This document shows positions 1 to 64,000 of a stretch of 64,000 nucleotides of DNA, one piece after another (within the stretch, counting starts at the first letter, position 1; each line of letters starts with the position of its first letter). Origin of the DNA: an uncultured Pelagibacteraceae bacterium. Its GTDB lineage: Bacteria > Pseudomonadota > Alphaproteobacteria > Pelagibacterales > Pelagibacteraceae. The stretch covers positions 1 through 64,000 of the forward strand of contig CACIZU010000004.1 in the NCBI GenBank assembly GCA_902591185.1. The letters are read 5' to 3'. Under the pieces are notes generated by a model. The model made no database searches and was not told the origin of the DNA. It saw nothing but the letters and a program-made list of their open reading frames with translations. The position numbers and the translations under genes were made by a program.

Positions 1-2300
1 TTGCCGCCAACGTAAATAATCTCTTGTCTATTTATTAAATTTGCACTTTGTGCCCAAGAATCATAGCCTTTCAAAGATCTCCAATAAGATTCTTGAGAAT
101 TATTAGTAAAGGAAGTGTTTGCACCAGGAGGACCTACAAGCAATAATTCAGAATGATAAAAGTCTCCTAAATAAACTTTATCACCATCACTATCAAGTCT
201 AGCTTCAGTTAAATTACAATCACCATCGTAATCAAAATAATCTTCTCCTCTTAAAAAATTTATTAGTCCAATTAAATCATCACTAGTTCCATCAGAAACC
301 CCAGCAGTACTAGCACATCTTCTGGTTTCAGTAGGAAGTCCTGTATCACTATGGTAATCCATAACTTCAAAATTAAAAATTCTTAAAGTTTCTGCTATAT
401 CGCTAGCATTAGATTCTACAAAATTATTATAGTCGGTTTTATAATCGGTATTAGGAATTATAGACCAAATTTTTCTATCATCTGGATCAGGCAATACATC
501 TTTAGCTTCCCAATTATCTGGATCGCTAATAATCAAATTTCCACTAGCATCAATACTAGTTCTAATTAATGCTCCACGCCATGCTTGTTTAGATTTATGT
601 TTAAACGATGATTGATATACAGCTGAAGTAGTTTCATTGTAACTTGGTGGAATTGATGGAGCAGTGAACGCAAAATTATCAGCAATTAATTGTGTAATTT
701 TAGCTCTTAATTGAGTTTTAAGAGAGTTAGGTGTGTTTGCAATAATTACATCGTCGGTTCCACCTGCTACAGCAAATTCTTCAAAATCAGCTAGGCCACT
801 TGCACTAATACCTCCACCGTATGCAATAGCATGAGTTTTAATATCGTGTGCGAGATTTAAATTTGAAATAATATTTTTAGCATTAGAAATATTGTCAGTA
901 AAAGCTCCATCACCAATAACAATGACGTGTGAGTTTTGACAATCAAGATTAGGGTCAATTGGAGACAGTGAGCTATGTAAATAATATTGTGAAGCTAGAT
1001 CAGCAAATGATTTAGAATATGTAGCCCATCCATTTGCAACTATGGTTGGTGCTACACTTTCAATTTTACCAGCTCCTTGCCTGTGAACTCGTACCTTTAA
1101 ACAATTTTTGTTATGACATGGTACAGCAGTTCCGTTTGTAATATGTCCATTCCAGCCAGTAAAACTTGCACCTGACTCAGACCAAACTCCAAACCCAAAG
1201 TCAACATGAGAAGTTAAACCAGAGTCAGTTACAATTGCTTGAATCGCTTCGACGGCACCAGTCATTCTTGTTTTATTTTGTCCGCCACCAAGTTCTTTTA
1301 TATACTGCATACTAAAGTCCATCACATGCATTGAATGTTTGCAGCAACCTCTGCTCACAAAATGAATTCTATTATTGGTGGTATCGATGTCAATTCCATA
1401 AGGATAATCAACGTTAATTCTATTTGGAGACACTGTTGAAGCTATATTGCCACTATAACCAGCATTTGCTTTTACTTTGCTGCTTACAGACGTTTTTGCA
1501 GTATTTAAAGTGTATTTATAAAATTCATCATTATAGTCAGGCATATAAATAACTCTATCGCTTCCAGGTTTAAAAATAAATCCATGAGATGTACTAGTAC
1601 CCGAAGTGGTTATATTGCTACTTCTTGATGTGTTTGGGCATGAGCTACCCTGAATTTGATATTTTTTTAATTTACCACCTCTATGTAAATATAAATTTGA
1701 ACCAGATGAGTCTATAGCTAATGATTTTGCATTTTTACCATCATTTTTTAAATTTCCACTATAAGTACAGCTAATAGATGAAGGTGTTGCGCTAGATAAG
1801 TCGTAAACTAACATCTCATTACCTAATGCATATAAAATATTATTTTTTATGTCCATTGATTTAGGATTGTCTATTGAAGCTGACCAATCACAGTTTGATG
1901 AAGTTAAATCAATTCTAAAAAGCACATCTTTGCTGTGATCGATTACATATAATTTATTATTATGAATTCTAAGTTCTTTAATATCTCCCATTAAACAACT
2001 ACCTGATGCTACAAAAGACCATGAGTCATCCACTTCCATAGGATCATAAGCAACTTTTACAATTGATGATGACATGCCAACGTAAGAAGAGCTATCAGTG
2101 CTGTCTACAGCTACAGCTTGAGGTCTAACTATACCCCCAGTAGAAATACTGGTGGTCATACTTCCTGATTTATCAAGTAGTATTAAAACATTAGCAGGAA
2201 TATCGTTTGAGCCTGTCCCAGGAGGTAAACCCTTACTGAATACATAATTCTGAAAAGTTAAAAATAAAAAAACAACTTTTATTAAAAATAAAATCCTCAC
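1..2300 (-). CDS. pilY1: PilY1-like type IV pilus tip/adhesin protein with N-terminal vWA domain (partial, runs off window start)
   Basis: Minus-strand reading from a GTG at 2298-2300 gives a signal-like N-terminus (M)RILFLIKVVFLFLTFQNYVFSKGLPPGTGSND, then VLILLDKSGSM (MIDAS DxSxS); in the same frame DCQNSHVIVIGDGAFTDN; C-terminal GDFYHSELLLVGPPG / QEIIYVGG resembles the PilY1 propeller. Absent from the ORF track because it is truncated. Confidence 0.75.
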   Translation of the reverse strand, partial: MRILFLIKVVFLFLTFQNYVFSKGLPPGTGSNDIPANVLILLDKSGSMTTSISTGGIVRPQAVAVDSTDSSSYVGMSSSIVKVAYDPMEVDDSWSFVASGSCLMGDIKELRIHNNKLYVIDHSKDVLFRIDLTSSNCDWSASIDNPKSMDIKNNILYALGNEMLVYDLSSATPSSISCTYSGNLKNDGKNAKSLAIDSSGSNLYLHRGGKLKKYQIQGSSCPNTSRSSNITTSGTSTSHGFIFKPGSDRVIYMPDYNDEFYKYTLNTAKTSVSSKVKANAGYSGNIASTVSPNRINVDYPYGIDIDTTNNRIHFVSRGCCKHSMHVMDFSMQYIKELGGGQNKTRMTGAVEAIQAIVTDSGLTSHVDFGFGVWSESGASFTGWNGHITNGTAVPCHNKNCLKVRVHRQGAGKIESVAPTIVANGWATYSKSFADLASQYYLHSSLSPIDPNLDCQNSHVIVIGDGAFTDNISNAKNIISNLNLAHDIKTHAIAYGGGISASGLADFEEFAVAGGTDDVIIANTPNSLKTQLRAKITQLIADNFAFTAPSIPPSYNETTSAVYQSSFKHKSKQAWRGALIRTSIDASGNLIISDPDNWEAKDVLPDPDDRKIWSIIPNTDYKTDYNNFVESNASDIAETLRIFNFEVMDYHSDTGLPTETRRCASTAGVSDGTSDDLIGLINFLRGEDYFDYDGDCNLTEARLDSDGDKVYLGDFYHSELLLVGPPGANTSFTNNSQESYWRSLKGYDSWAQSANLINRQEIIYVGG

Positions 2301-2307
2301 AATCAAT

Positions 2308-2850
2308 CTATCCCTTAATTTCACCTTTCTCAATCATCGCATTTATAATTTTCATTTTATTTTTATATTTCTCGTTTGTTATGAAAAGCTCTTCATCAAT
2401 TATATTAAATTGATTTCTCATTCTTTTATAAATGACCAATCTGTTATTTTGTTTCCATGAATTAAAATAGTTATAGATTTTAGGATTTTGACCAGTATCA
2501 AAGTCACCATAAGTTTGTTTGACATAATTCATTAGCAATAATTTATTTGAAGTTGTATTATTTTTGTCGTTGTTAACTAGAATTTGAATTGTAGCTAACT
2601 CATTTTCTATAAAAGTATAACTTATATATATTTTTTCACCTAAATTTTCATTAGGGCAAATATCTAATGATTGAATAAAATATTTTTGTAAAATTGAATC
2701 ATCATCTTCATCGATATCTACAAAATTATTAATTTTTTGAATATTTTCACCAAGGTCAATTCTAAAATTACATTCTGCGCTTGCTATTTTCATAAAGCTT
2801 AAAGCAAAAAATGAGATTAAAATTATTATTTTGTAAATTTTTTTAATCAT
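2308..2850 (-). CDS. Secreted protein of unknown function in minor pilin operon
   Basis: ORF with N-terminal signal peptide (…ALSFMKIASAE), tightly packed between pilY1-like and pilX-like genes. Confidence 0.6.
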   Translation of the reverse strand: MIKKIYKIIILISFFALSFMKIASAECNFRIDLGENIQKINNFVDIDEDDDSILQKYFIQSLDICPNENLGEKIYISYTFIENELATIQILVNNDKNNTTSNKLLLMNYVKQTYGDFDTGQNPKIYNYFNSWKQNNRLVIYKRMRNQFNIIDEELFITNEKYKNKMKIINAMIEKGEIKG

Positions 2851-3503
2851 TATGATAATGGTAGTATAACAACACTCTCTAGGGTAACAACAGTTTGGTT
2901 GGTTGAACCAGGCTCTGGATTGTAGATACCGCAGCCATATATTCTAAAAGCCATACCATCTTTACCTGATCCCACACCACCACTACTTCTTTTAGAACTG
3001 CTACCAGCACCTCTAAAATTTGCCTCACCTAGTCTTGTAACAAAATATTCATAAAAAAAATCATCTAGAAAATCTTGATCTACAGTAGTTGTTGGAATAC
3101 CTGAATTTGCTATAAAATCTCCAAAATTCCAGCTTTCTGCAACGGTTACCTTAAGGTCAACAGGTAGATCATTAAAACTATTTCTACAAATTTCACCATT
3201 AGTATTAGGTGTCATAAGGCCATTGAAATTAGCTGCATCGTTTACTGGTAGATTTGCTGCACTAATATTTCTAGCATGTGTTGCTGTATCCCATGGACCT
3301 TGATATTGATTTGTTAAATATCTCTCGCCCTCTAATAAAGCCATTTCAGCCGCATAAAATGTCTGTTGATTAACATCAACTAAATTATTACTTTTATGAT
3401 CTTCGGATGTGATCAAAATTAAAGCGCCTCCCATTAAAGACATTGCTAGCAATAAGACTAGAGATAAAATTAATGCAAAACCTTTTTCTTTTATATTTTT
3501 CAT
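2850..3503 (-). CDS. pilX: PilX-like minor pilin assembly protein
   Basis: KGFALILSLVLLLAMSLMGGALI N-terminal helix and AAEMALLEGERYL typical of PilX; gene context. Confidence 0.7.
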   Translation of the reverse strand: MKNIKEKGFALILSLVLLLAMSLMGGALILITSEDHKSNNLVDVNQQTFYAAEMALLEGERYLTNQYQGPWDTATHARNISAANLPVNDAANFNGLMTPNTNGEICRNSFNDLPVDLKVTVAESWNFGDFIANSGIPTTTVDQDFLDDFFYEYFVTRLGEANFRGAGSSSKRSSGGVGSGKDGMAFRIYGCGIYNPEPGSTNQTVVTLESVVILPLS

Positions 3504-4309
3504 TCTAATCCAATATTTCTAGTGTTAACTGACATCACAAATGTTTCTCTTAAAAAAAGATCATTTATCACCTCTTCAGTATCGCTTTCAATATCTATAA
3601 TGGTTCGAGGGGTTCCATCCGCTCTATTTACATTATTATAAAAATTTTTAACTGATCTGGTTATCATTGCGATTTCTACCGCTCTAATATCAAATATTCT
3701 CATATTATTTACGTTTACATTAGTTGGAGGAGGGTCAATTGCTACTCCATCTCCATCTTTAGGTATAAAGATTAAATCTTCTACGTAATCCGTAATTAAT
3801 TGTTCAGTATAAGAGCCTTCAGTATTGGTTACCCAAGCTCCACCATCCCATTGTTCTTTTTGTTTAAACATTGCATTAGTTGGAATAAGATTTCCTTCTG
3901 GATCAGTAATTTCAGAGTCTTTACAAAAATAAGTAATTCTATATCTTTCATAAACTTCATCACCACCAGCGTCATAAGAAACATCTCCATATACAATGCT
4001 TATATGATCACAATCAGAAGCAACTCCAGCATTAGCATCACCTCTGCCCAATGAGATTCTTATTGGTTCATCCGCATTTGTTATATTGTCTTCAAAATAT
4101 TTAAACCCTGCTTGCCTAACATCTCTCATAATCATTCCCATTATATTTCTTCCAGATTGAGAAGCTTTTGCTTTATCTGTAACTTGAGTATAAGAATTAT
4201 TTATAGCTGAATATGAAGCAAACATTGCAGCCATAATTATCACTGAAATAACTATACCTATTAAAATTTCAATTAATGTAACTCCTGAATTATTTGTTAA
4301 TTTTTTCAC
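3500..4309 (-). CDS. pilW: PilW-like minor pilin
   Basis: Type III-like prepilin N-terminus NSGVTLIEILIGIVISVIIMAAMF; ARQAGF-like segment (DVRQAGFKYF); context. Confidence 0.75.
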   Translation of the reverse strand: MKKLTNNSGVTLIEILIGIVISVIIMAAMFASYSAINNSYTQVTDKAKASQSGRNIMGMIMRDVRQAGFKYFEDNITNADEPIRISLGRGDANAGVASDCDHISIVYGDVSYDAGGDEVYERYRITYFCKDSEITDPEGNLIPTNAMFKQKEQWDGGAWVTNTEGSYTEQLITDYVEDLIFIPKDGDGVAIDPPPTNVNVNNMRIFDIRAVEIAMITRSVKNFYNNVNRADGTPRTIIDIESDTEEVINDLFLRETFVMSVNTRNIGLE

Positions 4310-4851
4310 TAATGTACTCTGAAGTATAAATTCTTTCTTTTATTACCAATTAAAATTTCTAATTTTCCAAAATATAATTTATCATAAATATCATTATTTA
4401 TATTTGTACACTCAGCAGCGTCTCTACAAATTGTATATGTACTTAACGTCTTAGTATCTGCTGGATTGTTACATTTAATACGTCTTTGTGAAAATCTATT
4501 ATTCCATTTATTTACAACATTTTCTTCAGCTGTAGCGGCCGCTACAATTCCAGGTCCATCATTGCAACCAGCCATTTCCCAATAAACACCACTAGGATTT
4601 CTATCATCAATAATTGCATCGTATAATTTTGTATTATCTCTTTCTGAAGATTTATACGCTAATAGATCTTCTAAAATTGTATCAGTTAAATAGTTAATTT
4701 TTGTTCTTTCTCCAGATACATCAATAGATCTAACGGAATATGTAACCATTTGGAATATTGCTATAAAACCAATGCCTATAATGGCCGTAGCAACTAAGGC
4801 CTCTAAAAGTGTTGTTCCTTTTTGCTTAATTGTAACTATTGTCTTATCCAT
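4309..4851 (-). CDS. pilV: PilV-like minor pilin
   Basis: KGTTLLEALVATAIIGIGFIAIFQM prepilin N-terminus; context. Confidence 0.7.
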   Translation of the reverse strand: MDKTIVTIKQKGTTLLEALVATAIIGIGFIAIFQMVTYSVRSIDVSGERTKINYLTDTILEDLLAYKSSERDNTKLYDAIIDDRNPSGVYWEMAGCNDGPGIVAAATAEENVVNKWNNRFSQRRIKCNNPADTKTLSTYTICRDAAECTNINNDIYDKLYFGKLEILIGNKRKNLYFRVH

Positions 4852-5468
4852 TCGTCTGATGAAGTATACTTAAATTTACTAACATTGCCAAATCTGGACC
4901 AAACCATCATATAAGCTGGCATTTCAGGCTCAGTATCACAGTCATTCTCTGAATTGCAAACAATTAAATAATTTACAATGTTATTTGTTTCATTAGTTTC
5001 AAGAGGATTTAAATTATTGTCAGTAATATCACCCTCAACTAAATAATTGTCAGCGTTTTTAGAAAAACAAACTGCGCTATCATTTGCAAAATGAACAAAA
5101 ATATCATTTATGGTAAAGGTGCTTACAACCTCGTCCCAATAAGTAGGGTCGTTAATTTCGCAAGTTAAATCGTTTCCTGCATTTACCAAAGTATTAATAG
5201 AACTTTTATTTTTACCCCTACCTTGAATTGATAAACCTTGATTTTGAGGTATAATTAATAATTGTGTAAATGGATATACGCCTCTTTGAGTTTGAGTATT
5301 TAATCTTGTTATTAATCCAGCTATTTGATCGTTAGCCTTACGTACTTTTCTATCTGCGCTCCAATTTAAAAAACTTGGAATACCAGCTGCTGCAATAACT
5401 CCTATAATTGCTACTACAACTAGTAATTCTAATAATGTAAATCCTTTAGTGTTCTGATTTCGCATCAC
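4836..5468 (-). CDS. fimT: FimT/GspH-like pseudopilin
   Basis: KGFTLLELLVVVAIIGVIAAAGIPSF prepilin N-terminus; context. Confidence 0.7.
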   Translation of the reverse strand: MMRNQNTKGFTLLELLVVVAIIGVIAAAGIPSFLNWSADRKVRKANDQIAGLITRLNTQTQRGVYPFTQLLIIPQNQGLSIQGRGKNKSSINTLVNAGNDLTCEINDPTYWDEVVSTFTINDIFVHFANDSAVCFSKNADNYLVEGDITDNNLNPLETNETNNIVNYLIVCNSENDCDTEPEMPAYMMVWSRFGNVSKFKYTSSDEWIRQ

Positions 5469-6462
5469 CTGGATTTATTTTTCCACTTTGCACTAATGCT
5501 TCCATAGATTTATCCATTGTAATCATTCCGTCTTTAACAGAAGTTTGCATTACACTTGGTATTTGGTGTATTTTGGCTTCACGAATTAAATTTTGAACTG
5601 GTGGAGTGCATTTCATAATTTCAAAAGCAGCACATCTACCTTGGCCATCTTTTGTTTTTAACAATCTTTGCGTAACTACCATTTTTAAAGATGTAGAAAT
5701 TTGAGCACGGATTTGTTCTTGTTGGTCTGGAGGGAAAACATCAATAATTCTATTAATTGTTGCTGGGGCTCCACTAGTATGCAAAGTACCAAAAACTAAA
5801 TGTCCAGTCTCTGCAGCTGTTAATGCCAAACTTACAGTCTCAAGGTCTCTCAACTCTCCAACCAAAATAACATCAGGGTCTTCTCTTAGAGCGGCTCTTA
5901 AAGCATTAGCAAAAGTTTGAGTTTGTTTACCAACTTCTCTATGAGAAATTATACTTTTGTCATCTTTATGAATAAATTCAACAGGATCTTCAACAGTTAG
6001 GATGTTATGTGTTTTAGTTTTATTTATTTCATTTACAATTGCAGCAAGAGTTGTTGATTTACCTGATCCAGTTGGACCTGTAACCAGAACCAATCCTTTA
6101 TGAAAGTCTACGATATCATATAAAGCAGGTGGCAAATTAAAATCTTCCATATTAGGAATTTTACTTTCTACTCTTCTTAATACTGCTGCTGGACCATTAA
6201 TTGTTTTATAAAAATTTGCTCTAAACCTTAATCCACTTAACATAACTGCTGAATCTAGTTCATGAGTTTTTTCAAATTTTTCTAATTCAACTTCATTACA
6301 ATTCATAGAAAGTAAATCCTTAAGATCTTGTGCAGATACTGGCACATCATTAACTTTTATAATTTCGCCGGTTTGTCTATAGGCCATGGGAGAACCTGAT
6401 CTAAGGTGGAAATCTGAAATTTTATGATTATTTTTTGCTAGCTCTTCTAATTTTTCAAACAT
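5446..6462 (-). CDS. pilT: PilT-type twitching motility ATPase
   Basis: Walker A GPTGSGKSTTLAAIV, AALREDPDVILVGELRD, GHLVFGTLHT. The track ORF extends to 6495; the internal Met (MFEKLEELAKNN) at ~6462 is the likelier start. Confidence 0.9.
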   Translation of the reverse strand: MFEKLEELAKNNHKISDFHLRSGSPMAYRQTGEIIKVNDVPVSAQDLKDLLSMNCNEVELEKFEKTHELDSAVMLSGLRFRANFYKTINGPAAVLRRVESKIPNMEDFNLPPALYDIVDFHKGLVLVTGPTGSGKSTTLAAIVNEINKTKTHNILTVEDPVEFIHKDDKSIISHREVGKQTQTFANALRAALREDPDVILVGELRDLETVSLALTAAETGHLVFGTLHTSGAPATINRIIDVFPPDQQEQIRAQISTSLKMVVTQRLLKTKDGQGRCAAFEIMKCTPPVQNLIREAKIHQIPSVMQTSVKDGMITMDKSMEALVQSGKINPGDAKSEH

Positions 6463-6628
6463 AAGATTAATTATATATACTTTGATAGCAAACAACTCTA
6501 GTTAAAACACTAATTTTAAGTATTTTATTTTTGTTCATTAAAGTTTTGTTTATCCTTTAACTGACGCCCAATATGACAACATTTTTTAGTGCAGAAAGAA
6601 AAAATTCGTGTAAAAGTTGTTATTCAAA

Positions 6629-8332
6629 ATGAAAAATTTCATATCTAATTTGTTCAAAAAAAAACAAAATAATACAGATGAGGCGAAGCCATCTAAAAAA
6701 TCTAAATCAGGCATTAAAGGTTTATTAGAAAAATATTTTAAAAAACGCCTTGGGAACAAAGCAAAAGGTGAGGATGTTGTTGGTGTAGAATTAAGTGGCG
6801 GCGAAATAAGATTGGCACAAATTAGCCAAGCTGGTTCAGGAAAATGGAACTTGAATAATTTTTACGTTCATCCAATAACTGGTTTGCCTGAAGATGGTAG
6901 CATAACTGAATATCCAGATCTTGTTTCAGAGCAACTCAAAATAGCAGTAGAAAAAGCAAAAGTTACTACCACCAATGCAGCAGTAGCTATTCCCGTAACT
7001 TCAGCGATAATTAGAGTAGTGACAAGTCCATTAATGACAGATGAAGAGTTAAAGGTTGCGATTGAATCTGATTCTTTATGGGAAAATTTAGTTCAATTAA
7101 CTGATAATTTGTCAGATTATTCAATATTCCATCAAGTTGTTAATAGGAATGAAACTGCAAACACTATGGATATACTGTTTGTTGCATCAAAATTATCTGA
7201 TGTGAATGCATATACCACAATTATTGAAAAAGGGGGGCTTAACCCAGTAATTATTGATGTCAAATGTTTTTCATTAAAATCAGCAGTTGATCAAATAAAT
7301 CAAATCTCGTCAGGTGTTGGTGAAGAAAATTTAACAGTCTTGCTAGAGTTTGGTTTAGATGAAAATTATGTGATGATACTTTATGATAATAATCCAATAA
7401 TCACAGACATTTTTATTCGAGGTCAAGATAGAGATATATTAATGAATTCAGATAACGCTGAAGATATAGAAGCGTTAGTTCGAAGATATTTAAATCAAGT
7501 AAAACAAGCAATTCAAGATTTTGAGACCAAGTATGAAAAAAGAGTAAGAAATATTAGAATTATTTCTAATTTGGATAAAATTGAAAATTATCTAGAAAGC
7601 TTTAGAAAAAATTTAGTTAATACAGGATTTGTCCTGTTTGATCCTATTAAAGATTTAAATGTTCAAGCTCAATTAAAAGAAAAAGTTGAACAAACTAACA
7701 GATCTTATTTTACTTCAGTTATTGGATTAGCTTTTAGAAAGTTGGATGTGTTTGGATATTATAAATTTGTAACGGCAGTTAAAAACATTAATTTACTTCC
7801 AAATCGAGACAATGTTATTTCTGAAAAGAAAGCTAAATTTTTTTCTAATTTTGCTTTCAAGGGAGTTATTGGTCTGGTCACTTTAATTTATTTGGTATTA
7901 TTCTCACTCTCATTTTGGCAAATAATAGATTTGAATAAAAAAATTACCAACTATGAGAAAATTGTTAAAGAACATAAGGATATTGAAGAAGAAAAGAAAA
8001 AATACAAAAAAGAACTAGGTAAGATGACCACATCATTAAAACTTAGTAAGTCAATTAAATCTAATAAAGTAATAAGTTTTAAAATTTTGTCTCAAATTGC
8101 CTCATCTGTACCAAGAGGCATAAGATTTGATTCTTTAGAATATGATGGTAATAAAAAATTGATAATAGAAGGATCATCGTCCAATGATCAAAATATCTTA
8201 AAATTAATAAGAAACTTAAATGGAAAAAAGACAATTAAACAAGCCACTCTTGCGACTATGACTTCTGTCGAATCAATAGATGCTAAAAATCTAAAGGGCT
8301 TCAAGATAATTTGTAGATTGGAAGTAAAATAA
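6629..8332 (+). CDS. Fused PilM-PilN type IV pilus assembly protein
   Basis: N-terminal ~370 aa PilM-like (GVELSGGEIRLAQI, AVAIPVTSAIIRVV, actin-like fold), then NINLLPNR (7784-7807) and a TM plus coiled-coil typical of PilN, one uninterrupted ORF. ATG at 6629 preferred over track TTG at 6617. Confidence 0.8.
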   Translation: MKNFISNLFKKKQNNTDEAKPSKKSKSGIKGLLEKYFKKRLGNKAKGEDVVGVELSGGEIRLAQISQAGSGKWNLNNFYVHPITGLPEDGSITEYPDLVSEQLKIAVEKAKVTTTNAAVAIPVTSAIIRVVTSPLMTDEELKVAIESDSLWENLVQLTDNLSDYSIFHQVVNRNETANTMDILFVASKLSDVNAYTTIIEKGGLNPVIIDVKCFSLKSAVDQINQISSGVGEENLTVLLEFGLDENYVMILYDNNPIITDIFIRGQDRDILMNSDNAEDIEALVRRYLNQVKQAIQDFETKYEKRVRNIRIISNLDKIENYLESFRKNLVNTGFVLFDPIKDLNVQAQLKEKVEQTNRSYFTSVIGLAFRKLDVFGYYKFVTAVKNINLLPNRDNVISEKKAKFFSNFAFKGVIGLVTLIYLVLFSLSFWQIIDLNKKITNYEKIVKEHKDIEEEKKKYKKELGKMTTSLKLSKSIKSNKVISFKILSQIASSVPRGIRFDSLEYDGNKKLIIEGSSSNDQNILKLIRNLNGKKTIKQATLATMTSVESIDAKNLKGFKIICRLEVK

Positions 8333-8334
8333 TT

Positions 8335-9000
8335 ATGGATTTAAATAACATTAACATAGGCGATATTAAAGAAAAGTTTTTAAAGCTTGATAGAAAAACT
8401 TTAATTAAATATGGAATTGGTATTGGTTCATTAATTTTATTTTTAATAATTTATCTTGCAGTCTTAAAGCCAATTGTGGACAAGAAAAAAGTAATTCTAA
8501 AGGATCAAATTCTTAAATTGAAAGAAACAAAAACATTTAAAAAAGAAATAAAAAAACTAAAGAAAAAAATAAAGAAAATAACCCCTGAATATAAAAACAA
8601 TTCAAGTTTATTTCATTCTAAAGCAGAGGTAGAAGATTTATATGATAGTTTAAGTATATTTGCGACTAACTATAATTTACTAATTACAAAAATTGAAAAA
8701 AAATCACCAATTTTAATCTCAGGTGGACAAAAAGTAAAAAAAAAGAAAAAGAAAAAGAAAAAAAAGAAAAAGAAAAAGAAATCAGTAAAAGCAACAAAAG
8801 CATCTTATTATGAGATACCAGTTACTTATGAGATTAAGGGAAATTTTTTAGATTTTATTAAGTTTAAAAGGGCTATTGCAAAATCAAAAAAAATGTTAAA
8901 CTTTGATGAGGAGTTAATCAAAGTTGAAAATAAAGAAGGCGGCAAAGTAATTGCTACCGGACAATTAACTATAGTAGGTTTACCAGATGAATTTAATTAA
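8335..9000 (+). CDS. pilO: PilO-like type IV pilus assembly protein with polylysine insert
   Basis: N-terminal TM, coiled-coil, alpha/beta C-terminal half; position between PilN and PilP; 15 consecutive Lys codons. Confidence 0.7.
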   Translation: MDLNNINIGDIKEKFLKLDRKTLIKYGIGIGSLILFLIIYLAVLKPIVDKKKVILKDQILKLKETKTFKKEIKKLKKKIKKITPEYKNNSSLFHSKAEVEDLYDSLSIFATNYNLLITKIEKKSPILISGGQKVKKKKKKKKKKKKKKKSVKATKASYYEIPVTYEIKGNFLDFIKFKRAIAKSKKMLNFDEELIKVENKEGGKVIATGQLTIVGLPDEFN

Positions 9001-9454
9001 TCTTATAATTGTAATTATAATTTCAATTTTGATGAGCACATGGTCAGTTGCAGATAATCATGAAAAGGAAAAAGAATTGATTGAAAAAGCAAAAGAAATT
9101 ACAGAAAAAATTGACTCATTAAATGAAGAGATGCCATTGAACGATCCCTTCGCAGGAGAAAGCTCAAGTAATAACAAAAATGTTCATTCCCAAAACTCTG
9201 TGTCCGAAGAGGTAGCGAAAGATGTAATGAGCTTATACAATTTTAAACTCGTAGGTTTAATATCTGGTAAAGATTATAGTTACATTTCATTGATTAATTC
9301 TGATGGAGATCCTTATTCTTTAACTATTGGTCAATATTTAGGAAAAATAAAATTAGTTGATTTGAGATTAACAGAAGCAATTTTTGAAAAAGACGATAAG
9401 AAATATATTATTATTGATTTTAATAATCAGATAAGAGAGGCAGATGAATATTAA
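8987..9454 (+). CDS. pilP: PilP-like pilus assembly lipoprotein/periplasmic protein
   Basis: Signal peptide, DPFAGE, then LVGLISGKDYSYISLINSDGDPYSLTIGQYLG; position PilO-PilP-PilQ. Confidence 0.7.
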   Translation: MNLINLIIVIIISILMSTWSVADNHEKEKELIEKAKEITEKIDSLNEEMPLNDPFAGESSSNNKNVHSQNSVSEEVAKDVMSLYNFKLVGLISGKDYSYISLINSDGDPYSLTIGQYLGKIKLVDLRLTEAIFEKDDKKYIIIDFNNQIREADEY

Positions 9455-10973
9455 AAAAATTAATCAACTTCTAATCTTATTTGTTTTGTCTTTAGTTTTT
9501 AGTGGCTGTGCTAAATTTAATGCAAAATATAACAAAGGTTTTAAACATAATGCACCTTTGATTAAAGATGACATGAGAACTCAAGGAAGAGCTGAAATTG
9601 CAAAAACAGTAGAAATGGGACCAAAACCAGTTTCTAGTGATGCTAAAAAACTCCAAAAAAGAAAAAAAATATCTTCTGAAGTTAGTAAAAATTATTTAGC
9701 TATTTCTAAAAATTATCCATTACTGAAACAAAACGTTACTTTAAAATATAAAGGTTTAGAAATTAAAGAGGCTATGGAGTTAATGGGAAAAATAGGTGAA
9801 ATAAATATTTTAGTTGGAGAAGAGGTTTCGGGCTCAGTTTCTGCAGAACTAGTAAATGTGCCATGGGATATAGCTTTTCAAGCAATTTTAGATATGAAAA
9901 ATTATGCTGCAGATATTGATACAGAAGGTAATTTAATAAGAGTACATTTGCCATCAACATTAACTGAACAAGAAACCTATAAGTCAGGACGAGCAGATAT
10001 ATTAAAAAAGAAGTTTGAACTAGAAAATAGCACAGATCCAATTATTTCAGAAATATTTAGGCTTTATTATATATCCCCAGCACAAGCTAAAACAACTATT
10101 TCAGAACTTTTTAGTGCAGGAAGCTCTTCAATTCAAATTACAGAAGAGGCAACAACTAGATCCATAATTGTTAGAGGTAAAGAAAAGGATCTTGATGTTG
10201 TAAATAAAGTTTTAAGAGAAATTGATATTAAAACAGGGCAAGTTCTTATCGAAGCTTTTATTGTTGAGGCTAGTTCGGAATTTGAGAAAGCTTTGGGTAC
10301 TAATTTAGGAGGTTATTATTCCAGAAATGCTGAGACAATTGGTGGAATAGTGGGTACGGCATCTCAAACATTGTCAGGTACAACTGCTGCAGTAGGTAGT
10401 ACAGCAGACTCAATATCAAACTTTCCAATTACAGGTATGTCGGCAGGTGCAACTAGTGGAATAGGAATTATAAAAAGAACAGGCTCTGCAGTATTAAAAG
10501 CCGAGATAACAGCTCTTGAAAAATTAGGGCTGGTTAAACAAATTTCTAATCCTAAAATATTTACTTTAAATAATCAGGTCGCAAACGTTAGTCAAGGGGT
10601 TCAAATTCCTTATGAAGCAGGAGGTGAAACAGGAGGTATATCATTCGCTGATGCTAACTTAAGTTTAGACGTGACACCAAGTATTGTTGGTGACGGAAAC
10701 GTACTGCTTGATATTAATTTAACAAATAACAGCGCAGGTGCTGCCGTTGAAGGAGGTATTCCTATTAACACTATGGAAATATTAACCAAGTTATTAGTGG
10801 CAGATGGTGACGTGGTAGTTATTGGTGGTATTAAAAAAGAATACGATTCAGCTTCCAAAGATCAAATGCCAGGTGTTGGAAATGTTCCTGTGATAGGAAA
10901 TCTTTTTAAGGGCAAAACCCGAAAAGATACTTTAAATGAATTGCTTGTGTTTATAGCACCTAGAATTTTATAA
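9444..10973 (+). CDS. pilQ: PilQ/MshL-like secretin
   Basis: Lipobox-like FSGCAK, STN-like and N1 domains, secretin C-terminus (VSQGVQIPYEAGG…VVVIGGIKKEYDSASKDQMPGVGNVPVIGNLFKGKTRKDTLNELLVFIAPRIL). Confidence 0.9.
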   Translation: MNIKKINQLLILFVLSLVFSGCAKFNAKYNKGFKHNAPLIKDDMRTQGRAEIAKTVEMGPKPVSSDAKKLQKRKKISSEVSKNYLAISKNYPLLKQNVTLKYKGLEIKEAMELMGKIGEINILVGEEVSGSVSAELVNVPWDIAFQAILDMKNYAADIDTEGNLIRVHLPSTLTEQETYKSGRADILKKKFELENSTDPIISEIFRLYYISPAQAKTTISELFSAGSSSIQITEEATTRSIIVRGKEKDLDVVNKVLREIDIKTGQVLIEAFIVEASSEFEKALGTNLGGYYSRNAETIGGIVGTASQTLSGTTAAVGSTADSISNFPITGMSAGATSGIGIIKRTGSAVLKAEITALEKLGLVKQISNPKIFTLNNQVANVSQGVQIPYEAGGETGGISFADANLSLDVTPSIVGDGNVLLDINLTNNSAGAAVEGGIPINTMEILTKLLVADGDVVVIGGIKKEYDSASKDQMPGVGNVPVIGNLFKGKTRKDTLNELLVFIAPRIL

Positions 10974-12721
10974 TGCTTAAGATTAGTAGAGAATCGGAAA
11001 TTAATTTAATTAATATTTTAATCGATCAAGATATTATCTCTGGTAAAGATTTAGCAAATATTAAAAAAGTATCAACAGAAGGTGAAAAATCACAAATTGA
11101 TGCTGTATTTGAATTAAATCTTACAAACGAAGATACTATCTTAGATCTTTTAGTTAAAGAACAATCTTTGTCTGTAGTAGATTTAAAATCAATGAAGATT
11201 ACAGAAGAAATACAATCTGTTCTTCCATCAAATTACATCAATATGAATTTTATTGCTCCATTTAAATTGGATAACGAGACTCTTCACATAGCTATTTCTG
11301 ATAGCTCAAAATTAAGTTTAATGAGAAATCTTAAAACAATTACCAAAAAAAATATTGAGTTACATGCTGCAAAAGTATCGGAAATTTCGGAATTTATTGA
11401 AAATTTACTTAAAGAAGGTGGTGAGACAACAATTAAATCTATTAAAGAAGCCAATATAGAAAAAACTAAAACTTTTGATTATGAAGTAGATGAACAAGCT
11501 GAGGTTTTAGAAGATACTGAAGAAGATATTGAAGCGATTGAAAATGAGTCTGAGGTTATCAAGTTTAGTACAGCAGTTGTCGCTGAAGCTATTAAATCAG
11601 GAGTATCCGATATTCACATTGAGCCATATAGATTTAGTTCACGAGTAAGATATCGTTTAGACGGAATGCTGGTAGAACAAGAGCACTTTTCAAAATTCTT
11701 ACATTCAAATTATGGTGCAGTAGTTACAAGATTTAAAATCATGGGTAAATTAGATATTGCTGAGAGAAGATTGCCTCAAGATGGAGCAATTCCATTTAAA
11801 ATAGACGGAAAAGTAATTGATCTTCGTTTATCAATTTTGCCAACTGCTTCGAATGAAAGAATTGTAATGAGGGTTCTTAATAAAGATGCTGGAGATATTA
11901 GTTTAGAACAACTTAATTTTGATGAAAATGATTTAAAAAATTTAAGAAAAGCAATTCATTCAACACAAGGATTAGTTTTAGTAACAGGTCCAACAGGTTC
12001 TGGTAAAACAACAACTCTATATAGTATTTTAAAAGAGGTATCAAAACCTCACTTAAATATCTTAACAGCAGAAGATCCCGTTGAGTATGAATTAGATGGT
12101 GTTGGTCAAGTTCAAATTAAAGATGATATAGGATTTGATTTTGGAAGGGCATTAAGATCATTTTTAAGACAAGATCCGGAAATTATTCTAGTGGGTGAGA
12201 TGAGAGATAAAGAGACAGTTGATATTGGTTTGAAGGCTGCATTAACTGGCCACTTAGTTTTTAGTACACTTCATACAAATGATGCACCCAGTACAATTAC
12301 TAGATTACAAAACATGGGAACCCCAGATTATCTGATTAGTGCTGCAGTCACAGTAGTTCTAGCACAAAGATTGGCAAGAAAAAATTGTCCAGATTGCAGA
12401 GAACAAGATCCAGATGTTACCCCTGAAGTATTAAAAGAAATGAGTTTTACAGATGAACAAATTTCTAAAGCAAAAGTCACAAGAGGGAAAGGTTGTTCAA
12501 AATGTAAAGATTCAGGCTACAAAGGCAGAATGGGTATTTATGAAATACTGAGTGTTACAAAACCAATTAAAGAAGCGATACTTAAAAAAGCAACCACACC
12601 AGAACTAAAAGCGATTGCATTAACAGAAGGATTTAGAACTATGCAAGATATGGGTCGTAATTTGATTTTAAAAGGTGATTTAAATTTTAGAGAATTTGAT
12701 CGCGTTTTATCAATGGACTAA
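10973..12721 (+). CDS. pilB: PilB/GspE-type pilus extension ATPase
   Basis: GPTGSGKTTTLYSIL, DPEIILVGEMRDKET, GHLVFSTLHTNDA, C4 zinc site (CPDC…CSKC). Confidence 0.92.
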   Translation: MLKISRESEINLINILIDQDIISGKDLANIKKVSTEGEKSQIDAVFELNLTNEDTILDLLVKEQSLSVVDLKSMKITEEIQSVLPSNYINMNFIAPFKLDNETLHIAISDSSKLSLMRNLKTITKKNIELHAAKVSEISEFIENLLKEGGETTIKSIKEANIEKTKTFDYEVDEQAEVLEDTEEDIEAIENESEVIKFSTAVVAEAIKSGVSDIHIEPYRFSSRVRYRLDGMLVEQEHFSKFLHSNYGAVVTRFKIMGKLDIAERRLPQDGAIPFKIDGKVIDLRLSILPTASNERIVMRVLNKDAGDISLEQLNFDENDLKNLRKAIHSTQGLVLVTGPTGSGKTTTLYSILKEVSKPHLNILTAEDPVEYELDGVGQVQIKDDIGFDFGRALRSFLRQDPEIILVGEMRDKETVDIGLKAALTGHLVFSTLHTNDAPSTITRLQNMGTPDYLISAAVTVVLAQRLARKNCPDCREQDPDVTPEVLKEMSFTDEQISKAKVTRGKGCSKCKDSGYKGRMGIYEILSVTKPIKEAILKKATTPELKAIALTEGFRTMQDMGRNLILKGDLNFREFDRVLSMD

Positions 12722-12724
12722 TTT

Positions 12725-13963
12725 ATGTCTTCAGAAAATTATAGCTATAAAGGAATTTCGGCAGGGGCTTATGTTGAAGGAGTTATTGATGCGCTAAGTG
12801 TAGAAGAAGCTTCTTTTAAATTAAAAGAAAAAAAAATAATAATCACAAAAATTACCCGAGAAAAAATAAAAAAAAAAAGTAAAGAAAAAAATAAAAAATC
12901 GAGCTTTTCTTTTGGTAAGAAGAAAGTTAAACCCGAAGATATTGTAATATTTTCTAAACAATTTGCTACTATGGTTAAAGCAGGTCTACCTATTTTAAAC
13001 GTATTGGCGATGATACGTGATCAGATTGAACATCCAACAGTAAAAGAAATTGTTGAAGATATAAGAAAAAGTCTTGAAGGTGGGGTAACTCTTTCAAAAT
13101 GTTTTGAAAAATATCCAAAAATATTTGATAATGTTTATATTAACTTAATTAAAGCAGGAGAGGCTAGTGGTAAATTAGATTTATTCTTGCTTAAATTAGT
13201 AGATTCACTTGAAAAAAGAGAAAAAGTTAAGAAAAAAATTAAAGGTGCTTTAATGTATCCGGGTGTTATGTTTAGTGTTGCAATCACTGTAATGGTTTTT
13301 ATGTTGATCAAAGTGGTCCCAGTGTTTGCTGAAATGTATTCAGGAATGGGAGTTCCACTGCCAACACCTACAGCCGTAATTATGACGGCAAGTAATTTTA
13401 TGAGAGGAACAGGAGGTTTGACTCTAGGAATTGTAGCCATTACTTTTTTTGTTATTTTCAAATTTACAACATCAAAAATTCCAAGCATAAGATATAAGTG
13501 GCATGGAGTAGTTTTGAAAATGCCAATTTTCGGAAATATGATTTTAAAATCTTTACTTGCAAGAATTGCTTTAATAATGGGAAATTTAAGTTCGGCTGGT
13601 GTTAATCTTTTAGAAAGTATTGAAATTGCAAAATCAGTTAGCAATAATGATGTTGTTACTCAAGCATTAGAGAATGTAAAAAAAGGTGTTTTTTCAGGTG
13701 ATACACTGACAAAACTTTTTTTAAAGGAACCTGTATTTCCTCCAACTTTTAGTCAATTAATTTCTGTTGGAGAACAAACAGGTAATCTTGATGAAATGTT
13801 TACTTCAGTATCGAATTATTATGAGGAAGAATTTGATACAGCTGTTGACAATATGTCTAGTTTAATTGAGCCAATCATGATTGTATTTATGGGTTCGATG
13901 ATAGGAGGTTTAATGATCGCAATGTATGCTCCAATATTTAATGTTGGTGCGATAATGGGTTAA
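12725..13963 (+). CDS. pilC: PilC/GspF-type inner membrane platform protein
   Basis: Duplicated T2SSF domains (FSKQFATMVKAGLPIL; LLARIALIMGNLSSAGVNLLESI), multiple TMs. Confidence 0.9.
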   Translation: MSSENYSYKGISAGAYVEGVIDALSVEEASFKLKEKKIIITKITREKIKKKSKEKNKKSSFSFGKKKVKPEDIVIFSKQFATMVKAGLPILNVLAMIRDQIEHPTVKEIVEDIRKSLEGGVTLSKCFEKYPKIFDNVYINLIKAGEASGKLDLFLLKLVDSLEKREKVKKKIKGALMYPGVMFSVAITVMVFMLIKVVPVFAEMYSGMGVPLPTPTAVIMTASNFMRGTGGLTLGIVAITFFVIFKFTTSKIPSIRYKWHGVVLKMPIFGNMILKSLLARIALIMGNLSSAGVNLLESIEIAKSVSNNDVVTQALENVKKGVFSGDTLTKLFLKEPVFPPTFSQLISVGEQTGNLDEMFTSVSNYYEEEFDTAVDNMSSLIEPIMIVFMGSMIGGLMIAMYAPIFNVGAIMG

Positions 13964-13968
13964 ATAAT

Positions 13969-14379
13969 TTAATATTTTTTTGTAAGAACTAAATTGTTGT
14001 GCCATCCAGTGGATTCTTTAAATACAACTTCATCCATTATTTGTTGAATAAAATAAGTTCCTAATCCTCCAGGTTTTATATCATCTAAACTTCTATGTTT
14101 AATATTTTCTTCTATGACTGGTTTACCTTTATCAAAAAATCCAATTTCTAATTTGTTACTATTAAAAGAAATTTTAATTTGCATTTTATCTGTTGTATCT
14201 TGGTTATCTTTATAGGCATGTTTAACAATATTTTGTGCAGCTTCTGCAATTGCCAAAACTAGTTCATCTTTACCTTCTTCTAAAATTGAAGATTTACTTA
14301 TAACTTCTCTAGAAAATTCTCTAATCTCTCTTAAACTTTTACTGCTTACAGGAAAATCTTTTGTTTCAGAAATATCCAT
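13969..14379 (-). CDS. RsbW-like anti-sigma/HATPase_c regulatory kinase
   Basis: N-box ELVLAIAEAAQNIVKHAY, GxGLGTYFIQQIMD-type G box. Confidence 0.8.
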   Translation of the reverse strand: MDISETKDFPVSSKSLREIREFSREVISKSSILEEGKDELVLAIAEAAQNIVKHAYKDNQDTTDKMQIKISFNSNKLEIGFFDKGKPVIEENIKHRSLDDIKPGGLGTYFIQQIMDEVVFKESTGWHNNLVLTKKY

Positions 14380-14388
14380 TGGTATATT

Positions 14389-14688
14389 CTATTCTAGGAT
14401 TAATATTTGCTCTAATTTAGCCATCATGATGACTTTTAGTACTGACTTACTAATTTCTTTAAGCACAACTCTTGTACCTAATTCCATTGCTTTTTGATGA
14501 CTTTCAATTAAAACGGAAATTCCTGACGAGTCCATATATTCCACATCTTTTAAGTTGAGATGAACTTCTTTTTTTTCTTCAATGACAGGCATAATAAATT
14601 CTTTAGCCTTTTCTGTTACATCCATATCTATTTCACCAGTTAGATAAATAGTCGAAATATCCCCATCTCGTGTTATTTTATAAGTCAT
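14389..14688 (-). CDS. RsbV-like STAS anti-sigma factor antagonist
   Basis: STAS motif LNLKDVEYMDSSGISVLIESHQKA. Confidence 0.88.
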   Translation of the reverse strand: MTYKITRDGDISTIYLTGEIDMDVTEKAKEFIMPVIEEKKEVHLNLKDVEYMDSSGISVLIESHQKAMELGTRVVLKEISKSVLKVIMMAKLEQILILE

Positions 14689-14876
14689 TGTTTTTTACAT
14701 ATTTAATATTTCCAATCTAAAATCAACAATTATTAAGTAATTTGACAAAATTTAACTTAATATGAGCGTATTTTTGTTTGAAATTCGTGTTTATTAAATT
14801 ATTTATTCCTAATTATTGGTTTATTTAATAATAAAAATTTATTAATATAATCATGTAAATTTACAAAAGGTGAAAA

Positions 14877-15347
14877 ATGAAAAAAAATAACAATAAAGGT
14901 TTTACGCTAATTGAATTATTGGTTGTTGTAGCAATCATAGGTATCTTGGCCGCTGTAGGTGTTACGGCATATTCTGGTTATACTGCTAGTGCAAGAGATC
15001 AAGCAGCAAAAACTAACCACGCAACTATTGCAAAATATATAGCAGCAGAAGTTAAAAAATGTGAGTTAGAGGGAGATGCGGAGGATATTATGAATGATAA
15101 CTTGAACTGTGGTGATAGAGACAACGCAAATGCGGTATCTGATGCAGTAGCATTGGCATTGGCTGATTTTACAAATCCATATGATGCTGGTGAAGTTGCA
15201 ATATCAACTGGAGCAGCTGCTGCAGCTTGTTCGGATGCCAATGAAGGATTTACTAATGTAGATAATACTACAGGTGGCGAGGTAATAGTTACAACTTGCT
15301 GGAATGTGGATGAAGATCCAATGACAAACACTTTTGAGATTGATTAA
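14877..15347 (+). CDS. pilA: Type IV major-type pilin
   Basis: Class III cleavage/methylation motif KGFTLIELLVVVAIIGILAAVGVTAYSGY; C-terminal cysteine pair. Confidence 0.88.
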   Translation: MKKNNNKGFTLIELLVVVAIIGILAAVGVTAYSGYTASARDQAAKTNHATIAKYIAAEVKKCELEGDAEDIMNDNLNCGDRDNANAVSDAVALALADFTNPYDAGEVAISTGAAAAACSDANEGFTNVDNTTGGEVIVTTCWNVDEDPMTNTFEID

Positions 15348-15366
15348 TAAAAGTTAAAATTTATTT

Positions 15367-15807
15367 ATGATTACTAGAAGCTCGGGGTTCACCTTGATAG
15401 AGCTTCTAGTAGTTGTGGCTATATTGGGTATCATAGCAGCAGTAGGACTTACTGCTTATAGTGGTTATGTCAGATCATCTAAAATAAAAACGGCTGAAAA
15501 TACTTTATATCAAGTCGCTTTAGCTCAAACAGAATTTTTTACTGATAACAGAATATTTAAAGTAGATGCTGATGTAAATTGTCCTGCAGATATTGGTACT
15601 TCAGTAGAAATAGAAACAGTGCTTTTAGGCGGAACGGGTTCTATTACCGAGATGGGCGTTGGTGGACGTCAACCCAAATTTGATTTTAATTTTTGTGTAG
15701 ATGATGTCGATGATTTTGAAATTACAGCAGAAGCAACAGATGATTCAAATTTAGATTGCGAAATTGTTTTAAATTCAAATAATGAACTTGATAAAGCTGA
15801 TTGTTAG
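15367..15807 (+). CDS. Second type IV pilin, tandem paralog
   Basis: SGFTLIELLVVVAILGIIAAVGLTAYSGY; adjacent to pilA. Confidence 0.87.
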   Translation: MITRSSGFTLIELLVVVAILGIIAAVGLTAYSGYVRSSKIKTAENTLYQVALAQTEFFTDNRIFKVDADVNCPADIGTSVEIETVLLGGTGSITEMGVGGRQPKFDFNFCVDDVDDFEITAEATDDSNLDCEIVLNSNNELDKADC

Positions 15808-15810
15808 TAA

Positions 15811-16065
15811 ATGATAATTGAAAAAGTTAAACAATTTTTAGAAAAAACTTTCCAGGAAGATGTTACTCATAAAGGTAAATTATACCTGTCATTAAGTTTA
15901 GGATGGATTATTTTAATTGGCTATTTAACATGGTGGAATGGTCTTAAAAGTTCATCTTTAGACAAAAGTTTTAGATGGGATGAATGGTTTTGGTTTGGAG
16001 TGGTGCCAGCGTTTTCACCATATATATTTTATTATATTTGGAAAAAAAAAAATAAAGAAGATTAA
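15811..16065 (+). CDS. Small membrane protein of unknown function
   Basis: 84 aa ORF with two predicted TM segments, 3 nt after second pilin stop. Confidence 0.55.
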   Translation: MIIEKVKQFLEKTFQEDVTHKGKLYLSLSLGWIILIGYLTWWNGLKSSSLDKSFRWDEWFWFGVVPAFSPYIFYYIWKKKNKED

Positions 16066-16433
16066 TAAAAGTAGCATTTAAATTAAATTTTATTAGAAAT
16101 GAAAAATGATTTAAATCAAACTATTTCAGTTGGTACTTTTATTACTTATATAGTGTGAAGATATAACTTAAAAACAGATTTGGTTGAAATCGCTAATGCT
16201 GGCCTCCAGCCAGTGTTGTTAAAAATGAATTAGAGAGTGCGACAGAAGAAATTAGATTAAAAAGTTTGAAAATAGTTGTTATAGAAAAAGGTATTAAAGA
16301 AAATAATAATATTTTTGAGGAATATTTAAAAATCAGTGGAATTGGTAAATAAAAAATCAAAATGGACATATATAACATTTAATTAAGCAAGTTTACCTTT
16401 ATTTTTGATTCAAATTATATAAAAATCCCATTA

Positions 16434-16733
16434 ATGAAAAAAATTCTTCTTATTTTAATTTCTTTTTTTGTTTTAACAGGGTGTGCACAAAATCTTGCAC
16501 TGTTGGGTCCAGCTTTTTCAATAGTTAAAACAGGAGGAATTCAACAAGCGCTAATAAGTGAATCTGTAAATTATGGTATTAAGAATAAAACAGGTAAAAA
16601 TGTTAGCGAGCATGTAATGCATACATTAACTGAAGAAACCAAACTTCAAAAATGTAAAAATGATCATAACCACAGTTTACAAGAGATATTTTTTAATTCT
16701 TTAGAAGATATTAATTGTGAAAAAATTCAATAA
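16434..16733 (+). CDS. Small lipoprotein of unknown function
   Basis: Lipobox FFVLTGCAQN at N-terminus, 99 aa. Confidence 0.65.
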   Translation: MKKILLILISFFVLTGCAQNLALLGPAFSIVKTGGIQQALISESVNYGIKNKTGKNVSEHVMHTLTEETKLQKCKNDHNHSLQEIFFNSLEDINCEKIQ

Positions 16734-16844
16734 ATTGAATTGTATTTTTATTTAGATAATTTTAATTTCTTTGTTTAAGATAAGCCTTAAATTTAATTTC
16801 TAAAAAAATTAAATTTACCAAAAGCAATACAGAGGAATTAAAAA

Positions 16845-17738
16845 GTGGGAAAACAATCTAATTTTTTAGCATATATTTTTTTGTTACTTACCGTAACTTT
16901 TTGGGCTGGAAATTTTATAGTTGGAAAATTTGCTAGTCTTTATGAAGTACCACCATTTTCTTTAAATTTTTATCGATGGTTTTTTGCTTGGTTGATTTTA
17001 GTTCCTTTCACTATTCCAGAAATTATAAAAAAAAAGCAATACATAATTAATAATTATAAACTTTTTATAATTTTGGGAGTTACAAGTATTACAATATTTA
17101 ATTCTATTGTTTATTATTCTTTAAATTTTACTCAGGTAATTAGTGGTGTTTTAATGATATCAACTATTCCAGTAATGATAATGTTTTTTTCTTTTATTTT
17201 AAAAATTGAAAAAACAAATTTGTTTCAAATAATTGGAGTTATACTTTCATTTATGGGTGTGATTATAATTATCACAAAAGCAAATTTTGAAATTTTAAAA
17301 AATTTAGATTTTAATAAAGGAGATATAACTATGGTAGTAGCAATGTTTTCTTGGGCCTTATATTCAACATTATTAAAAAGACAAAAATTTGAATTATCAC
17401 AAATTAGTTTATTACAAGTTGTAATATCATTTGGTTTAATTTTTTTAATTCCTGTTTATTTAATAGAGTATCAAATCGGTTTTAGAATTAATCTTAATAC
17501 ACCTTTTATTTTAATTTTATCTTACGTTGTTTTGCTTCCAGGCTTAGCTTCATTTATATTATGGATAAAAGGTATATCTTTAATTGGAGCAAATCGATCT
17601 GGAGTTTTTTTACATTTAATGCCAATTATAAGTGCGGTAATGGCAATGATTTTTTTTAATGAAAAATTTATGTTTTATCATATGTTGGGCGCTTGTTTTA
17701 TTATAACAGGAATTTTATTATCAAATAAAAAAGTGTAA
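16845..17738 (+). CDS. EamA/DMT family transporter
   Basis: About 10 TM segments, internal duplication; FWAGNFIVGKFAS; GTG start. Confidence 0.85.
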   Translation: MGKQSNFLAYIFLLLTVTFWAGNFIVGKFASLYEVPPFSLNFYRWFFAWLILVPFTIPEIIKKKQYIINNYKLFIILGVTSITIFNSIVYYSLNFTQVISGVLMISTIPVMIMFFSFILKIEKTNLFQIIGVILSFMGVIIIITKANFEILKNLDFNKGDITMVVAMFSWALYSTLLKRQKFELSQISLLQVVISFGLIFLIPVYLIEYQIGFRINLNTPFILILSYVVLLPGLASFILWIKGISLIGANRSGVFLHLMPIISAVMAMIFFNEKFMFYHMLGACFIITGILLSNKKV

Positions 17739-17739
17739 A

Positions 17740-18690
17740 ATGCTTAAAGTCGCAATACTAGATGATTACCAAAACGTTTCACAGGAGTTTGTGGATTTAA
17801 AAAAATTATCAGGTAAATACGAATTTAAAATTTTCAGCAAACCGTTTTTAGATGAAGCAGAAGCAATTGAACAATTAGCTGATTTTGAAGCTTTATTGAT
17901 TATGCGGGAACGAACCCCAATTACTAAAAACTTAATTGATAAATTAAGCAACTTAAAATTCATTATAACTAGCGGTTTAAGAAACAAAGCGATTGATTTA
18001 GAAGCTACAAATAAAAGAAAAATCATAGTTTGTGGAACAGAGATTAATTCTAATCCTACCTGCGAGTTAACTTGGGCTTTAATTCTAGGTTTATCTAAAA
18101 ATTTGAAAACAGAAATTGATAATATGTACCAAGGATATTGGCAGACAACAGTTGGTTTTGAGCTTAAAGGAAAGATAATTGGTTTAATTGGGCTTGGAAA
18201 AGTGGGTTCACAGGTTGCTAAAATTGCAAATGCTTTTGGTATGCAAGTTATGGCCTGGAGTGAAAATTTAGATTTAGATAAATGCAAAGAGTTAAATGTT
18301 CTTCCATGTAGCAAAGAAGATTTAATTAAAACTTCAGACTATATTTCAATTCATGTTCAGGGAGGTGAGCGTTACAAAGACTGCATCACGATTAAAGAGT
18401 TTGATCAAATGAAGAAGACAGCTTTTTTAATTAATACTTCACGTGGTCCGATTGTAAATGAAGATGATTTAATTATTGCGTTATCAACTAATGTAATTAT
18501 GGGTGCTGGAATTGATGTTTATGAAAAAGAGCCTTTGCCTGAATCAAATAAATTAAGATTTTTACCAAATGCATTGCTTACTCCACACATTGGATATGTA
18601 ACAGCAGAAAATTATAGTATTTTTTATACACAAATGATTGAAGGTCTTGAAGCTTGTGTTAATGGAAAACCAATAAGAGTTATAGAATAA
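17740..18690 (+). CDS. D-isomer-specific 2-hydroxyacid dehydrogenase family protein
   Basis: GLIGLGKVGSQVAKIANAFGM NAD-binding motif; NTSRGPIVNEDDLI; PHIGYVT. Confidence 0.85.
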   Translation: MLKVAILDDYQNVSQEFVDLKKLSGKYEFKIFSKPFLDEAEAIEQLADFEALLIMRERTPITKNLIDKLSNLKFIITSGLRNKAIDLEATNKRKIIVCGTEINSNPTCELTWALILGLSKNLKTEIDNMYQGYWQTTVGFELKGKIIGLIGLGKVGSQVAKIANAFGMQVMAWSENLDLDKCKELNVLPCSKEDLIKTSDYISIHVQGGERYKDCITIKEFDQMKKTAFLINTSRGPIVNEDDLIIALSTNVIMGAGIDVYEKEPLPESNKLRFLPNALLTPHIGYVTAENYSIFYTQMIEGLEACVNGKPIRVIE

Positions 18691-18693
18691 ATT

Positions 18694-19065
18694 ATGACAA
18701 AGAAAATTAACTCAAACCTTAGTGCTGAACAAAAGTTAGTTTTATTTGAGGATGGTACAGAAGCTCCAAATACTAGTGAATTAAATCATGAGAAAAGAGA
18801 AGGAAGCTTTCATTGTGCTAATTGCGGTGAAAAATTATTCGATTCAAATACTAAATACGAAAGCGGATCAGGCTGGCCATCTTTTTATCAATCTCTTCCA
18901 GATGTGTTTGAAACTAAAACTGATCATTTGTTAGGTTATGCAAGAACTGAGTATCACTGTAAAAAATGTGGAGGTCATCATGGTCACATCTTTGATGATG
19001 GACCCAACCCAACAGGTAAAAGATATTGTAATAATGGAGTTTGTTTAGTTTTTAAACCAAAATAA
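18694..19065 (+). CDS. msrB: Peptide-methionine (R)-S-oxide reductase
   Basis: CxxC zinc sites (CANC, CKKC), GWPSF, HHGHIFDDGPNPTGKRYCNN. Confidence 0.92.
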   Translation: MTKKINSNLSAEQKLVLFEDGTEAPNTSELNHEKREGSFHCANCGEKLFDSNTKYESGSGWPSFYQSLPDVFETKTDHLLGYARTEYHCKKCGGHHGHIFDDGPNPTGKRYCNNGVCLVFKPK

Positions 19066-19222
19066 ATTATTGAATTTATAAACTTAAAATAGGTTTTATT
19101 TTTCTTAACGTTTAGACAAAACACAAAGATTAAGAGATGTTTGGGAAAAATTACTTATTTATTAAGATTATTTATCAATATTAATGAAAGACAAAGACAA
19201 CAAATAATACTAAAAATAGGTA

Positions 19223-19238
19223 ATATATATATATATAT
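19223..19238 (+). repeat. (AT)8 dinucleotide repeat abutting the start codon of the inverse-autotransporter-like gene
   Basis: taggta-ATATATATATATATAT-Ga; ATG at 19237-19239 formed by the last repeat unit. Confidence 0.9.
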
Positions 19239-20157
19239 GAAAATTTTACGTTATATTTTGCCTGCAACTTTTAGTTTGCTAATTGTTACTAGCGTTGGTT
19301 CTGAAGATCTTAAGGCTAAAGCTTCAAGTAAACTCTCAGCACTAAAAGATAGCAAAATTAACGCTTTAAGTAATCAAATTTCAGAAAATATAGTTTCTTT
19401 TGCAGAAGAACATTTTGAAAATATGAAATATTTAGATTTTACAATTAATACTCAAGAAGAATTAAAACCAACTTTTAGTATTATGAGTGTGAGTGAAATC
19501 ATGAAAATAGACTCTGGTACTATTTTCAATCAAACAAGTATTAATACTCATGATGGTGACGAAACTATTAATATTGGTTTTGGAACGAGAAAATTATTAA
19601 ATGAAAATACTTTAATGTTAGGAGCTAATGCTTTTTATGATCATCAATTAACAGAAAGCCATGAAAGAGTTGGTGCAGGCGCTGAAGCAATTTCAAGCAT
19701 ATTTGATGTAAGAGCAAATTATTATAATGCAATTAGTGGAAGAAAAACAAATTCTGAAGGAGTTGTTGAATTAGCAATGGATGGTTGGGATCTAAGAGGA
19801 GACTATCATTTACCAATTGAAAATGATGTAAATCTTTTTATCAGTGCATTTGAATTTAAAAACCCTGAAGATGATAGCACATTTGAACATAGAGGAAATA
19901 AATTTGGTGCTGATGCAAAATTAGGTAATTTTGCAATAGAAGCAGGTTATATGGATGACAATGAAGACAATGACTCTTGGTATGGAAATATCAAATATGT
20001 TGTAAACTTTGGTGGTTCTGATGAGCAAAAAACTAATACTTCAAATTCCAACACTTTAACAGATGTTAGTGCTCAACTTTATCAACCTGTAAAACGTGAA
20101 AACAAAATCAGAGTGGTTAAAATTGAAGCTTCAGGAGTAGTAGCCAGTGGGTTCTAA
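19237..20157 (+). CDS. Inverse-autotransporter (invasin/intimin-type) beta-barrel-like outer membrane protein
   Basis: Signal peptide MKILRYILPATFSLLIVTSVG; NIGFGTRKLLNENTLMLGANAFYDHQLTESHERVGAGAEAISSIFDVRANYYNAISG…GWDLRGDYHLP matches the IAT_beta pattern. ATG at 19237 preferred over track start 19141. Confidence 0.75.
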   Translation: MKILRYILPATFSLLIVTSVGSEDLKAKASSKLSALKDSKINALSNQISENIVSFAEEHFENMKYLDFTINTQEELKPTFSIMSVSEIMKIDSGTIFNQTSINTHDGDETINIGFGTRKLLNENTLMLGANAFYDHQLTESHERVGAGAEAISSIFDVRANYYNAISGRKTNSEGVVELAMDGWDLRGDYHLPIENDVNLFISAFEFKNPEDDSTFEHRGNKFGADAKLGNFAIEAGYMDDNEDNDSWYGNIKYVVNFGGSDEQKTNTSNSNTLTDVSAQLYQPVKRENKIRVVKIEASGVVASGF

Positions 20158-21253
20158 AATAATTAATAAATTATCATTCTATATGATTGTGATAACACTA
20201 AGTGTTGTTTTCAATTTGTTAACACAATCTTCTAGTGAAGCCGGTGCAACAGGATGTGCAAAAAATGGTGCTGATACAGCAATTTTAGTAACACCTGGTG
20301 ACGACAAACCATTTGCTTTAGCCGGCACGACTACTTACGATCAAGATCAATGTAGTCAAGAACCAATGTACTACAAAGTTAAATTCTTTAAAGTTGCACT
20401 ATGTTCAAGCGATCCTTATAAGAATACTGCAGACCCAGATTTTTCATCTTGTACAAATATATTTAATGATACAAGTGGAGTGGAAAAAGTTCTTCGACCC
20501 GATCAGGATACTAATCTTTTAGATGACGATTTACTACTTAATGTAGGTAGCTATCCTTATTTAGTAGTTATAGTTGACAATCATTTAAATATTAAACATA
20601 GACAACAATATGTTTTAGCAAGCGATCATTCTGAAGGAGCTACTATTCTTGGTAACGCTTCTGGAGAAGGAGATTGGTGTTGGACAATAGCAGCAGTCAC
20701 TACCTATACGAATTTTATAGCGGATGGTAATGGAAACAACTGGCCAACTAGTTATAACACTGCTCATGGTGTGACTTTGGTAGAAAGTGGAACAGGTACA
20801 ACAAATGCACGATTGAAATGTGGTAGTAGTAAGCCAGGTCTTGCTGCTATGGCTTATGCAACAGAAATAATTGATGATCTTGCAGAAAATCCTGATTCAG
20901 AGGACTTTCAAGCTAGTTCTGGAGCTAATTATGAAGGAGATCCTGATGGTGATACTAGACTTAGCGGAATAACAATGGCACAAAATTTACTTCAAATAGA
21001 TAATACTTCTATTGCTACTACTGGAAATAATGCACGAAGATTAGTGAGTTATTTTAAGTATGATGACCCAGTAACAATTACTGAAAATACAGTTGGCTTT
21101 AAATTAAGATTTAACACTTATTCATCTGTCTCAATTGATATGGCTGTAGATACTGGTGATGGCAATAAGATTTATGGAGCAAAAATGGGCGCAGATGCAT
21201 TTGTGATACAAGTTCAGACCAAAACAAAACGTGCTAGAGGCACTTGGAGATAA
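20147..21253 (+). CDS. Secreted cysteine-containing protein of unknown function
   Basis: N-terminal hydrophobic signal, low-complexity secreted composition, overlaps upstream ORF by 11 nt. Confidence 0.6.
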   Translation: MGSKIINKLSFYMIVITLSVVFNLLTQSSSEAGATGCAKNGADTAILVTPGDDKPFALAGTTTYDQDQCSQEPMYYKVKFFKVALCSSDPYKNTADPDFSSCTNIFNDTSGVEKVLRPDQDTNLLDDDLLLNVGSYPYLVVIVDNHLNIKHRQQYVLASDHSEGATILGNASGEGDWCWTIAAVTTYTNFIADGNGNNWPTSYNTAHGVTLVESGTGTTNARLKCGSSKPGLAAMAYATEIIDDLAENPDSEDFQASSGANYEGDPDGDTRLSGITMAQNLLQIDNTSIATTGNNARRLVSYFKYDDPVTITENTVGFKLRFNTYSSVSIDMAVDTGDGNKIYGAKMGADAFVIQVQTKTKRARGTWR

Positions 21254-21265
21254 GCTCAATGTGTT

Positions 21266-22591
21266 ATGAGTTTGCAACAATCAACTATACTTAAAAAGTT
21301 ATTAATTATTTTTATTTTTATAATTTTTAATAACAAACCTTCTTTAGCTGAGGTTACATTTCAAGAAATTTTAGAAAATCCAGGTGATTTAGAAATCAAT
21401 CTAAAATATGCATCAGAACAAGAAGCTTTAGGAAGATATAAGGCAACTTTATCTACATTAGAGAGATTAAATATGCTTTATCCCGTTAATACAGATATCA
21501 AACTTTATCTAATTTCAATTTTATTAAAAATGGATTCAGAAGCAAAATTGCAGCTAATGATAGAGACGATGTTGCAAGATCCAAATACTACAAAAGAAAC
21601 TAGAGATTATATTGAAGGAATTTTAAAAACTATAAGAGATCAATCAAAACCAGAACCTAAATGGTTTGCTTATCTAGATGTTAATTATATGCAAACAGAT
21701 AATTCTAACATTGACGGGGTATCAAAATCTGGAAATCTTTTTGCAAAAGATAATGTCAGTGAATTTGTTGGTTTAAAATATGATAAAACTTATTCTAGAG
21801 GTGGGTCTATTACTGTTGGTAAAAATTTAAACGCAACTTCTGCAATTAGTTTTAATGGGTCTTTAAGCATTAATACTCAAAATAAAGGTGAGGAAAATGA
21901 AAGTGATTTAGCCTCAGGCTCAATTAGTTATTCTAAAATATTAGGTAAGCATTTTCTTCTTCCTTATGTTTTTTACTCGAACTCAAATGAAAGGTTTACT
22001 GCTGATTTAAGCACAAAAGGAATTGGCTTTAACAACACTTATAATATTAATCAAAATAACAGTATTAGTTATAGTTCGAGTTTTAGTACCACTGATTACA
22101 ATGAAAAAGCTTCTAATAATGAGGACAGTCCTCAAGATGCTAACAATGATATTTACTCTGCTAGTATTGGTTATAATTATAGTTTTTCAGACGTAAACTT
22201 AATAAGTTCTAAGATTTCATATACTGAAAAACATGCTCTAAAAGATTATAATGCATACACAGGACCAGGTTTTAATATTGGTTTTACTCGAGTTTTACCT
22301 CTTGGAACTTTAAAATTAGAAAAAACATTTCAGACCAACACTTTTGAAGCAAAAAATACATTCATTCACTCAACAATTAATAGAGAAGATGATATTGAAA
22401 CTTCTCAAATCCAATTATCTGGTAGAATTACCCAACTTCTACCATTCATGAAAAAATTTGATCCAGAAAATAAAATTTTTTATAATCTTAAATATACAGA
22501 AATTGACTCTGACTCGACCCTATTAAACAATACTGCTATAAGAAAAAATACTAGCTTTAATATAATAAAAAGGTTTTCGTTATATGAATAA
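21266..22591 (+). CDS. TPR-like periplasmic domain plus outer membrane beta-barrel protein (Slam-like architecture)
   Basis: Signal peptide, helical TPR-like N-terminus (EQEALGRYKATLSTLERLNMLYP), then alternating beta-barrel strands ending with aromatic FSLYE. Confidence 0.6.
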   Translation: MSLQQSTILKKLLIIFIFIIFNNKPSLAEVTFQEILENPGDLEINLKYASEQEALGRYKATLSTLERLNMLYPVNTDIKLYLISILLKMDSEAKLQLMIETMLQDPNTTKETRDYIEGILKTIRDQSKPEPKWFAYLDVNYMQTDNSNIDGVSKSGNLFAKDNVSEFVGLKYDKTYSRGGSITVGKNLNATSAISFNGSLSINTQNKGEENESDLASGSISYSKILGKHFLLPYVFYSNSNERFTADLSTKGIGFNNTYNINQNNSISYSSSFSTTDYNEKASNNEDSPQDANNDIYSASIGYNYSFSDVNLISSKISYTEKHALKDYNAYTGPGFNIGFTRVLPLGTLKLEKTFQTNTFEAKNTFIHSTINREDDIETSQIQLSGRITQLLPFMKKFDPENKIFYNLKYTEIDSDSTLLNNTAIRKNTSFNIIKRFSLYE

Positions 22592-23159
22592 AATTAAAAT
22601 TTTAATCATTTCAGTAGTTTTATCTTTATTTTCTATTTCTATAGGATCTGCTAATGAGTTTATAGGAGTAATCGCAGCAGGGGTTGGGGATATTTTAAAT
22701 CAAAAAAATGAAAAGCTTTCAACAGGTTCAAAAATATATTTTGGTGATACAATTATTGTTAAAGCACAATCGAATGCACAAATACTTCTTTTAGACGAAA
22801 CTACATTAACGATTGGTGAAAAATCTGAGATTACTATTGATGAATTTGTTTATGATCCTCAGTCTAAGGTTGGTAAGATTGTATCTAATATTAAAATTGG
22901 AACAGTAAGAATTATTACTGGAGAAATTAGTAAAAAAAATCCAGATAATTTAGAAGTCAATGTTCCAACAGGTTCAGTTGGCGCAAGAGGAACAGAGTTT
23001 GTTGTTGTAACTGAATCAGATAAAAAAAGTACAGTTGTACTTCTTGGTCCTGGTAAGAAAAATTCTCTTGGAATGATGGCAGGTACACTTAATGTTTCTG
23101 ATGGTTTAAATACTGTAAATATTTCAACTCCAGGATTTCAATCGGTGGTATTTAAATGA
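22584..23159 (+). CDS. FecR-domain secreted protein
   Basis: Signal peptide; GDTIIVKAQSNAQILLLDETTLTIGEKSEITIDEFVYDP…VNVPTGSVGARGTEFVV typical FecR-domain pattern. Confidence 0.85.
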   Translation: MNKIKILIISVVLSLFSISIGSANEFIGVIAAGVGDILNQKNEKLSTGSKIYFGDTIIVKAQSNAQILLLDETTLTIGEKSEITIDEFVYDPQSKVGKIVSNIKIGTVRIITGEISKKNPDNLEVNVPTGSVGARGTEFVVVTESDKKSTVVLLGPGKKNSLGMMAGTLNVSDGLNTVNISTPGFQSVVFK

Positions 23160-24199
23160 AAAAAATAAATTGTTTATTGTGTACAATAATTTTATTGTCT
23201 TTGAGTAGTGCTTCTGTTTTAGCTGATGTGACTGCAAGCACTCCAACTAATTTAATTCAAAAAATAGCTAGTGCCACTAGCTATACTTCAACAAGTCAAA
23301 GTAGTGCACAAAATGTTAATGTAATTCAAAATACTACAAGCAAAGTTATTGATGGCAAAAAATTAAGAAAAACGGTGGAGCAAGATGCAAAAACATTTGG
23401 TTTATTGGTTAATGAGGCAGCACTTGCTAGAGAGTCTGGCGTAGCTAGTACAAACAAACAAATGGTTCAAATTGGTGGACCAAAAAATTTATATGAAGGA
23501 AGAGAAGATCTGGAGCCTACTTTAGATACAATTGTTTATGACACTGGTCTTATGACTTTAACCAAAGAAGGTGGACATTATAATGATGATAGTTCTAACA
23601 CAATTTTTGATACAACATCAGGAGCACAACAGGCAAGAGTAAAAGTATATGTTGATTTTAAAAGAAAAGTTTTATGGGGAGATGTTGAATCTAGAATTAC
23701 CTTAAGTGGAGCTTCTCAAATGACTAATACATATACAGGAGGTTCTGCAGCAATTACTTCTTTGCCAGTAGATAAAGAATTAATTCATACAGTTAGTGGT
23801 TCAACTAAACTAGCTTTAGATAGAACTGCTACTCCATCTTTAAATGGTGACGCGGAACCTTATGCATATTTAAAAAATACAAATAATTTTTTAAACAGTT
23901 TATTAGATGCTAATGGTGACATTGCATCTTATAACCCTACTTTTGCTGATGATGATATGGCTGATATGGTTAAAAATGTAGCTCATGGAACAGATGGAGA
24001 TGGAAATGTTTTGGTTCAAGCTAGATTTACAACAACAGGATCTGGAACACCAGGAAAATCTGTAGCATCTTTTGAAGCTTCTAATGCAGCTTCGTGTGGA
24101 TCTTCGTGTAGTGCGTCAGAACAAAATACATTTAAGGATAGCGTAGTAAGATATAGTGCAACTGTTGAAACAACTGCCACCAAGTATAAAGCTGAATAA
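23156..24199 (+). CDS. Secreted protein of unknown function, co-translated with FecR-domain gene
   Basis: Signal peptide; 4-nt overlap with preceding gene; Ser/Thr/Ala-rich extracellular-like composition. Confidence 0.6.
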   Translation: MKKINCLLCTIILLSLSSASVLADVTASTPTNLIQKIASATSYTSTSQSSAQNVNVIQNTTSKVIDGKKLRKTVEQDAKTFGLLVNEAALARESGVASTNKQMVQIGGPKNLYEGREDLEPTLDTIVYDTGLMTLTKEGGHYNDDSSNTIFDTTSGAQQARVKVYVDFKRKVLWGDVESRITLSGASQMTNTYTGGSAAITSLPVDKELIHTVSGSTKLALDRTATPSLNGDAEPYAYLKNTNNFLNSLLDANGDIASYNPTFADDDMADMVKNVAHGTDGDGNVLVQARFTTTGSGTPGKSVASFEASNAASCGSSCSASEQNTFKDSVVRYSATVETTATKYKAE

Positions 24200-24206
24200 A
24201 ATTAAT

Positions 24207-24461
24207 TTATTTTAAAAGATCTTGTAATTTATTTTCTTTTTCTAGAGCTCTTACTTCATCATAACCACCAATGTGTTTATCATCAAAAAATATTTGTGGG
24301 ATAGTTCTTTTACCATTAGCTTTTTTAATCATCTCATCCATTGCACCGTCAACTATTGAAATATCTATTTCATTATAAGTCGCGTTGTTTCTAGTTAACA
24401 ATCTTTTTGCTGCATCGCAATAATTACAGAACGGACCTGTATAAATAGTAATATTTTTCAT
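24207..24461 (-). CDS. grxC: Glutaredoxin 3
   Basis: CNYCDAAKRLL active site, TIPQIFFDDKHIGGYDEVRAL. Confidence 0.93.
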   Translation of the reverse strand: MKNITIYTGPFCNYCDAAKRLLTRNNATYNEIDISIVDGAMDEMIKKANGKRTIPQIFFDDKHIGGYDEVRALEKENKLQDLLK

Positions 24462-24464
24462 GGG

Positions 24465-24760
24465 TTATAAATAGTCACCTTTTTTAATTTTACTAGTTAT
24501 TAATTTTCTAGAGTATTCAAATTTTTTTCTATGTTTTATATTTTTTTGATTTACTCGTTTTTTCCACGATCTAAATGATGCAGGTTTTACAGATCTTCTC
24601 ATAATTCTAATTACTTCAGATTCTGATTGGCCTGTTTTTTTTCTATTTCTTCAAAAGTGATACGGTTAGCCCAAGCAGCCCAAATAACCCAATCTGGGTC
24701 TTTTAAATCTGGCTCAGGATTTTTGACTTTAATGATAGGAGTGTGACCTTTTTTTTTCAT
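24465..24760 (-). pseudogene. DUF2805/TIGR03643-like small protein, interrupted by a -1 frameshift at an A8 tract
   Basis: Frame 1: MKKKGHTPIIKVKNPEPDLKDPDWVIWAAWANRITFEEIEKK; after one extra A: TGQSESEVIRIMRRSVKPASFRSWKKRVNQKNIKHRKKFEYSRKLITSKIKKGDYL*. Homopolymer at + strand 24635-24642. Confidence 0.65.
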
Positions 24761-24823
24761 AAATCCTTTATATTTGAAAAAAAATTTTAATGCATTTTTT
24801 TTTGACCATGATAATATAGTTCT

Positions 24824-24870
24824 GATAGTCCATCTTAGCCATCTTTAGCTCCCGGTTTTTTTGGACTATC
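24824..24870 (+). promoter_or_regulatory. Perfect 9-bp inverted repeat (possible 5'-UTR structure) upstream of LysE-type gene
   Basis: GATAGTCCA (24824-24832) and TGGACTATC (24862-24870), ending 9 nt before ATG at 24880. Confidence 0.4.
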
Positions 24871-24879
24871 TGCCTCAAA

Positions 24880-25494
24880 ATGTACCCCTTAAATTATTTT
24901 CTATTTTTACAGATTATTTTATTTTTATTTATAACTCCAGGAACTCCTAGAATTGTAATTATTTCTTATTCTATGAATTATGGAGTTCAAAAATGTATTT
25001 GGACTGCATTAGGAGATATAACTGCAAACTTTATTCAAGCAACATTAGTTATTTTTGTAATTGGTTCCTTTTTTTCAGATAATCCAAATTTTCTAAATAC
25101 TTTTAAATGGGTTGGCGTAACATATATTTTGTATCTAGCTTATGATCTTTATAAATCAAAACCTAAGGACGTAAGTTCTGATAACACTTCATCAAAAAGT
25201 TTATTTTCATTTTTTAGAGATGGATTTTTGGTAGCAGGCACAAGCCCTAAAGCTTGGATGTTTTTTCCTTTTATTTTTCCTCAGTTTATAGATTTTAATT
25301 CTAATTATATTATTCAATTCTTAATTTTAATTACAACTTATGTTGTTTTAGATTTTTTATCTCTTGTTGGTTATGCAATTCTTGCAAATAAATTAATAGT
25401 TTGGTTAAAAGCAAATCCAAAGATAATAAACACAATTTCCGCGTGTGTTTTAATTATAATAGCAATGATTATTGGAATTAATCAGCAATATTAA
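24880..25494 (+). CDS. LysE family translocator
   Basis: TPGTPRIVIISYSMNYGVQKCIWTALGDITANFIQ LysE/RhtB-like N-terminus, multiple TMs. Confidence 0.8.
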   Translation: MYPLNYFLFLQIILFLFITPGTPRIVIISYSMNYGVQKCIWTALGDITANFIQATLVIFVIGSFFSDNPNFLNTFKWVGVTYILYLAYDLYKSKPKDVSSDNTSSKSLFSFFRDGFLVAGTSPKAWMFFPFIFPQFIDFNSNYIIQFLILITTYVVLDFLSLVGYAILANKLIVWLKANPKIINTISACVLIIIAMIIGINQQY

Positions 25495-25551
25495 TATTTA
25501 GCATAGGACAATTGTGCAATCAGCATGTTGTTTTTTTAATCAATTAATAGT

Positions 25552-25563
25552 TTAATCGATTAA
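25552..25563. promoter_or_regulatory. 12-bp perfect palindrome upstream of substrate-binding protein gene
   Basis: TTAATCGATTAA, 30 bp upstream of ATG at 25593. Confidence 0.35.
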
Positions 25564-25592
25564 TAATTAATTAATAACTAAAGGAAATAAAC

Positions 25593-26831
25593 ATGAAATT
25601 AACTAGAATAATATTAAGTTTTATTTCTGCAGTAGCGATTTTATTCTCTATGTCAGCAACTTCTTTTGCAAAAGTTGTTGGAGATAAGATTGTTTTAGGT
25701 GCTGCTGTTTCTCTAACTGGAAAATACTCTTCTAATGGTGTTCATACTCAAAATGGTTATAATATGGCCGTTGATAGAATTAATAGCATGGGCGGAGTTA
25801 AAGTCGGTGGAAAAACTTATAAGTTTGAAATCATTTACTATGATGATGAATCAAACCCAAAAAGAGCAGCTCAATTAGCAGAAAGATTAATAAGTCAAGA
25901 TGGTGTTGAATTTATGCTTGGACCATATAGTTCAGGTTTAACTAAAGCTATGGCACCAGTTACTGAAAAATATGGTGTTCCAATGGTAGAGGCGAATGGT
26001 GCTTCTAGATCTTTGTTTACAAAAGGATACAAATATCTCTTTGCAGTATTAGCTCCAGCTAACTTATATCTTGATGTTGCAATTAAAACTGCTGTTGAAT
26101 TGAACGGTGGTAAAGGTGTTAAAGTTGCAATGGCTTTTGAACAAGATGCCTTTTCACAAGATGTTAGATTAGGTATTTTGGATGCTATCAAAGAAACTGG
26201 TTCTACAAAGGTTATTGACGATAAATTACCAAAAGAACTGAACGATATGGCTGCTACTTTAGTAAAAGTTAAACAAATGAAGCCAGATGTTTTAGTAGTA
26301 TCAGGTCACACTAAAGGTGCATTAACTGCAATTAGACAAATCGCTGAGATGAAAGTTGATGTTCCAATGTTAGCAATGACACACTGTGATGCTGCGAAAC
26401 TATCTAAGCAACATGGTAAAAATTCTCAATATGCTTTATGTGCTTCTCAATGGCACAAAACACTAACTTATAAAGATGATTTCTTTAAAGATGGTATGAC
26501 ATATGATGCAGATTTTAATAAAATGTTTGGATATGCGCCTCCATATCAAGCAGCAGAATCTTCAGCTGCTTTATTGGTTTTCAAAGATGCTTTTGAAAGA
26601 GCAAATTCTTTCGATCAAAAGAAAGTAAGAGATGCTCTTGCTGCTACTGATATGCAAACTTTTTATGGAAACATAAAATTTGCTCCAGGTGGTCAAAATG
26701 TTTCTAAACCGATGGTATTATTCCAAGTTATGTGTGATGCTGCAGGAAAATGTGAAAATAAAGTTGTTGCTCCTCTAAAATGGGCTTCAGCTAAGTTGAT
26801 ACATCCTGTGCCTAAGTGGTCTGAAAGATAA
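25593..26831 (+). CDS. Liv/urea-amide-type ABC transporter substrate-binding protein
   Basis: Signal peptide, KIVLGAAVSLTGKYSSNGVHTQNGYNMAVDRINSMGGV; peripla_BP_6 pattern. Confidence 0.88.
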   Translation: MKLTRIILSFISAVAILFSMSATSFAKVVGDKIVLGAAVSLTGKYSSNGVHTQNGYNMAVDRINSMGGVKVGGKTYKFEIIYYDDESNPKRAAQLAERLISQDGVEFMLGPYSSGLTKAMAPVTEKYGVPMVEANGASRSLFTKGYKYLFAVLAPANLYLDVAIKTAVELNGGKGVKVAMAFEQDAFSQDVRLGILDAIKETGSTKVIDDKLPKELNDMAATLVKVKQMKPDVLVVSGHTKGALTAIRQIAEMKVDVPMLAMTHCDAAKLSKQHGKNSQYALCASQWHKTLTYKDDFFKDGMTYDADFNKMFGYAPPYQAAESSAALLVFKDAFERANSFDQKKVRDALAATDMQTFYGNIKFAPGGQNVSKPMVLFQVMCDAAGKCENKVVAPLKWASAKLIHPVPKWSER

Positions 26832-26850
26832 AATAAAATAAAATAATCAA

Positions 26851-26878
26851 GCCCCCTAGTAATAGGGGGCTTTTTTTT
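26851..26878 (+). terminator. Rho-independent terminator between substrate-binding protein and permease genes
   Basis: GCCCCCT-agtaat-AGGGGGC followed by T8. Confidence 0.88.
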
Positions 26879-26897
26879 ATATAACCCAAAAAGTTTT

Positions 26898-27791
26898 ATG
26901 GATTTTCTTGTATTTCAATACCCAATGATAACTGTTCAAGCTTGTTTAGACGGTATTCTTCTTGGAATTTTATTTGCATTGATTGCTTATGGTATGGCTC
27001 TTCAATGGGGAGTAATGAACATCATAAATATTGCGCAAGGCGATCTGGTTATTTTAGGAGGTTACATTGCATACTTTATGTATCTTTATGGAATACACCC
27101 AGCATGGGGAGTTATTGTTGCTCCAATTATAATGTACTTTGTAGGTATAGGAATTTATAAATTAGTTATAAATAAAGTTGTAGATAGAGACTTATTTATC
27201 TCAATTTTAGCTACTTTTGGAATAAGTATTCTTTTCATGCAATTAATGAACTTTGCATTTGGTGCAGACGTAGTTCTTGCAAACTCTGGTTACGGAACAA
27301 CTATGTTGTTTGATAGCAATGTTGTATTGCCAAATTCAAAAATATTTTCAGCATTTATTAGTATTTTATTCGCAGTCTGTTTAGTTATTTATATGAAAAA
27401 ATCTAAGCTAGGACGGGCAATTAGAGCTACAGCTCAAAACGCAAGAGCCGCAAAGATTTTAGGAGTTGATACAGAAAAAGTTTATGCAGCAACCTTTGGC
27501 ATTAATGCAGCACTTTGTGGTGTTGCTGGTGCATTGGTATCTATAACTTTCACAATCCACCCATATATGGGACTTCCTTATACGATTAGATCCTTCATGA
27601 TTGTAATTGTTGCAGGTCTTGGAAATTTACCTGGTGTTGCAATGTCAGGAATGGGCTTAGGAGTATTTGAAGAGTTTGCAGATTATATTTTAGGAACAGA
27701 ATTTAGGATTGGATCAGTATTTTTACTTCTAGTTTTAATCCTAGTTTACAGAAGGTTTAAACTCTCAAAAAAAAGAGAGTATTTAAAATGA
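26898..27791 (+). CDS. LivH-type branched-chain amino acid/amide ABC permease
   Basis: GMALQWGVMNIINIAQGDLVILGGYIAYF; membrane protein. Confidence 0.88.
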   Translation: MDFLVFQYPMITVQACLDGILLGILFALIAYGMALQWGVMNIINIAQGDLVILGGYIAYFMYLYGIHPAWGVIVAPIIMYFVGIGIYKLVINKVVDRDLFISILATFGISILFMQLMNFAFGADVVLANSGYGTTMLFDSNVVLPNSKIFSAFISILFAVCLVIYMKKSKLGRAIRATAQNARAAKILGVDTEKVYAATFGINAALCGVAGALVSITFTIHPYMGLPYTIRSFMIVIVAGLGNLPGVAMSGMGLGVFEEFADYILGTEFRIGSVFLLLVLILVYRRFKLSKKREYLK

Positions 27792-27798
27792 TGAAAAA

Positions 27799-28851
27799 AT
27801 GAGTAAAAATAACTTAATTTTATATGCTGCTATTTTAGTTTTTGGATTAGCTGCTCCATTTATATTCCCTGCGTTTAAAGTTCAATTATCAATTCTTTGT
27901 GTCTTAATTGTTTTAGCAATAACTTGGAACATTCAAGGTGGTGAGATGGGATATAATTCGTTTGGTAATATTTTGTTCTACGGTCTTGGAATGTATCTTT
28001 GTGCATCAGTTCAAGTAGGTATGTTTTTTCCATTAGCAGAATGGACTGAAAGTGGTGGTGAAAAAACATTTGTTCATACACCAGCTCAGTTTTTTCAGGG
28101 GATGGCTGTTGGATTAGTTGTTGCTGCGGTAGTTCCAACTATTGTTGCAGGTTTGATTGGATATTCTATTTTGGGTCTAAGAGGACATTATTTTGCAATT
28201 TGTACATTAGGTTTAGGAGTAGCTGCAGGTGAAATTTCAGGAGGAATAGAAATAATTGGAGCGGGACAGGGATTTACAACTCCACCTTTTCCTAACATTG
28301 GAAGTTTAGAGGCAAGAGGAGAGTTTTTTTATTTCCTAAGTTTCTTTACTTTAATACTCACATTTATTGCAGTGCGTTCAATTTATTCTACGAGATTTAA
28401 ATTAATACTAAATGCCATAAGAGATAATGAGGATAAAGCTGAGGCGATGGGTATTGAAACAATGAAATATAAAATTATTGGCTGGATGATATCAGCTTTC
28501 TTTTGTGGTTTGGCTGGTGGAATAATGGGAGGCTTAGTTGGATACATTGATTCTACGGACGTTGCATTTGATGGAAGAGAGATGGGGGTATTTATGGTTT
28601 TGATGGCAATATTGGGTGGCAAAGGAACACTTTGGGGTCCAATTATTGGTGCAACTGTATTCCATATATTCAAAGAAGGTTTTTGGACTTTCTTCTTAGG
28701 TTGGCAGTATGTTGCTCTAGGAGTTTTAATTATTGTAATTGTAATTTATTTCCCAGAAGGAATTATGGGATGGTTAAGAGAAAAATATCCAGAGAGATTT
28801 GGCGAAGTAGTTGATGAAAAAGATCGTAAAGCACAGGTAGAACTTAAATGA
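27799..28851 (+). CDS. LivM-type ABC permease
   Basis: ITWNIQGGEMGYNSFGNILFYGLGMY; AIRDNEDKAEAMGIETMKYK. Confidence 0.88.
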   Translation: MSKNNLILYAAILVFGLAAPFIFPAFKVQLSILCVLIVLAITWNIQGGEMGYNSFGNILFYGLGMYLCASVQVGMFFPLAEWTESGGEKTFVHTPAQFFQGMAVGLVVAAVVPTIVAGLIGYSILGLRGHYFAICTLGLGVAAGEISGGIEIIGAGQGFTTPPFPNIGSLEARGEFFYFLSFFTLILTFIAVRSIYSTRFKLILNAIRDNEDKAEAMGIETMKYKIIGWMISAFFCGLAGGIMGGLVGYIDSTDVAFDGREMGVFMVLMAILGGKGTLWGPIIGATVFHIFKEGFWTFFLGWQYVALGVLIIVIVIYFPEGIMGWLREKYPERFGEVVDEKDRKAQVELK

Positions 28852-29588
28852 GCATTTTAGAAGTCAATAATGTAAACAAATCATTTGGTGGTGTTAAAGC
28901 TAACGTTGACATTTCGATGAATGTTGAAAAAGGCAAAATAGTTGGATTAATTGGTCCTAATGGATCAGGTAAAACTACTTTATTTAACTCGATAGTTGGA
29001 ACTTATCCAATAGACAATGGATCAATAAAATTTAATGCAAAAGAAGTTTCAGAACTTCCCGTTCCAGTTATTGCTAAACTAGGCTTGCTAAGAACATTTC
29101 AGCAAACGAGAATTTATGGAAAACTTAACTGTATAGAAAATATGCTTATTAGTCACAAAGGTAGTGACGCAAATTTAATGAAAATATTTTCAAAAATTCC
29201 ACAGGAATTAACAGAAAAAGCTGAAAATTTACTAAATTTTGTAGGGTTATTTCAAAAAAGAAAACTTAGAGCAGGGGACCTTTCCTTTGGTCAACAAAAG
29301 TTATTAGAACTTGCAATGGCATTAATGAATGAACCTGAAATGTTGCTATTAGATGAACCCACAGCTGGAATTAATCCAACACTAATAAATGGAATTATTG
29401 ATAGATTAATTAAGGTAAATCAAGATTTTGGGATAACACTTTTGGTAATCGAGCACAATATGAGAGTAATCATGCAATTAGCAGAAAACATTTTTTGTTT
29501 AGCACATGGAAAAATGCTTGCAAATGGTTCACCAGAAGAAATTAAAAATGATAAGCGTGTGATTGATGCTTATTTAGGAGCACAATAA
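28848..29588 (+). CDS. LivG-type ABC ATP-binding protein
   Basis: GPNGSGKTTLFN, LSFGQQKLLELAMALMNEPEMLLLDEPTAGINP. Confidence 0.9.
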   Translation: MSILEVNNVNKSFGGVKANVDISMNVEKGKIVGLIGPNGSGKTTLFNSIVGTYPIDNGSIKFNAKEVSELPVPVIAKLGLLRTFQQTRIYGKLNCIENMLISHKGSDANLMKIFSKIPQELTEKAENLLNFVGLFQKRKLRAGDLSFGQQKLLELAMALMNEPEMLLLDEPTAGINPTLINGIIDRLIKVNQDFGITLLVIEHNMRVIMQLAENIFCLAHGKMLANGSPEEIKNDKRVIDAYLGAQ

Positions 29589-30373
29589 TGTCAAATCAAT
29601 ATGAAGTTTTAGGTAAAGCTCCAACTGTAGATGATTTGAAAAAATTATCTCCTGATGAAATTCATTTAACAATTAAAGGTTTAAACGCTGGTTATGGAAA
29701 GATGGAAATTCTTCATAATTTTGATTTATTTGTGAACAAGGCTCAGTCACTTTGTTTGATAGGACCTAATGGTGCAGGTAAATCAACTATTCTTCATTCA
29801 ATATATGGTTTCACAAATATATTTTCAGGTCAGATAGATGTAGAAGGAAAAGAAATTACAAATTTATCTCCAGCAGAAAAATTAAAATTAGTTGGGATTG
29901 CATATATATTACAAGACAACTCTGTTTTTCCCGACATGACAGTAGAGGAAAATTTATTAATGGGAGGTTACATAAAAGACAAAACAGACGAGTCTTATGA
30001 GGAAGCTGAGAGAATTTTTGAAAAATATGAAAGACTAAGAAATAGAAGAAGTCAACCTGCTAAAGTTTTATCCGGTGGTGAGAGAAGATTGTTGGAAATA
30101 TCTAGAGCGTTGGTAATGAAACCATCTATTTTATTAGTAGATGAACCCTCAATTGGTTTAGAACCAAGATATATAGATATGGTTTTTGAAATATTAAGAG
30201 ATCTACAAGAAAATGAAAAAAAAACTATTATACTTGTTGAACAAAATGCCAAGAAAGGTCTTGAGTTTGCTGATATTGGTTATGTCTTAGTATCAGGTCA
30301 AACAGCTATTGCTGGAAAAGGAAATGATTTATTAGAAAACCCAGATGTTGGTAGACTATTTCTTGGTGGTTAA
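29588..30373 (+). CDS. LivF-type ABC ATP-binding protein
   Basis: GPNGAGKSTILHS, LSGGERRLLEISRALVMKPSILLVDEPSIGL. Confidence 0.9.
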   Translation: MSNQYEVLGKAPTVDDLKKLSPDEIHLTIKGLNAGYGKMEILHNFDLFVNKAQSLCLIGPNGAGKSTILHSIYGFTNIFSGQIDVEGKEITNLSPAEKLKLVGIAYILQDNSVFPDMTVEENLLMGGYIKDKTDESYEEAERIFEKYERLRNRRSQPAKVLSGGERRLLEISRALVMKPSILLVDEPSIGLEPRYIDMVFEILRDLQENEKKTIILVEQNAKKGLEFADIGYVLVSGQTAIAGKGNDLLENPDVGRLFLGG

Positions 30374-31077
30374 TGATTAATAGAGAATTTTTTTTTAAAG
30401 GTTATAAATCTATACTGGCTCATGACAGCCCAGCTATTGCATTAGGTTGTTGTTTCATTGCGATTGGTGCACTTCTTAAAAATTTAGGATTTAATATCCA
30501 AGAAAGTATTTTTTCTACAATGTTAACTTATGCTTTGCCAGGATCATTGGTAATGGCAGAGTCTTTATTAGTTGGTGCTTCTTTATTAAATATTTTTTTG
30601 GCTGTTTGGTTTGTTAATGCCCGACTTTATCCTATGGCTGTATCATTATTTCCTTTGATGATGCATGAAAGTCAACCAAAGTGGAAATATTATTTTTCTT
30701 GTCATTTTATTGCTGTTTCTGCGTGGTTAATTATGAAAAGTAATTATAAATCAATACCTAAAGAACAACGTATTGATTATTGGATTGGGATTGGAAGCGC
30801 AACTTGGAGCATAGCAGTAATAGGTACTTTTATTGGTTTTTTTTCTTCAGAGTTTCTAAACAAAGATTTGATGATGGGATTAGCAATTTTAAACCCTATT
30901 TATTTTTTATGTATGATGGTCGGTGCTTCTAAAACAATACAAATTTCTTTATCAGTTTTGTTGGGGGCAATACTAGGACCAATTTTTTATTTTTTATCAC
31001 CAGAGTGGTCAATTTTATTAGGAGGAGTAGTTGGTGGTACAATTGCATACTTTGTAGGAGAGTTTAATGTCAGCTAA
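30373..31077 (+). CDS. azlC: AzlC family branched-chain amino acid exporter subunit
   Basis: PAIALGCCFIAIGALLKNLGF…TYALPGSLVMAESL; followed by AzlD. Confidence 0.82.
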   Translation: MINREFFFKGYKSILAHDSPAIALGCCFIAIGALLKNLGFNIQESIFSTMLTYALPGSLVMAESLLVGASLLNIFLAVWFVNARLYPMAVSLFPLMMHESQPKWKYYFSCHFIAVSAWLIMKSNYKSIPKEQRIDYWIGIGSATWSIAVIGTFIGFFSSEFLNKDLMMGLAILNPIYFLCMMVGASKTIQISLSVLLGAILGPIFYFLSPEWSILLGGVVGGTIAYFVGEFNVS

Positions 31078-31390
31078 TATTATTTATGCAATTATTGTCA
31101 CTTCACTTGCAACTTTTCTATCAAGATTTTTAGGCGCAATAAGCTCGGAAAGAATAAAAGAAACATCAAAATTATTTAAATGGTTTAATTGTTTGGCTTA
31201 TGCAACGTTAGCCGCTTTGATTGCTAGAACTATTATTTTTCCAGTAGGAGTTTTGATAGATGCAAGCTACATGAGCAGATTAGCTGTTGTAATTTTGTCT
31301 TTAATTGTTTTTTTTATTTCAAAAAAAAATTACGTATATCCAACTATTTTTTCTGCTGCATGTATGGCTATTTTAAATAATTATTTTTAA
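31067..31390 (+). CDS. azlD: AzlD family protein
   Basis: 107 aa, 4 TM, overlaps azlC. Confidence 0.78.
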   Translation: MSANIIYAIIVTSLATFLSRFLGAISSERIKETSKLFKWFNCLAYATLAALIARTIIFPVGVLIDASYMSRLAVVILSLIVFFISKKNYVYPTIFSAACMAILNNYF

Positions 31391-31430
31391 ATAAAATTGA
31401 TTTATTTACAAAGTTAACTTAGAATTTGTT

Positions 31431-32342
31431 ATGCAAAATATAGTTGGTCTTGAAATACAAGAGCATGAAAAATCAAAACGAATAATTAATATTAATTTAG
31501 ATGACGAGATTATTAAAAAATTAATTTTTCCTTTTAATAAATTTGATTTAACAGCATTGGAACTGAAACCATTTACTCGATTTACTATCGCAAAAAGTTT
31601 AGACGATCTAACCAATAATAAATTAAGTAAATTGATGAATAAAATATTAAGGGATAGAGCTACAGGATGTTTCATAATAGGTCCTAAAAATATTTCTTCA
31701 AAGATTAACGATAAATTTTTAGTAAAACTTTCTACCGCTATTGCTCATTTAATTGGAGTGCCTAATCATGACTCAATGGCTGGAAAATACTACGCAAGAT
31801 TTGAAGTTAAACATGAAGACAAAAGTGATTCATATTTAAGAAAAGCTTATAGAAATATGGATCTTCACACAGATGGAACCTATGTAAAAGAAACTACGGA
31901 TTGGTTGATAATGACAAAAATAAATGAACAAAATGCAAAAGGCGGTGAAACTGCAATGTTGCATCTTGATGACTGGGAACATTGCGAAGATTTGTTTAAC
32001 GATCCAGTAGGTAAACAAAATTTTATTTGGGGATCACCTAAAAGCAAAAATATAGATTACAAAGTTGAACATCCTGTCTTTTCTTCGGATGAAGAAGGAA
32101 GACCTCAAATCTCTTACATAGATCAATTTCCAGAGCCAAAAAATATGGAACAAGGAAATTTTTTACAAAAATTGTCAGACGGTTTAGAGGAAAGTAATAA
32201 TAAGATTATAACCAAATTGCCTGTCGGGAATACTATTATTGCAAATAATTACTTCTGGTTACATGGCCGAAAACCTTTTGAAGAAAATAAGGAATTAAAC
32301 AGAGAATTGTTGAGAATTAGAGGCTCTTTTTTTGTTAATTAA
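31431..32342 (+). CDS. glaH: GlaH/CsiD-like glutarate 2-hydroxylase (2OG-Fe(II) oxygenase)
   Basis: AIAHLIGVPNHDSMAGKYYARFEVKHEDKSDSYLRKAYRNMDLHTDGTYVKETTDWLIMTKINEQNAKGGETAMLHLDDWEH; strong resemblance to E. coli CsiD as remembered. Confidence 0.87.
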   Translation: MQNIVGLEIQEHEKSKRIININLDDEIIKKLIFPFNKFDLTALELKPFTRFTIAKSLDDLTNNKLSKLMNKILRDRATGCFIIGPKNISSKINDKFLVKLSTAIAHLIGVPNHDSMAGKYYARFEVKHEDKSDSYLRKAYRNMDLHTDGTYVKETTDWLIMTKINEQNAKGGETAMLHLDDWEHCEDLFNDPVGKQNFIWGSPKSKNIDYKVEHPVFSSDEEGRPQISYIDQFPEPKNMEQGNFLQKLSDGLEESNNKIITKLPVGNTIIANNYFWLHGRKPFEENKELNRELLRIRGSFFVN

Positions 32343-32375
32343 TTCAATATAATCAATATAAAGTAATCAAAATTT

Positions 32376-33143
32376 ATGAATTTAGGATTTATTGGTACTG
32401 GAAAAATTGCATCTTCTGTAATTACTGGAATCTGTAAATCTAAAATTAAGTATAAAAAAATTATAATTTCTCAAAGAAATAAAAAAATTGCTCAAACTTT
32501 AAAGAGAAAATTTAAAAAGATTATTATTTTTAAAGATAATCAACAAATAATTGATAAATGTGATTGGGTATTTTTATCAGTTACACCAACGGTAGGTGAG
32601 AAAATTATCAAAGATTTAAAATTTAAATCGAAACAAACTATTATTAGTTTTATTTCAACAATAACATTATCTCAATTAAAAAAAGCCATTAAAGTAAAAG
32701 CAAATATTGTAAGAGCAATACCATTACCCCCAATAGCATTAAGAAAAGGACCAGTGCCTATTTGTCCACCTAATTCAAAAGTAAAAAAATTCTTTAATCA
32801 ATTAGGAACAACTGTAGAGATTAAAAATGAAAAATCTTCTATTAATTTTTGGTCTACTTCCGGAATGATGGCACCTTTTTATGAGCTACTAAGAGTTATG
32901 ACCGATTGGCTGGTGAAACGTGGAGTAAAAAGAGATAATGCCCAAAAATATATTACATCTTTATTTTTAGCTTTGTCTGAAGATGCTGTTGTAAATTCTA
33001 AAGAAGATTTAAAACATTTAGTGAAAGAATCTCAAACACCCAAAGGTCTTAATGAACAAGGTATTAAAGAATTAACTAAAGCTAGTTTTTATAAGTCATT
33101 AGAAAAAACTTTAAATAGTATTCATAAAAGACTTAATAAATAA
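32376..33143 (+). CDS. Pyrroline-5-carboxylate reductase-like protein (divergent)
   Basis: N-terminal MNLGFIGTGKIASSVITGI; VFLSVTP; IVRAIPLPPIALRKGP. Confidence 0.75.
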   Translation: MNLGFIGTGKIASSVITGICKSKIKYKKIIISQRNKKIAQTLKRKFKKIIIFKDNQQIIDKCDWVFLSVTPTVGEKIIKDLKFKSKQTIISFISTITLSQLKKAIKVKANIVRAIPLPPIALRKGPVPICPPNSKVKKFFNQLGTTVEIKNEKSSINFWSTSGMMAPFYELLRVMTDWLVKRGVKRDNAQKYITSLFLALSEDAVVNSKEDLKHLVKESQTPKGLNEQGIKELTKASFYKSLEKTLNSIHKRLNK

Positions 33144-33148
33144 TTTTA

Positions 33149-33937
33149 ATGTCTGAAAATATTTTAGAAATAAATAGTTTATCAAAATATTTTGGTGGTT
33201 TAGCTGCTGTATCTGATTGTTCTTTAAATGTTAAGAGAGGAACTATAACTGGTATCATTGGACCAAATGGATCTGGTAAAACCACTTTGTTTAATTTGAT
33301 AGCTGGTAATTTAAAATCATCAAGTGGAGAAGTCACTTTTGATGAAGAAAATATTACCGACGTTCCTTCTTATGAATTATTTTCGAAAGGGTTACTTAGA
33401 ACTTTTCAAATTGCACATGAGTTTACAAACTTATCAGTATTAGAAAATTTAATGATGGTCCCAGGAAACCAGTCTGGTGAAAAATTGATGACTGCATTAT
33501 TAAAACCAAAACTAGTTGTAGAAGAGGAATCTGCTGTAAAAGAAAAAGCAAAAGAAGTTGTTGATTTTTTAAATTTAGGTCATTTATCAAATGAATTAGC
33601 TGGCAATTTATCAGGCGGACAAAAGAAATTATTAGAGTTAGGTAGAACGATGATGGTAGATGCTAAACTAGTATTGTTAGATGAAGTAGGTGCTGGTGTT
33701 AATAGAACTTTACTTAAGGATCTTGGGACTGCAATTGAAAAACTTAATAAAGAGAAGGGGTATACTTTCTGTATGATTGAACATGACATGGATTTTATAG
33801 GAAGATTATGTGATCCAGTAATAGTTATGGCAGAGGGTTCAGTTTTATTTGAAGGGTCTGTAGAAGAGGCAAAAAAAGATGAAAAAGTAATTGAGAGTTA
33901 TTTAGGAAGAGGTTCGAAACTTAGGGAAGCAAATTGA
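33149..33937 (+). CDS. LivG-type ABC ATP-binding protein (second system)
   Basis: GPNGSGKTTLFNLIAGNL, LSGGQKKLLELGRTMM. Confidence 0.9.
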   Translation: MSENILEINSLSKYFGGLAAVSDCSLNVKRGTITGIIGPNGSGKTTLFNLIAGNLKSSSGEVTFDEENITDVPSYELFSKGLLRTFQIAHEFTNLSVLENLMMVPGNQSGEKLMTALLKPKLVVEEESAVKEKAKEVVDFLNLGHLSNELAGNLSGGQKKLLELGRTMMVDAKLVLLDEVGAGVNRTLLKDLGTAIEKLNKEKGYTFCMIEHDMDFIGRLCDPVIVMAEGSVLFEGSVEEAKKDEKVIESYLGRGSKLREAN

Positions 33938-34644
33938 TGGCATATTTTGAAGGTATTGAAATGACAGGTGGTTATGGTAATGGACCAGATATCATTAATT
34001 CTTGTACAGTTAATGTTAATAAAGGTGAAATAGTTTCAATTCTTGGACCAAATGGCGCTGGTAAGTCTACAGCTATGAAAGCTATGTTAGGTCTTCTTAA
34101 TTTAAAATCTGGTTCAGTAAAAATTGAAGGTAAAGATATTTCTAAATTATCCCCACAAGATAGAGTTAAAGAGGGAATATCTTTTGTGCCACAAACAAAA
34201 AATGTTTTTGCTGGAATGACAGTGGAAGAAAATTTAGAAATGGGTGCGTTTCTTATTAATATAGATTTAAAAGATGTGATTGAAGAAATTTATAATCTGT
34301 TTCCAATTTTAAAAGAAAAACGAAATCAGTTAGTTGGCGAGTTATCAGGTGGTCAAAGACAACAAGTAGCACTTGGTAGAGCTTTAATGATTAAGCCTAG
34401 CGTTTTAATGTTAGATGAGCCTACAGCGGGTGTTTCCCCAATTGTTATGGATGAATTATTTGATCATATAGTAAAAGTAAAAAAAACTAATGTTGCAATT
34501 TTAATGGTTGAACAAAATGCAAAACAAGCATTAAGTATTTCTGACAGAGGTTATGTTTTAGTTACTGGAGAAAATCGTTATTCAGGAACAGGAAATGAAT
34601 TATTAAATGATCCAAGAGTTAGAAGCTCATTCTTAGGCGGGTAG
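33934..34644 (+). CDS. LivF-type ABC ATP-binding protein (second system)
   Basis: GPNGAGKSTAMKAMLGLL, LSGGQRQQVALGRALMIKPSVLMLDEPTAGVSP. Confidence 0.9.
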   Translation: MMAYFEGIEMTGGYGNGPDIINSCTVNVNKGEIVSILGPNGAGKSTAMKAMLGLLNLKSGSVKIEGKDISKLSPQDRVKEGISFVPQTKNVFAGMTVEENLEMGAFLINIDLKDVIEEIYNLFPILKEKRNQLVGELSGGQRQQVALGRALMIKPSVLMLDEPTAGVSPIVMDELFDHIVKVKKTNVAILMVEQNAKQALSISDRGYVLVTGENRYSGTGNELLNDPRVRSSFLGG

Positions 34645-34645
34645 T

Positions 34646-35656
34646 ATGGATATATTAAATGCAATAGTTCTTTTATTAAATTATATATTTGTTCCTGCTT
34701 TAACATATGGGTCACAGTTAGCTCTTGGAGCAATTTTTGTCACTTTAATTTACGGAATTCTAAGATTTGCTAATTTTGCAACTGGAGACATGATGTCATT
34801 TGGAACAATGGTTGCAATATTATTCACTTGGTATTTTCAATCAATAGGTATTTCGTTAGGAATTTTACCTACCGCATTATTGGCAATCCCATTTGCAATT
34901 TTATTTATGATAATCTACATGCTTTTGATAGATAAATTTGTTTTTAAATATTATAGAGTTCAAAAAAGTCCACCTGTTCAATTAGCGATGGTAAGTATTG
35001 GCGTAATGTTTGTAACTCAAGCTGTTGTCAGAATAATAATAGGCCCAGCGGATCAAAGATTTTTTGATGGACAAAAATTTATAATTAAAGCAGGTGAGTT
35101 TAAAGAAATGACAGGACTTAACGAAGGTTTAGCAATTAAATCTACTCAAGTAATAACAATTTTTGTAACTATAATATTAGTTTCTGTTTTATTTTGGTTT
35201 TTAAATAAAACTAAAACAGGAAAAAGTATGAAAGCCTATTCAGATAATGAAGATTTGGCATTATTGTCTGGAATAGACCCAAAAAAAATAGTAATGATTA
35301 CTTGGATAATTGCTGGAATATTGGCAACTATTGGAGGTGTTTTATATGGTTTAGATAAAAGTTTTAAACCATTTACATACTTTAATAATATGCTTCCTAT
35401 ATTTGCAGCCGCAATTGTTGGTGGTATTGGGAATCCATTTGGAGCTTTTTTAGGCGGTTATGTCATAGCATTTTCAGAAATATTTTTAACTTACGCATAT
35501 AAAAAATTCTTTATGTATGTTTTACCTGAAAGCATGGAACCAGAAACCTTAGTTCAATTACTTTCTACAGACTATAAATTTGCAGTTTCATTCTCAATAT
35601 TGGTAATTGTTTTGCTCTATAGACCATCAGGAATATTTAAAGGAAAAATATTGTGA
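34646..35656 (+). CDS. LivH-type ABC permease (second system)
   Basis: GILRFANFATGDMMSFG; GGVLYGLDKSFKPF. Confidence 0.88.
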   Translation: MDILNAIVLLLNYIFVPALTYGSQLALGAIFVTLIYGILRFANFATGDMMSFGTMVAILFTWYFQSIGISLGILPTALLAIPFAILFMIIYMLLIDKFVFKYYRVQKSPPVQLAMVSIGVMFVTQAVVRIIIGPADQRFFDGQKFIIKAGEFKEMTGLNEGLAIKSTQVITIFVTIILVSVLFWFLNKTKTGKSMKAYSDNEDLALLSGIDPKKIVMITWIIAGILATIGGVLYGLDKSFKPFTYFNNMLPIFAAAIVGGIGNPFGAFLGGYVIAFSEIFLTYAYKKFFMYVLPESMEPETLVQLLSTDYKFAVSFSILVIVLLYRPSGIFKGKIL

Positions 35657-37023
35657 GAAAAAATTTAAATGTAATTGCTGCTTACAGTATAATGATGGTT
35701 TTAATAATTTTAGTCGGAATTTTTCAATCTTGGAATATTGCATTATCAATATTTAACATGTGTTTAATTTCAGCAGTAATGACAATGGGCGCTAATATTC
35801 AATGGGGTTATGCTGGATTAATAAATTTTGGAATTATGGGTTATACAGCTCTTGGAGGACTAGCAGCAGTTTTAATTTCGGTAGACCCTATACAAGAAGC
35901 CTGGCGAGTAGGTGGTTTTGATATATTAATGTGTTTATGGCTAATTATCGTAATGGTATTAGTTATTCGTTTTATTTTAAAAAATTTTCAAAAATCCAAA
36001 TTAAGAACTTATGGAATTGCAGCAATTATTGTTGCTGGAATTATAATTATTAGAATAACTGCTGAACCTGGAATTGAAGCTATTGAAGCAGTTAATCCGG
36101 CCAAAACAGGATTCCTAGGTGGATTAGGTTTACCAATTATTTTTTCTTGGATAGTTGGAGCTTTCTTTGCTGGAGGTTTAGCTTTTATAGTTGGAAAAGT
36201 AGCATTAGGGTTAAGAGCTGACTATTTAGCAATAGCAACCTTACTTATTTCCGAAATTGTTATTGCTATAATTAAACACGAAGATTGGTTAACAAGAGGT
36301 GTTAAAAATGTAATAGGCCTTAAAAGACCTGCACCTTATGAAGTTGATCTTCAAACTACTGATTGGTTTATAAATTTGGTTGAAAAATTTAATTCTGGAA
36401 AATTAAGTTTAATTTCTAATTTAGCAGACAGACAATCAGCCCTTAATCAACTGGTAATAGAAGGGTCGTCAGTATTTGTTAAGCTTTGTTATTCAGGACT
36501 ATTTTTAGTAGTTGTTATAATACTTTTAATTTTAACTCAAAAAGCACTTTATTCTCCTTGGGGAAGAATGATGAGAGCAATCAGAGACAATGAGGAGGCA
36601 GCAAATGCAATGGGAAAAAATGTTGTTAAACAGCATTTGTTAATTTTTATTTTAGGATCAGCAATTGTTGGGATAGCTGGTGCGATGTTAGTTACTCAAG
36701 ATGGTTTGTTTACACCAGGAAGTTATAGACCAATGAGATATACATTTCTTATTTGGGTAATGGTTATAGTGGGTGGTAGCGGTAATAATTTTGGAGCTAT
36801 TTTAGGAGGATTTGCAGTCTGGTTTTTATGGATAGAAGCTGCACCAATTGCTTTGTTTTTAATAAATTTATTTACTGCCAGCATGTCCGATACTCATGCA
36901 TTAAAAGTTCATTTAATTGAAAGTGTTCCTTACTTTAGATACTTGATGATGGGTCTAGGTCTATTGTTAATTATGAGATATCGTCCAAAAGGTATAATTC
37001 CCGAAAAAATAGAAATAAAATAG
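35653..37023 (+). CDS. LivM-type ABC permease (second system)
   Basis: GANIQWGYAGLINFGIMGYTALG; MMRAIRDNEEAANAMGKNVVKQ. Confidence 0.88.
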   Translation: MRKNLNVIAAYSIMMVLIILVGIFQSWNIALSIFNMCLISAVMTMGANIQWGYAGLINFGIMGYTALGGLAAVLISVDPIQEAWRVGGFDILMCLWLIIVMVLVIRFILKNFQKSKLRTYGIAAIIVAGIIIIRITAEPGIEAIEAVNPAKTGFLGGLGLPIIFSWIVGAFFAGGLAFIVGKVALGLRADYLAIATLLISEIVIAIIKHEDWLTRGVKNVIGLKRPAPYEVDLQTTDWFINLVEKFNSGKLSLISNLADRQSALNQLVIEGSSVFVKLCYSGLFLVVVIILLILTQKALYSPWGRMMRAIRDNEEAANAMGKNVVKQHLLIFILGSAIVGIAGAMLVTQDGLFTPGSYRPMRYTFLIWVMVIVGGSGNNFGAILGGFAVWFLWIEAAPIALFLINLFTASMSDTHALKVHLIESVPYFRYLMMGLGLLLIMRYRPKGIIPEKIEIK

Positions 37024-37030
37024 TCTAAAT

Positions 37031-37099
37031 ATGAAATATATTATATTAGGTGCTGCAATAGCTTGGGCCATGTACATGGCTGACAAGTATATGTTTTAA
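37031..37099 (+). CDS. Putative 22-aa membrane microprotein
   Basis: MKYIILGAAIAWAMYMADKYMF*; TAA (37097-37099) overlaps ATG of the downstream MFS gene (37099-37101). Confidence 0.4.
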   Translation: MKYIILGAAIAWAMYMADKYMF

Positions 37100-38262
37100 T
37101 GAATAAAAATCTTTGGCTACTAATTTTAAGTCAGATTTTTGCATTTACAGCTGCACCTGTAACAGTTTTTTTAAGTGGAATTATTGGTTCTCAATTTAGT
37201 CCTATAAAATCCTTGGCAACATTGCCTATGGCACTCTCAATAGTTGGAACTGCAATTTTTGCAATTTTTGCTGCAAAATTAATGAGTATAATAGGTCGTA
37301 GGTCAGGTTTTATTTTTGCATCAGTTGGAAGTTCTGCTGCATCTTTAATGGCAGCATATTCTATAGTTATTGAAAGTTTTATATTATTTAACTTAGCTTG
37401 TTTTTTAATTGGAGCAGGAGTAGCTTTTAGTCATCAATATCGATTTGCTGCAGTTGAAACAGTAGATAAAGAGATGGCGCCAAAAGCAATATCTATAATT
37501 TTATTAGCAGGAATAGGTTCCGCTTTTATTGGACCAAATTTAGCTAATATTTCTAAAGAAATAATACCACAACATTTGTATGTTGGTTCATATATTGCTC
37601 TCGCAGCTTTAACACTTACCTCAACAATTTTTTTATTGTTTTATAAAGACGGTCATAAAAAAAATGATATTATTAAAAAAAGTAGCAGAAGTTACTTTGA
37701 GTTAATTTCACAACCCAGGTTTTTACAAGCTTTAATAGCCTCAGCTTTTGCTTATGCAGTAATGTCATTTTTGATGACTGCCACTCCAATAAGTATGCAT
37801 GTAATGGAAAAAATAAGTTTGGCTAAAACAGGTTTTGTAATTCAACTACATATTGCAGCAATGTTTTTACCATCATTAATTACAGGAAATTTAATTAAAA
37901 AGTTTGGTCATAGTAAAATTATGTATGCAGGTGTTGTATTATTTTCAATAACAATCTTATTAAGCTTATTTGAACAAAACTTTCTAAATTATTTAATAGC
38001 TTTAATTTTTTTAGGTTTAGGATGGAATTTTTTATTTATATCAGGAACTAGTTTATTAGTTTTATCTTACAGAGAAGAAGAAAAGTTTAAAGCTCAGGGA
38101 TTTAATGATCTTATTGTTTATACGGTTCAAGCGATAGCAAGTTTATCAGCTGGAGTATTTATCAGCTTAACTAGTTGGAAAACAATGAATTTAGTTTGTA
38201 TAATTTTTCTAATTATTATTGCTGTTTCAACTTTAAGAGCTGATTTTAAAGAGAGAAGATAA
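37099..38262 (+). CDS. MFS transporter
   Basis: 387 aa, ~12 TMs, IIGRRSGFIFAS loop motif. Confidence 0.82.
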   Translation: MNKNLWLLILSQIFAFTAAPVTVFLSGIIGSQFSPIKSLATLPMALSIVGTAIFAIFAAKLMSIIGRRSGFIFASVGSSAASLMAAYSIVIESFILFNLACFLIGAGVAFSHQYRFAAVETVDKEMAPKAISIILLAGIGSAFIGPNLANISKEIIPQHLYVGSYIALAALTLTSTIFLLFYKDGHKKNDIIKKSSRSYFELISQPRFLQALIASAFAYAVMSFLMTATPISMHVMEKISLAKTGFVIQLHIAAMFLPSLITGNLIKKFGHSKIMYAGVVLFSITILLSLFEQNFLNYLIALIFLGLGWNFLFISGTSLLVLSYREEEKFKAQGFNDLIVYTVQAIASLSAGVFISLTSWKTMNLVCIIFLIIIAVSTLRADFKERR

Positions 38263-39024
38263 GTGGATTTTTTATCTTATTTCAATCTAAGTTTATCTGA
38301 ATTTTCATTAATAATTTTTACTGTTTTTATAGCTTCAATAATAAGAGGATTTAATGGATTTGGATTTTCTGCAACATGTATTTCTGGATTTTCTTTTATT
38401 CTTCCTGCCATAGAAATAGTCCCAATCATATTAATACTCGAGGTTTTCATAAGTATTTTTATGTTTCCTTACATATGGAATAAAATTGATTGGAATTTTG
38501 TTTTTAAACTTTTGATAGGAATAGCAATTGGATCACCAATTGGTCTATATTTATTAAAATATCTATCTCCACAAACTACTCATCTATATGTATGTGTAAT
38601 AATAATTTTTTTTTCAATTTTATTGATGAGAGGATATTCAAATCAAAGAATTAATAATAATGGAGTAAAAATTTTTACAGGAATAATATCTGGAACATTA
38701 AATGGATTAACAACATTAGGTGGTATGCCGGTTGCACTATTTTTATTGGTTACAAGTATTCAACCAGTTATAATAAGAGGATCTTTAGCAGCGCTATTTT
38801 TTTTAACAGATGTTTATGCATTTATTTTAAGTTTTTTTGGAGGAATTGTAGACATGATTACAATTTACAGAACAATTCCTTTAATTATAATTTTGCCAAT
38901 TGGTGTTTACATTGGTGATAAATTTTTTGTTAAGAGTAAAGAAGCGCTTTATAGAAAGGTAGTCTTCTATTTTTTAATTTTAATCTCAATCTTTGGTATT
39001 TTAAGAATAATAGGTAGTATCTAA
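38263..39024 (+). CDS. TauE/SafE-like sulfite exporter family protein
   Basis: RGFNGFGFSATCISGFSFILP and GTLNGLTTLGGMPVALFL duplicated motifs; GTG start. Confidence 0.82.
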   Translation: MDFLSYFNLSLSEFSLIIFTVFIASIIRGFNGFGFSATCISGFSFILPAIEIVPIILILEVFISIFMFPYIWNKIDWNFVFKLLIGIAIGSPIGLYLLKYLSPQTTHLYVCVIIIFFSILLMRGYSNQRINNNGVKIFTGIISGTLNGLTTLGGMPVALFLLVTSIQPVIIRGSLAALFFLTDVYAFILSFFGGIVDMITIYRTIPLIIILPIGVYIGDKFFVKSKEALYRKVVFYFLILISIFGILRIIGSI

Positions 39025-39030
39025 ATATAA

Positions 39031-39063
39031 AAAACCCCAGTAATTATCATCACTGGGGTTTTT
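39031..39063. terminator. Bidirectional intrinsic terminator between convergent genes
   Basis: AAAACCCCAGT-aattatcatc-ACTGGGGTTTT with A-tract/T-tract on both strands. Confidence 0.9.
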
Positions 39064-39077
39064 AAATTAGATATTAA

Positions 39078-40259
39078 TTATCTTTGTTTTTTAGTTTTAA
39101 ACTTTCCGCCCTTAACTTCTTGCTCTAAGAAAGAACCTTCAGCCTCACCAACGCTAGTAAAAGTAACTCCAGTAGCACCTTCGTAGTTAACTTTTTTACC
39201 TTTAGCTAGTAAATCTAATCCTTTTTTAAGCTGACCTGGGTAAATTTTAGTTCCAGGAGCGTTAGCAACATCCATTACATTTTTTGCAATAGACGCTCTG
39301 TCAGCAGATCCACCTGCTTGCATTGCTAAAACTATTAAAGCAGCTGCGTCGTATGACTCACCTGTGTAAGGACCTGAAGAATCTATACCACTAGCTTTTG
39401 CAACGTCAGCAAATACTCCAGCACCTTTTCCAGTTGAACCTGGCATAGTACCAAAAGATTTACTTAAACCTTTTCCAAATGCATCAACCAGAGACTGACC
39501 AATCATACCATCTGATAAAACAAACTTGTCAAACGCACCAGAGTCTAGAGCAGCCTGAATCATGCCTTTTCCACCTTGGTCAAGATAACCGATTACAGCC
39601 ATTGCATCTCCACCAGCAGAAGCTAATGTTGCAACTTCAGATGAGTAGTCAGCTTTACCATCTTCATGTGCAGTAACAGCAGTTACTTTTATACCATGAG
39701 CTTTAGCTGCAGCTTCATAAACATCAGCCAAACCTTTTCCATAGTCATTGTTAGTATAAGTTATTGCTACACTTTTAACATTTCTGTCTTTAGTTACATC
39801 TGCTAAGATTTGACCACCTCTAGCATCAGAAGGAGCTGTTCTAAAAAAGAATCCTTTGTCATCTAGAGTTGTTAATCCTGGAGAAGTTGCTGATGGTGAA
39901 ATCATTACTACACCATTTGGTACAGCTACGTTTGTTGCGATAGCTCCAGTTACACCTGAACAGTCAGCTCCCATAATAGCAGCTACACCACCTGAAATTA
40001 AACCTTCAGCTGCTGCTGTTGCTGCTGCTGAGTCAACACAAGTTGAGTCTGCTCTTACTGGCTCAATTTTTTTCCCACCTAATAGCGAACCTGAGTCAGA
40101 AGCTTCTTTAAATGCAAGCTCTGCAGATGCTGCCATAGCAGGAGTAAGAGATTCAATAGGACCAGTAAATCCTAAAATAATCCCCATTTTAATGTCTGCC
40201 ATTACCTTTGTTCCAAAAATAGAAACAAACATAAATGCAGCGATAAATAGTTTTTTCAT
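39078..40259 (-). CDS. Liv-type ABC transporter substrate-binding protein (second)
   Basis: Signal peptide; IKMGIILGFTGPIESLTPAMAASAELAFKEA; peripla_BP_6 pattern. Confidence 0.88.
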   Translation of the reverse strand: MKKLFIAAFMFVSIFGTKVMADIKMGIILGFTGPIESLTPAMAASAELAFKEASDSGSLLGGKKIEPVRADSTCVDSAAATAAAEGLISGGVAAIMGADCSGVTGAIATNVAVPNGVVMISPSATSPGLTTLDDKGFFFRTAPSDARGGQILADVTKDRNVKSVAITYTNNDYGKGLADVYEAAAKAHGIKVTAVTAHEDGKADYSSEVATLASAGGDAMAVIGYLDQGGKGMIQAALDSGAFDKFVLSDGMIGQSLVDAFGKGLSKSFGTMPGSTGKGAGVFADVAKASGIDSSGPYTGESYDAAALIVLAMQAGGSADRASIAKNVMDVANAPGTKIYPGQLKKGLDLLAKGKKVNYEGATGVTFTSVGEAEGSFLEQEVKGGKFKTKKQR

Positions 40260-40335
40260 TATCTTCCTCTTTTATTGTTAACAATTTATAAAAAGATAAT
40301 TAAATGATGATTATTCAAACAATTCAATGACTAAA

Positions 40336-41193
40336 TTATCTTGTTTTTTGAAGCAAATATATTGAAGTTATCACAATTATACCCCCAAATATTGTAATTA
40401 AAGAGGGCACTTCACCAAAGACAAAAAAAGTTAATATTAATCCAAATACTGGGAATAAAGAATAAAAAGGCATTACCATTCCAACAGGATAAAATTTATA
40501 AAGATAAAACATCATCATATGACCTAAAATTGAAATTATCATTCCAGCATACATAACTGCAAACCAGCCACCAGCTTCAACTTTTTTAATTTGCTCAATA
40601 ATATTTCCTTCAAATATTTGAGAAAAAATAATTAAAACTAAAAAGCCCACCAGACCCATAAAAAAGTTAGTGAATTTTACGTCTAAATTTTTGATGTATC
40701 TTGAAAAAACTTGAGACAATCCATAAAAAAAAGCCATTCCAAAAACCAGAAATGTACCAATAATTTCATCTAAAATATTTGGGTCAAAAGCTATCAATAA
40801 TATTCCTAAAAATGATGAAAAAATAAAAATCCATTTTTTTAGACTAATACTCTCCTTTAGAAATAAAGAACTTATCAAAATAGCAAATGGTATAGATAAT
40901 TGTGCACCAATTGTAATAGGTGCTAATAAAGTTACTGCATTAATAGATAAATACAAAAACATATTTACTCCAGCGCCCATGCAAAGAGAAAATCCAATTA
41001 AAGGTAATATGTATTTTTTTTTAGGAATAATTATTTTACAAAATGGTAATAAACATAAAAAAACAAAACCCATCCTTAATGCTCCAAAGAAAATAGGGTT
41101 CATTGATGCATTTAAACCAAATTTACCAAGAGGATATGCGCTTCCAAGAAAAAACATTACCAAAACAATTAAAGCTGTATGTTTTGGAGACAA
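40336..41193 (-). CDS. EamA/DMT family transporter
   Basis: ~10 TMs, GSAYPLGKFGLNASMNPIFFGALRM. Confidence 0.85.
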   Translation of the reverse strand: MSPKHTALIVLVMFFLGSAYPLGKFGLNASMNPIFFGALRMGFVFLCLLPFCKIIIPKKKYILPLIGFSLCMGAGVNMFLYLSINAVTLLAPITIGAQLSIPFAILISSLFLKESISLKKWIFIFSSFLGILLIAFDPNILDEIIGTFLVFGMAFFYGLSQVFSRYIKNLDVKFTNFFMGLVGFLVLIIFSQIFEGNIIEQIKKVEAGGWFAVMYAGMIISILGHMMMFYLYKFYPVGMVMPFYSLFPVFGLILTFFVFGEVPSLITIFGGIIVITSIYLLQKTR

Positions 41194-41196
41194 AAA

Positions 41197-42678
41197 TTAC
41201 CTGATTGAAAAAGGGTCTAGAGATGGTTCATCTGAAGTATAGAACCAAGTTGTTTTAACTCTTGTATAATCTTTAATAGAGTCGATTCCTGCTTCTTTGC
41301 CATATCCACTATCTTTAATGCCTCCGAATGGAGCAGAAGGAGAAATTAATCTATAAGTATTCACAAATGTTATCCCTGCTCTTATTGCTTTAGAAACTCT
41401 CATTCCTCGTGAAAGATTACTGGTATAAACTCCAGAGGATAATCCGTATTGATTATCATTCATTTTATTTATTACTTCTTCTTCAGTATCAAATTTCATT
41501 ACAGATAAAACTGGTCCAAATAATTCATTTTCTGCAACAGGTAAATTGTGATTATCACATTCTATAATTGTTGCTGGAAAATAATAACCTTTGTTAGAAA
41601 AAGAATCTCTTTTACCTCCACATTTTATTTTTCCACCTTGATCAATTGTTGCTTTAATATTTTTTTCGATTGTTTCTAGTTGTTTAAAACTACTCAATGG
41701 CCCCATTTCAGTTTCAGAGTCCATTGGAGTACCAATTTTTATTTTAGATGCACGTTTTGAAAGTTTATCTAAAAATTCATCATAAATACCTTTTTGAATA
41801 TAAAGTCTTGAGCCAGCTATGCAGCTTTGACCACTTGCTCCAAATATTCCAGCAGTAATTCCATTTATTGCATTTTCTTGTTCAGCATCATCAAATACAG
41901 CAACAGGACTTTTTCCACCTAATTCTAAACTTACTTCAGATAAATTGTCTGCTGAATTTCTAATTATATGTCTTGCTGTTTCAGGCCCACCAGTAAAGGC
42001 AATTTTTTCAACCAAGTTGTGAGTTGTTAGTGTTTTTCCACATGGATCACCAAAGCCAGTAATAACGTTTACCACTCCTTTTGGAATCCCAGTCTTTTCA
42101 ATAAGTTTTGCAAATTCAAACATAACAGCAGGGGCAAGTTCAGAAGATTTAATTACTACAGTGTTACCCATAGCAAGAGCAGGAGCTAATTTTGTTGCTG
42201 TTAAAAACATTTGTGAATTCCAAGGAATAATCGCTGCTATTACACCAATTGGTATTCTTGTAGTTATTGCTTGAACATTTGGTTTATCAATTGGTAGCAC
42301 AGTTCCTTCGACTTTGTCCGCAAGACCTGCATAATAATCATAATATTCAGCAATATAAATTGCTTGTTTTTTTGTTTCTCTAAAAAGTTTTCCTGTATCG
42401 ACAGTTTCAATTTCACCTAACATTTCAGCGTTTTGTCTTAATTGATCACCTATAGCTCTTAGGAATTTTGCTCTTTCTCTTGGAAGCAATTTAGGCCATT
42501 CACCCTCGAATGCTTTTTGTGCAGCATTAACAGCTTTATCTACATCTTTTGCACTTGCCTCAGGAACAATTGCCCACGGTTCATTATTTTCCGGGTTTAA
42601 AGTTTCAAAGGTTTTTTTATTTTCTGAGTCTATCCACTCTCCATTTATGAACATTTTATATTTTTTTAATTTACTCAT
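41197..42678 (-). CDS. Aldehyde dehydrogenase family protein
   Basis: IPWNSQMFLTATKLAPALAMGNTVVIKSSE, VSLELGGKSP, GASGQSCIAGSRL. Confidence 0.93.
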   Translation of the reverse strand: MSKLKKYKMFINGEWIDSENKKTFETLNPENNEPWAIVPEASAKDVDKAVNAAQKAFEGEWPKLLPRERAKFLRAIGDQLRQNAEMLGEIETVDTGKLFRETKKQAIYIAEYYDYYAGLADKVEGTVLPIDKPNVQAITTRIPIGVIAAIIPWNSQMFLTATKLAPALAMGNTVVIKSSELAPAVMFEFAKLIEKTGIPKGVVNVITGFGDPCGKTLTTHNLVEKIAFTGGPETARHIIRNSADNLSEVSLELGGKSPVAVFDDAEQENAINGITAGIFGASGQSCIAGSRLYIQKGIYDEFLDKLSKRASKIKIGTPMDSETEMGPLSSFKQLETIEKNIKATIDQGGKIKCGGKRDSFSNKGYYFPATIIECDNHNLPVAENELFGPVLSVMKFDTEEEVINKMNDNQYGLSSGVYTSNLSRGMRVSKAIRAGITFVNTYRLISPSAPFGGIKDSGYGKEAGIDSIKDYTRVKTTWFYTSDEPSLDPFSIR

Positions 42679-43456
42679 TTTTTTCTACAAAATTTTTGAT
42701 TGTTAAATTTACATCATCTGCACATTCAATACCACAAAGATGTTTACCATCTTTGACAATCTTTAATTCACTATTCTTAATTATTTTGTTTAATTCTTGG
42801 GACATTTCAATTGTTGACCCAACGTCATATTCTCCAGTCATAACTAAGGTGTTAGTCTTAATTTTTTCAAAGTCTTCGTCGTTCTTATGTTTAACAAATA
42901 GTTCATAAACTTTTAAAAAATTAGCCATATTAATCGAAGATAAAATCGAACTTATTTTTTCATAAGTATCAGGATTATTTTCTAAATACCTATCAGTAAA
43001 CCATCTCTTTAATGCCTGCTTTGAAAGTTTTAATTCTTTTTTAGCTTGATTAAATCTTTCATCAACAATTTTTTGTTGTTGTTTGGATCGTTTATATATT
43101 GAGCCCAAAAGAATTAATGATTGTAGTCGGTCATTAAATTTAGTTGCAAAATTTCTAGCAATTAAAGATCCAATTGAAAACCCAACTAAATGAATTTTAT
43201 CAATTTTAAGTTCATTAATTAAATTAATAAGTTGCTCTGAAAAATCATCAAAACTTATATTTTGTTTTGTTAAAGATGACTTTCCGTGCCCAAGAATATC
43301 GTATGAAAGAGTAGAGTAATTTTTAAAAAAATCTAATTGAGGTTGCCATATTTCATAAGTTAAACCAACACCATGAACAAAAACTATAGGAATAGATTGT
43401 TCTTTTTGATTTAAGAAATAAAATGTACCTGATGCAGTAGTTCCTGTTGTCATCAA
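42671..43456 (-). CDS. Alpha/beta hydrolase
   Basis: FVHGVGLTYEIW, LVGFSIGSLIA nucleophile elbow, DGKHLCGIE. Confidence 0.85.
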   Translation of the reverse strand: MMTTGTTASGTFYFLNQKEQSIPIVFVHGVGLTYEIWQPQLDFFKNYSTLSYDILGHGKSSLTKQNISFDDFSEQLINLINELKIDKIHLVGFSIGSLIARNFATKFNDRLQSLILLGSIYKRSKQQQKIVDERFNQAKKELKLSKQALKRWFTDRYLENNPDTYEKISSILSSINMANFLKVYELFVKHKNDEDFEKIKTNTLVMTGEYDVGSTIEMSQELNKIIKNSELKIVKDGKHLCGIECADDVNLTIKNFVEKNE

Positions 43457-43459
43457 GTA

Positions 43460-44047
43460 TTATTTGGGCTCAATACCCATTTCTTTCATATCTTGATATC
43501 TATCACCAGTTCTTGCATGAGCTCTACCACTTGAGGCTCCACCAATAGCTATAACAATTTCATCATCAAAGGGAGCGTCATGAATTGTGAATTCATGTGT
43601 TAAATAATAAGGTCTTAATCCAGAGTCTGTTTTGTGCATCATTGGAATTGAAATTTTTGATCCAGCAGGCCCTCTAGTATTTGTAAAACTTAAATAAGAT
43701 GTTCCACCAACTGCATCTCTAAATTTATTACCAAATCTTAATGTATGTATAAAAGCTGAAGCATGTTCTATTTCTCCATTTAAACCAACTACACCAGCTT
43801 TACCGTATGCTAATATTTTTTCAGGAGATCCAATTTCTTTAATTAGTTCTGGAACCAATAAATCACCCAATTTAGGAGCTAGGTCTAAAATTGCAGGTCT
43901 TAAGTTTTCAACAAAACCCTGTCCGTGCCAAGGATTTTTAAAAACAGCAGCAACTGAAACTAATAAAACTGGTTCTTTAGCTTCTTTGCCACCTTCAATA
44001 AAAGTTTTATCAACAAATTTTGTAAATTTTCTTAAATTAATATCCAT
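43460..44047 (-). CDS. DUF1185-like (amino acid synthesis family) protein
   Basis: KNPWHGQGFVENLRPAILDLAPKLGDLL…GKAGVVGLNGEIEHASAFIHTLRFGNKFRDAVGG…IAIGGASSGRAHARTGDR. Confidence 0.75.
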   Translation of the reverse strand: MDINLRKFTKFVDKTFIEGGKEAKEPVLLVSVAAVFKNPWHGQGFVENLRPAILDLAPKLGDLLVPELIKEIGSPEKILAYGKAGVVGLNGEIEHASAFIHTLRFGNKFRDAVGGTSYLSFTNTRGPAGSKISIPMMHKTDSGLRPYYLTHEFTIHDAPFDDEIVIAIGGASSGRAHARTGDRYQDMKEMGIEPK

Positions 44048-44053
44048 ATTTTT

Positions 44054-44683
44054 TTATTTAGTTACTTGAGTTAAAACTAACCAAGCATTCACCCCTTTGC
44101 TTGCAATATAATTTGATTTAGAGAATTCAATTATTTTCCAAGAATTATTATCTTCTAATTCTTTGATCTTTTTGTCAAACCCATATTCCTCATAAATTCC
44201 AATATTTATTGTAAAACAAATTAAAGACCCATTTTTGCAAATTCTTACCATTTCATCTAATGCTGGAGGGTTAACATGACCGAACGTAAAAGTACCAACG
44301 CAAGTTATTCCTTCATAAGCGTTATTTTCAATATTAACTTTTTGATTAAGATCAATTTTGAATAAATTTTCATAAATATTTTCTGGCACTAAATCTAGCA
44401 TTTTCTGAGAAAAATCAGCTCCATCAATTTTTGTAAAACCATTTTTTTTAAGCTCAACACCAACTAAACCAGTTCCACAACCAGCATCCAAAATCTTTAT
44501 ATCTTTTTTAGAAATATGTTTTTTAAAAAGATCTACAGTTTCTTGAGGTCCAGAATATTTCCAATCAACCATATCTTTTTCATATTTATTTTCAACAGTC
44601 CAATCATCGTAATAATCTTCAACTTCTTTACCTGCTTTTAATTTGTAAATTGGAATTTTATTACCGATATCCTTTTGTGACAT
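44054..44683 (-). CDS. Class I SAM-dependent methyltransferase
   Basis: ILDAGCGTGLVGVELKKNG motif I; DFSQKMLD. Confidence 0.85.
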   Translation of the reverse strand: MSQKDIGNKIPIYKLKAGKEVEDYYDDWTVENKYEKDMVDWKYSGPQETVDLFKKHISKKDIKILDAGCGTGLVGVELKKNGFTKIDGADFSQKMLDLVPENIYENLFKIDLNQKVNIENNAYEGITCVGTFTFGHVNPPALDEMVRICKNGSLICFTINIGIYEEYGFDKKIKELEDNNSWKIIEFSKSNYIASKGVNAWLVLTQVTK

Positions 44684-46384
44684 TTATTTTTGCCTATGTT
44701 TAAAACTATCTCTTCTAAAACTATATAACGCACTAGGATCAACATCAACATCAACTACTGCAGGCTTATTACATTTAACTGCAGCTCTAACAGCTTCATT
44801 TATTTCAGAAATTTTATTAACCTTGAAACCTTTTGCCCCATATAATTCTGCAACTTTATCAAAAGAAGGGCTGGTAATATCTGCACCTAAATATCTTTTT
44901 CCGAAAAAATCTTTTTGATAAGCTTTTTCTGCTCCCCAACTTTGATTGTTCATTACAATAGTTGTTGTATTTATTCCATATTCAACTGCTGTACTTAATT
45001 CAGATATTGTCATACCAAAACCACCATCACCCATTAGACTAACGACTGTTTTTTTTGGTTTTGCAATTTTAATTCCAAGACCACAAGCAAATGAAAAACC
45101 AACTAAACCAAAGTCCAAAGGTGTAAATAAAGATGGTGGATTATAATATTCTAGAGCATCTGTTGCTTGTAAACAAAGAGTTCCAGCATCTAGAGTTATA
45201 GCCGTATCTCTAGGCAATGCTTTTCTTAGTTGTTTAAATAATCCTTTTGGTTGAATAGGAAAGTTTCTTCCAAGATTATCTTTATCTCTATTTATTAAAT
45301 ATTCTCTTCTTTCTTTTATATATGAGTTTGTCCAATTTTTTGTATCTAATTTAATTCTCTGTTTTTTAATTTCTTTATATATTTGATTTGTAGCTGTAGC
45401 CGCATCAGCATTAATACCAACAACAATTGGAAAATATTTTCCAAGCATTTTTTTTTCAATTTCAATTTGAATAATTTTTGCTTTTTTATTTATATTATCG
45501 TACGAATAAAAAGTAGAATTAAAACCTAGTCTAGTTCCAATTGCTAAAATAACATCTGCTTGTTTAATAAGTCTTGAAGCAACAGGGTTTCCACGAGGAC
45601 CCATCTGGCCTGCATTAAGTTTGTGATTAAATGGAATAGCATCTCCATGACCTGCTGCTGTAACTATTGGTATGTTTAATAATTCAGCTAGTTTAATTAC
45701 CACTTTATATTTAGCTGTATATTTAATCCCACCACCAGCAATTATTACAAATTGTTTTGCTTGATTTATAATTTTTGTAGCTTTTATAATTTTTTCTAAA
45801 CTTCCCTTAAGACTGCTTTCGTTAATAAATGAGGGCTTATTTGTGTTTATATTGTAATTATTTGTTGCTGCTAAAATATTTCTTGGCAAATTAACACAAA
45901 CTGGTCCTCTTCTAGGTTTCATTGCTAGGCTAAAAGCATCACTAATTACGTTCGGTATAATTTTTGAATTTTTAACAGTCCATGTTTTTTTTGTAATAGG
46001 TGTAAATAAAGATTGCTGATCAAGACCTTGAAATGCATCTTCCATTTTATCTTTTGTTGAATAAGAGCCTGCAATTGCCACTACTGGTGAAAAAGCAGCT
46101 TTTGCTTGAGCAACACCAGTTACTAAATTTGTTGCCCCAGGACCATTTTGCCCAGCTATGATAACACCAGGTTTATTAGATGCTCTTGCATAACCGTCAG
46201 CCATATGTGTGCCAGTTCTTTCATCTCTTACTCCAATAAATTTAATTTTTTTTTCGTGATAAAGGGCATCAAACATCTCCATTGTAGCTGAACCAATAAG
46301 ACCAAAGACATGTTCAATTTTTTCTTTTTTTAAAGATTGAACAGCAGCTTGGCCGCCGGACATTTTTTTATGTGATTTGGTCAC
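44684..46384 (-). CDS. ThDP-dependent enzyme (acetolactate synthase-like)
   Basis: IEHVFGLIGSATMEM, GQNGPGATNLVTGVA, ThDP motif GDGGFGMTISELSTAVEYGINTTTIVMNNQSWG. Confidence 0.9.
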   Translation of the reverse strand: MTKSHKKMSGGQAAVQSLKKEKIEHVFGLIGSATMEMFDALYHEKKIKFIGVRDERTGTHMADGYARASNKPGVIIAGQNGPGATNLVTGVAQAKAAFSPVVAIAGSYSTKDKMEDAFQGLDQQSLFTPITKKTWTVKNSKIIPNVISDAFSLAMKPRRGPVCVNLPRNILAATNNYNINTNKPSFINESSLKGSLEKIIKATKIINQAKQFVIIAGGGIKYTAKYKVVIKLAELLNIPIVTAAGHGDAIPFNHKLNAGQMGPRGNPVASRLIKQADVILAIGTRLGFNSTFYSYDNINKKAKIIQIEIEKKMLGKYFPIVVGINADAATATNQIYKEIKKQRIKLDTKNWTNSYIKERREYLINRDKDNLGRNFPIQPKGLFKQLRKALPRDTAITLDAGTLCLQATDALEYYNPPSLFTPLDFGLVGFSFACGLGIKIAKPKKTVVSLMGDGGFGMTISELSTAVEYGINTTTIVMNNQSWGAEKAYQKDFFGKRYLGADITSPSFDKVAELYGAKGFKVNKISEINEAVRAAVKCNKPAVVDVDVDPSALYSFRRDSFKHRQK

Positions 46385-47550
46385 GAAACTTTTTTAACTT
46401 CAGTATCTGTGTCATCCTGAAAATGAGGCATAACTTTTTCAGTAAAAAGTTTTATACTTTTCATGCAATCTTTGTGTTTCACCCCAGGAAAGTTTGACCA
46501 AACTTGCAAGTTTTGCAGGTTTAGTTCAGATTTTAATTCATGAATTTTATCAATAACATATTCAGGAGTTCCAAATAACATATTTCTCTTATGTAAAAAT
46601 TCATAATTTAATAAATCTAATTTACCTTTGGTTTCAGGAAGTTCTTCATCTGGATCCATATGATTTCCTAAACCTCGCCAATGACATACCCATCTCATAT
46701 AATTAACCATATGTTCACCAGCTTTTTCTTTAGCTTCTTCCATAGTGTCAGCAACAAACATATCTCTCACAAGTGAAATTCCTTCACCCATTGGTACGTT
46801 TCTTTTTTCAGCTTCAGACTTTGCATTTTTGAAAGCTTCAAATTTAATTTTTAATGCTTTAACTGTTGGTATCCACATAATGATATTTAAACCTTGTTGA
46901 GCAGCCCATTCGATAGATCGAATACCATCTACAACTTGATGAATTGGTGGATAGGGTTTTTGATAAGGTTGGGGCAGAACACTAATTTTTTTCATTACAT
47001 TAGTTTTCATATCCATAAATTCTTCACTCGGTTTACTCATATCATGTTGCCATACATAGTCAGGTGAAGGATAGGTGTAAAATTCACCCTTGTGGTCAAA
47101 AAATTTTTCTTTCCACGCTTTTTTTAAAATTGTTAAAGTTTCTTCAAAAAGCCTAAAGTTTTTAGCTTGATCTTTCATATCAGCCTCAATATTTAAATTT
47201 ACAGCTTCTCTTCCATAAATTCCTCTACCGATACCAACTTCAACTCTTCCTTTAGATAATTGATCTAAAAGAGCAACATCCTCAGCCATTTGTATAGGGT
47301 TATGAAAAGTAATTACATTGCAAGCTTGACCAATTCTAATTTGTTTAGTTCTTGCAGCAGCATCAGTGCCCATCATTAAAGGGTTTGTACAAGACTCCAT
47401 TCCTTCATGATTAAAATGATGTTCTGTGTACCAAATAGAGTTCCATTTATTCTGATCACAATATTTTGTGATCTCTCTAGTTTCGTCTAATAGTTCGTGA
47501 TATGGCTTGTGAGTCCAATTAGTGGTATTACAAAAGTATCCAAATTTCAT
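46381..47550 (-). CDS. LLM-class (luciferase-like) flavin-dependent oxidoreductase
   Basis: WYTEHHFNHEG, IRIGQACNVITFHNPIQMAEDVALLDQLSKGRVEVGIGRG. Confidence 0.92.
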   Translation of the reverse strand: MKFGYFCNTTNWTHKPYHELLDETREITKYCDQNKWNSIWYTEHHFNHEGMESCTNPLMMGTDAAARTKQIRIGQACNVITFHNPIQMAEDVALLDQLSKGRVEVGIGRGIYGREAVNLNIEADMKDQAKNFRLFEETLTILKKAWKEKFFDHKGEFYTYPSPDYVWQHDMSKPSEEFMDMKTNVMKKISVLPQPYQKPYPPIHQVVDGIRSIEWAAQQGLNIIMWIPTVKALKIKFEAFKNAKSEAEKRNVPMGEGISLVRDMFVADTMEEAKEKAGEHMVNYMRWVCHWRGLGNHMDPDEELPETKGKLDLLNYEFLHKRNMLFGTPEYVIDKIHELKSELNLQNLQVWSNFPGVKHKDCMKSIKLFTEKVMPHFQDDTDTEVKKVS

Positions 47551-47657
47551 GTTTCCTCCTTTAAACTTTCTAATTTAAAAAAAGACGACCGATCCCGCTT
47601 TCGTGTTGGATATAACGATGAGTTATGTATCGCTTTAATGAAATAATATTATTAATC

Positions 47658-48626
47658 TTAGCGTTGATATTCAATAAATTTCTTCAAAGAGTTCTTTAGG
47701 AAATTTTGAAAAAATATGCCTTTTTTATTGCTCTTTGAGTTATTTAAAAAAGAAGAGTGCATTCTAAAATCATAAGAAGGTTCAAAAAAGAAAGGAACAG
47801 ACATTCTTTTTGTTTTATTCCATAGCACCCTATGATTTGTAGCTTTAAATTTACCTTTGCTTAAATACTCTAGGGCTAATCCAGTGTTTACTATCAGTGC
47901 ATTTTTATTAAATGGAACATCATACCATTTCTTATTTTTCCTATTTTGTACTTGCAAACCACCTTTTTTGTCCTGGTGAAGAACAGTAAAAACTCCACTA
48001 TCAACATGTGTTTCACATCCAAGAGCTACACCATCTTGTTTTGAAATTTCCACAGGCTTATTCTGATTAGGATAGTAATTAAACCTTAATGTACTAAGAG
48101 TTTTAATTCTTGAAAAAGCTTGATTGCTAATGTTCTCATCTTTTTTATAAAGTTTAATAATGCTTTTGAATAATATTTCACTTAAAGAAAAGATATTATT
48201 AAAATAGTTTGATAAACTTTTAATAGAAGATTTATTGAAGGATTTATTTAAATTTAGATATTCAATATATTGAGATTTGTATTTTTTTAAATTATGAGGT
48301 TTTATCTTAAGATCACCTAAGTCTAAACCCTCTTTACCATTAACACTGTTTGGAAAATAACCTCTGTATGTGTTTTTATTTTTTTTATTCCATTTTTTTG
48401 GAGCTAATTTATTTTTATTTTCTTTTGAAGAGTTAAAAAATTTATTACCAATTTTGCAGATATTATTTATTTCTTTAATATCAATACCATGCTCAACAAC
48501 TTGAAAAAAACCAACATCAATACAAGCTTTTTCAATTTTTTTTATAGTATTTTTTGCTGATAGAGAGTTAAGATTTGATTTAAGTAAGGATGAAATATTA
48601 ATAGTAGGAATTAAATTTTTTGACAT
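47658..48626 (-). CDS. Isopenicillin N synthase-like 2OG-Fe(II) oxygenase
   Basis: GFFQVVEHGID; HVDSGVFTVLHQDKKGGLQV; KATNHRV. Confidence 0.85.
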   Translation of the reverse strand: MSKNLIPTINISSLLKSNLNSLSAKNTIKKIEKACIDVGFFQVVEHGIDIKEINNICKIGNKFFNSSKENKNKLAPKKWNKKNKNTYRGYFPNSVNGKEGLDLGDLKIKPHNLKKYKSQYIEYLNLNKSFNKSSIKSLSNYFNNIFSLSEILFKSIIKLYKKDENISNQAFSRIKTLSTLRFNYYPNQNKPVEISKQDGVALGCETHVDSGVFTVLHQDKKGGLQVQNRKNKKWYDVPFNKNALIVNTGLALEYLSKGKFKATNHRVLWNKTKRMSVPFFFEPSYDFRMHSSFLNNSKSNKKGIFFQNFLKNSLKKFIEYQR

Positions 48627-49571
48627 TTATCTTAAAGGTTTTTCTGTAACAATAGGTTGATCTTGGATTTTTTCACGAATAAAAATATATATACTTCCAC
48701 TTACAATTAAAATCATTCCAATAATTGTTCTTTGACTTGGTATTTCATCAAAGAGAATCCATCCATTTAATGATGCCCATACTAATATTGAATATTCAAA
48801 TGGCGATACAACAGCTGGAGAAGCTATACGATAAGCTGTAAAAAAACAAAGAAACCCTGTAGCACCAACCACACCTATGAAAATCATATAAGGCAAAGAG
48901 AATTCCAAATTACCAAACCATTTTCTTAAAATAAATTGAGAAGCAGGATAATCAAAATTGTTGTATTGACCATCACCAATAAAAAAATAAATTATTAAAC
49001 TAATTATTATTGCAAAAATATAAAAGTGGAACATTTGCGAATAAACATCATCTTTATCAGATGTTTTCTTTATAATTATCATTGATAAAGCATAGCAAAA
49101 TGCACATAATATAGGCGTTAAACTTAAATAGTCAAAATCGTTAAAATCAGGATTTAATATTATATAAACACCTATAAAACCAATTATCACGGCAGACCAT
49201 CTTCTTATTCCCACTTCTTCTTTTAAAAAAAATATTGCAAAAACTGTTATCAAAAAAGGACTAGCAAAAAATAGAGCAGTGGCTGTAGCTAAAGGCATTA
49301 TAGTTAATGAAATATAAAAAGAACTAAAACCAAAAAAGAAAAGAATTACACGTATACTTGTAAGCAAAGGGTAATGAGTAGTAAAAATTATTGGTTTGTT
49401 TGTTATTTTTAGATAAGAAGCGATAACTACAAAACTTACCAATGTTCTGACGAAATAGGCTTCATACAAATTAACACTAGTATTAATATATTTAAATGTT
49501 GCATCCATAAATGAAACAATAAACATACCAATCAATATAAGAATTATGCCTTTTGGATTATTGTTTTTCAT
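48627..49571 (-). CDS. EamA/DMT family transporter
   Basis: ~10 TMs; two EamA repeats. Confidence 0.85.
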   Translation of the reverse strand: MKNNNPKGIILILIGMFIVSFMDATFKYINTSVNLYEAYFVRTLVSFVVIASYLKITNKPIIFTTHYPLLTSIRVILFFFGFSSFYISLTIMPLATATALFFASPFLITVFAIFFLKEEVGIRRWSAVIIGFIGVYIILNPDFNDFDYLSLTPILCAFCYALSMIIIKKTSDKDDVYSQMFHFYIFAIIISLIIYFFIGDGQYNNFDYPASQFILRKWFGNLEFSLPYMIFIGVVGATGFLCFFTAYRIASPAVVSPFEYSILVWASLNGWILFDEIPSQRTIIGMILIVSGSIYIFIREKIQDQPIVTEKPLR

Positions 49572-49640
49572 TAGTAATTTTGAACCTATATCAAATTATA
49601 TGTCTTCTTTATATTTTTTTAATAGTGTAGAATTATTTTT

Positions 49641-50633
49641 ATGATTTCAGATGAAGATCAAATAATGATGGAGACTCTTTATTGGTGGGGTATACCTACT
49701 TTATTTAGATGTAAAAATGATCCTGACCCAAAAAACTGTGATATTGCTTTAGTAGGAGTTCCACACAGTACTGGAAATGGTACTACGGAAAGAGATCAGC
49801 ATTTAGGTCCTCGAGCTGTAAGAAATATTTCAGCAATGCTTAAAAGATCACATCTAGAGTATGGAATTGATCCTTGGAAATTAAATAAAATTCATGATTT
49901 AGGGGATGTACCTTTTCCTGAGGCAAATGATAACGAAAAATGTATTGAAAGAATTTCAAGTTTTTATGATCACATCGAAAAAGCTGAAAAACCAGTTGTA
50001 TCAATTGGCGGTGATCACTCAGTAACAGGAGGAATAATACAAAGTTTAGCAAAAAAAAATTCTAAATTAACCAAAGGTAAAAAAATTACTTTAGTACACT
50101 TTGATGCTCATACTGATTGTTATGAAAAACTAGATCATTTTTTAGGTGCAAAAAAATCAGCAGCACATTGGGCCTCTTATCTAGTTAAACAAGGTAATGT
50201 TGATCCTCATACAAGCACACAAATAGGAATAAGAGGAAATCCAAGAACATTAGATTGGTTACAGGCAAGTTATGATATTGGATATCAGGTTATTACAATG
50301 GATGAATATAAAGAACTAGGACATGAAAAATGTTCTAAAATGATTTTAGATAGACTAGGGGATAATCCTATTTATGTAACATTTGATCTAGACTGTTTAG
50401 ATTCAACAGTTGCACCAGGTACTGCAAATATTGAACCCGCATTTAGAGGTTTTAATATGGATGAGGCTAGAAAACTTATACAATGTTTAAAAGGTAAAAA
50501 TGTAATCGGTGGGGACGTAGCTTGTTTAATGCCAACCAAAGATAACCCAAACAATATTACATCAATGGTTGCGGCTTCTATAATGTTTGAAATTATTTGT
50601 TTAATTAGTGTTAATTTAAATAATGGAAAATAA
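49641..50633 (+). CDS. Ureohydrolase (agmatinase/arginase family)
   Basis: GGDHSVTGG, HFDAHTDCY, FDLDCLDSTVAPGT metal ligands. Confidence 0.87.
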   Translation: MISDEDQIMMETLYWWGIPTLFRCKNDPDPKNCDIALVGVPHSTGNGTTERDQHLGPRAVRNISAMLKRSHLEYGIDPWKLNKIHDLGDVPFPEANDNEKCIERISSFYDHIEKAEKPVVSIGGDHSVTGGIIQSLAKKNSKLTKGKKITLVHFDAHTDCYEKLDHFLGAKKSAAHWASYLVKQGNVDPHTSTQIGIRGNPRTLDWLQASYDIGYQVITMDEYKELGHEKCSKMILDRLGDNPIYVTFDLDCLDSTVAPGTANIEPAFRGFNMDEARKLIQCLKGKNVIGGDVACLMPTKDNPNNITSMVAASIMFEIICLISVNLNNGK

Positions 50634-51291
50634 ATTAAGTTTTTTTTTTAAGGGTCAAATTTGGCACTTAGGCGGAACAATTATTTTATTTTATATTGGA
50701 TTTCAATTTGCAGATCTTGAAAATAATACGAATAGTTTTTTAGGATTTAATGCTTTGAATTGGTTTTTAATAGCAATGTTTATACCATTAATTCACCAAA
50801 TATATGTATGGATTTGTTGGAGATCAGAGTTATGTTGGAAATCTGTCAGTAATACAATTGGATTTAAAGGATATGTAATATTATTTTTTATTTTAATTAT
50901 CTCTAGACTTTCAGCTATTGTTTTGTGTTTTGTTGACTATGGTTCTTTATACAAACCAAGCCTTATTGCTTGGATAATTTCAATTATTATTTTTATTCCA
51001 GGAGCATACACAATGTATTCAGTTAAAAAATATTTTGGCTTCTTAAGAGCAGCAGGTGCAGATCATTTTTATCCAGAGTATAGAGATATGCCTTTTGAAA
51101 AAAGAGGTATATTTAAATGGACACCAAATGCTATGTATGTTTTTGCGATAGGAATTCCTTTTGCTTTTGCAATAGCAACAGGTTCTAAATCAATGTTTAT
51201 AGTTGCAATTTACACCTATATTTCTATTTGGCTGCATTATTATTTTACCGAAAAAGAAGACTTTAAAATTATTTATGGAAAAAAATTATAA
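50623..51291 (+). CDS. Membrane protein, possible PEMT/ICMT-like methyltransferase
   Basis: Multi-TM; C-terminal GIFKWTPNAMYVF…WLHYYFTEKEDFKIIYG resembles isoprenylcysteine/phospholipid methyltransferases. Confidence 0.55.
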   Translation: MENKLSFFFKGQIWHLGGTIILFYIGFQFADLENNTNSFLGFNALNWFLIAMFIPLIHQIYVWICWRSELCWKSVSNTIGFKGYVILFFILIISRLSAIVLCFVDYGSLYKPSLIAWIISIIIFIPGAYTMYSVKKYFGFLRAAGADHFYPEYRDMPFEKRGIFKWTPNAMYVFAIGIPFAFAIATGSKSMFIVAIYTYISIWLHYYFTEKEDFKIIYGKKL

Positions 51292-51350
51292 ATCAACTCA
51301 ATATAAGATTTGATAAATTTTAATATTAAGAAAAAAGTTGAATTTATGTA

Positions 51351-52040
51351 TTGCAAGCTATGAGCACAATATTAATTACATTTATACCATCAATTTTAAT
51401 TTTATTTTATTTTGTGTTATCTGATAGATTTAGAGAGCCCATTCATTTAATTGTTATGATTTTTTGTCTAGGAGTTGTGATTTGTTTGCCAGCTGGAGCA
51501 ATTAATGGTTTTATGCATAATAATTTTTGCGATGGTTCAAAATTATCTCATAGACTTTTTTATAGTTTCTTTGCGCCCGCCTGGTCAGAAGAATTATTAA
51601 AATTTCTTGTTTTATGGTTTTGTGTATTAAAAAGAGACGAATTTAACGAACCAATGGATGGGATTGTTTATGGAGTAACAGTGTCACTAGGTTTTGCAAC
51701 TTTTGAAAACTTTGAATATGTTTTTGTATTGTCGGATCATTATCAATGGAATCCGTTAGAAACTGCTATATTAAGATCTTATACCGCTGTTCCCATGCAT
51801 GGTTTAAATGGTTGTATTATGGGATTTTTTTTTGGATTGTACGCGTTTACTGCACATAAAAAATATTTAATATTAAGTCTTTTGATACCTTATCTATTTC
51901 ACGGAATTTATAATTTTGTTGATAGCCCATATTATCAGATAACTGTTGGAATAATGTTTGTTTGTGCTTACATACTTCATTCAGAATTAAAAAAACATCA
52001 AAGGACAATGACTGAAGAAAATGAATTAGAGAAAAAGTGA
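51351..52040 (+). CDS. PrsW family intramembrane metalloprotease-like protein
   Basis: APAWSEELLKFLVLW (EExxK), FATFENFEYV, AVPMHGLNGCIMG, LFHGIYNF motifs. Confidence 0.8.
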   Translation: MQAMSTILITFIPSILILFYFVLSDRFREPIHLIVMIFCLGVVICLPAGAINGFMHNNFCDGSKLSHRLFYSFFAPAWSEELLKFLVLWFCVLKRDEFNEPMDGIVYGVTVSLGFATFENFEYVFVLSDHYQWNPLETAILRSYTAVPMHGLNGCIMGFFFGLYAFTAHKKYLILSLLIPYLFHGIYNFVDSPYYQITVGIMFVCAYILHSELKKHQRTMTEENELEKK

Positions 52041-52073
52041 GATCCTATATTATTTTTATACTAAAATATTAGT

Positions 52074-53654
52074 TTAATTTAAAATAAGGTCAGAAGCTTT
52101 TTCTGCTATCATTAAAGTTGGAGCATTTAAATTTCCACTTGTAATTTCAGGCATAACTGACGCATCAACTACTCTTAAATTTTCTAAACCATGAACTTTC
52201 AATTTTTCATCTACTACAGCCATATTATCTATACCCATTTTTAAAGTACATGATGGGTGATAAGCAGTTTCAGCTTTAGATCTTATGTATTCTTCAAATA
52301 ATTCATCTGTATGAATATTTTCTCCTGGTCCAATTTCTTTTCCTGCAAATTGTTTTAAGGAGTTTTGTCCAAGTATTTTTCTTGCAACATGTATGCATTC
52401 TATTGTTTGTTTAAGATCATCTTCATGATCTAAATAATTGAATTTAATTTTTGGATAATCATATGGGTTAGAACTTTTCAAGGTAATGTTACCTCTGCTT
52501 TTTGGATGATTTGGACTTGCGTGTAATTGATATCCATGCCTATCAGGATCTACAAGACCATGATCAATTACAAAGGCTGGAAAAAAATGAAATTGAATAT
52601 TTGGATATTCCCTTTCAGGGGATGATTTACAAAAACCTCCTGCTTCTAAAAATGAAGTAGAACATGGACCAGTTCTTGATAAAAACCATTGAATACCAAT
52701 TCTTACCATATTTAATTTGTTAACATATGAATACAAAGTATCTGAAGTTTTACATTCTTGCTGCACATAAGTTTCTAAATGATCCTGTAAATTTCTACCA
52801 ACACCTTCAAGATTGTGCACAACTTCAATTCCTTTTTCTTTTAAATGTTCACTTGGGCCAACACCTGAAAGCATCAATAATTGAGGTGAATTTATAGCTC
52901 CACCACTAAGTATAACTTCTTTATTTGCATAAATTTTTTCAACTTTATTTTTAATTTTAACTTCAATACCAATTGCTTTTTTTCCATCAAAAATAATTCT
53001 CTCTACAAATGCATCGGTAAAAACTTTTAAATTTTTTCTTTTTTTAGCTGGATTTAAATAATATTTTGAAACACTAGCTCTTTCACCTTTATGAATAGTT
53101 ACATCATACATTCCAAAACCCTCTTGATCTTTACCATTCATGTCATCATTAATTTTATATCCAGCTTCCCCAGCAGAATCGATAAATGCTTTAAATAAAG
53201 GATTTTTATTTTTTGATTGATTTACAGGTAAAATTCCATTGCTACCTCTATATTCGTTTTCACCTTCTGACCAAGTTTCAATTTTTTTAAAATAAGGTAA
53301 AACTTTTTCATAAGACCAGTCTTTTAATCCAAAAGAAGCCCATCTTTGATAATCATTAGGATTGCCTCTTACAAAAACCATTCCATTATGAGCTGAACAT
53401 CCTCCAACCATTTTACCTCTTGGACAGAATAGCTTTCTATCTTGTAAATGAGGCTCTGGTTCAGAATAATATTTATAATTATATTTTGGATCATGCATAG
53501 TGTACAAGATCGCAAGTGGCATTTTTACTTTCCAAATATCACTAGGCTTTCCTGCTTCAAAAACAGCTACATTGTTTTGACTATTTTCTGATAATCGATT
53601 AGCAAGTACACAGCCTGCTGAACCGGCTCCAATAATTAAATAATCAAATTTCAT
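52074..53654 (-). CDS. GMC oxidoreductase, choline dehydrogenase (BetA)-like
   Basis: YLIIGAGSAGCVLANRLSE; GKMVGGCSAHNGMVFVRGNPNDYQRWA; SGGAINSPQLLMLSGVGP; YHPSCTLKMG. Confidence 0.9.
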   Translation of the reverse strand: MKFDYLIIGAGSAGCVLANRLSENSQNNVAVFEAGKPSDIWKVKMPLAILYTMHDPKYNYKYYSEPEPHLQDRKLFCPRGKMVGGCSAHNGMVFVRGNPNDYQRWASFGLKDWSYEKVLPYFKKIETWSEGENEYRGSNGILPVNQSKNKNPLFKAFIDSAGEAGYKINDDMNGKDQEGFGMYDVTIHKGERASVSKYYLNPAKKRKNLKVFTDAFVERIIFDGKKAIGIEVKIKNKVEKIYANKEVILSGGAINSPQLLMLSGVGPSEHLKEKGIEVVHNLEGVGRNLQDHLETYVQQECKTSDTLYSYVNKLNMVRIGIQWFLSRTGPCSTSFLEAGGFCKSSPEREYPNIQFHFFPAFVIDHGLVDPDRHGYQLHASPNHPKSRGNITLKSSNPYDYPKIKFNYLDHEDDLKQTIECIHVARKILGQNSLKQFAGKEIGPGENIHTDELFEEYIRSKAETAYHPSCTLKMGIDNMAVVDEKLKVHGLENLRVVDASVMPEITSGNLNAPTLMIAEKASDLILN

Positions 53655-54187
53655 ATAAGTTTGGACGTTAGCAATTTTTGATAGTCATGAATAGATTTCA
53701 TTTTAATGTCTGTTCTTTTTGCTGCTTCATCAAATTTTCGAAGAAGTATTGAAGGTTTAAAACATTCTTGTGCTTCAAATTTATTACACTCCTCTTGATT
53801 TAATACTCCTCCTTGGAGATTCAAACTTACTTTAGAAGCTTCAGAAAGCTGATTATAATATTTTTTATCTTTTGCAAGATAACGCTTTGCTAGAACATGG
53901 TATTTTATTGGTTCTACTATCTCTTTTTTAAAAAAGCTTTTTAAATATTCATAACCTATATTTTCGTGTTGCCCATCTACATTTAGTTTAACTAACTCAT
54001 CAGGGTTTTCTAAAATAAAATGACCATAATCATGCAATAGACAGGAACAAATTAACCCATCGTCGCATTTTGCTTTTTCAGCAAGCATTGCGGTCTGAAT
54101 CATATGCTCAGACATGGTGACTTTCTCACCAATGTAGAGTGATTTACTATTTTTGAAATTTGATATTATTTTATCAATAATTTGCAT
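53651..54187 (-). CDS. HD-domain protein, PhnZ/TmpB-like mixed-valent diiron oxygenase candidate
   Basis: Y18-x2-E21, H28, H52-D53-x2-H56, H74, H97, D153: near-identical spacing to the PhnZ active site as remembered. Confidence 0.75.
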   Translation of the reverse strand: MQIIDKIISNFKNSKSLYIGEKVTMSEHMIQTAMLAEKAKCDDGLICSCLLHDYGHFILENPDELVKLNVDGQHENIGYEYLKSFFKKEIVEPIKYHVLAKRYLAKDKKYYNQLSEASKVSLNLQGGVLNQEECNKFEAQECFKPSILLRKFDEAAKRTDIKMKSIHDYQKLLTSKLI

Positions 54188-54192
54188 TAAGA

Positions 54193-55032
54193 TTATTGAG
54201 GATGATCACCTTCAATTGCAATACGATCCATTATTCTTTCATAACCCAAACCTCTTCCAGGAAAAAAGTCTGTAATAGCATAATGAATAACGCTTCTGTT
54301 ATCCCAGATTGCAACAGTGTTTTCTGTCCAATTAAATCTGCAAGTTAGATCTAATCTTGCTTGATGTTCAAATATTTCTTTTAATATTTGATCACTTTCC
54401 TCTTTATCCAGACCAATAATTTGTTTTGTATAAGTCCAATTAACATATAAGATTTTCTTACCTGTTTCAGGATGGGTTCTAACAATTGGATGTTCGTTAG
54501 AATAAGCATCATAATTTCTTTTATTATTGCTCTCCATATACTTGTAGTTTTTAATAAAAAACTCTGCACCTAATGAACTATGAATAGCTTTTTTATCTTT
54601 TATCTTGTCTTGAATTTTTGGATTTAATGTTTCCCATGCTAACTCCATATTAGAAAAACACGTATCACCACCAACAGGAGGTATTTTAAGTGATTTTAAT
54701 ATAACTGCTTTAGTTGGCTTTAAATTATAACTTACATCGCTATGCCAATTTTCACCCCATTGGTTTTTTTCTTCTTTGCCTTTAACAATTCTAACAATTT
54801 CTGGATAATTTTCTAATCCTTTAACGTATGCATGAGTTTCAAGTGGACCAAATTTTTCAGCAAGAGCTATCTGTTGATCTTTAGTAATAGGCTGATCTCT
54901 AAAAAAAATTACTTTATGTTCTAAAAACAAATCATTTATTTTTTTAAAGTTTTCATTAGATACATCTGTTAAATCAATTCCTTTGATTTCTGCACCTAAG
55001 GCTCCAGATAGTAATTTTATTTCAGTGTTCAT
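54193..55032 (-). CDS. TauD/TfdA-family 2OG-Fe(II) dioxygenase
   Basis: ENWHSDVSYNLKPTKAVIL (HxD), GGDTCFSNMELAWETL, distal His/Arg in NRSVIHYAITDFFPGRG…YERIM. Confidence 0.9.
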   Translation of the reverse strand: MNTEIKLLSGALGAEIKGIDLTDVSNENFKKINDLFLEHKVIFFRDQPITKDQQIALAEKFGPLETHAYVKGLENYPEIVRIVKGKEEKNQWGENWHSDVSYNLKPTKAVILKSLKIPPVGGDTCFSNMELAWETLNPKIQDKIKDKKAIHSSLGAEFFIKNYKYMESNNKRNYDAYSNEHPIVRTHPETGKKILYVNWTYTKQIIGLDKEESDQILKEIFEHQARLDLTCRFNWTENTVAIWDNRSVIHYAITDFFPGRGLGYERIMDRIAIEGDHPQ

Positions 55033-55043
55033 TTAATTATAGA

Positions 55044-55511
55044 TTATTTTTTAAGTTTATTTGAAAATTGTAAGTTATCAAATTTAAATTTTGATTTATT
55101 TTCATCTATAAATTGATCCATTATCATTGCTTTTTCATTTTCAAATTCAGCAACTTTCCTAATATTTAAGTCAATATATAAAGACACAACTTCAGTTGTG
55201 GCAGACAAGATATTTTTACTTTTTTCGTACATTTCTAATTTGTAATGCAGTCTTTTTTTGTCATGATCAAAATAAGATAAATAAACATCCACTTCTTCGT
55301 TTTCTTTTACTTCGTTATTGTATGTTGTGTGACTTTCTACAGCCATTGTGCTTTTTTTAGTTGTTTTTGCCGATTGTTCTCCCATCTTAAATTTAGATAA
55401 AATTTTTTCTGCACCTTTATCAAAAACTAAAATATAAAATGCTAAATTCATATGACCATTATAATCAGTCCATTCATTTATTATTTTAGTAGTTTTTAGA
55501 AGGAGAGACAT
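55044..55511 (-). CDS. Hotdog-fold thioesterase (betainyl-CoA thioesterase-like)
   Basis: EWTDYNGHMNLAFYILVFDKGAEKIL; hotdog pattern; resembles thioesterase domain fused to carnitine dehydrogenases. Confidence 0.75.
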   Translation of the reverse strand: MSLLLKTTKIINEWTDYNGHMNLAFYILVFDKGAEKILSKFKMGEQSAKTTKKSTMAVESHTTYNNEVKENEEVDVYLSYFDHDKKRLHYKLEMYEKSKNILSATTEVVSLYIDLNIRKVAEFENEKAMIMDQFIDENKSKFKFDNLQFSNKLKK

Positions 55512-56152
55512 TATTGGTTTAATTCAAATAAAATTTGTTCTGAAAGTTTTTTAATTTCATCTACAGCACTACCTTTTCTTTGTTTTTCAATTGCTGTTTT
55601 CCCTTCTCCCATTGAAGAAGCGTAAATTTGTCTGTTGCCAATTATTATATTTACCGAGGGAACGTTTAGGCTTTTTATATAATCATTTGTTTTAATAATT
55701 TGTTTTGATCTTTGGTTTGCTCTATTTATTTGTATCATAATTTTTTTATTTGCTTTTTTTGCAATATCTATAATCGCTTCTGTCGCCCAAAAATCTACAT
55801 GTGACGGGGTCATTGGAATTAAAACTAAGTCAGAAGCTTCTATAGATGGTCGTGCATCAGACTCTATTTTTGGAGGTGTGTCTATTATTACTATATCATG
55901 ATCTTTTTTTAATGTTTTAGATTCATATTGTGCGCCCCATAGACTTGCAGTTTTAAAACTTAAATTATGGTTTGATATTTTTTTTTCTGATCGGATCATA
56001 AACCATTGACCTAGACTACCTTGTGGATCAGTATCAACGACAGCAACTTTAAGATTATGGTATTTAATAAAACCCATAGCCAAGTGAATTGCTAATGTTG
56101 TTTTGCCAGTACCACCTTTTTGTTGTGAAATAGTTATAACTTTTGAGAGCAT
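55511..56152 (-). CDS. Orphan ParA/MinD-family ATPase
   Basis: Deviant Walker A QQKGGTGKTTLAIHLA, DTDPQGSLGQW, IIDTPPKIESDARPSIEASDLVLIPMTPS. Confidence 0.88.
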   Translation of the reverse strand: MLSKVITISQQKGGTGKTTLAIHLAMGFIKYHNLKVAVVDTDPQGSLGQWFMIRSEKKISNHNLSFKTASLWGAQYESKTLKKDHDIVIIDTPPKIESDARPSIEASDLVLIPMTPSHVDFWATEAIIDIAKKANKKIMIQINRANQRSKQIIKTNDYIKSLNVPSVNIIIGNRQIYASSMGEGKTAIEKQRKGSAVDEIKKLSEQILFELNQ

Positions 56153-56392
56153 GATGATTGATAATATATTTATTAAACTAATCTCGAAATAAAATTATAT
56201 ATTCTACTTTTACGTTAAATTTTTTTTCTACTATAAATTGTATTAGTTATTTTAATTTTTAATTAAACTCAATTTTATTACGTTATTAACTTATAAAAAA
56301 TATATATAAAAAAAATAAAATATTTTTGTTTTACTATATGTGAAAGTATTGTTTTAATTAAGTATTTGTAAAATAGAACACATTAAGGGTAT

Positions 56393-57091
56393 ATGAATAA
56401 GCTATTGTTACCACAGGATATTGTTGGAGGATCGTTTTGGCTTATCTCTGTTGCTATGATTGGGGCAGCAATTTTTTTCTTTTTAGAGAGGGGTAGATTG
56501 TCAAACAGATGGGGCACAGCAATGAATCTTGTTGGTGTTATTGCTTTGATGTCATCCATTCATTATTTCTATGCAAAAAATTTGTGGGTACTAAATGGAC
56601 AGGCACCTACAGCATTAAGGTACATTGATTGGCTTTTAACTTTTCCGTTAACCATTTTAACTTTTTACGTAATGCTTAAATCAGTGACAGATATTAAAAG
56701 AGGAATGTTTTGGCGTTTAATAGTTGGAACTTTAGTTTGGGTTATAGCTCAACTTTTGGGAGCATACGGATACATGAGTGTAACTCTAGGTTTCTTAGTG
56801 GGCATAGTAGGATGGCTTTATATTATTGGTGAACTTTACATGGGTGATGCCGGAAGAATAAATGCAACATGTGGTAACGAAAATGTTCAAATGGCTTTTT
56901 TTGCAAATAGACTTATCATAACAATAGGTTTTTCAATTTATCATATTGGATATTTTATTGAGCACTTAGCAGGAGGAGCAAATATTAATAGTTTAAATGT
57001 AATTTATAATTTAGCTGACTTTTTAAATAAAATAATTTTTGGAATGATTATTTATAGTGCGGCTTTAGCAGATACAAAGAAAGGAACTTGA
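56393..57091 (+). CDS. Proteorhodopsin-like microbial rhodopsin with D-T-T motif
   Basis: 7-TM; RYIDWLLTFPLTILTFY (helix C), GWLYIIGELYMGD, retinal Lys in NLADFLNKIIFG (K213), H57 conserved. Confidence 0.93.
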   Translation: MNKLLLPQDIVGGSFWLISVAMIGAAIFFFLERGRLSNRWGTAMNLVGVIALMSSIHYFYAKNLWVLNGQAPTALRYIDWLLTFPLTILTFYVMLKSVTDIKRGMFWRLIVGTLVWVIAQLLGAYGYMSVTLGFLVGIVGWLYIIGELYMGDAGRINATCGNENVQMAFFANRLIITIGFSIYHIGYFIEHLAGGANINSLNVIYNLADFLNKIIFGMIIYSAALADTKKGT

Positions 57092-57108
57092 ATTAGGGGG
57101 AATAATTT

Positions 57109-59103
57109 ATGACAAAAGGAGCAGATATAATAGCAGCAATAATTTTATTAGCATTGTCAATAGCGATTGTAGTTTATTTATTGCATTGGCTTTACAGAAG
57201 ATCTTCAAAAGAAGTTTCTTTTGTAAGAACAGGAATGCTTGGTGAGAAGGTAGTTATATCAGGCGGAGCATTTGTCTTACCGATAATTCACAATATTACT
57301 CAAGTTGGTATGCGAACATTGAGTCTAACAATAAAAAGAGGTGGAGATAAATCTTTAATTACTAAAGACAGAATGAGAGCAGAACTAGTAACAGAATTTT
57401 TTACTAAAGTTCCACCAGATGCAAAAGCAGTTTCAACAGCCGCGCAAACTTTAGGTAACAGAACTCTTGATCCAGAACATTTAAGAGAAGTGGTGCAAGG
57501 TCGTTTTGCGGATGCCTTAGGAGAAGTTGCAGCAAAAATGACTCTTGATGAAATACAAGAAAATCGAGGACAATTTGTTAAAGAAGTTACAAAGATTGCC
57601 GATGAATCAATTGGTCATACAGGTTTAGCATTAGAAACAGTTTCAATTATATCTTTAGATCAAGCGCCGATTGAACAATTCAATCCAGCAAATACTTTTG
57701 ACTCTCAAGGTTTGACACAATTAACCGAACAAATAGAAGCAAGAAAGAAAAAAAGAAATGATATTACTCAAGATACTAAAATATCAATTGAAAATAAAAA
57801 CTTAGAAACCGTTCAAAAAGAATTAGAAATTAAAAAGAATGAAGAGTTTTCTAGATACCAACAAGAGAGAGAAGTTTCTATTCAAAAGGCAAACGAGAGA
57901 ACCGAAACAATTAAGCAAAAAGCTGAAAAAGAAAGACAAGCTGAAGAAGCTGAAATAAAAAGTCAGGAAGCAATTGAGGTTGCAAAAATTTCTCAAAATC
58001 AAGTTATAGAAGTTGAAAGAAAACTTACTGAAACTAGATTAATTGAGGAAATTGAAAAAAGAAGAAAAGAACAAAACCAATTAGAGAAAGATGCTGCTTT
58101 AGATATTAGACAAAAAGACCTAGAAACAGAAGTCAAAATATTAAATCTAGATAAAGAGAGTGAATACGCAAGACTAGAAAAACAACGATTAGTTGACACT
58201 AAAAGAGCTCAAGAAAAAGCTGAAATAATTAAAGAACAGTCAGATAAACAAAGAGAAGCGGAAGAAGCCCAAATTATTGCAGATCAACAAGTTAAAAATG
58301 CTAAAATTGCTCAACAGAAAAATATTGATGCTCATAGAATAGAGTCTGAAAAAGAAGTTAGAACTCTAGATATAGAAAAAGCTAAAAGAATTCAGATAGA
58401 AGAACATCAAAAAGAACTTGAAATAATAGAGAAATCTAAAGAAGTTCTTATATCAAAAGCAGAAGAACAAAATACAAGAGCTAAAGCAGTAGAAGCTGAA
58501 GAGAAAGCTAACTCAACAAGATACATTGAAAAAGCTGAAGGAATTAAACAAGTTGATGTTATTGAAGCAGCTTCAAAAGCCGAACAAGATAAGCACGCAA
58601 CCATGGCAGCTAAATTAAGATATGAAATAGATGCTGCGGGTAAAGAAGCATTAAATCTTGCAGAAAATGTAAGAAGTGATGCTAATAGAAGAAGCTCATT
58701 AAGAATTAAACTTGCTGAAAAAATTGAATCAATTATCAGAGAAAGTGTTAAACCTATGGCAAACATTGGTGATATCAAAATTGTCGATGTTAGCGGCCTT
58801 CCAGGATTTAGTGGAACAAGTGTGCCCGGATCTTCAGGTGGTGGTGGAAAAGAAGGTTCTAGCGGCGGCGGAAAGAGCGGAGGAAATTTAGCTGACAATG
58901 TTGTTAGTTCGGCTTTAAGATATAGAGCTCACCAACCATTTTTAGATAGCCTTCTTAAAGAAATTGGAATGAATCCTGGCGAAATAAGTAACATCCGAAA
59001 TATCCTTGGAGATTATGGGAATCCAAAAAAAGATTATCATATGAATTTTGGTGAAGATGTTTCTAAAAATTTAAAAGGAGCCAATAGTCCAAAAAACAAA
59101 TAA
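57109..59103 (+). CDS. Flotillin-like SPFH/Band 7 protein
   Basis: N-terminal TM then GEKVVISGGAFVLPIIHNITQVGMRTLSLTI; long Glu/Lys/Ala coiled-coil; Gly-rich linker and C-terminal domain. Confidence 0.88.
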   Translation: MTKGADIIAAIILLALSIAIVVYLLHWLYRRSSKEVSFVRTGMLGEKVVISGGAFVLPIIHNITQVGMRTLSLTIKRGGDKSLITKDRMRAELVTEFFTKVPPDAKAVSTAAQTLGNRTLDPEHLREVVQGRFADALGEVAAKMTLDEIQENRGQFVKEVTKIADESIGHTGLALETVSIISLDQAPIEQFNPANTFDSQGLTQLTEQIEARKKKRNDITQDTKISIENKNLETVQKELEIKKNEEFSRYQQEREVSIQKANERTETIKQKAEKERQAEEAEIKSQEAIEVAKISQNQVIEVERKLTETRLIEEIEKRRKEQNQLEKDAALDIRQKDLETEVKILNLDKESEYARLEKQRLVDTKRAQEKAEIIKEQSDKQREAEEAQIIADQQVKNAKIAQQKNIDAHRIESEKEVRTLDIEKAKRIQIEEHQKELEIIEKSKEVLISKAEEQNTRAKAVEAEEKANSTRYIEKAEGIKQVDVIEAASKAEQDKHATMAAKLRYEIDAAGKEALNLAENVRSDANRRSSLRIKLAEKIESIIRESVKPMANIGDIKIVDVSGLPGFSGTSVPGSSGGGGKEGSSGGGKSGGNLADNVVSSALRYRAHQPFLDSLLKEIGMNPGEISNIRNILGDYGNPKKDYHMNFGEDVSKNLKGANSPKNK

Positions 59104-59121
59104 TTTAATTAAAATATTATT

Positions 59122-59511
59122 ATGAGCACAGAAGTAGAAAATTGGGCAAAGAAATATGAAGACTTTACTAATGGTGATGAAACCATTAATGCGATGGCAA
59201 AATATTATACTTGCTCTTTTATGTTTGACATGGAAAACGCAAAAGTAATAATTGAAATGCATGATGGTAAAGTAAAAAATATAAATACAAATCCATCTCC
59301 TTTGGATCCATATGATTTTGCATTGAGAGCTTCAGCAAATACTTGGAGAGAGTTTGGTCAACCTATGCCTAAACCAATGTATCATGGAATATGGTCTGCA
59401 AGTTTTTTAAAAGATTTAAAAATAGAAGGTAATCATTTAATTTTAATGAAAAATTTAAGAAATTTTACAGTTCAATTTGAATTGTTAAGAAAAACAGGAG
59501 TACCAGTTTAA
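59122..59511 (+). CDS. Small SCP2-like/unknown protein
   Basis: 129 aa; YTCSFMFDMENAKVIIEMHDGKV…FALRASANTWREFGQP resembles SCP2 fold; operonic. Confidence 0.5.
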   Translation: MSTEVENWAKKYEDFTNGDETINAMAKYYTCSFMFDMENAKVIIEMHDGKVKNINTNPSPLDPYDFALRASANTWREFGQPMPKPMYHGIWSASFLKDLKIEGNHLILMKNLRNFTVQFELLRKTGVPV

Positions 59512-59542
59512 TGAATCTTAACAATATAAAAGGAGCAATCAA

Positions 59543-60397
59543 ATGGTAAAACATCATGATGTTGTAGGACGTTATGTAACTATAGAAGTTGATGATTGTG
59601 AGTATAAGGTTTTTTATTTGCAAAATGGAAAAGGAATTCCATTAATCTGCCAACATACAGCGGGATGTCATAATCATCAATGGAGAGGACTACTTGAAGA
59701 TGAAGAAATTACAAAAAATTATAATGTTATTGCTTATGATCTGCCAAGACATGGAAAATCTGATCCACCACACAATAAAGAATGGTGGAAAGAAGAATAT
59801 AAGCTAACCGCAGAACATTATTGTAATTTTATCATAAAATTATGTGAAGCTTTGGGATTACAAAATCCAATATTTATGGGATCTTCATTTGGTGGAAATG
59901 TGGCTCTACAATTAGCTTTAAGGCATCCTAATAAATTTAGAGCTGTTATACCTGTAGAAGCGGCAGATTATGCTCCAGGATTTTATCTAGACTGGTGGAG
60001 GCATCCTCATGCAAATGCAGCTCAAGTTTGTGCTAGTGGAACTTGGGATCTTATGGCACCTCAATCACCAGAAAAAGATAGATGGTTAACTTGGCATTAT
60101 TACACTCAAGGATCAGAGGCCTTTAAAGGAGATTTATATTTTTACTCAGTAGACCATGATTTGAGAAATGAATTAAAAAATATTGACGGACATAAGTGTC
60201 CAGTAATTATGTTAACAGGAACTTATGATTATTTAACTCCACCAGAAGCAACAGAAAATACTGCAAGACAAATTAAAGGTGGAGTTTATATAGAAATGAC
60301 AGACATAGGGCATTTTCCAATGAGTGAAAATCATGAGGTATTTAGAGTTTATTTAATTGAAGCATTAAAGATAATTCAAGAAAGGACTAATAAGTAA
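59543..60397 (+). CDS. Alpha/beta hydrolase
   Basis: AYDLPRHGKSDPP, FMGSSFGGNVALQLALRHP, DIGHFPMSEN. Confidence 0.9.
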   Translation: MVKHHDVVGRYVTIEVDDCEYKVFYLQNGKGIPLICQHTAGCHNHQWRGLLEDEEITKNYNVIAYDLPRHGKSDPPHNKEWWKEEYKLTAEHYCNFIIKLCEALGLQNPIFMGSSFGGNVALQLALRHPNKFRAVIPVEAADYAPGFYLDWWRHPHANAAQVCASGTWDLMAPQSPEKDRWLTWHYYTQGSEAFKGDLYFYSVDHDLRNELKNIDGHKCPVIMLTGTYDYLTPPEATENTARQIKGGVYIEMTDIGHFPMSENHEVFRVYLIEALKIIQERTNK

Positions 60398-60400
60398 TTT

Positions 60401-60820
60401 ATGACAAAAGATAAAACTGGAGTTCAAGTAAATCAAGGTCATACAAGTACTGATGATTTTATAACAAGAAAATATGTATTGCCATTATTAAAAGATGAAA
60501 AAATGAGAAATAAATTAATCGAGGAACATAGAGCTTGTCCAGTAGGTAAAGCAGCTCAACCTCACAAAGGTCAGCCAATGGTTGAACATAGCAAGGAACT
60601 TCAAACTGTTTTAGACAAACTTAGACGACAACCAATGCATATAAAAAAATATGTAACGGTATGTAAAAAAGATTTTGAAGATTATAGAATAGGAATCGTA
60701 ACTGGAGTAAGAGGTGAACCGGTTGAAATTTTAGAAGAGTCATTTTCTTCAGAAGAAGCTTGTGAGCATGCTATTTTTTTAAAGAGAATTGTAGAACTTT
60801 TAGAAAGATATTCGGAATGA
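60401..60820 (+). CDS. N,N-dimethylformamidase small (alpha) subunit-like protein
   Basis: EEHRACPVGK…LRRQPMHIKKYVTVCKKDFEDYRIGIVTGVRGEPVEILEESFSSEEACEHAIFLKRIVELL; matches remembered DmfA1 pattern (KYY…YRI…G.LPV…SF.TEEEAMHAVFLKRI). Confidence 0.7.
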   Translation: MTKDKTGVQVNQGHTSTDDFITRKYVLPLLKDEKMRNKLIEEHRACPVGKAAQPHKGQPMVEHSKELQTVLDKLRRQPMHIKKYVTVCKKDFEDYRIGIVTGVRGEPVEILEESFSSEEACEHAIFLKRIVELLERYSE

Positions 60821-60842
60821 TTAATATTTATGAGAGTTTAAA

Positions 60843-63200
60843 ATGTTAAGGATCACAGGATATAGCGACAAATATTCAGCTTTCCCAGGAGAGAAAGTAA
60901 AATTTTATGTGAATGCGGAAAAAAATGAAAACTATGACGTTCAAATTGTAAGATTAATTCATGGCGATACAAATCCTGAAGGCCCAGGATATAAAGAAGA
61001 AGAAATAGGAGCTCAGTGCAACAAAACGTATCAAGGAAGAAACCAAAAAATTCATGGTGGTTCTTACGTAGTTATTCCTCAAGATGATAGATTAAACACA
61101 ACAAGCTTTACTTTACAGGCATATATATTTCCAACTACACCAGATAAAGGAAAACAAGGAATTTTAACAAAGTGGAATGAAAAATCTAAAAGTGGCTATG
61201 GTCTTTTCGTAGATGAAAATGGATGTCTTTCAGTAATGATAGGAGATGGAGCTGGACAAGTAATGAACTTATCTAGTGAAAAAAAATTAATGAGAAAAGT
61301 TTGGTATCTTGTTGCTGCGAGTTATGATTCTGAAACTGGTAAGTTAAAATTATATCAAGAACCATGTGTAACTCCAACTAATGGTGGATTAGGCATGTCA
61401 TTACTTCATCCTGCTGATGAAACAACATCATTTGTTGAAGCAACAAATAATTTAAAACCAAGAGCAAACGATGCGCCTTTTTTAATGGCAGCATGCACTC
61501 TCAATGATCATTCTGGAAGACATATACAGGGAGCTCATTACAAAGAGGCAATAGATCCGGTAGAATTGCCAGAGCAAACTTTAACTTATAATGGTAAGAT
61601 TGATAGACCTAGATTAAGCAAAAAAGCCTTATCTAAAGCCGAAATAGAGTCTTTGGCAAGAGGATATAGCGGATGCCCATCAGATTTAAGATCCGAAGTA
61701 ATTGGAGCATGGGATTTTCACGCAAACATAACAACAAACATTGCTTCAACTTATATTATTGATATGACTTCAAATCACCTGAATGGCTTTATAATTAATT
61801 TACCTTGCAGAGGTATGACTGGTTATAATTGGACTGCTGATGAAATGGTTTTTCATCACAAACCTGAAGAGTACGGAGCGATACATTTTCATGATGATGA
61901 TATTGATGATGCAAGATGGGAAGTTGATTTTACTTATGAAATTCCTGACTTAATAAAAAGTGGAGTTTATGCTGCTAGATTAAGAATTAATGGCGAAGAC
62001 TCTTCCGAGACAGAAGATTTTGTACCATTTGTTATCAAGCCACCAAAAGGAAAAACAACTTCAAAACTTTTATTTGTATTACCTTCAAACAGCTATATGG
62101 CTTATTCAAATGACAATTTAGGAACAAATTCAGTAGTTGCTCAATTGTTAGCTGGTAAAGTTCCAGTTATGTCAGCATCAGATTTATATTTAAATGAACA
62201 TAGAGAATATGGATTATCAACTTATTCTCAACACTCAGACGGTAGCGGAGTAGCTATTTCATCAAGGTTAAGACCAATACTTAACATGAGACCAAAATAT
62301 AGGCACTGGTTATCACCTTCATTATGGCAATTAAATGCAGACCTTCATTTAACAGATTGGCTTGAAGAAAAAAATTTAGATTTTGATGTTGTGACAGATG
62401 AAGATTTACATATCGAAGGTGTCGATATGTTAAATCGTTATAGATGCGTTTTAACTGGATCACACCCAGAATATAGTTCAGAAAAAATGCTAGCAGCATA
62501 CGAGTCATATCAATTGAATGGTGGAAGATGGATATATTTAGGTTCAGATGGTTTTTATTGGATTAGCGAGTATCATCCGGATAATCCAAATATTATTGAA
62601 GTTAGAAAAGGTGAAGCAGGAACAAGAGCTTGGACAGCAAATCCTGGTGAATACAATAATGCTTTTGATGGAAAATATGGTGGAATGTGGAGAGCAAGAG
62701 GAAGAATTCCTTCCAAAGTTTGTGGCCTAACTTTTACAGCATATGGATTTGATGTTTCTTCATATTATAAACGAGAACCTGATAGTAAAAGACCTGAATG
62801 TTCATGGATCTTTGATGGTGTTGGAGATGATGAAGTAATAGGAGATTTTGGTTTAGTTGGTGGAGGTGCAGCTGGACTTGAGCTTGATAGATATGACTTA
62901 GAATTTGGAACACCACATAATGCTTATTTATTAGCAAGATCAGAAAATCATACAAACTTAATGTTACAAGTTAACGAAGAAATTCATTTCTCTGTTAGAG
63001 GTTATTATGGTGGAGGAACCGAAAACCCGATGGTTAGAGCTGATATGATTTATTATAAAACACCAAATGACGGTGCTTTGTTCGCACCAGGATCACTTTC
63101 ATGGTGTGGAAGTTTATCTTACAATAATTATAACAATAATGTCTCTAAGATTTTAGAAAATGCAATTAGAGGATTTTTAAAAGAAGGACCTTTGCCATAA
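60843..63200 (+). CDS. N,N-dimethylformamidase large (beta) subunit-like protein
   Basis: LamG-like N-terminal domain; LFVLPSNSYMAYSND, STYSQHSDGSGVAISSRLRPILNMRPKYRHW, LTGSHPEYSS (H-x-E) motifs of the family. Confidence 0.85.
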   Translation: MLRITGYSDKYSAFPGEKVKFYVNAEKNENYDVQIVRLIHGDTNPEGPGYKEEEIGAQCNKTYQGRNQKIHGGSYVVIPQDDRLNTTSFTLQAYIFPTTPDKGKQGILTKWNEKSKSGYGLFVDENGCLSVMIGDGAGQVMNLSSEKKLMRKVWYLVAASYDSETGKLKLYQEPCVTPTNGGLGMSLLHPADETTSFVEATNNLKPRANDAPFLMAACTLNDHSGRHIQGAHYKEAIDPVELPEQTLTYNGKIDRPRLSKKALSKAEIESLARGYSGCPSDLRSEVIGAWDFHANITTNIASTYIIDMTSNHLNGFIINLPCRGMTGYNWTADEMVFHHKPEEYGAIHFHDDDIDDARWEVDFTYEIPDLIKSGVYAARLRINGEDSSETEDFVPFVIKPPKGKTTSKLLFVLPSNSYMAYSNDNLGTNSVVAQLLAGKVPVMSASDLYLNEHREYGLSTYSQHSDGSGVAISSRLRPILNMRPKYRHWLSPSLWQLNADLHLTDWLEEKNLDFDVVTDEDLHIEGVDMLNRYRCVLTGSHPEYSSEKMLAAYESYQLNGGRWIYLGSDGFYWISEYHPDNPNIIEVRKGEAGTRAWTANPGEYNNAFDGKYGGMWRARGRIPSKVCGLTFTAYGFDVSSYYKREPDSKRPECSWIFDGVGDDEVIGDFGLVGGGAAGLELDRYDLEFGTPHNAYLLARSENHTNLMLQVNEEIHFSVRGYYGGGTENPMVRADMIYYKTPNDGALFAPGSLSWCGSLSYNNYNNNVSKILENAIRGFLKEGPLP

Positions 63201-63568
63201 TGAATAAACCTGAATTTGGTAGACCAGTTGGAACAGACGGAAAAGGTATTTTAGGTTCTGATGATGCCACACCTTTAAACCAACTTGAAAAAAATGCTTT
63301 AGGAAATTTAGACGAAGACAAGTTAAATGAATTGGCCAAAAGTCTTTTTACTCTAAACAATAGAAAATACGGGCCTATTCCAGGAGCTTATATGGTAATG
63401 TGTACTAAAACGGGTAAAGAGTGGTGTGTAGCTCAACTTAATGCTGATAGGGCTAAACCATTTATAATTTTTGAAGATAAAGCTTTTTCTTCTATAGCTG
63501 AAGCTCAAAAAGAAGCTGAAAGAATGAAAAAAGAGCGAGGTGAATCGGCACCAAGACGTTGCACTTAA
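63200..63568 (+). CDS. Conserved-looking small protein of unknown function
   Basis: 122 aa ORF, ATG overlaps stop of large subunit; inside the cluster. Confidence 0.6.
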   Translation: MNKPEFGRPVGTDGKGILGSDDATPLNQLEKNALGNLDEDKLNELAKSLFTLNNRKYGPIPGAYMVMCTKTGKEWCVAQLNADRAKPFIIFEDKAFSSIAEAQKEAERMKKERGESAPRRCT

Positions 63569-63588
63569 TAAAATTAAAAGAGGATTAA

Positions 63589-64000
63589 ATGTCCGAAAAA
63601 TCTCTTTGGTTATTTATTTTTATATTATTATATGCTTCTTACTGTTTTTTTTGGGGAGTAAGGGGGTCAAGATATAATTCTGATAATCCTGAAGAATATT
63701 ATTTAGCAAATAGAAATATTTCTTCATGGGTATTTTTTTTTGCAGCTACAGCTGCAACATTTGCAGGACTAACAGTAATATCTCAAACAAGTCTTGTTTT
63801 TCATGATGGCTTTCAATTTGTTGGTACAGCTTTTATAGCAATAACAGTTCCTCTTGGAAGTATATTTTTTTTTAAGAGACAGTGGATGTTAAGTAGAAAA
63901 TTTGGATATATTACTCCAGGTGAAATGTATTATGAATATTATAAGAGTGATACAATTCGTGTTATATCAGTATTGGTAACTTTTTTTATAGCAATACCTC
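63589..64000 (+). CDS. Sodium:solute symporter (SSS) family protein (partial, runs off window end)
   Basis: Open frame MSEKSLWLFIFILLYASYCFFWGVRGSRYNSDNPEEYYLANRNISSWVFFFAATAATFAGLTVISQTSLVFHDGFQFVG; SSS N-terminus 'EYYLANRN' pattern. Confidence 0.8.
   Translation, partial: MSEKSLWLFIFILLYASYCFFWGVRGSRYNSDNPEEYYLANRNISSWVFFFAATAATFAGLTVISQTSLVFHDGFQFVGTAFIAITVPLGSIFFFKRQWMLSRKFGYITPGEMYYEYYKSDTIRVISVLVTFFIAIP

Follow-up and report, generated by a model that had tools for sequence, protein, structure and literature searches.

A flotillin-associated rhodopsin at the head of a conserved gene cluster in a Pelagibacteraceae genome

The rhodopsin gene and its neighbours

The DNA analysed here, referred to as the window, is a stretch of 64,000 nucleotides from an uncultured Pelagibacteraceae bacterium, and its last part is occupied by a conserved gene cluster headed by a paralog of proteorhodopsin (PR), a flotillin-associated rhodopsin (FArhodopsin, FAR; Table 1). 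Translation gives an uninterrupted protein of 232 amino acids, whose helix C reads RYIDWLLTFPLTILTFY. Alignment to bacteriorhodopsin (bR) and proteorhodopsins places D79 at the counterion (bR D85, PR D97), T83 at bR T89 (PR T101), T87 at the colour site (bR L93, PR position 105), T90 at bR D96 (PR E108) and K213 at the retinal lysine (bR K216, PR K231), and aligns H57 with the counterion histidine of proteorhodopsin; R76 and D209 are also kept. Thus, the residues that the first-pass annotation had read from the sequence (the DTT motif formed by D79, T83 and T90, together with T87, H57 and K213) are indeed encoded by an intact reading frame, and the carboxylate donor at position 108, a feature of DTE pumps, is absent and replaced by Thr90. 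The N-terminal leader of about 23 residues is missing as well, in comparison with a leader-bearing proteorhodopsin of 256 amino acids in the same genome.

Table 1. Features of the FArhodopsin cluster in the window
Feature	Position	Strand	Evidence
FArhodopsin gene, DTT-T motif, K213 kept, short N-terminus	56393..57091	+	translation; PF01036 E 5e-26; PDB 9r21/9r23; tree
Codon ACT, Thr90, proton-donor position (PR E108 / bR D96)	56660..56662	+	
Flotillin (SPFH and Flot domains, 664 aa)	57109..59103	+	PF15975 E 1e-28; PF01145 E 4e-10
Conserved 129-aa FAR-cluster protein	59122..59511	+	found in 72/79 loci
Alpha/beta hydrolase	59543..60397	+	PF00561 E 6e-21
139-aa protein, N,N-dimethylformamidase small-subunit-like	60401..60820	+	6lvb_B E 1.2e-6
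N,N-dimethylformamidase large-subunit-like enzyme	60843..63200	+	PF20254 E 1e-90; 6lvb_A E 5e-190
Conserved 122-aa FAR-cluster protein	63200..63568	+	conserved synteny
Sodium:solute symporter gene start, continues past the window	63589..64000	+	PF00474 E 2e-17 on contig C4

The second rhodopsin of the host genome (1.04 Mb, 73% complete), located on contig C6, is an ordinary DTE-Q proteorhodopsin with a leader and with the helix C RYIDWLITVPLQMVEFY. The genome also encodes a BCD-type beta-carotene dioxygenase, a retinal-forming enzyme, and a weak cyclase-like match adjoins its gene; judged from these genes, retinal is presumably made by the host. The lycopene-cyclase model gave no match above its cut-off in any of ten genomes, and the weak matches, all being below the cut-off, were therefore not relied on.

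The flotillin gene begins 17 nt downstream of the rhodopsin gene on the same strand, and a flotillin gene follows the rhodopsin gene in all 78 FAR loci that have room for it. Beyond the window, the symporter gene is followed by genes for an Fe-alcohol dehydrogenase and a metallo-beta-lactamase-fold protein. The alpha/beta hydrolase is among the best conserved proteins of the cluster, with 84-99% identity among the FAR loci listed, except for one locus whose rhodopsin lacks the retinal lysine. The N,N-dimethylformamidase (DMFase)-like large subunit keeps the residues that align with Y399, Y440 and E521 of 6lvb_A, which we take to be the Tyr-Tyr-Glu iron ligands of that enzyme. The 129-aa protein matched nothing in Pfam or NCBIfam and had no significant counterpart in the PDB, and the searches with the 122-aa protein gave no match; a sterol-carrier-like protein has been annotated within the FAR cluster (PMC10308929).

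A ParA-type partition ATPase gene (55511-56152, minus strand; NCBIfam NF041546, above cut-off) is oriented divergently 240 bp from the rhodopsin gene, and a gene of this type was found in 44 of 79 FAR loci. The Rfam search gave no match near the rhodopsin gene, the sole match in the window being an rhtB sRNA (RF01814, 24806-24888, plus strand, 80.8 bits).

Family membership, selection and the retinal pocket

The window rhodopsin is a FArhodopsin of the Pelagibacterales (SAR11) and not a mutated proton pump. The FArhodopsin clade was named by Haro-Moreno et al. in 2023, with the single-cell genome AG-390-L03 as reference (PMC10308929). Its members in the Pelagibacterales have a DTT motif with Thr at position 105, miss the leader, are followed by a flotillin gene 16 nt downstream, and occur in genomes with a separate DTE proteorhodopsin (PMC10308929). 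The window gene differs from this description in nothing of substance: the flotillin spacer is 17 instead of 16 nt, and the remaining differences are ordinary divergence. It also has the motif that marks the family (DTT, DTL or DNI in general, and DTT with Thr at 105 in the Pelagibacterales). AG-390-L03 (95% identity) has the same motif, residue 105, short N-terminus, adjacent flotillin gene and a DTE proteorhodopsin elsewhere, and shares with the window the DMFase, alpha/beta hydrolase, symporter and Fe-alcohol dehydrogenase genes; the order of the entire cluster, from the rhodopsin gene through those for flotillin, the 129-aa protein, the hydrolase, the 139-aa protein, the DMFase-like enzyme, the 122-aa protein, the symporter and the Fe-alcohol dehydrogenase to that for the metallo-beta-lactamase-fold protein, is common to both. 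DTT-T rhodopsins had been seen before, first at Station ALOHA between 200 and 1000 m by Olson et al. in 2018, who cited the SAR11 genome AAA288-N07 (94% identity to the window rhodopsin) as containing one (PMC5864233). These share motif and lineage with the window gene, and the 2018 paper does not mention flotillin (PMC5864233). Hence, as a FArhodopsin, the window gene is of an already known kind.

Relatives of known structure lead to the same family. The top PDB matches, 9r21 and 9r23 (E 4e-88), are entitled 'flotillin-associated rhodopsin' and align to the window rhodopsin without gaps across 229 residues, and the proteorhodopsin 4jq6 comes behind them (2e-56); our literature search found no publication describing the 9r21-9r23 structures. 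9r21 belongs to the same clade but differs by a DTM motif, by Gln at 105, and by His84 and Glu120 in place of the Phe84 and Gln120 of the window protein. The blue and green proteorhodopsins (4jq6, 4kly, 2l6x) belong to the same fold family, and equivalents of their D97, T101, H75 and K231 are present in the window protein, which differs from them by Thr in place of E108, by replacements at the equivalents of bR 90, 118, 122, 182 and 186, and by the missing leader.

Our scan of GTDB species genomes yielded 75 loci, those of AG-390-L03 and AAA288-N07 among them; most were from single-cell genomes of SAR11 (91-99% identity) and of other Alphaproteobacteria (HIMB59-type, with DNI sequences; 69%). 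Among 150 genomes of relatives, three others match the window gene at 92-95% and the remaining matches are at or below 50%. As to a viral origin, no relatives were found in IMG/VR, using two patterns, or in phage records. In a tree of 45 rows, a single branch (support 97/88) sets all FArhodopsins apart, and the 12 SAR11 DTT rows, including the window gene, form a clade (100/99) whose sister is the HIMB59-type DNI group. The DTT clade is therefore real, as the first-pass annotation had proposed for testing, and the window gene is not a singleton within a DTE clade. Moreover, Thr90 is present in all 45 distinct SAR11 homologous genes (43 ACT and 2 ACA codons), and pairwise dN/dS has a median of 0.029 (312 usable pairs), so that chance or sequencing error is excluded and the SAR11 FArhodopsins are under strong purifying selection. 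A decaying or mis-sequenced proteorhodopsin, to which the lost donor carboxylate could point, is ruled out by this ratio and by a motif that stays fixed across these 45 genes through synonymous codon changes. The Thr at the colour site, which the same annotation had stressed, is present, but a colour-tuning argument built on it is weak, since the residue at 105 varies across the SAR11 clade (T, S, Q or I). Two other SAR11 FArhodopsins (L003:10001-10696 and L011:10001-10696) have an ETT motif, in which Glu replaces the counterion Asp.

Aside from T90, the whole SAR11 clade has unusual and for the most part bulky residues at five positions of the predicted retinal pocket: F84 (bR T90; Val in PR), W116 (bR M118), Q120 (bR G122), F180 (bR W182) and H184 (bR P186). 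These five, T90 and K213 are invariant across the 45 genes, and the Gln, His and Phe at bR 122, 186 and 182, respectively, were found in none of the aligned proteorhodopsins. In the HIMB59-type members, bR positions 90, 118 and 122 are occupied by F, F and G and position 141 by Trp, and the 9r21-like group has His at bR 90 and Glu at 122. Within the aligned blocks, 9r21 and 9r23 are identical except for two residues, H84/V84 and E120/G120, at the positions of F84 and Q120 in the window protein; 9r23 looks like an engineered, pocket-restoring variant, since His and Glu occur in the natural relatives at loci L070 and L071. Changes are no more frequent at conserved pocket positions than at conserved positions elsewhere (8/20 versus 25/81, Fisher p 0.44), and the argument from the pocket thus rests on the kind of residue and not on the number of changes. 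AlphaFold2 models of 12 FArhodopsins had a mean pLDDT of 62, too poor for analysing pocket geometry or clashes or for a fold search.

In all, the first-pass annotation was right about the lost donor, the Thr at the tuning site and the separate clade; what it had missed is that this clade is known, its tie to flotillin, the DTE-Q pump in the same genome and the other pocket residues.

FArhodopsins in other lineages

The genes for the rhodopsin, flotillin, the 129-aa protein and the alpha/beta hydrolase stand in this order in SAR11, in HIMB59-type genomes, at the L070 and L071 loci and in an alphaproteobacterial family designated f67. SAR11, HIMB59-type genomes and L070/L071 also have, with some reordering, the DMFase-like large subunit and the two small proteins encoded beside it, which were not found in the stretch examined for f67. 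A flotillin query detected the FArhodopsin-flotillin pair of f67 in three genomes of about 4 Mb that are 96-97% complete (loci L120, L121 and L122 of G328, G500 and G422, respectively). These FArhodopsins have DTT, DTV or DTI motifs and Gln at 105, and do not have the bulky F/H and Q/E at bR 90 and 122. In the three genomes neither a further rhodopsin nor a BCD dioxygenase was found, but RPE65-type oxygenases are present; for this reason, the absence of retinal synthesis in FArhodopsin-only genomes is not clean.

A divergent rhodopsin gene (L148:9967-10701) in G694, a genome of 3.8 Mb listed as 100% complete, lies next to genes for flotillin, ABC permeases and a symporter. In its product the retinal lysine is replaced by Arg and the counterion by Gly, and G694 yielded neither a further rhodopsin gene nor a BCD or RPE65 gene. 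We are unsure of its placement in the tree because of its long branch. FArhodopsins without the lysine have been reported earlier from freshwater metagenomes (PMC10308929).

The L070 and L071 clusters come from metagenome-assembled genomes that carry the labels Hyphomicrobiales and Chromatiales. In both, two genes for membrane transporters lie immediately upstream and a DMFase-like gene is located downstream, and the L070 protein has Glu at the D212 position. Another FArhodopsin-bearing SAR11 genome (G083, 85% complete; locus L126, contig C19) has as its second rhodopsin a DTQ-Q instead of a DTE protein, and no BCD gene was found in it. A DTQ-Q rhodopsin has been shown to pump protons (PMC5864233).

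Possible roles of the protein

When expressed in E. coli, DTT-T rhodopsins neither bound retinal nor pumped, those of SAR11 still did not bind retinal after an N-terminus had been grafted on, and DTE-to-DTT-T swaps abolished pumping (PMC5864233). Together with the unusual pocket, this failure makes the slow photocycle or photosensory role proposed in the first-pass annotation less likely than a role without retinal. In our opinion, the window protein is probably a seven-helix partner of flotillin that binds retinal barely or not at all and serves as a scaffold or adapter instead of a light-driven pump. The bulky pocket residues would keep retinal out or allow it to bind only poorly, and the protein would act with flotillin as a membrane scaffold or adapter, such that the flotillin microdomain may be organised for the transporter and the enzymes of the cluster (amide metabolism), or the DTE-Q pump may be modulated. 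The microdomain role is one that gene order alone suggests. In agreement with this proposal, the relative lacking the retinal lysine retains the flotillin and symporter context. It is odd, however, that K213 and the counterions D79 and D209 are kept under purifying selection in nearly all SAR11 members if retinal is never bound, and the negative result in E. coli may be due to misfolding or to the absence of flotillin.

The strongest point against a protein without retinal is that the lysine and the counterions are retained, which keeps alive the idea of a retinal-binding photosensor, or a very slow pump with Thr at the donor position, whose pocket, although distorted, would accept retinal or another derivative of carotenoids in its native membrane with flotillin. 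R76 and H57 are likewise kept, the lysine is never lost among the 45 SAR11 genes, the genome has a retinal-forming dioxygenase with the weak cyclase-like match beside it, and the clade prefers dim-light water (PMC10308929). We nevertheless consider this idea unlikely, given that the SAR11 DTT-T proteins did not take up retinal in E. coli even when grafted, that the residues at bR 122, 186 and 182 are foreign to the aligned proteorhodopsins, and that the adjacent genes include no recognisable transducer gene. Proteorhodopsins form oligomers, and flotillin could gather the FArhodopsin and the coexisting DTE proteorhodopsin into mixed oligomers with altered pump activity. A role as modifier of the DTE pump has been suggested before (PMC10308929), and the host, like HIMB59-type carriers of a FArhodopsin, has a proteorhodopsin paralog as well. 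However, G694 and the three f67 genomes have a FArhodopsin and flotillin and no other rhodopsin, and a pump partner is thus not obligatory for the family, which makes this the more improbable of the two alternatives.

A broader suggestion, which we regard as tentative and rather doubtful, is that the FArhodopsins, as a family with the rhodopsin fold, have given up the use of light and act as a seven-helix, retinal-free adapter of flotillin microdomains for the uptake and breakdown of amide-type substrates, which would involve the DMFase-like enzyme, the hydrolase and the symporter or ABC permeases. If true, the adapter would also have been kept in alphaproteobacteria that are not streamlined and lack any further rhodopsin, one of which has lost the retinal lysine. 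The FArhodopsin clusters in alphaproteobacterial genomes of about 4 Mb without other rhodopsins, one without the retinal lysine, are modest additions to what is known of the family. FArhodopsins are one of the most abundant rhodopsin types of the deep ocean, and our comparisons sharpen the question of their function, because the unusual pocket residues are fixed under selection and genomes exist in which a FArhodopsin is the only rhodopsin. The enzymes of the cluster point to a testable metabolic setting.
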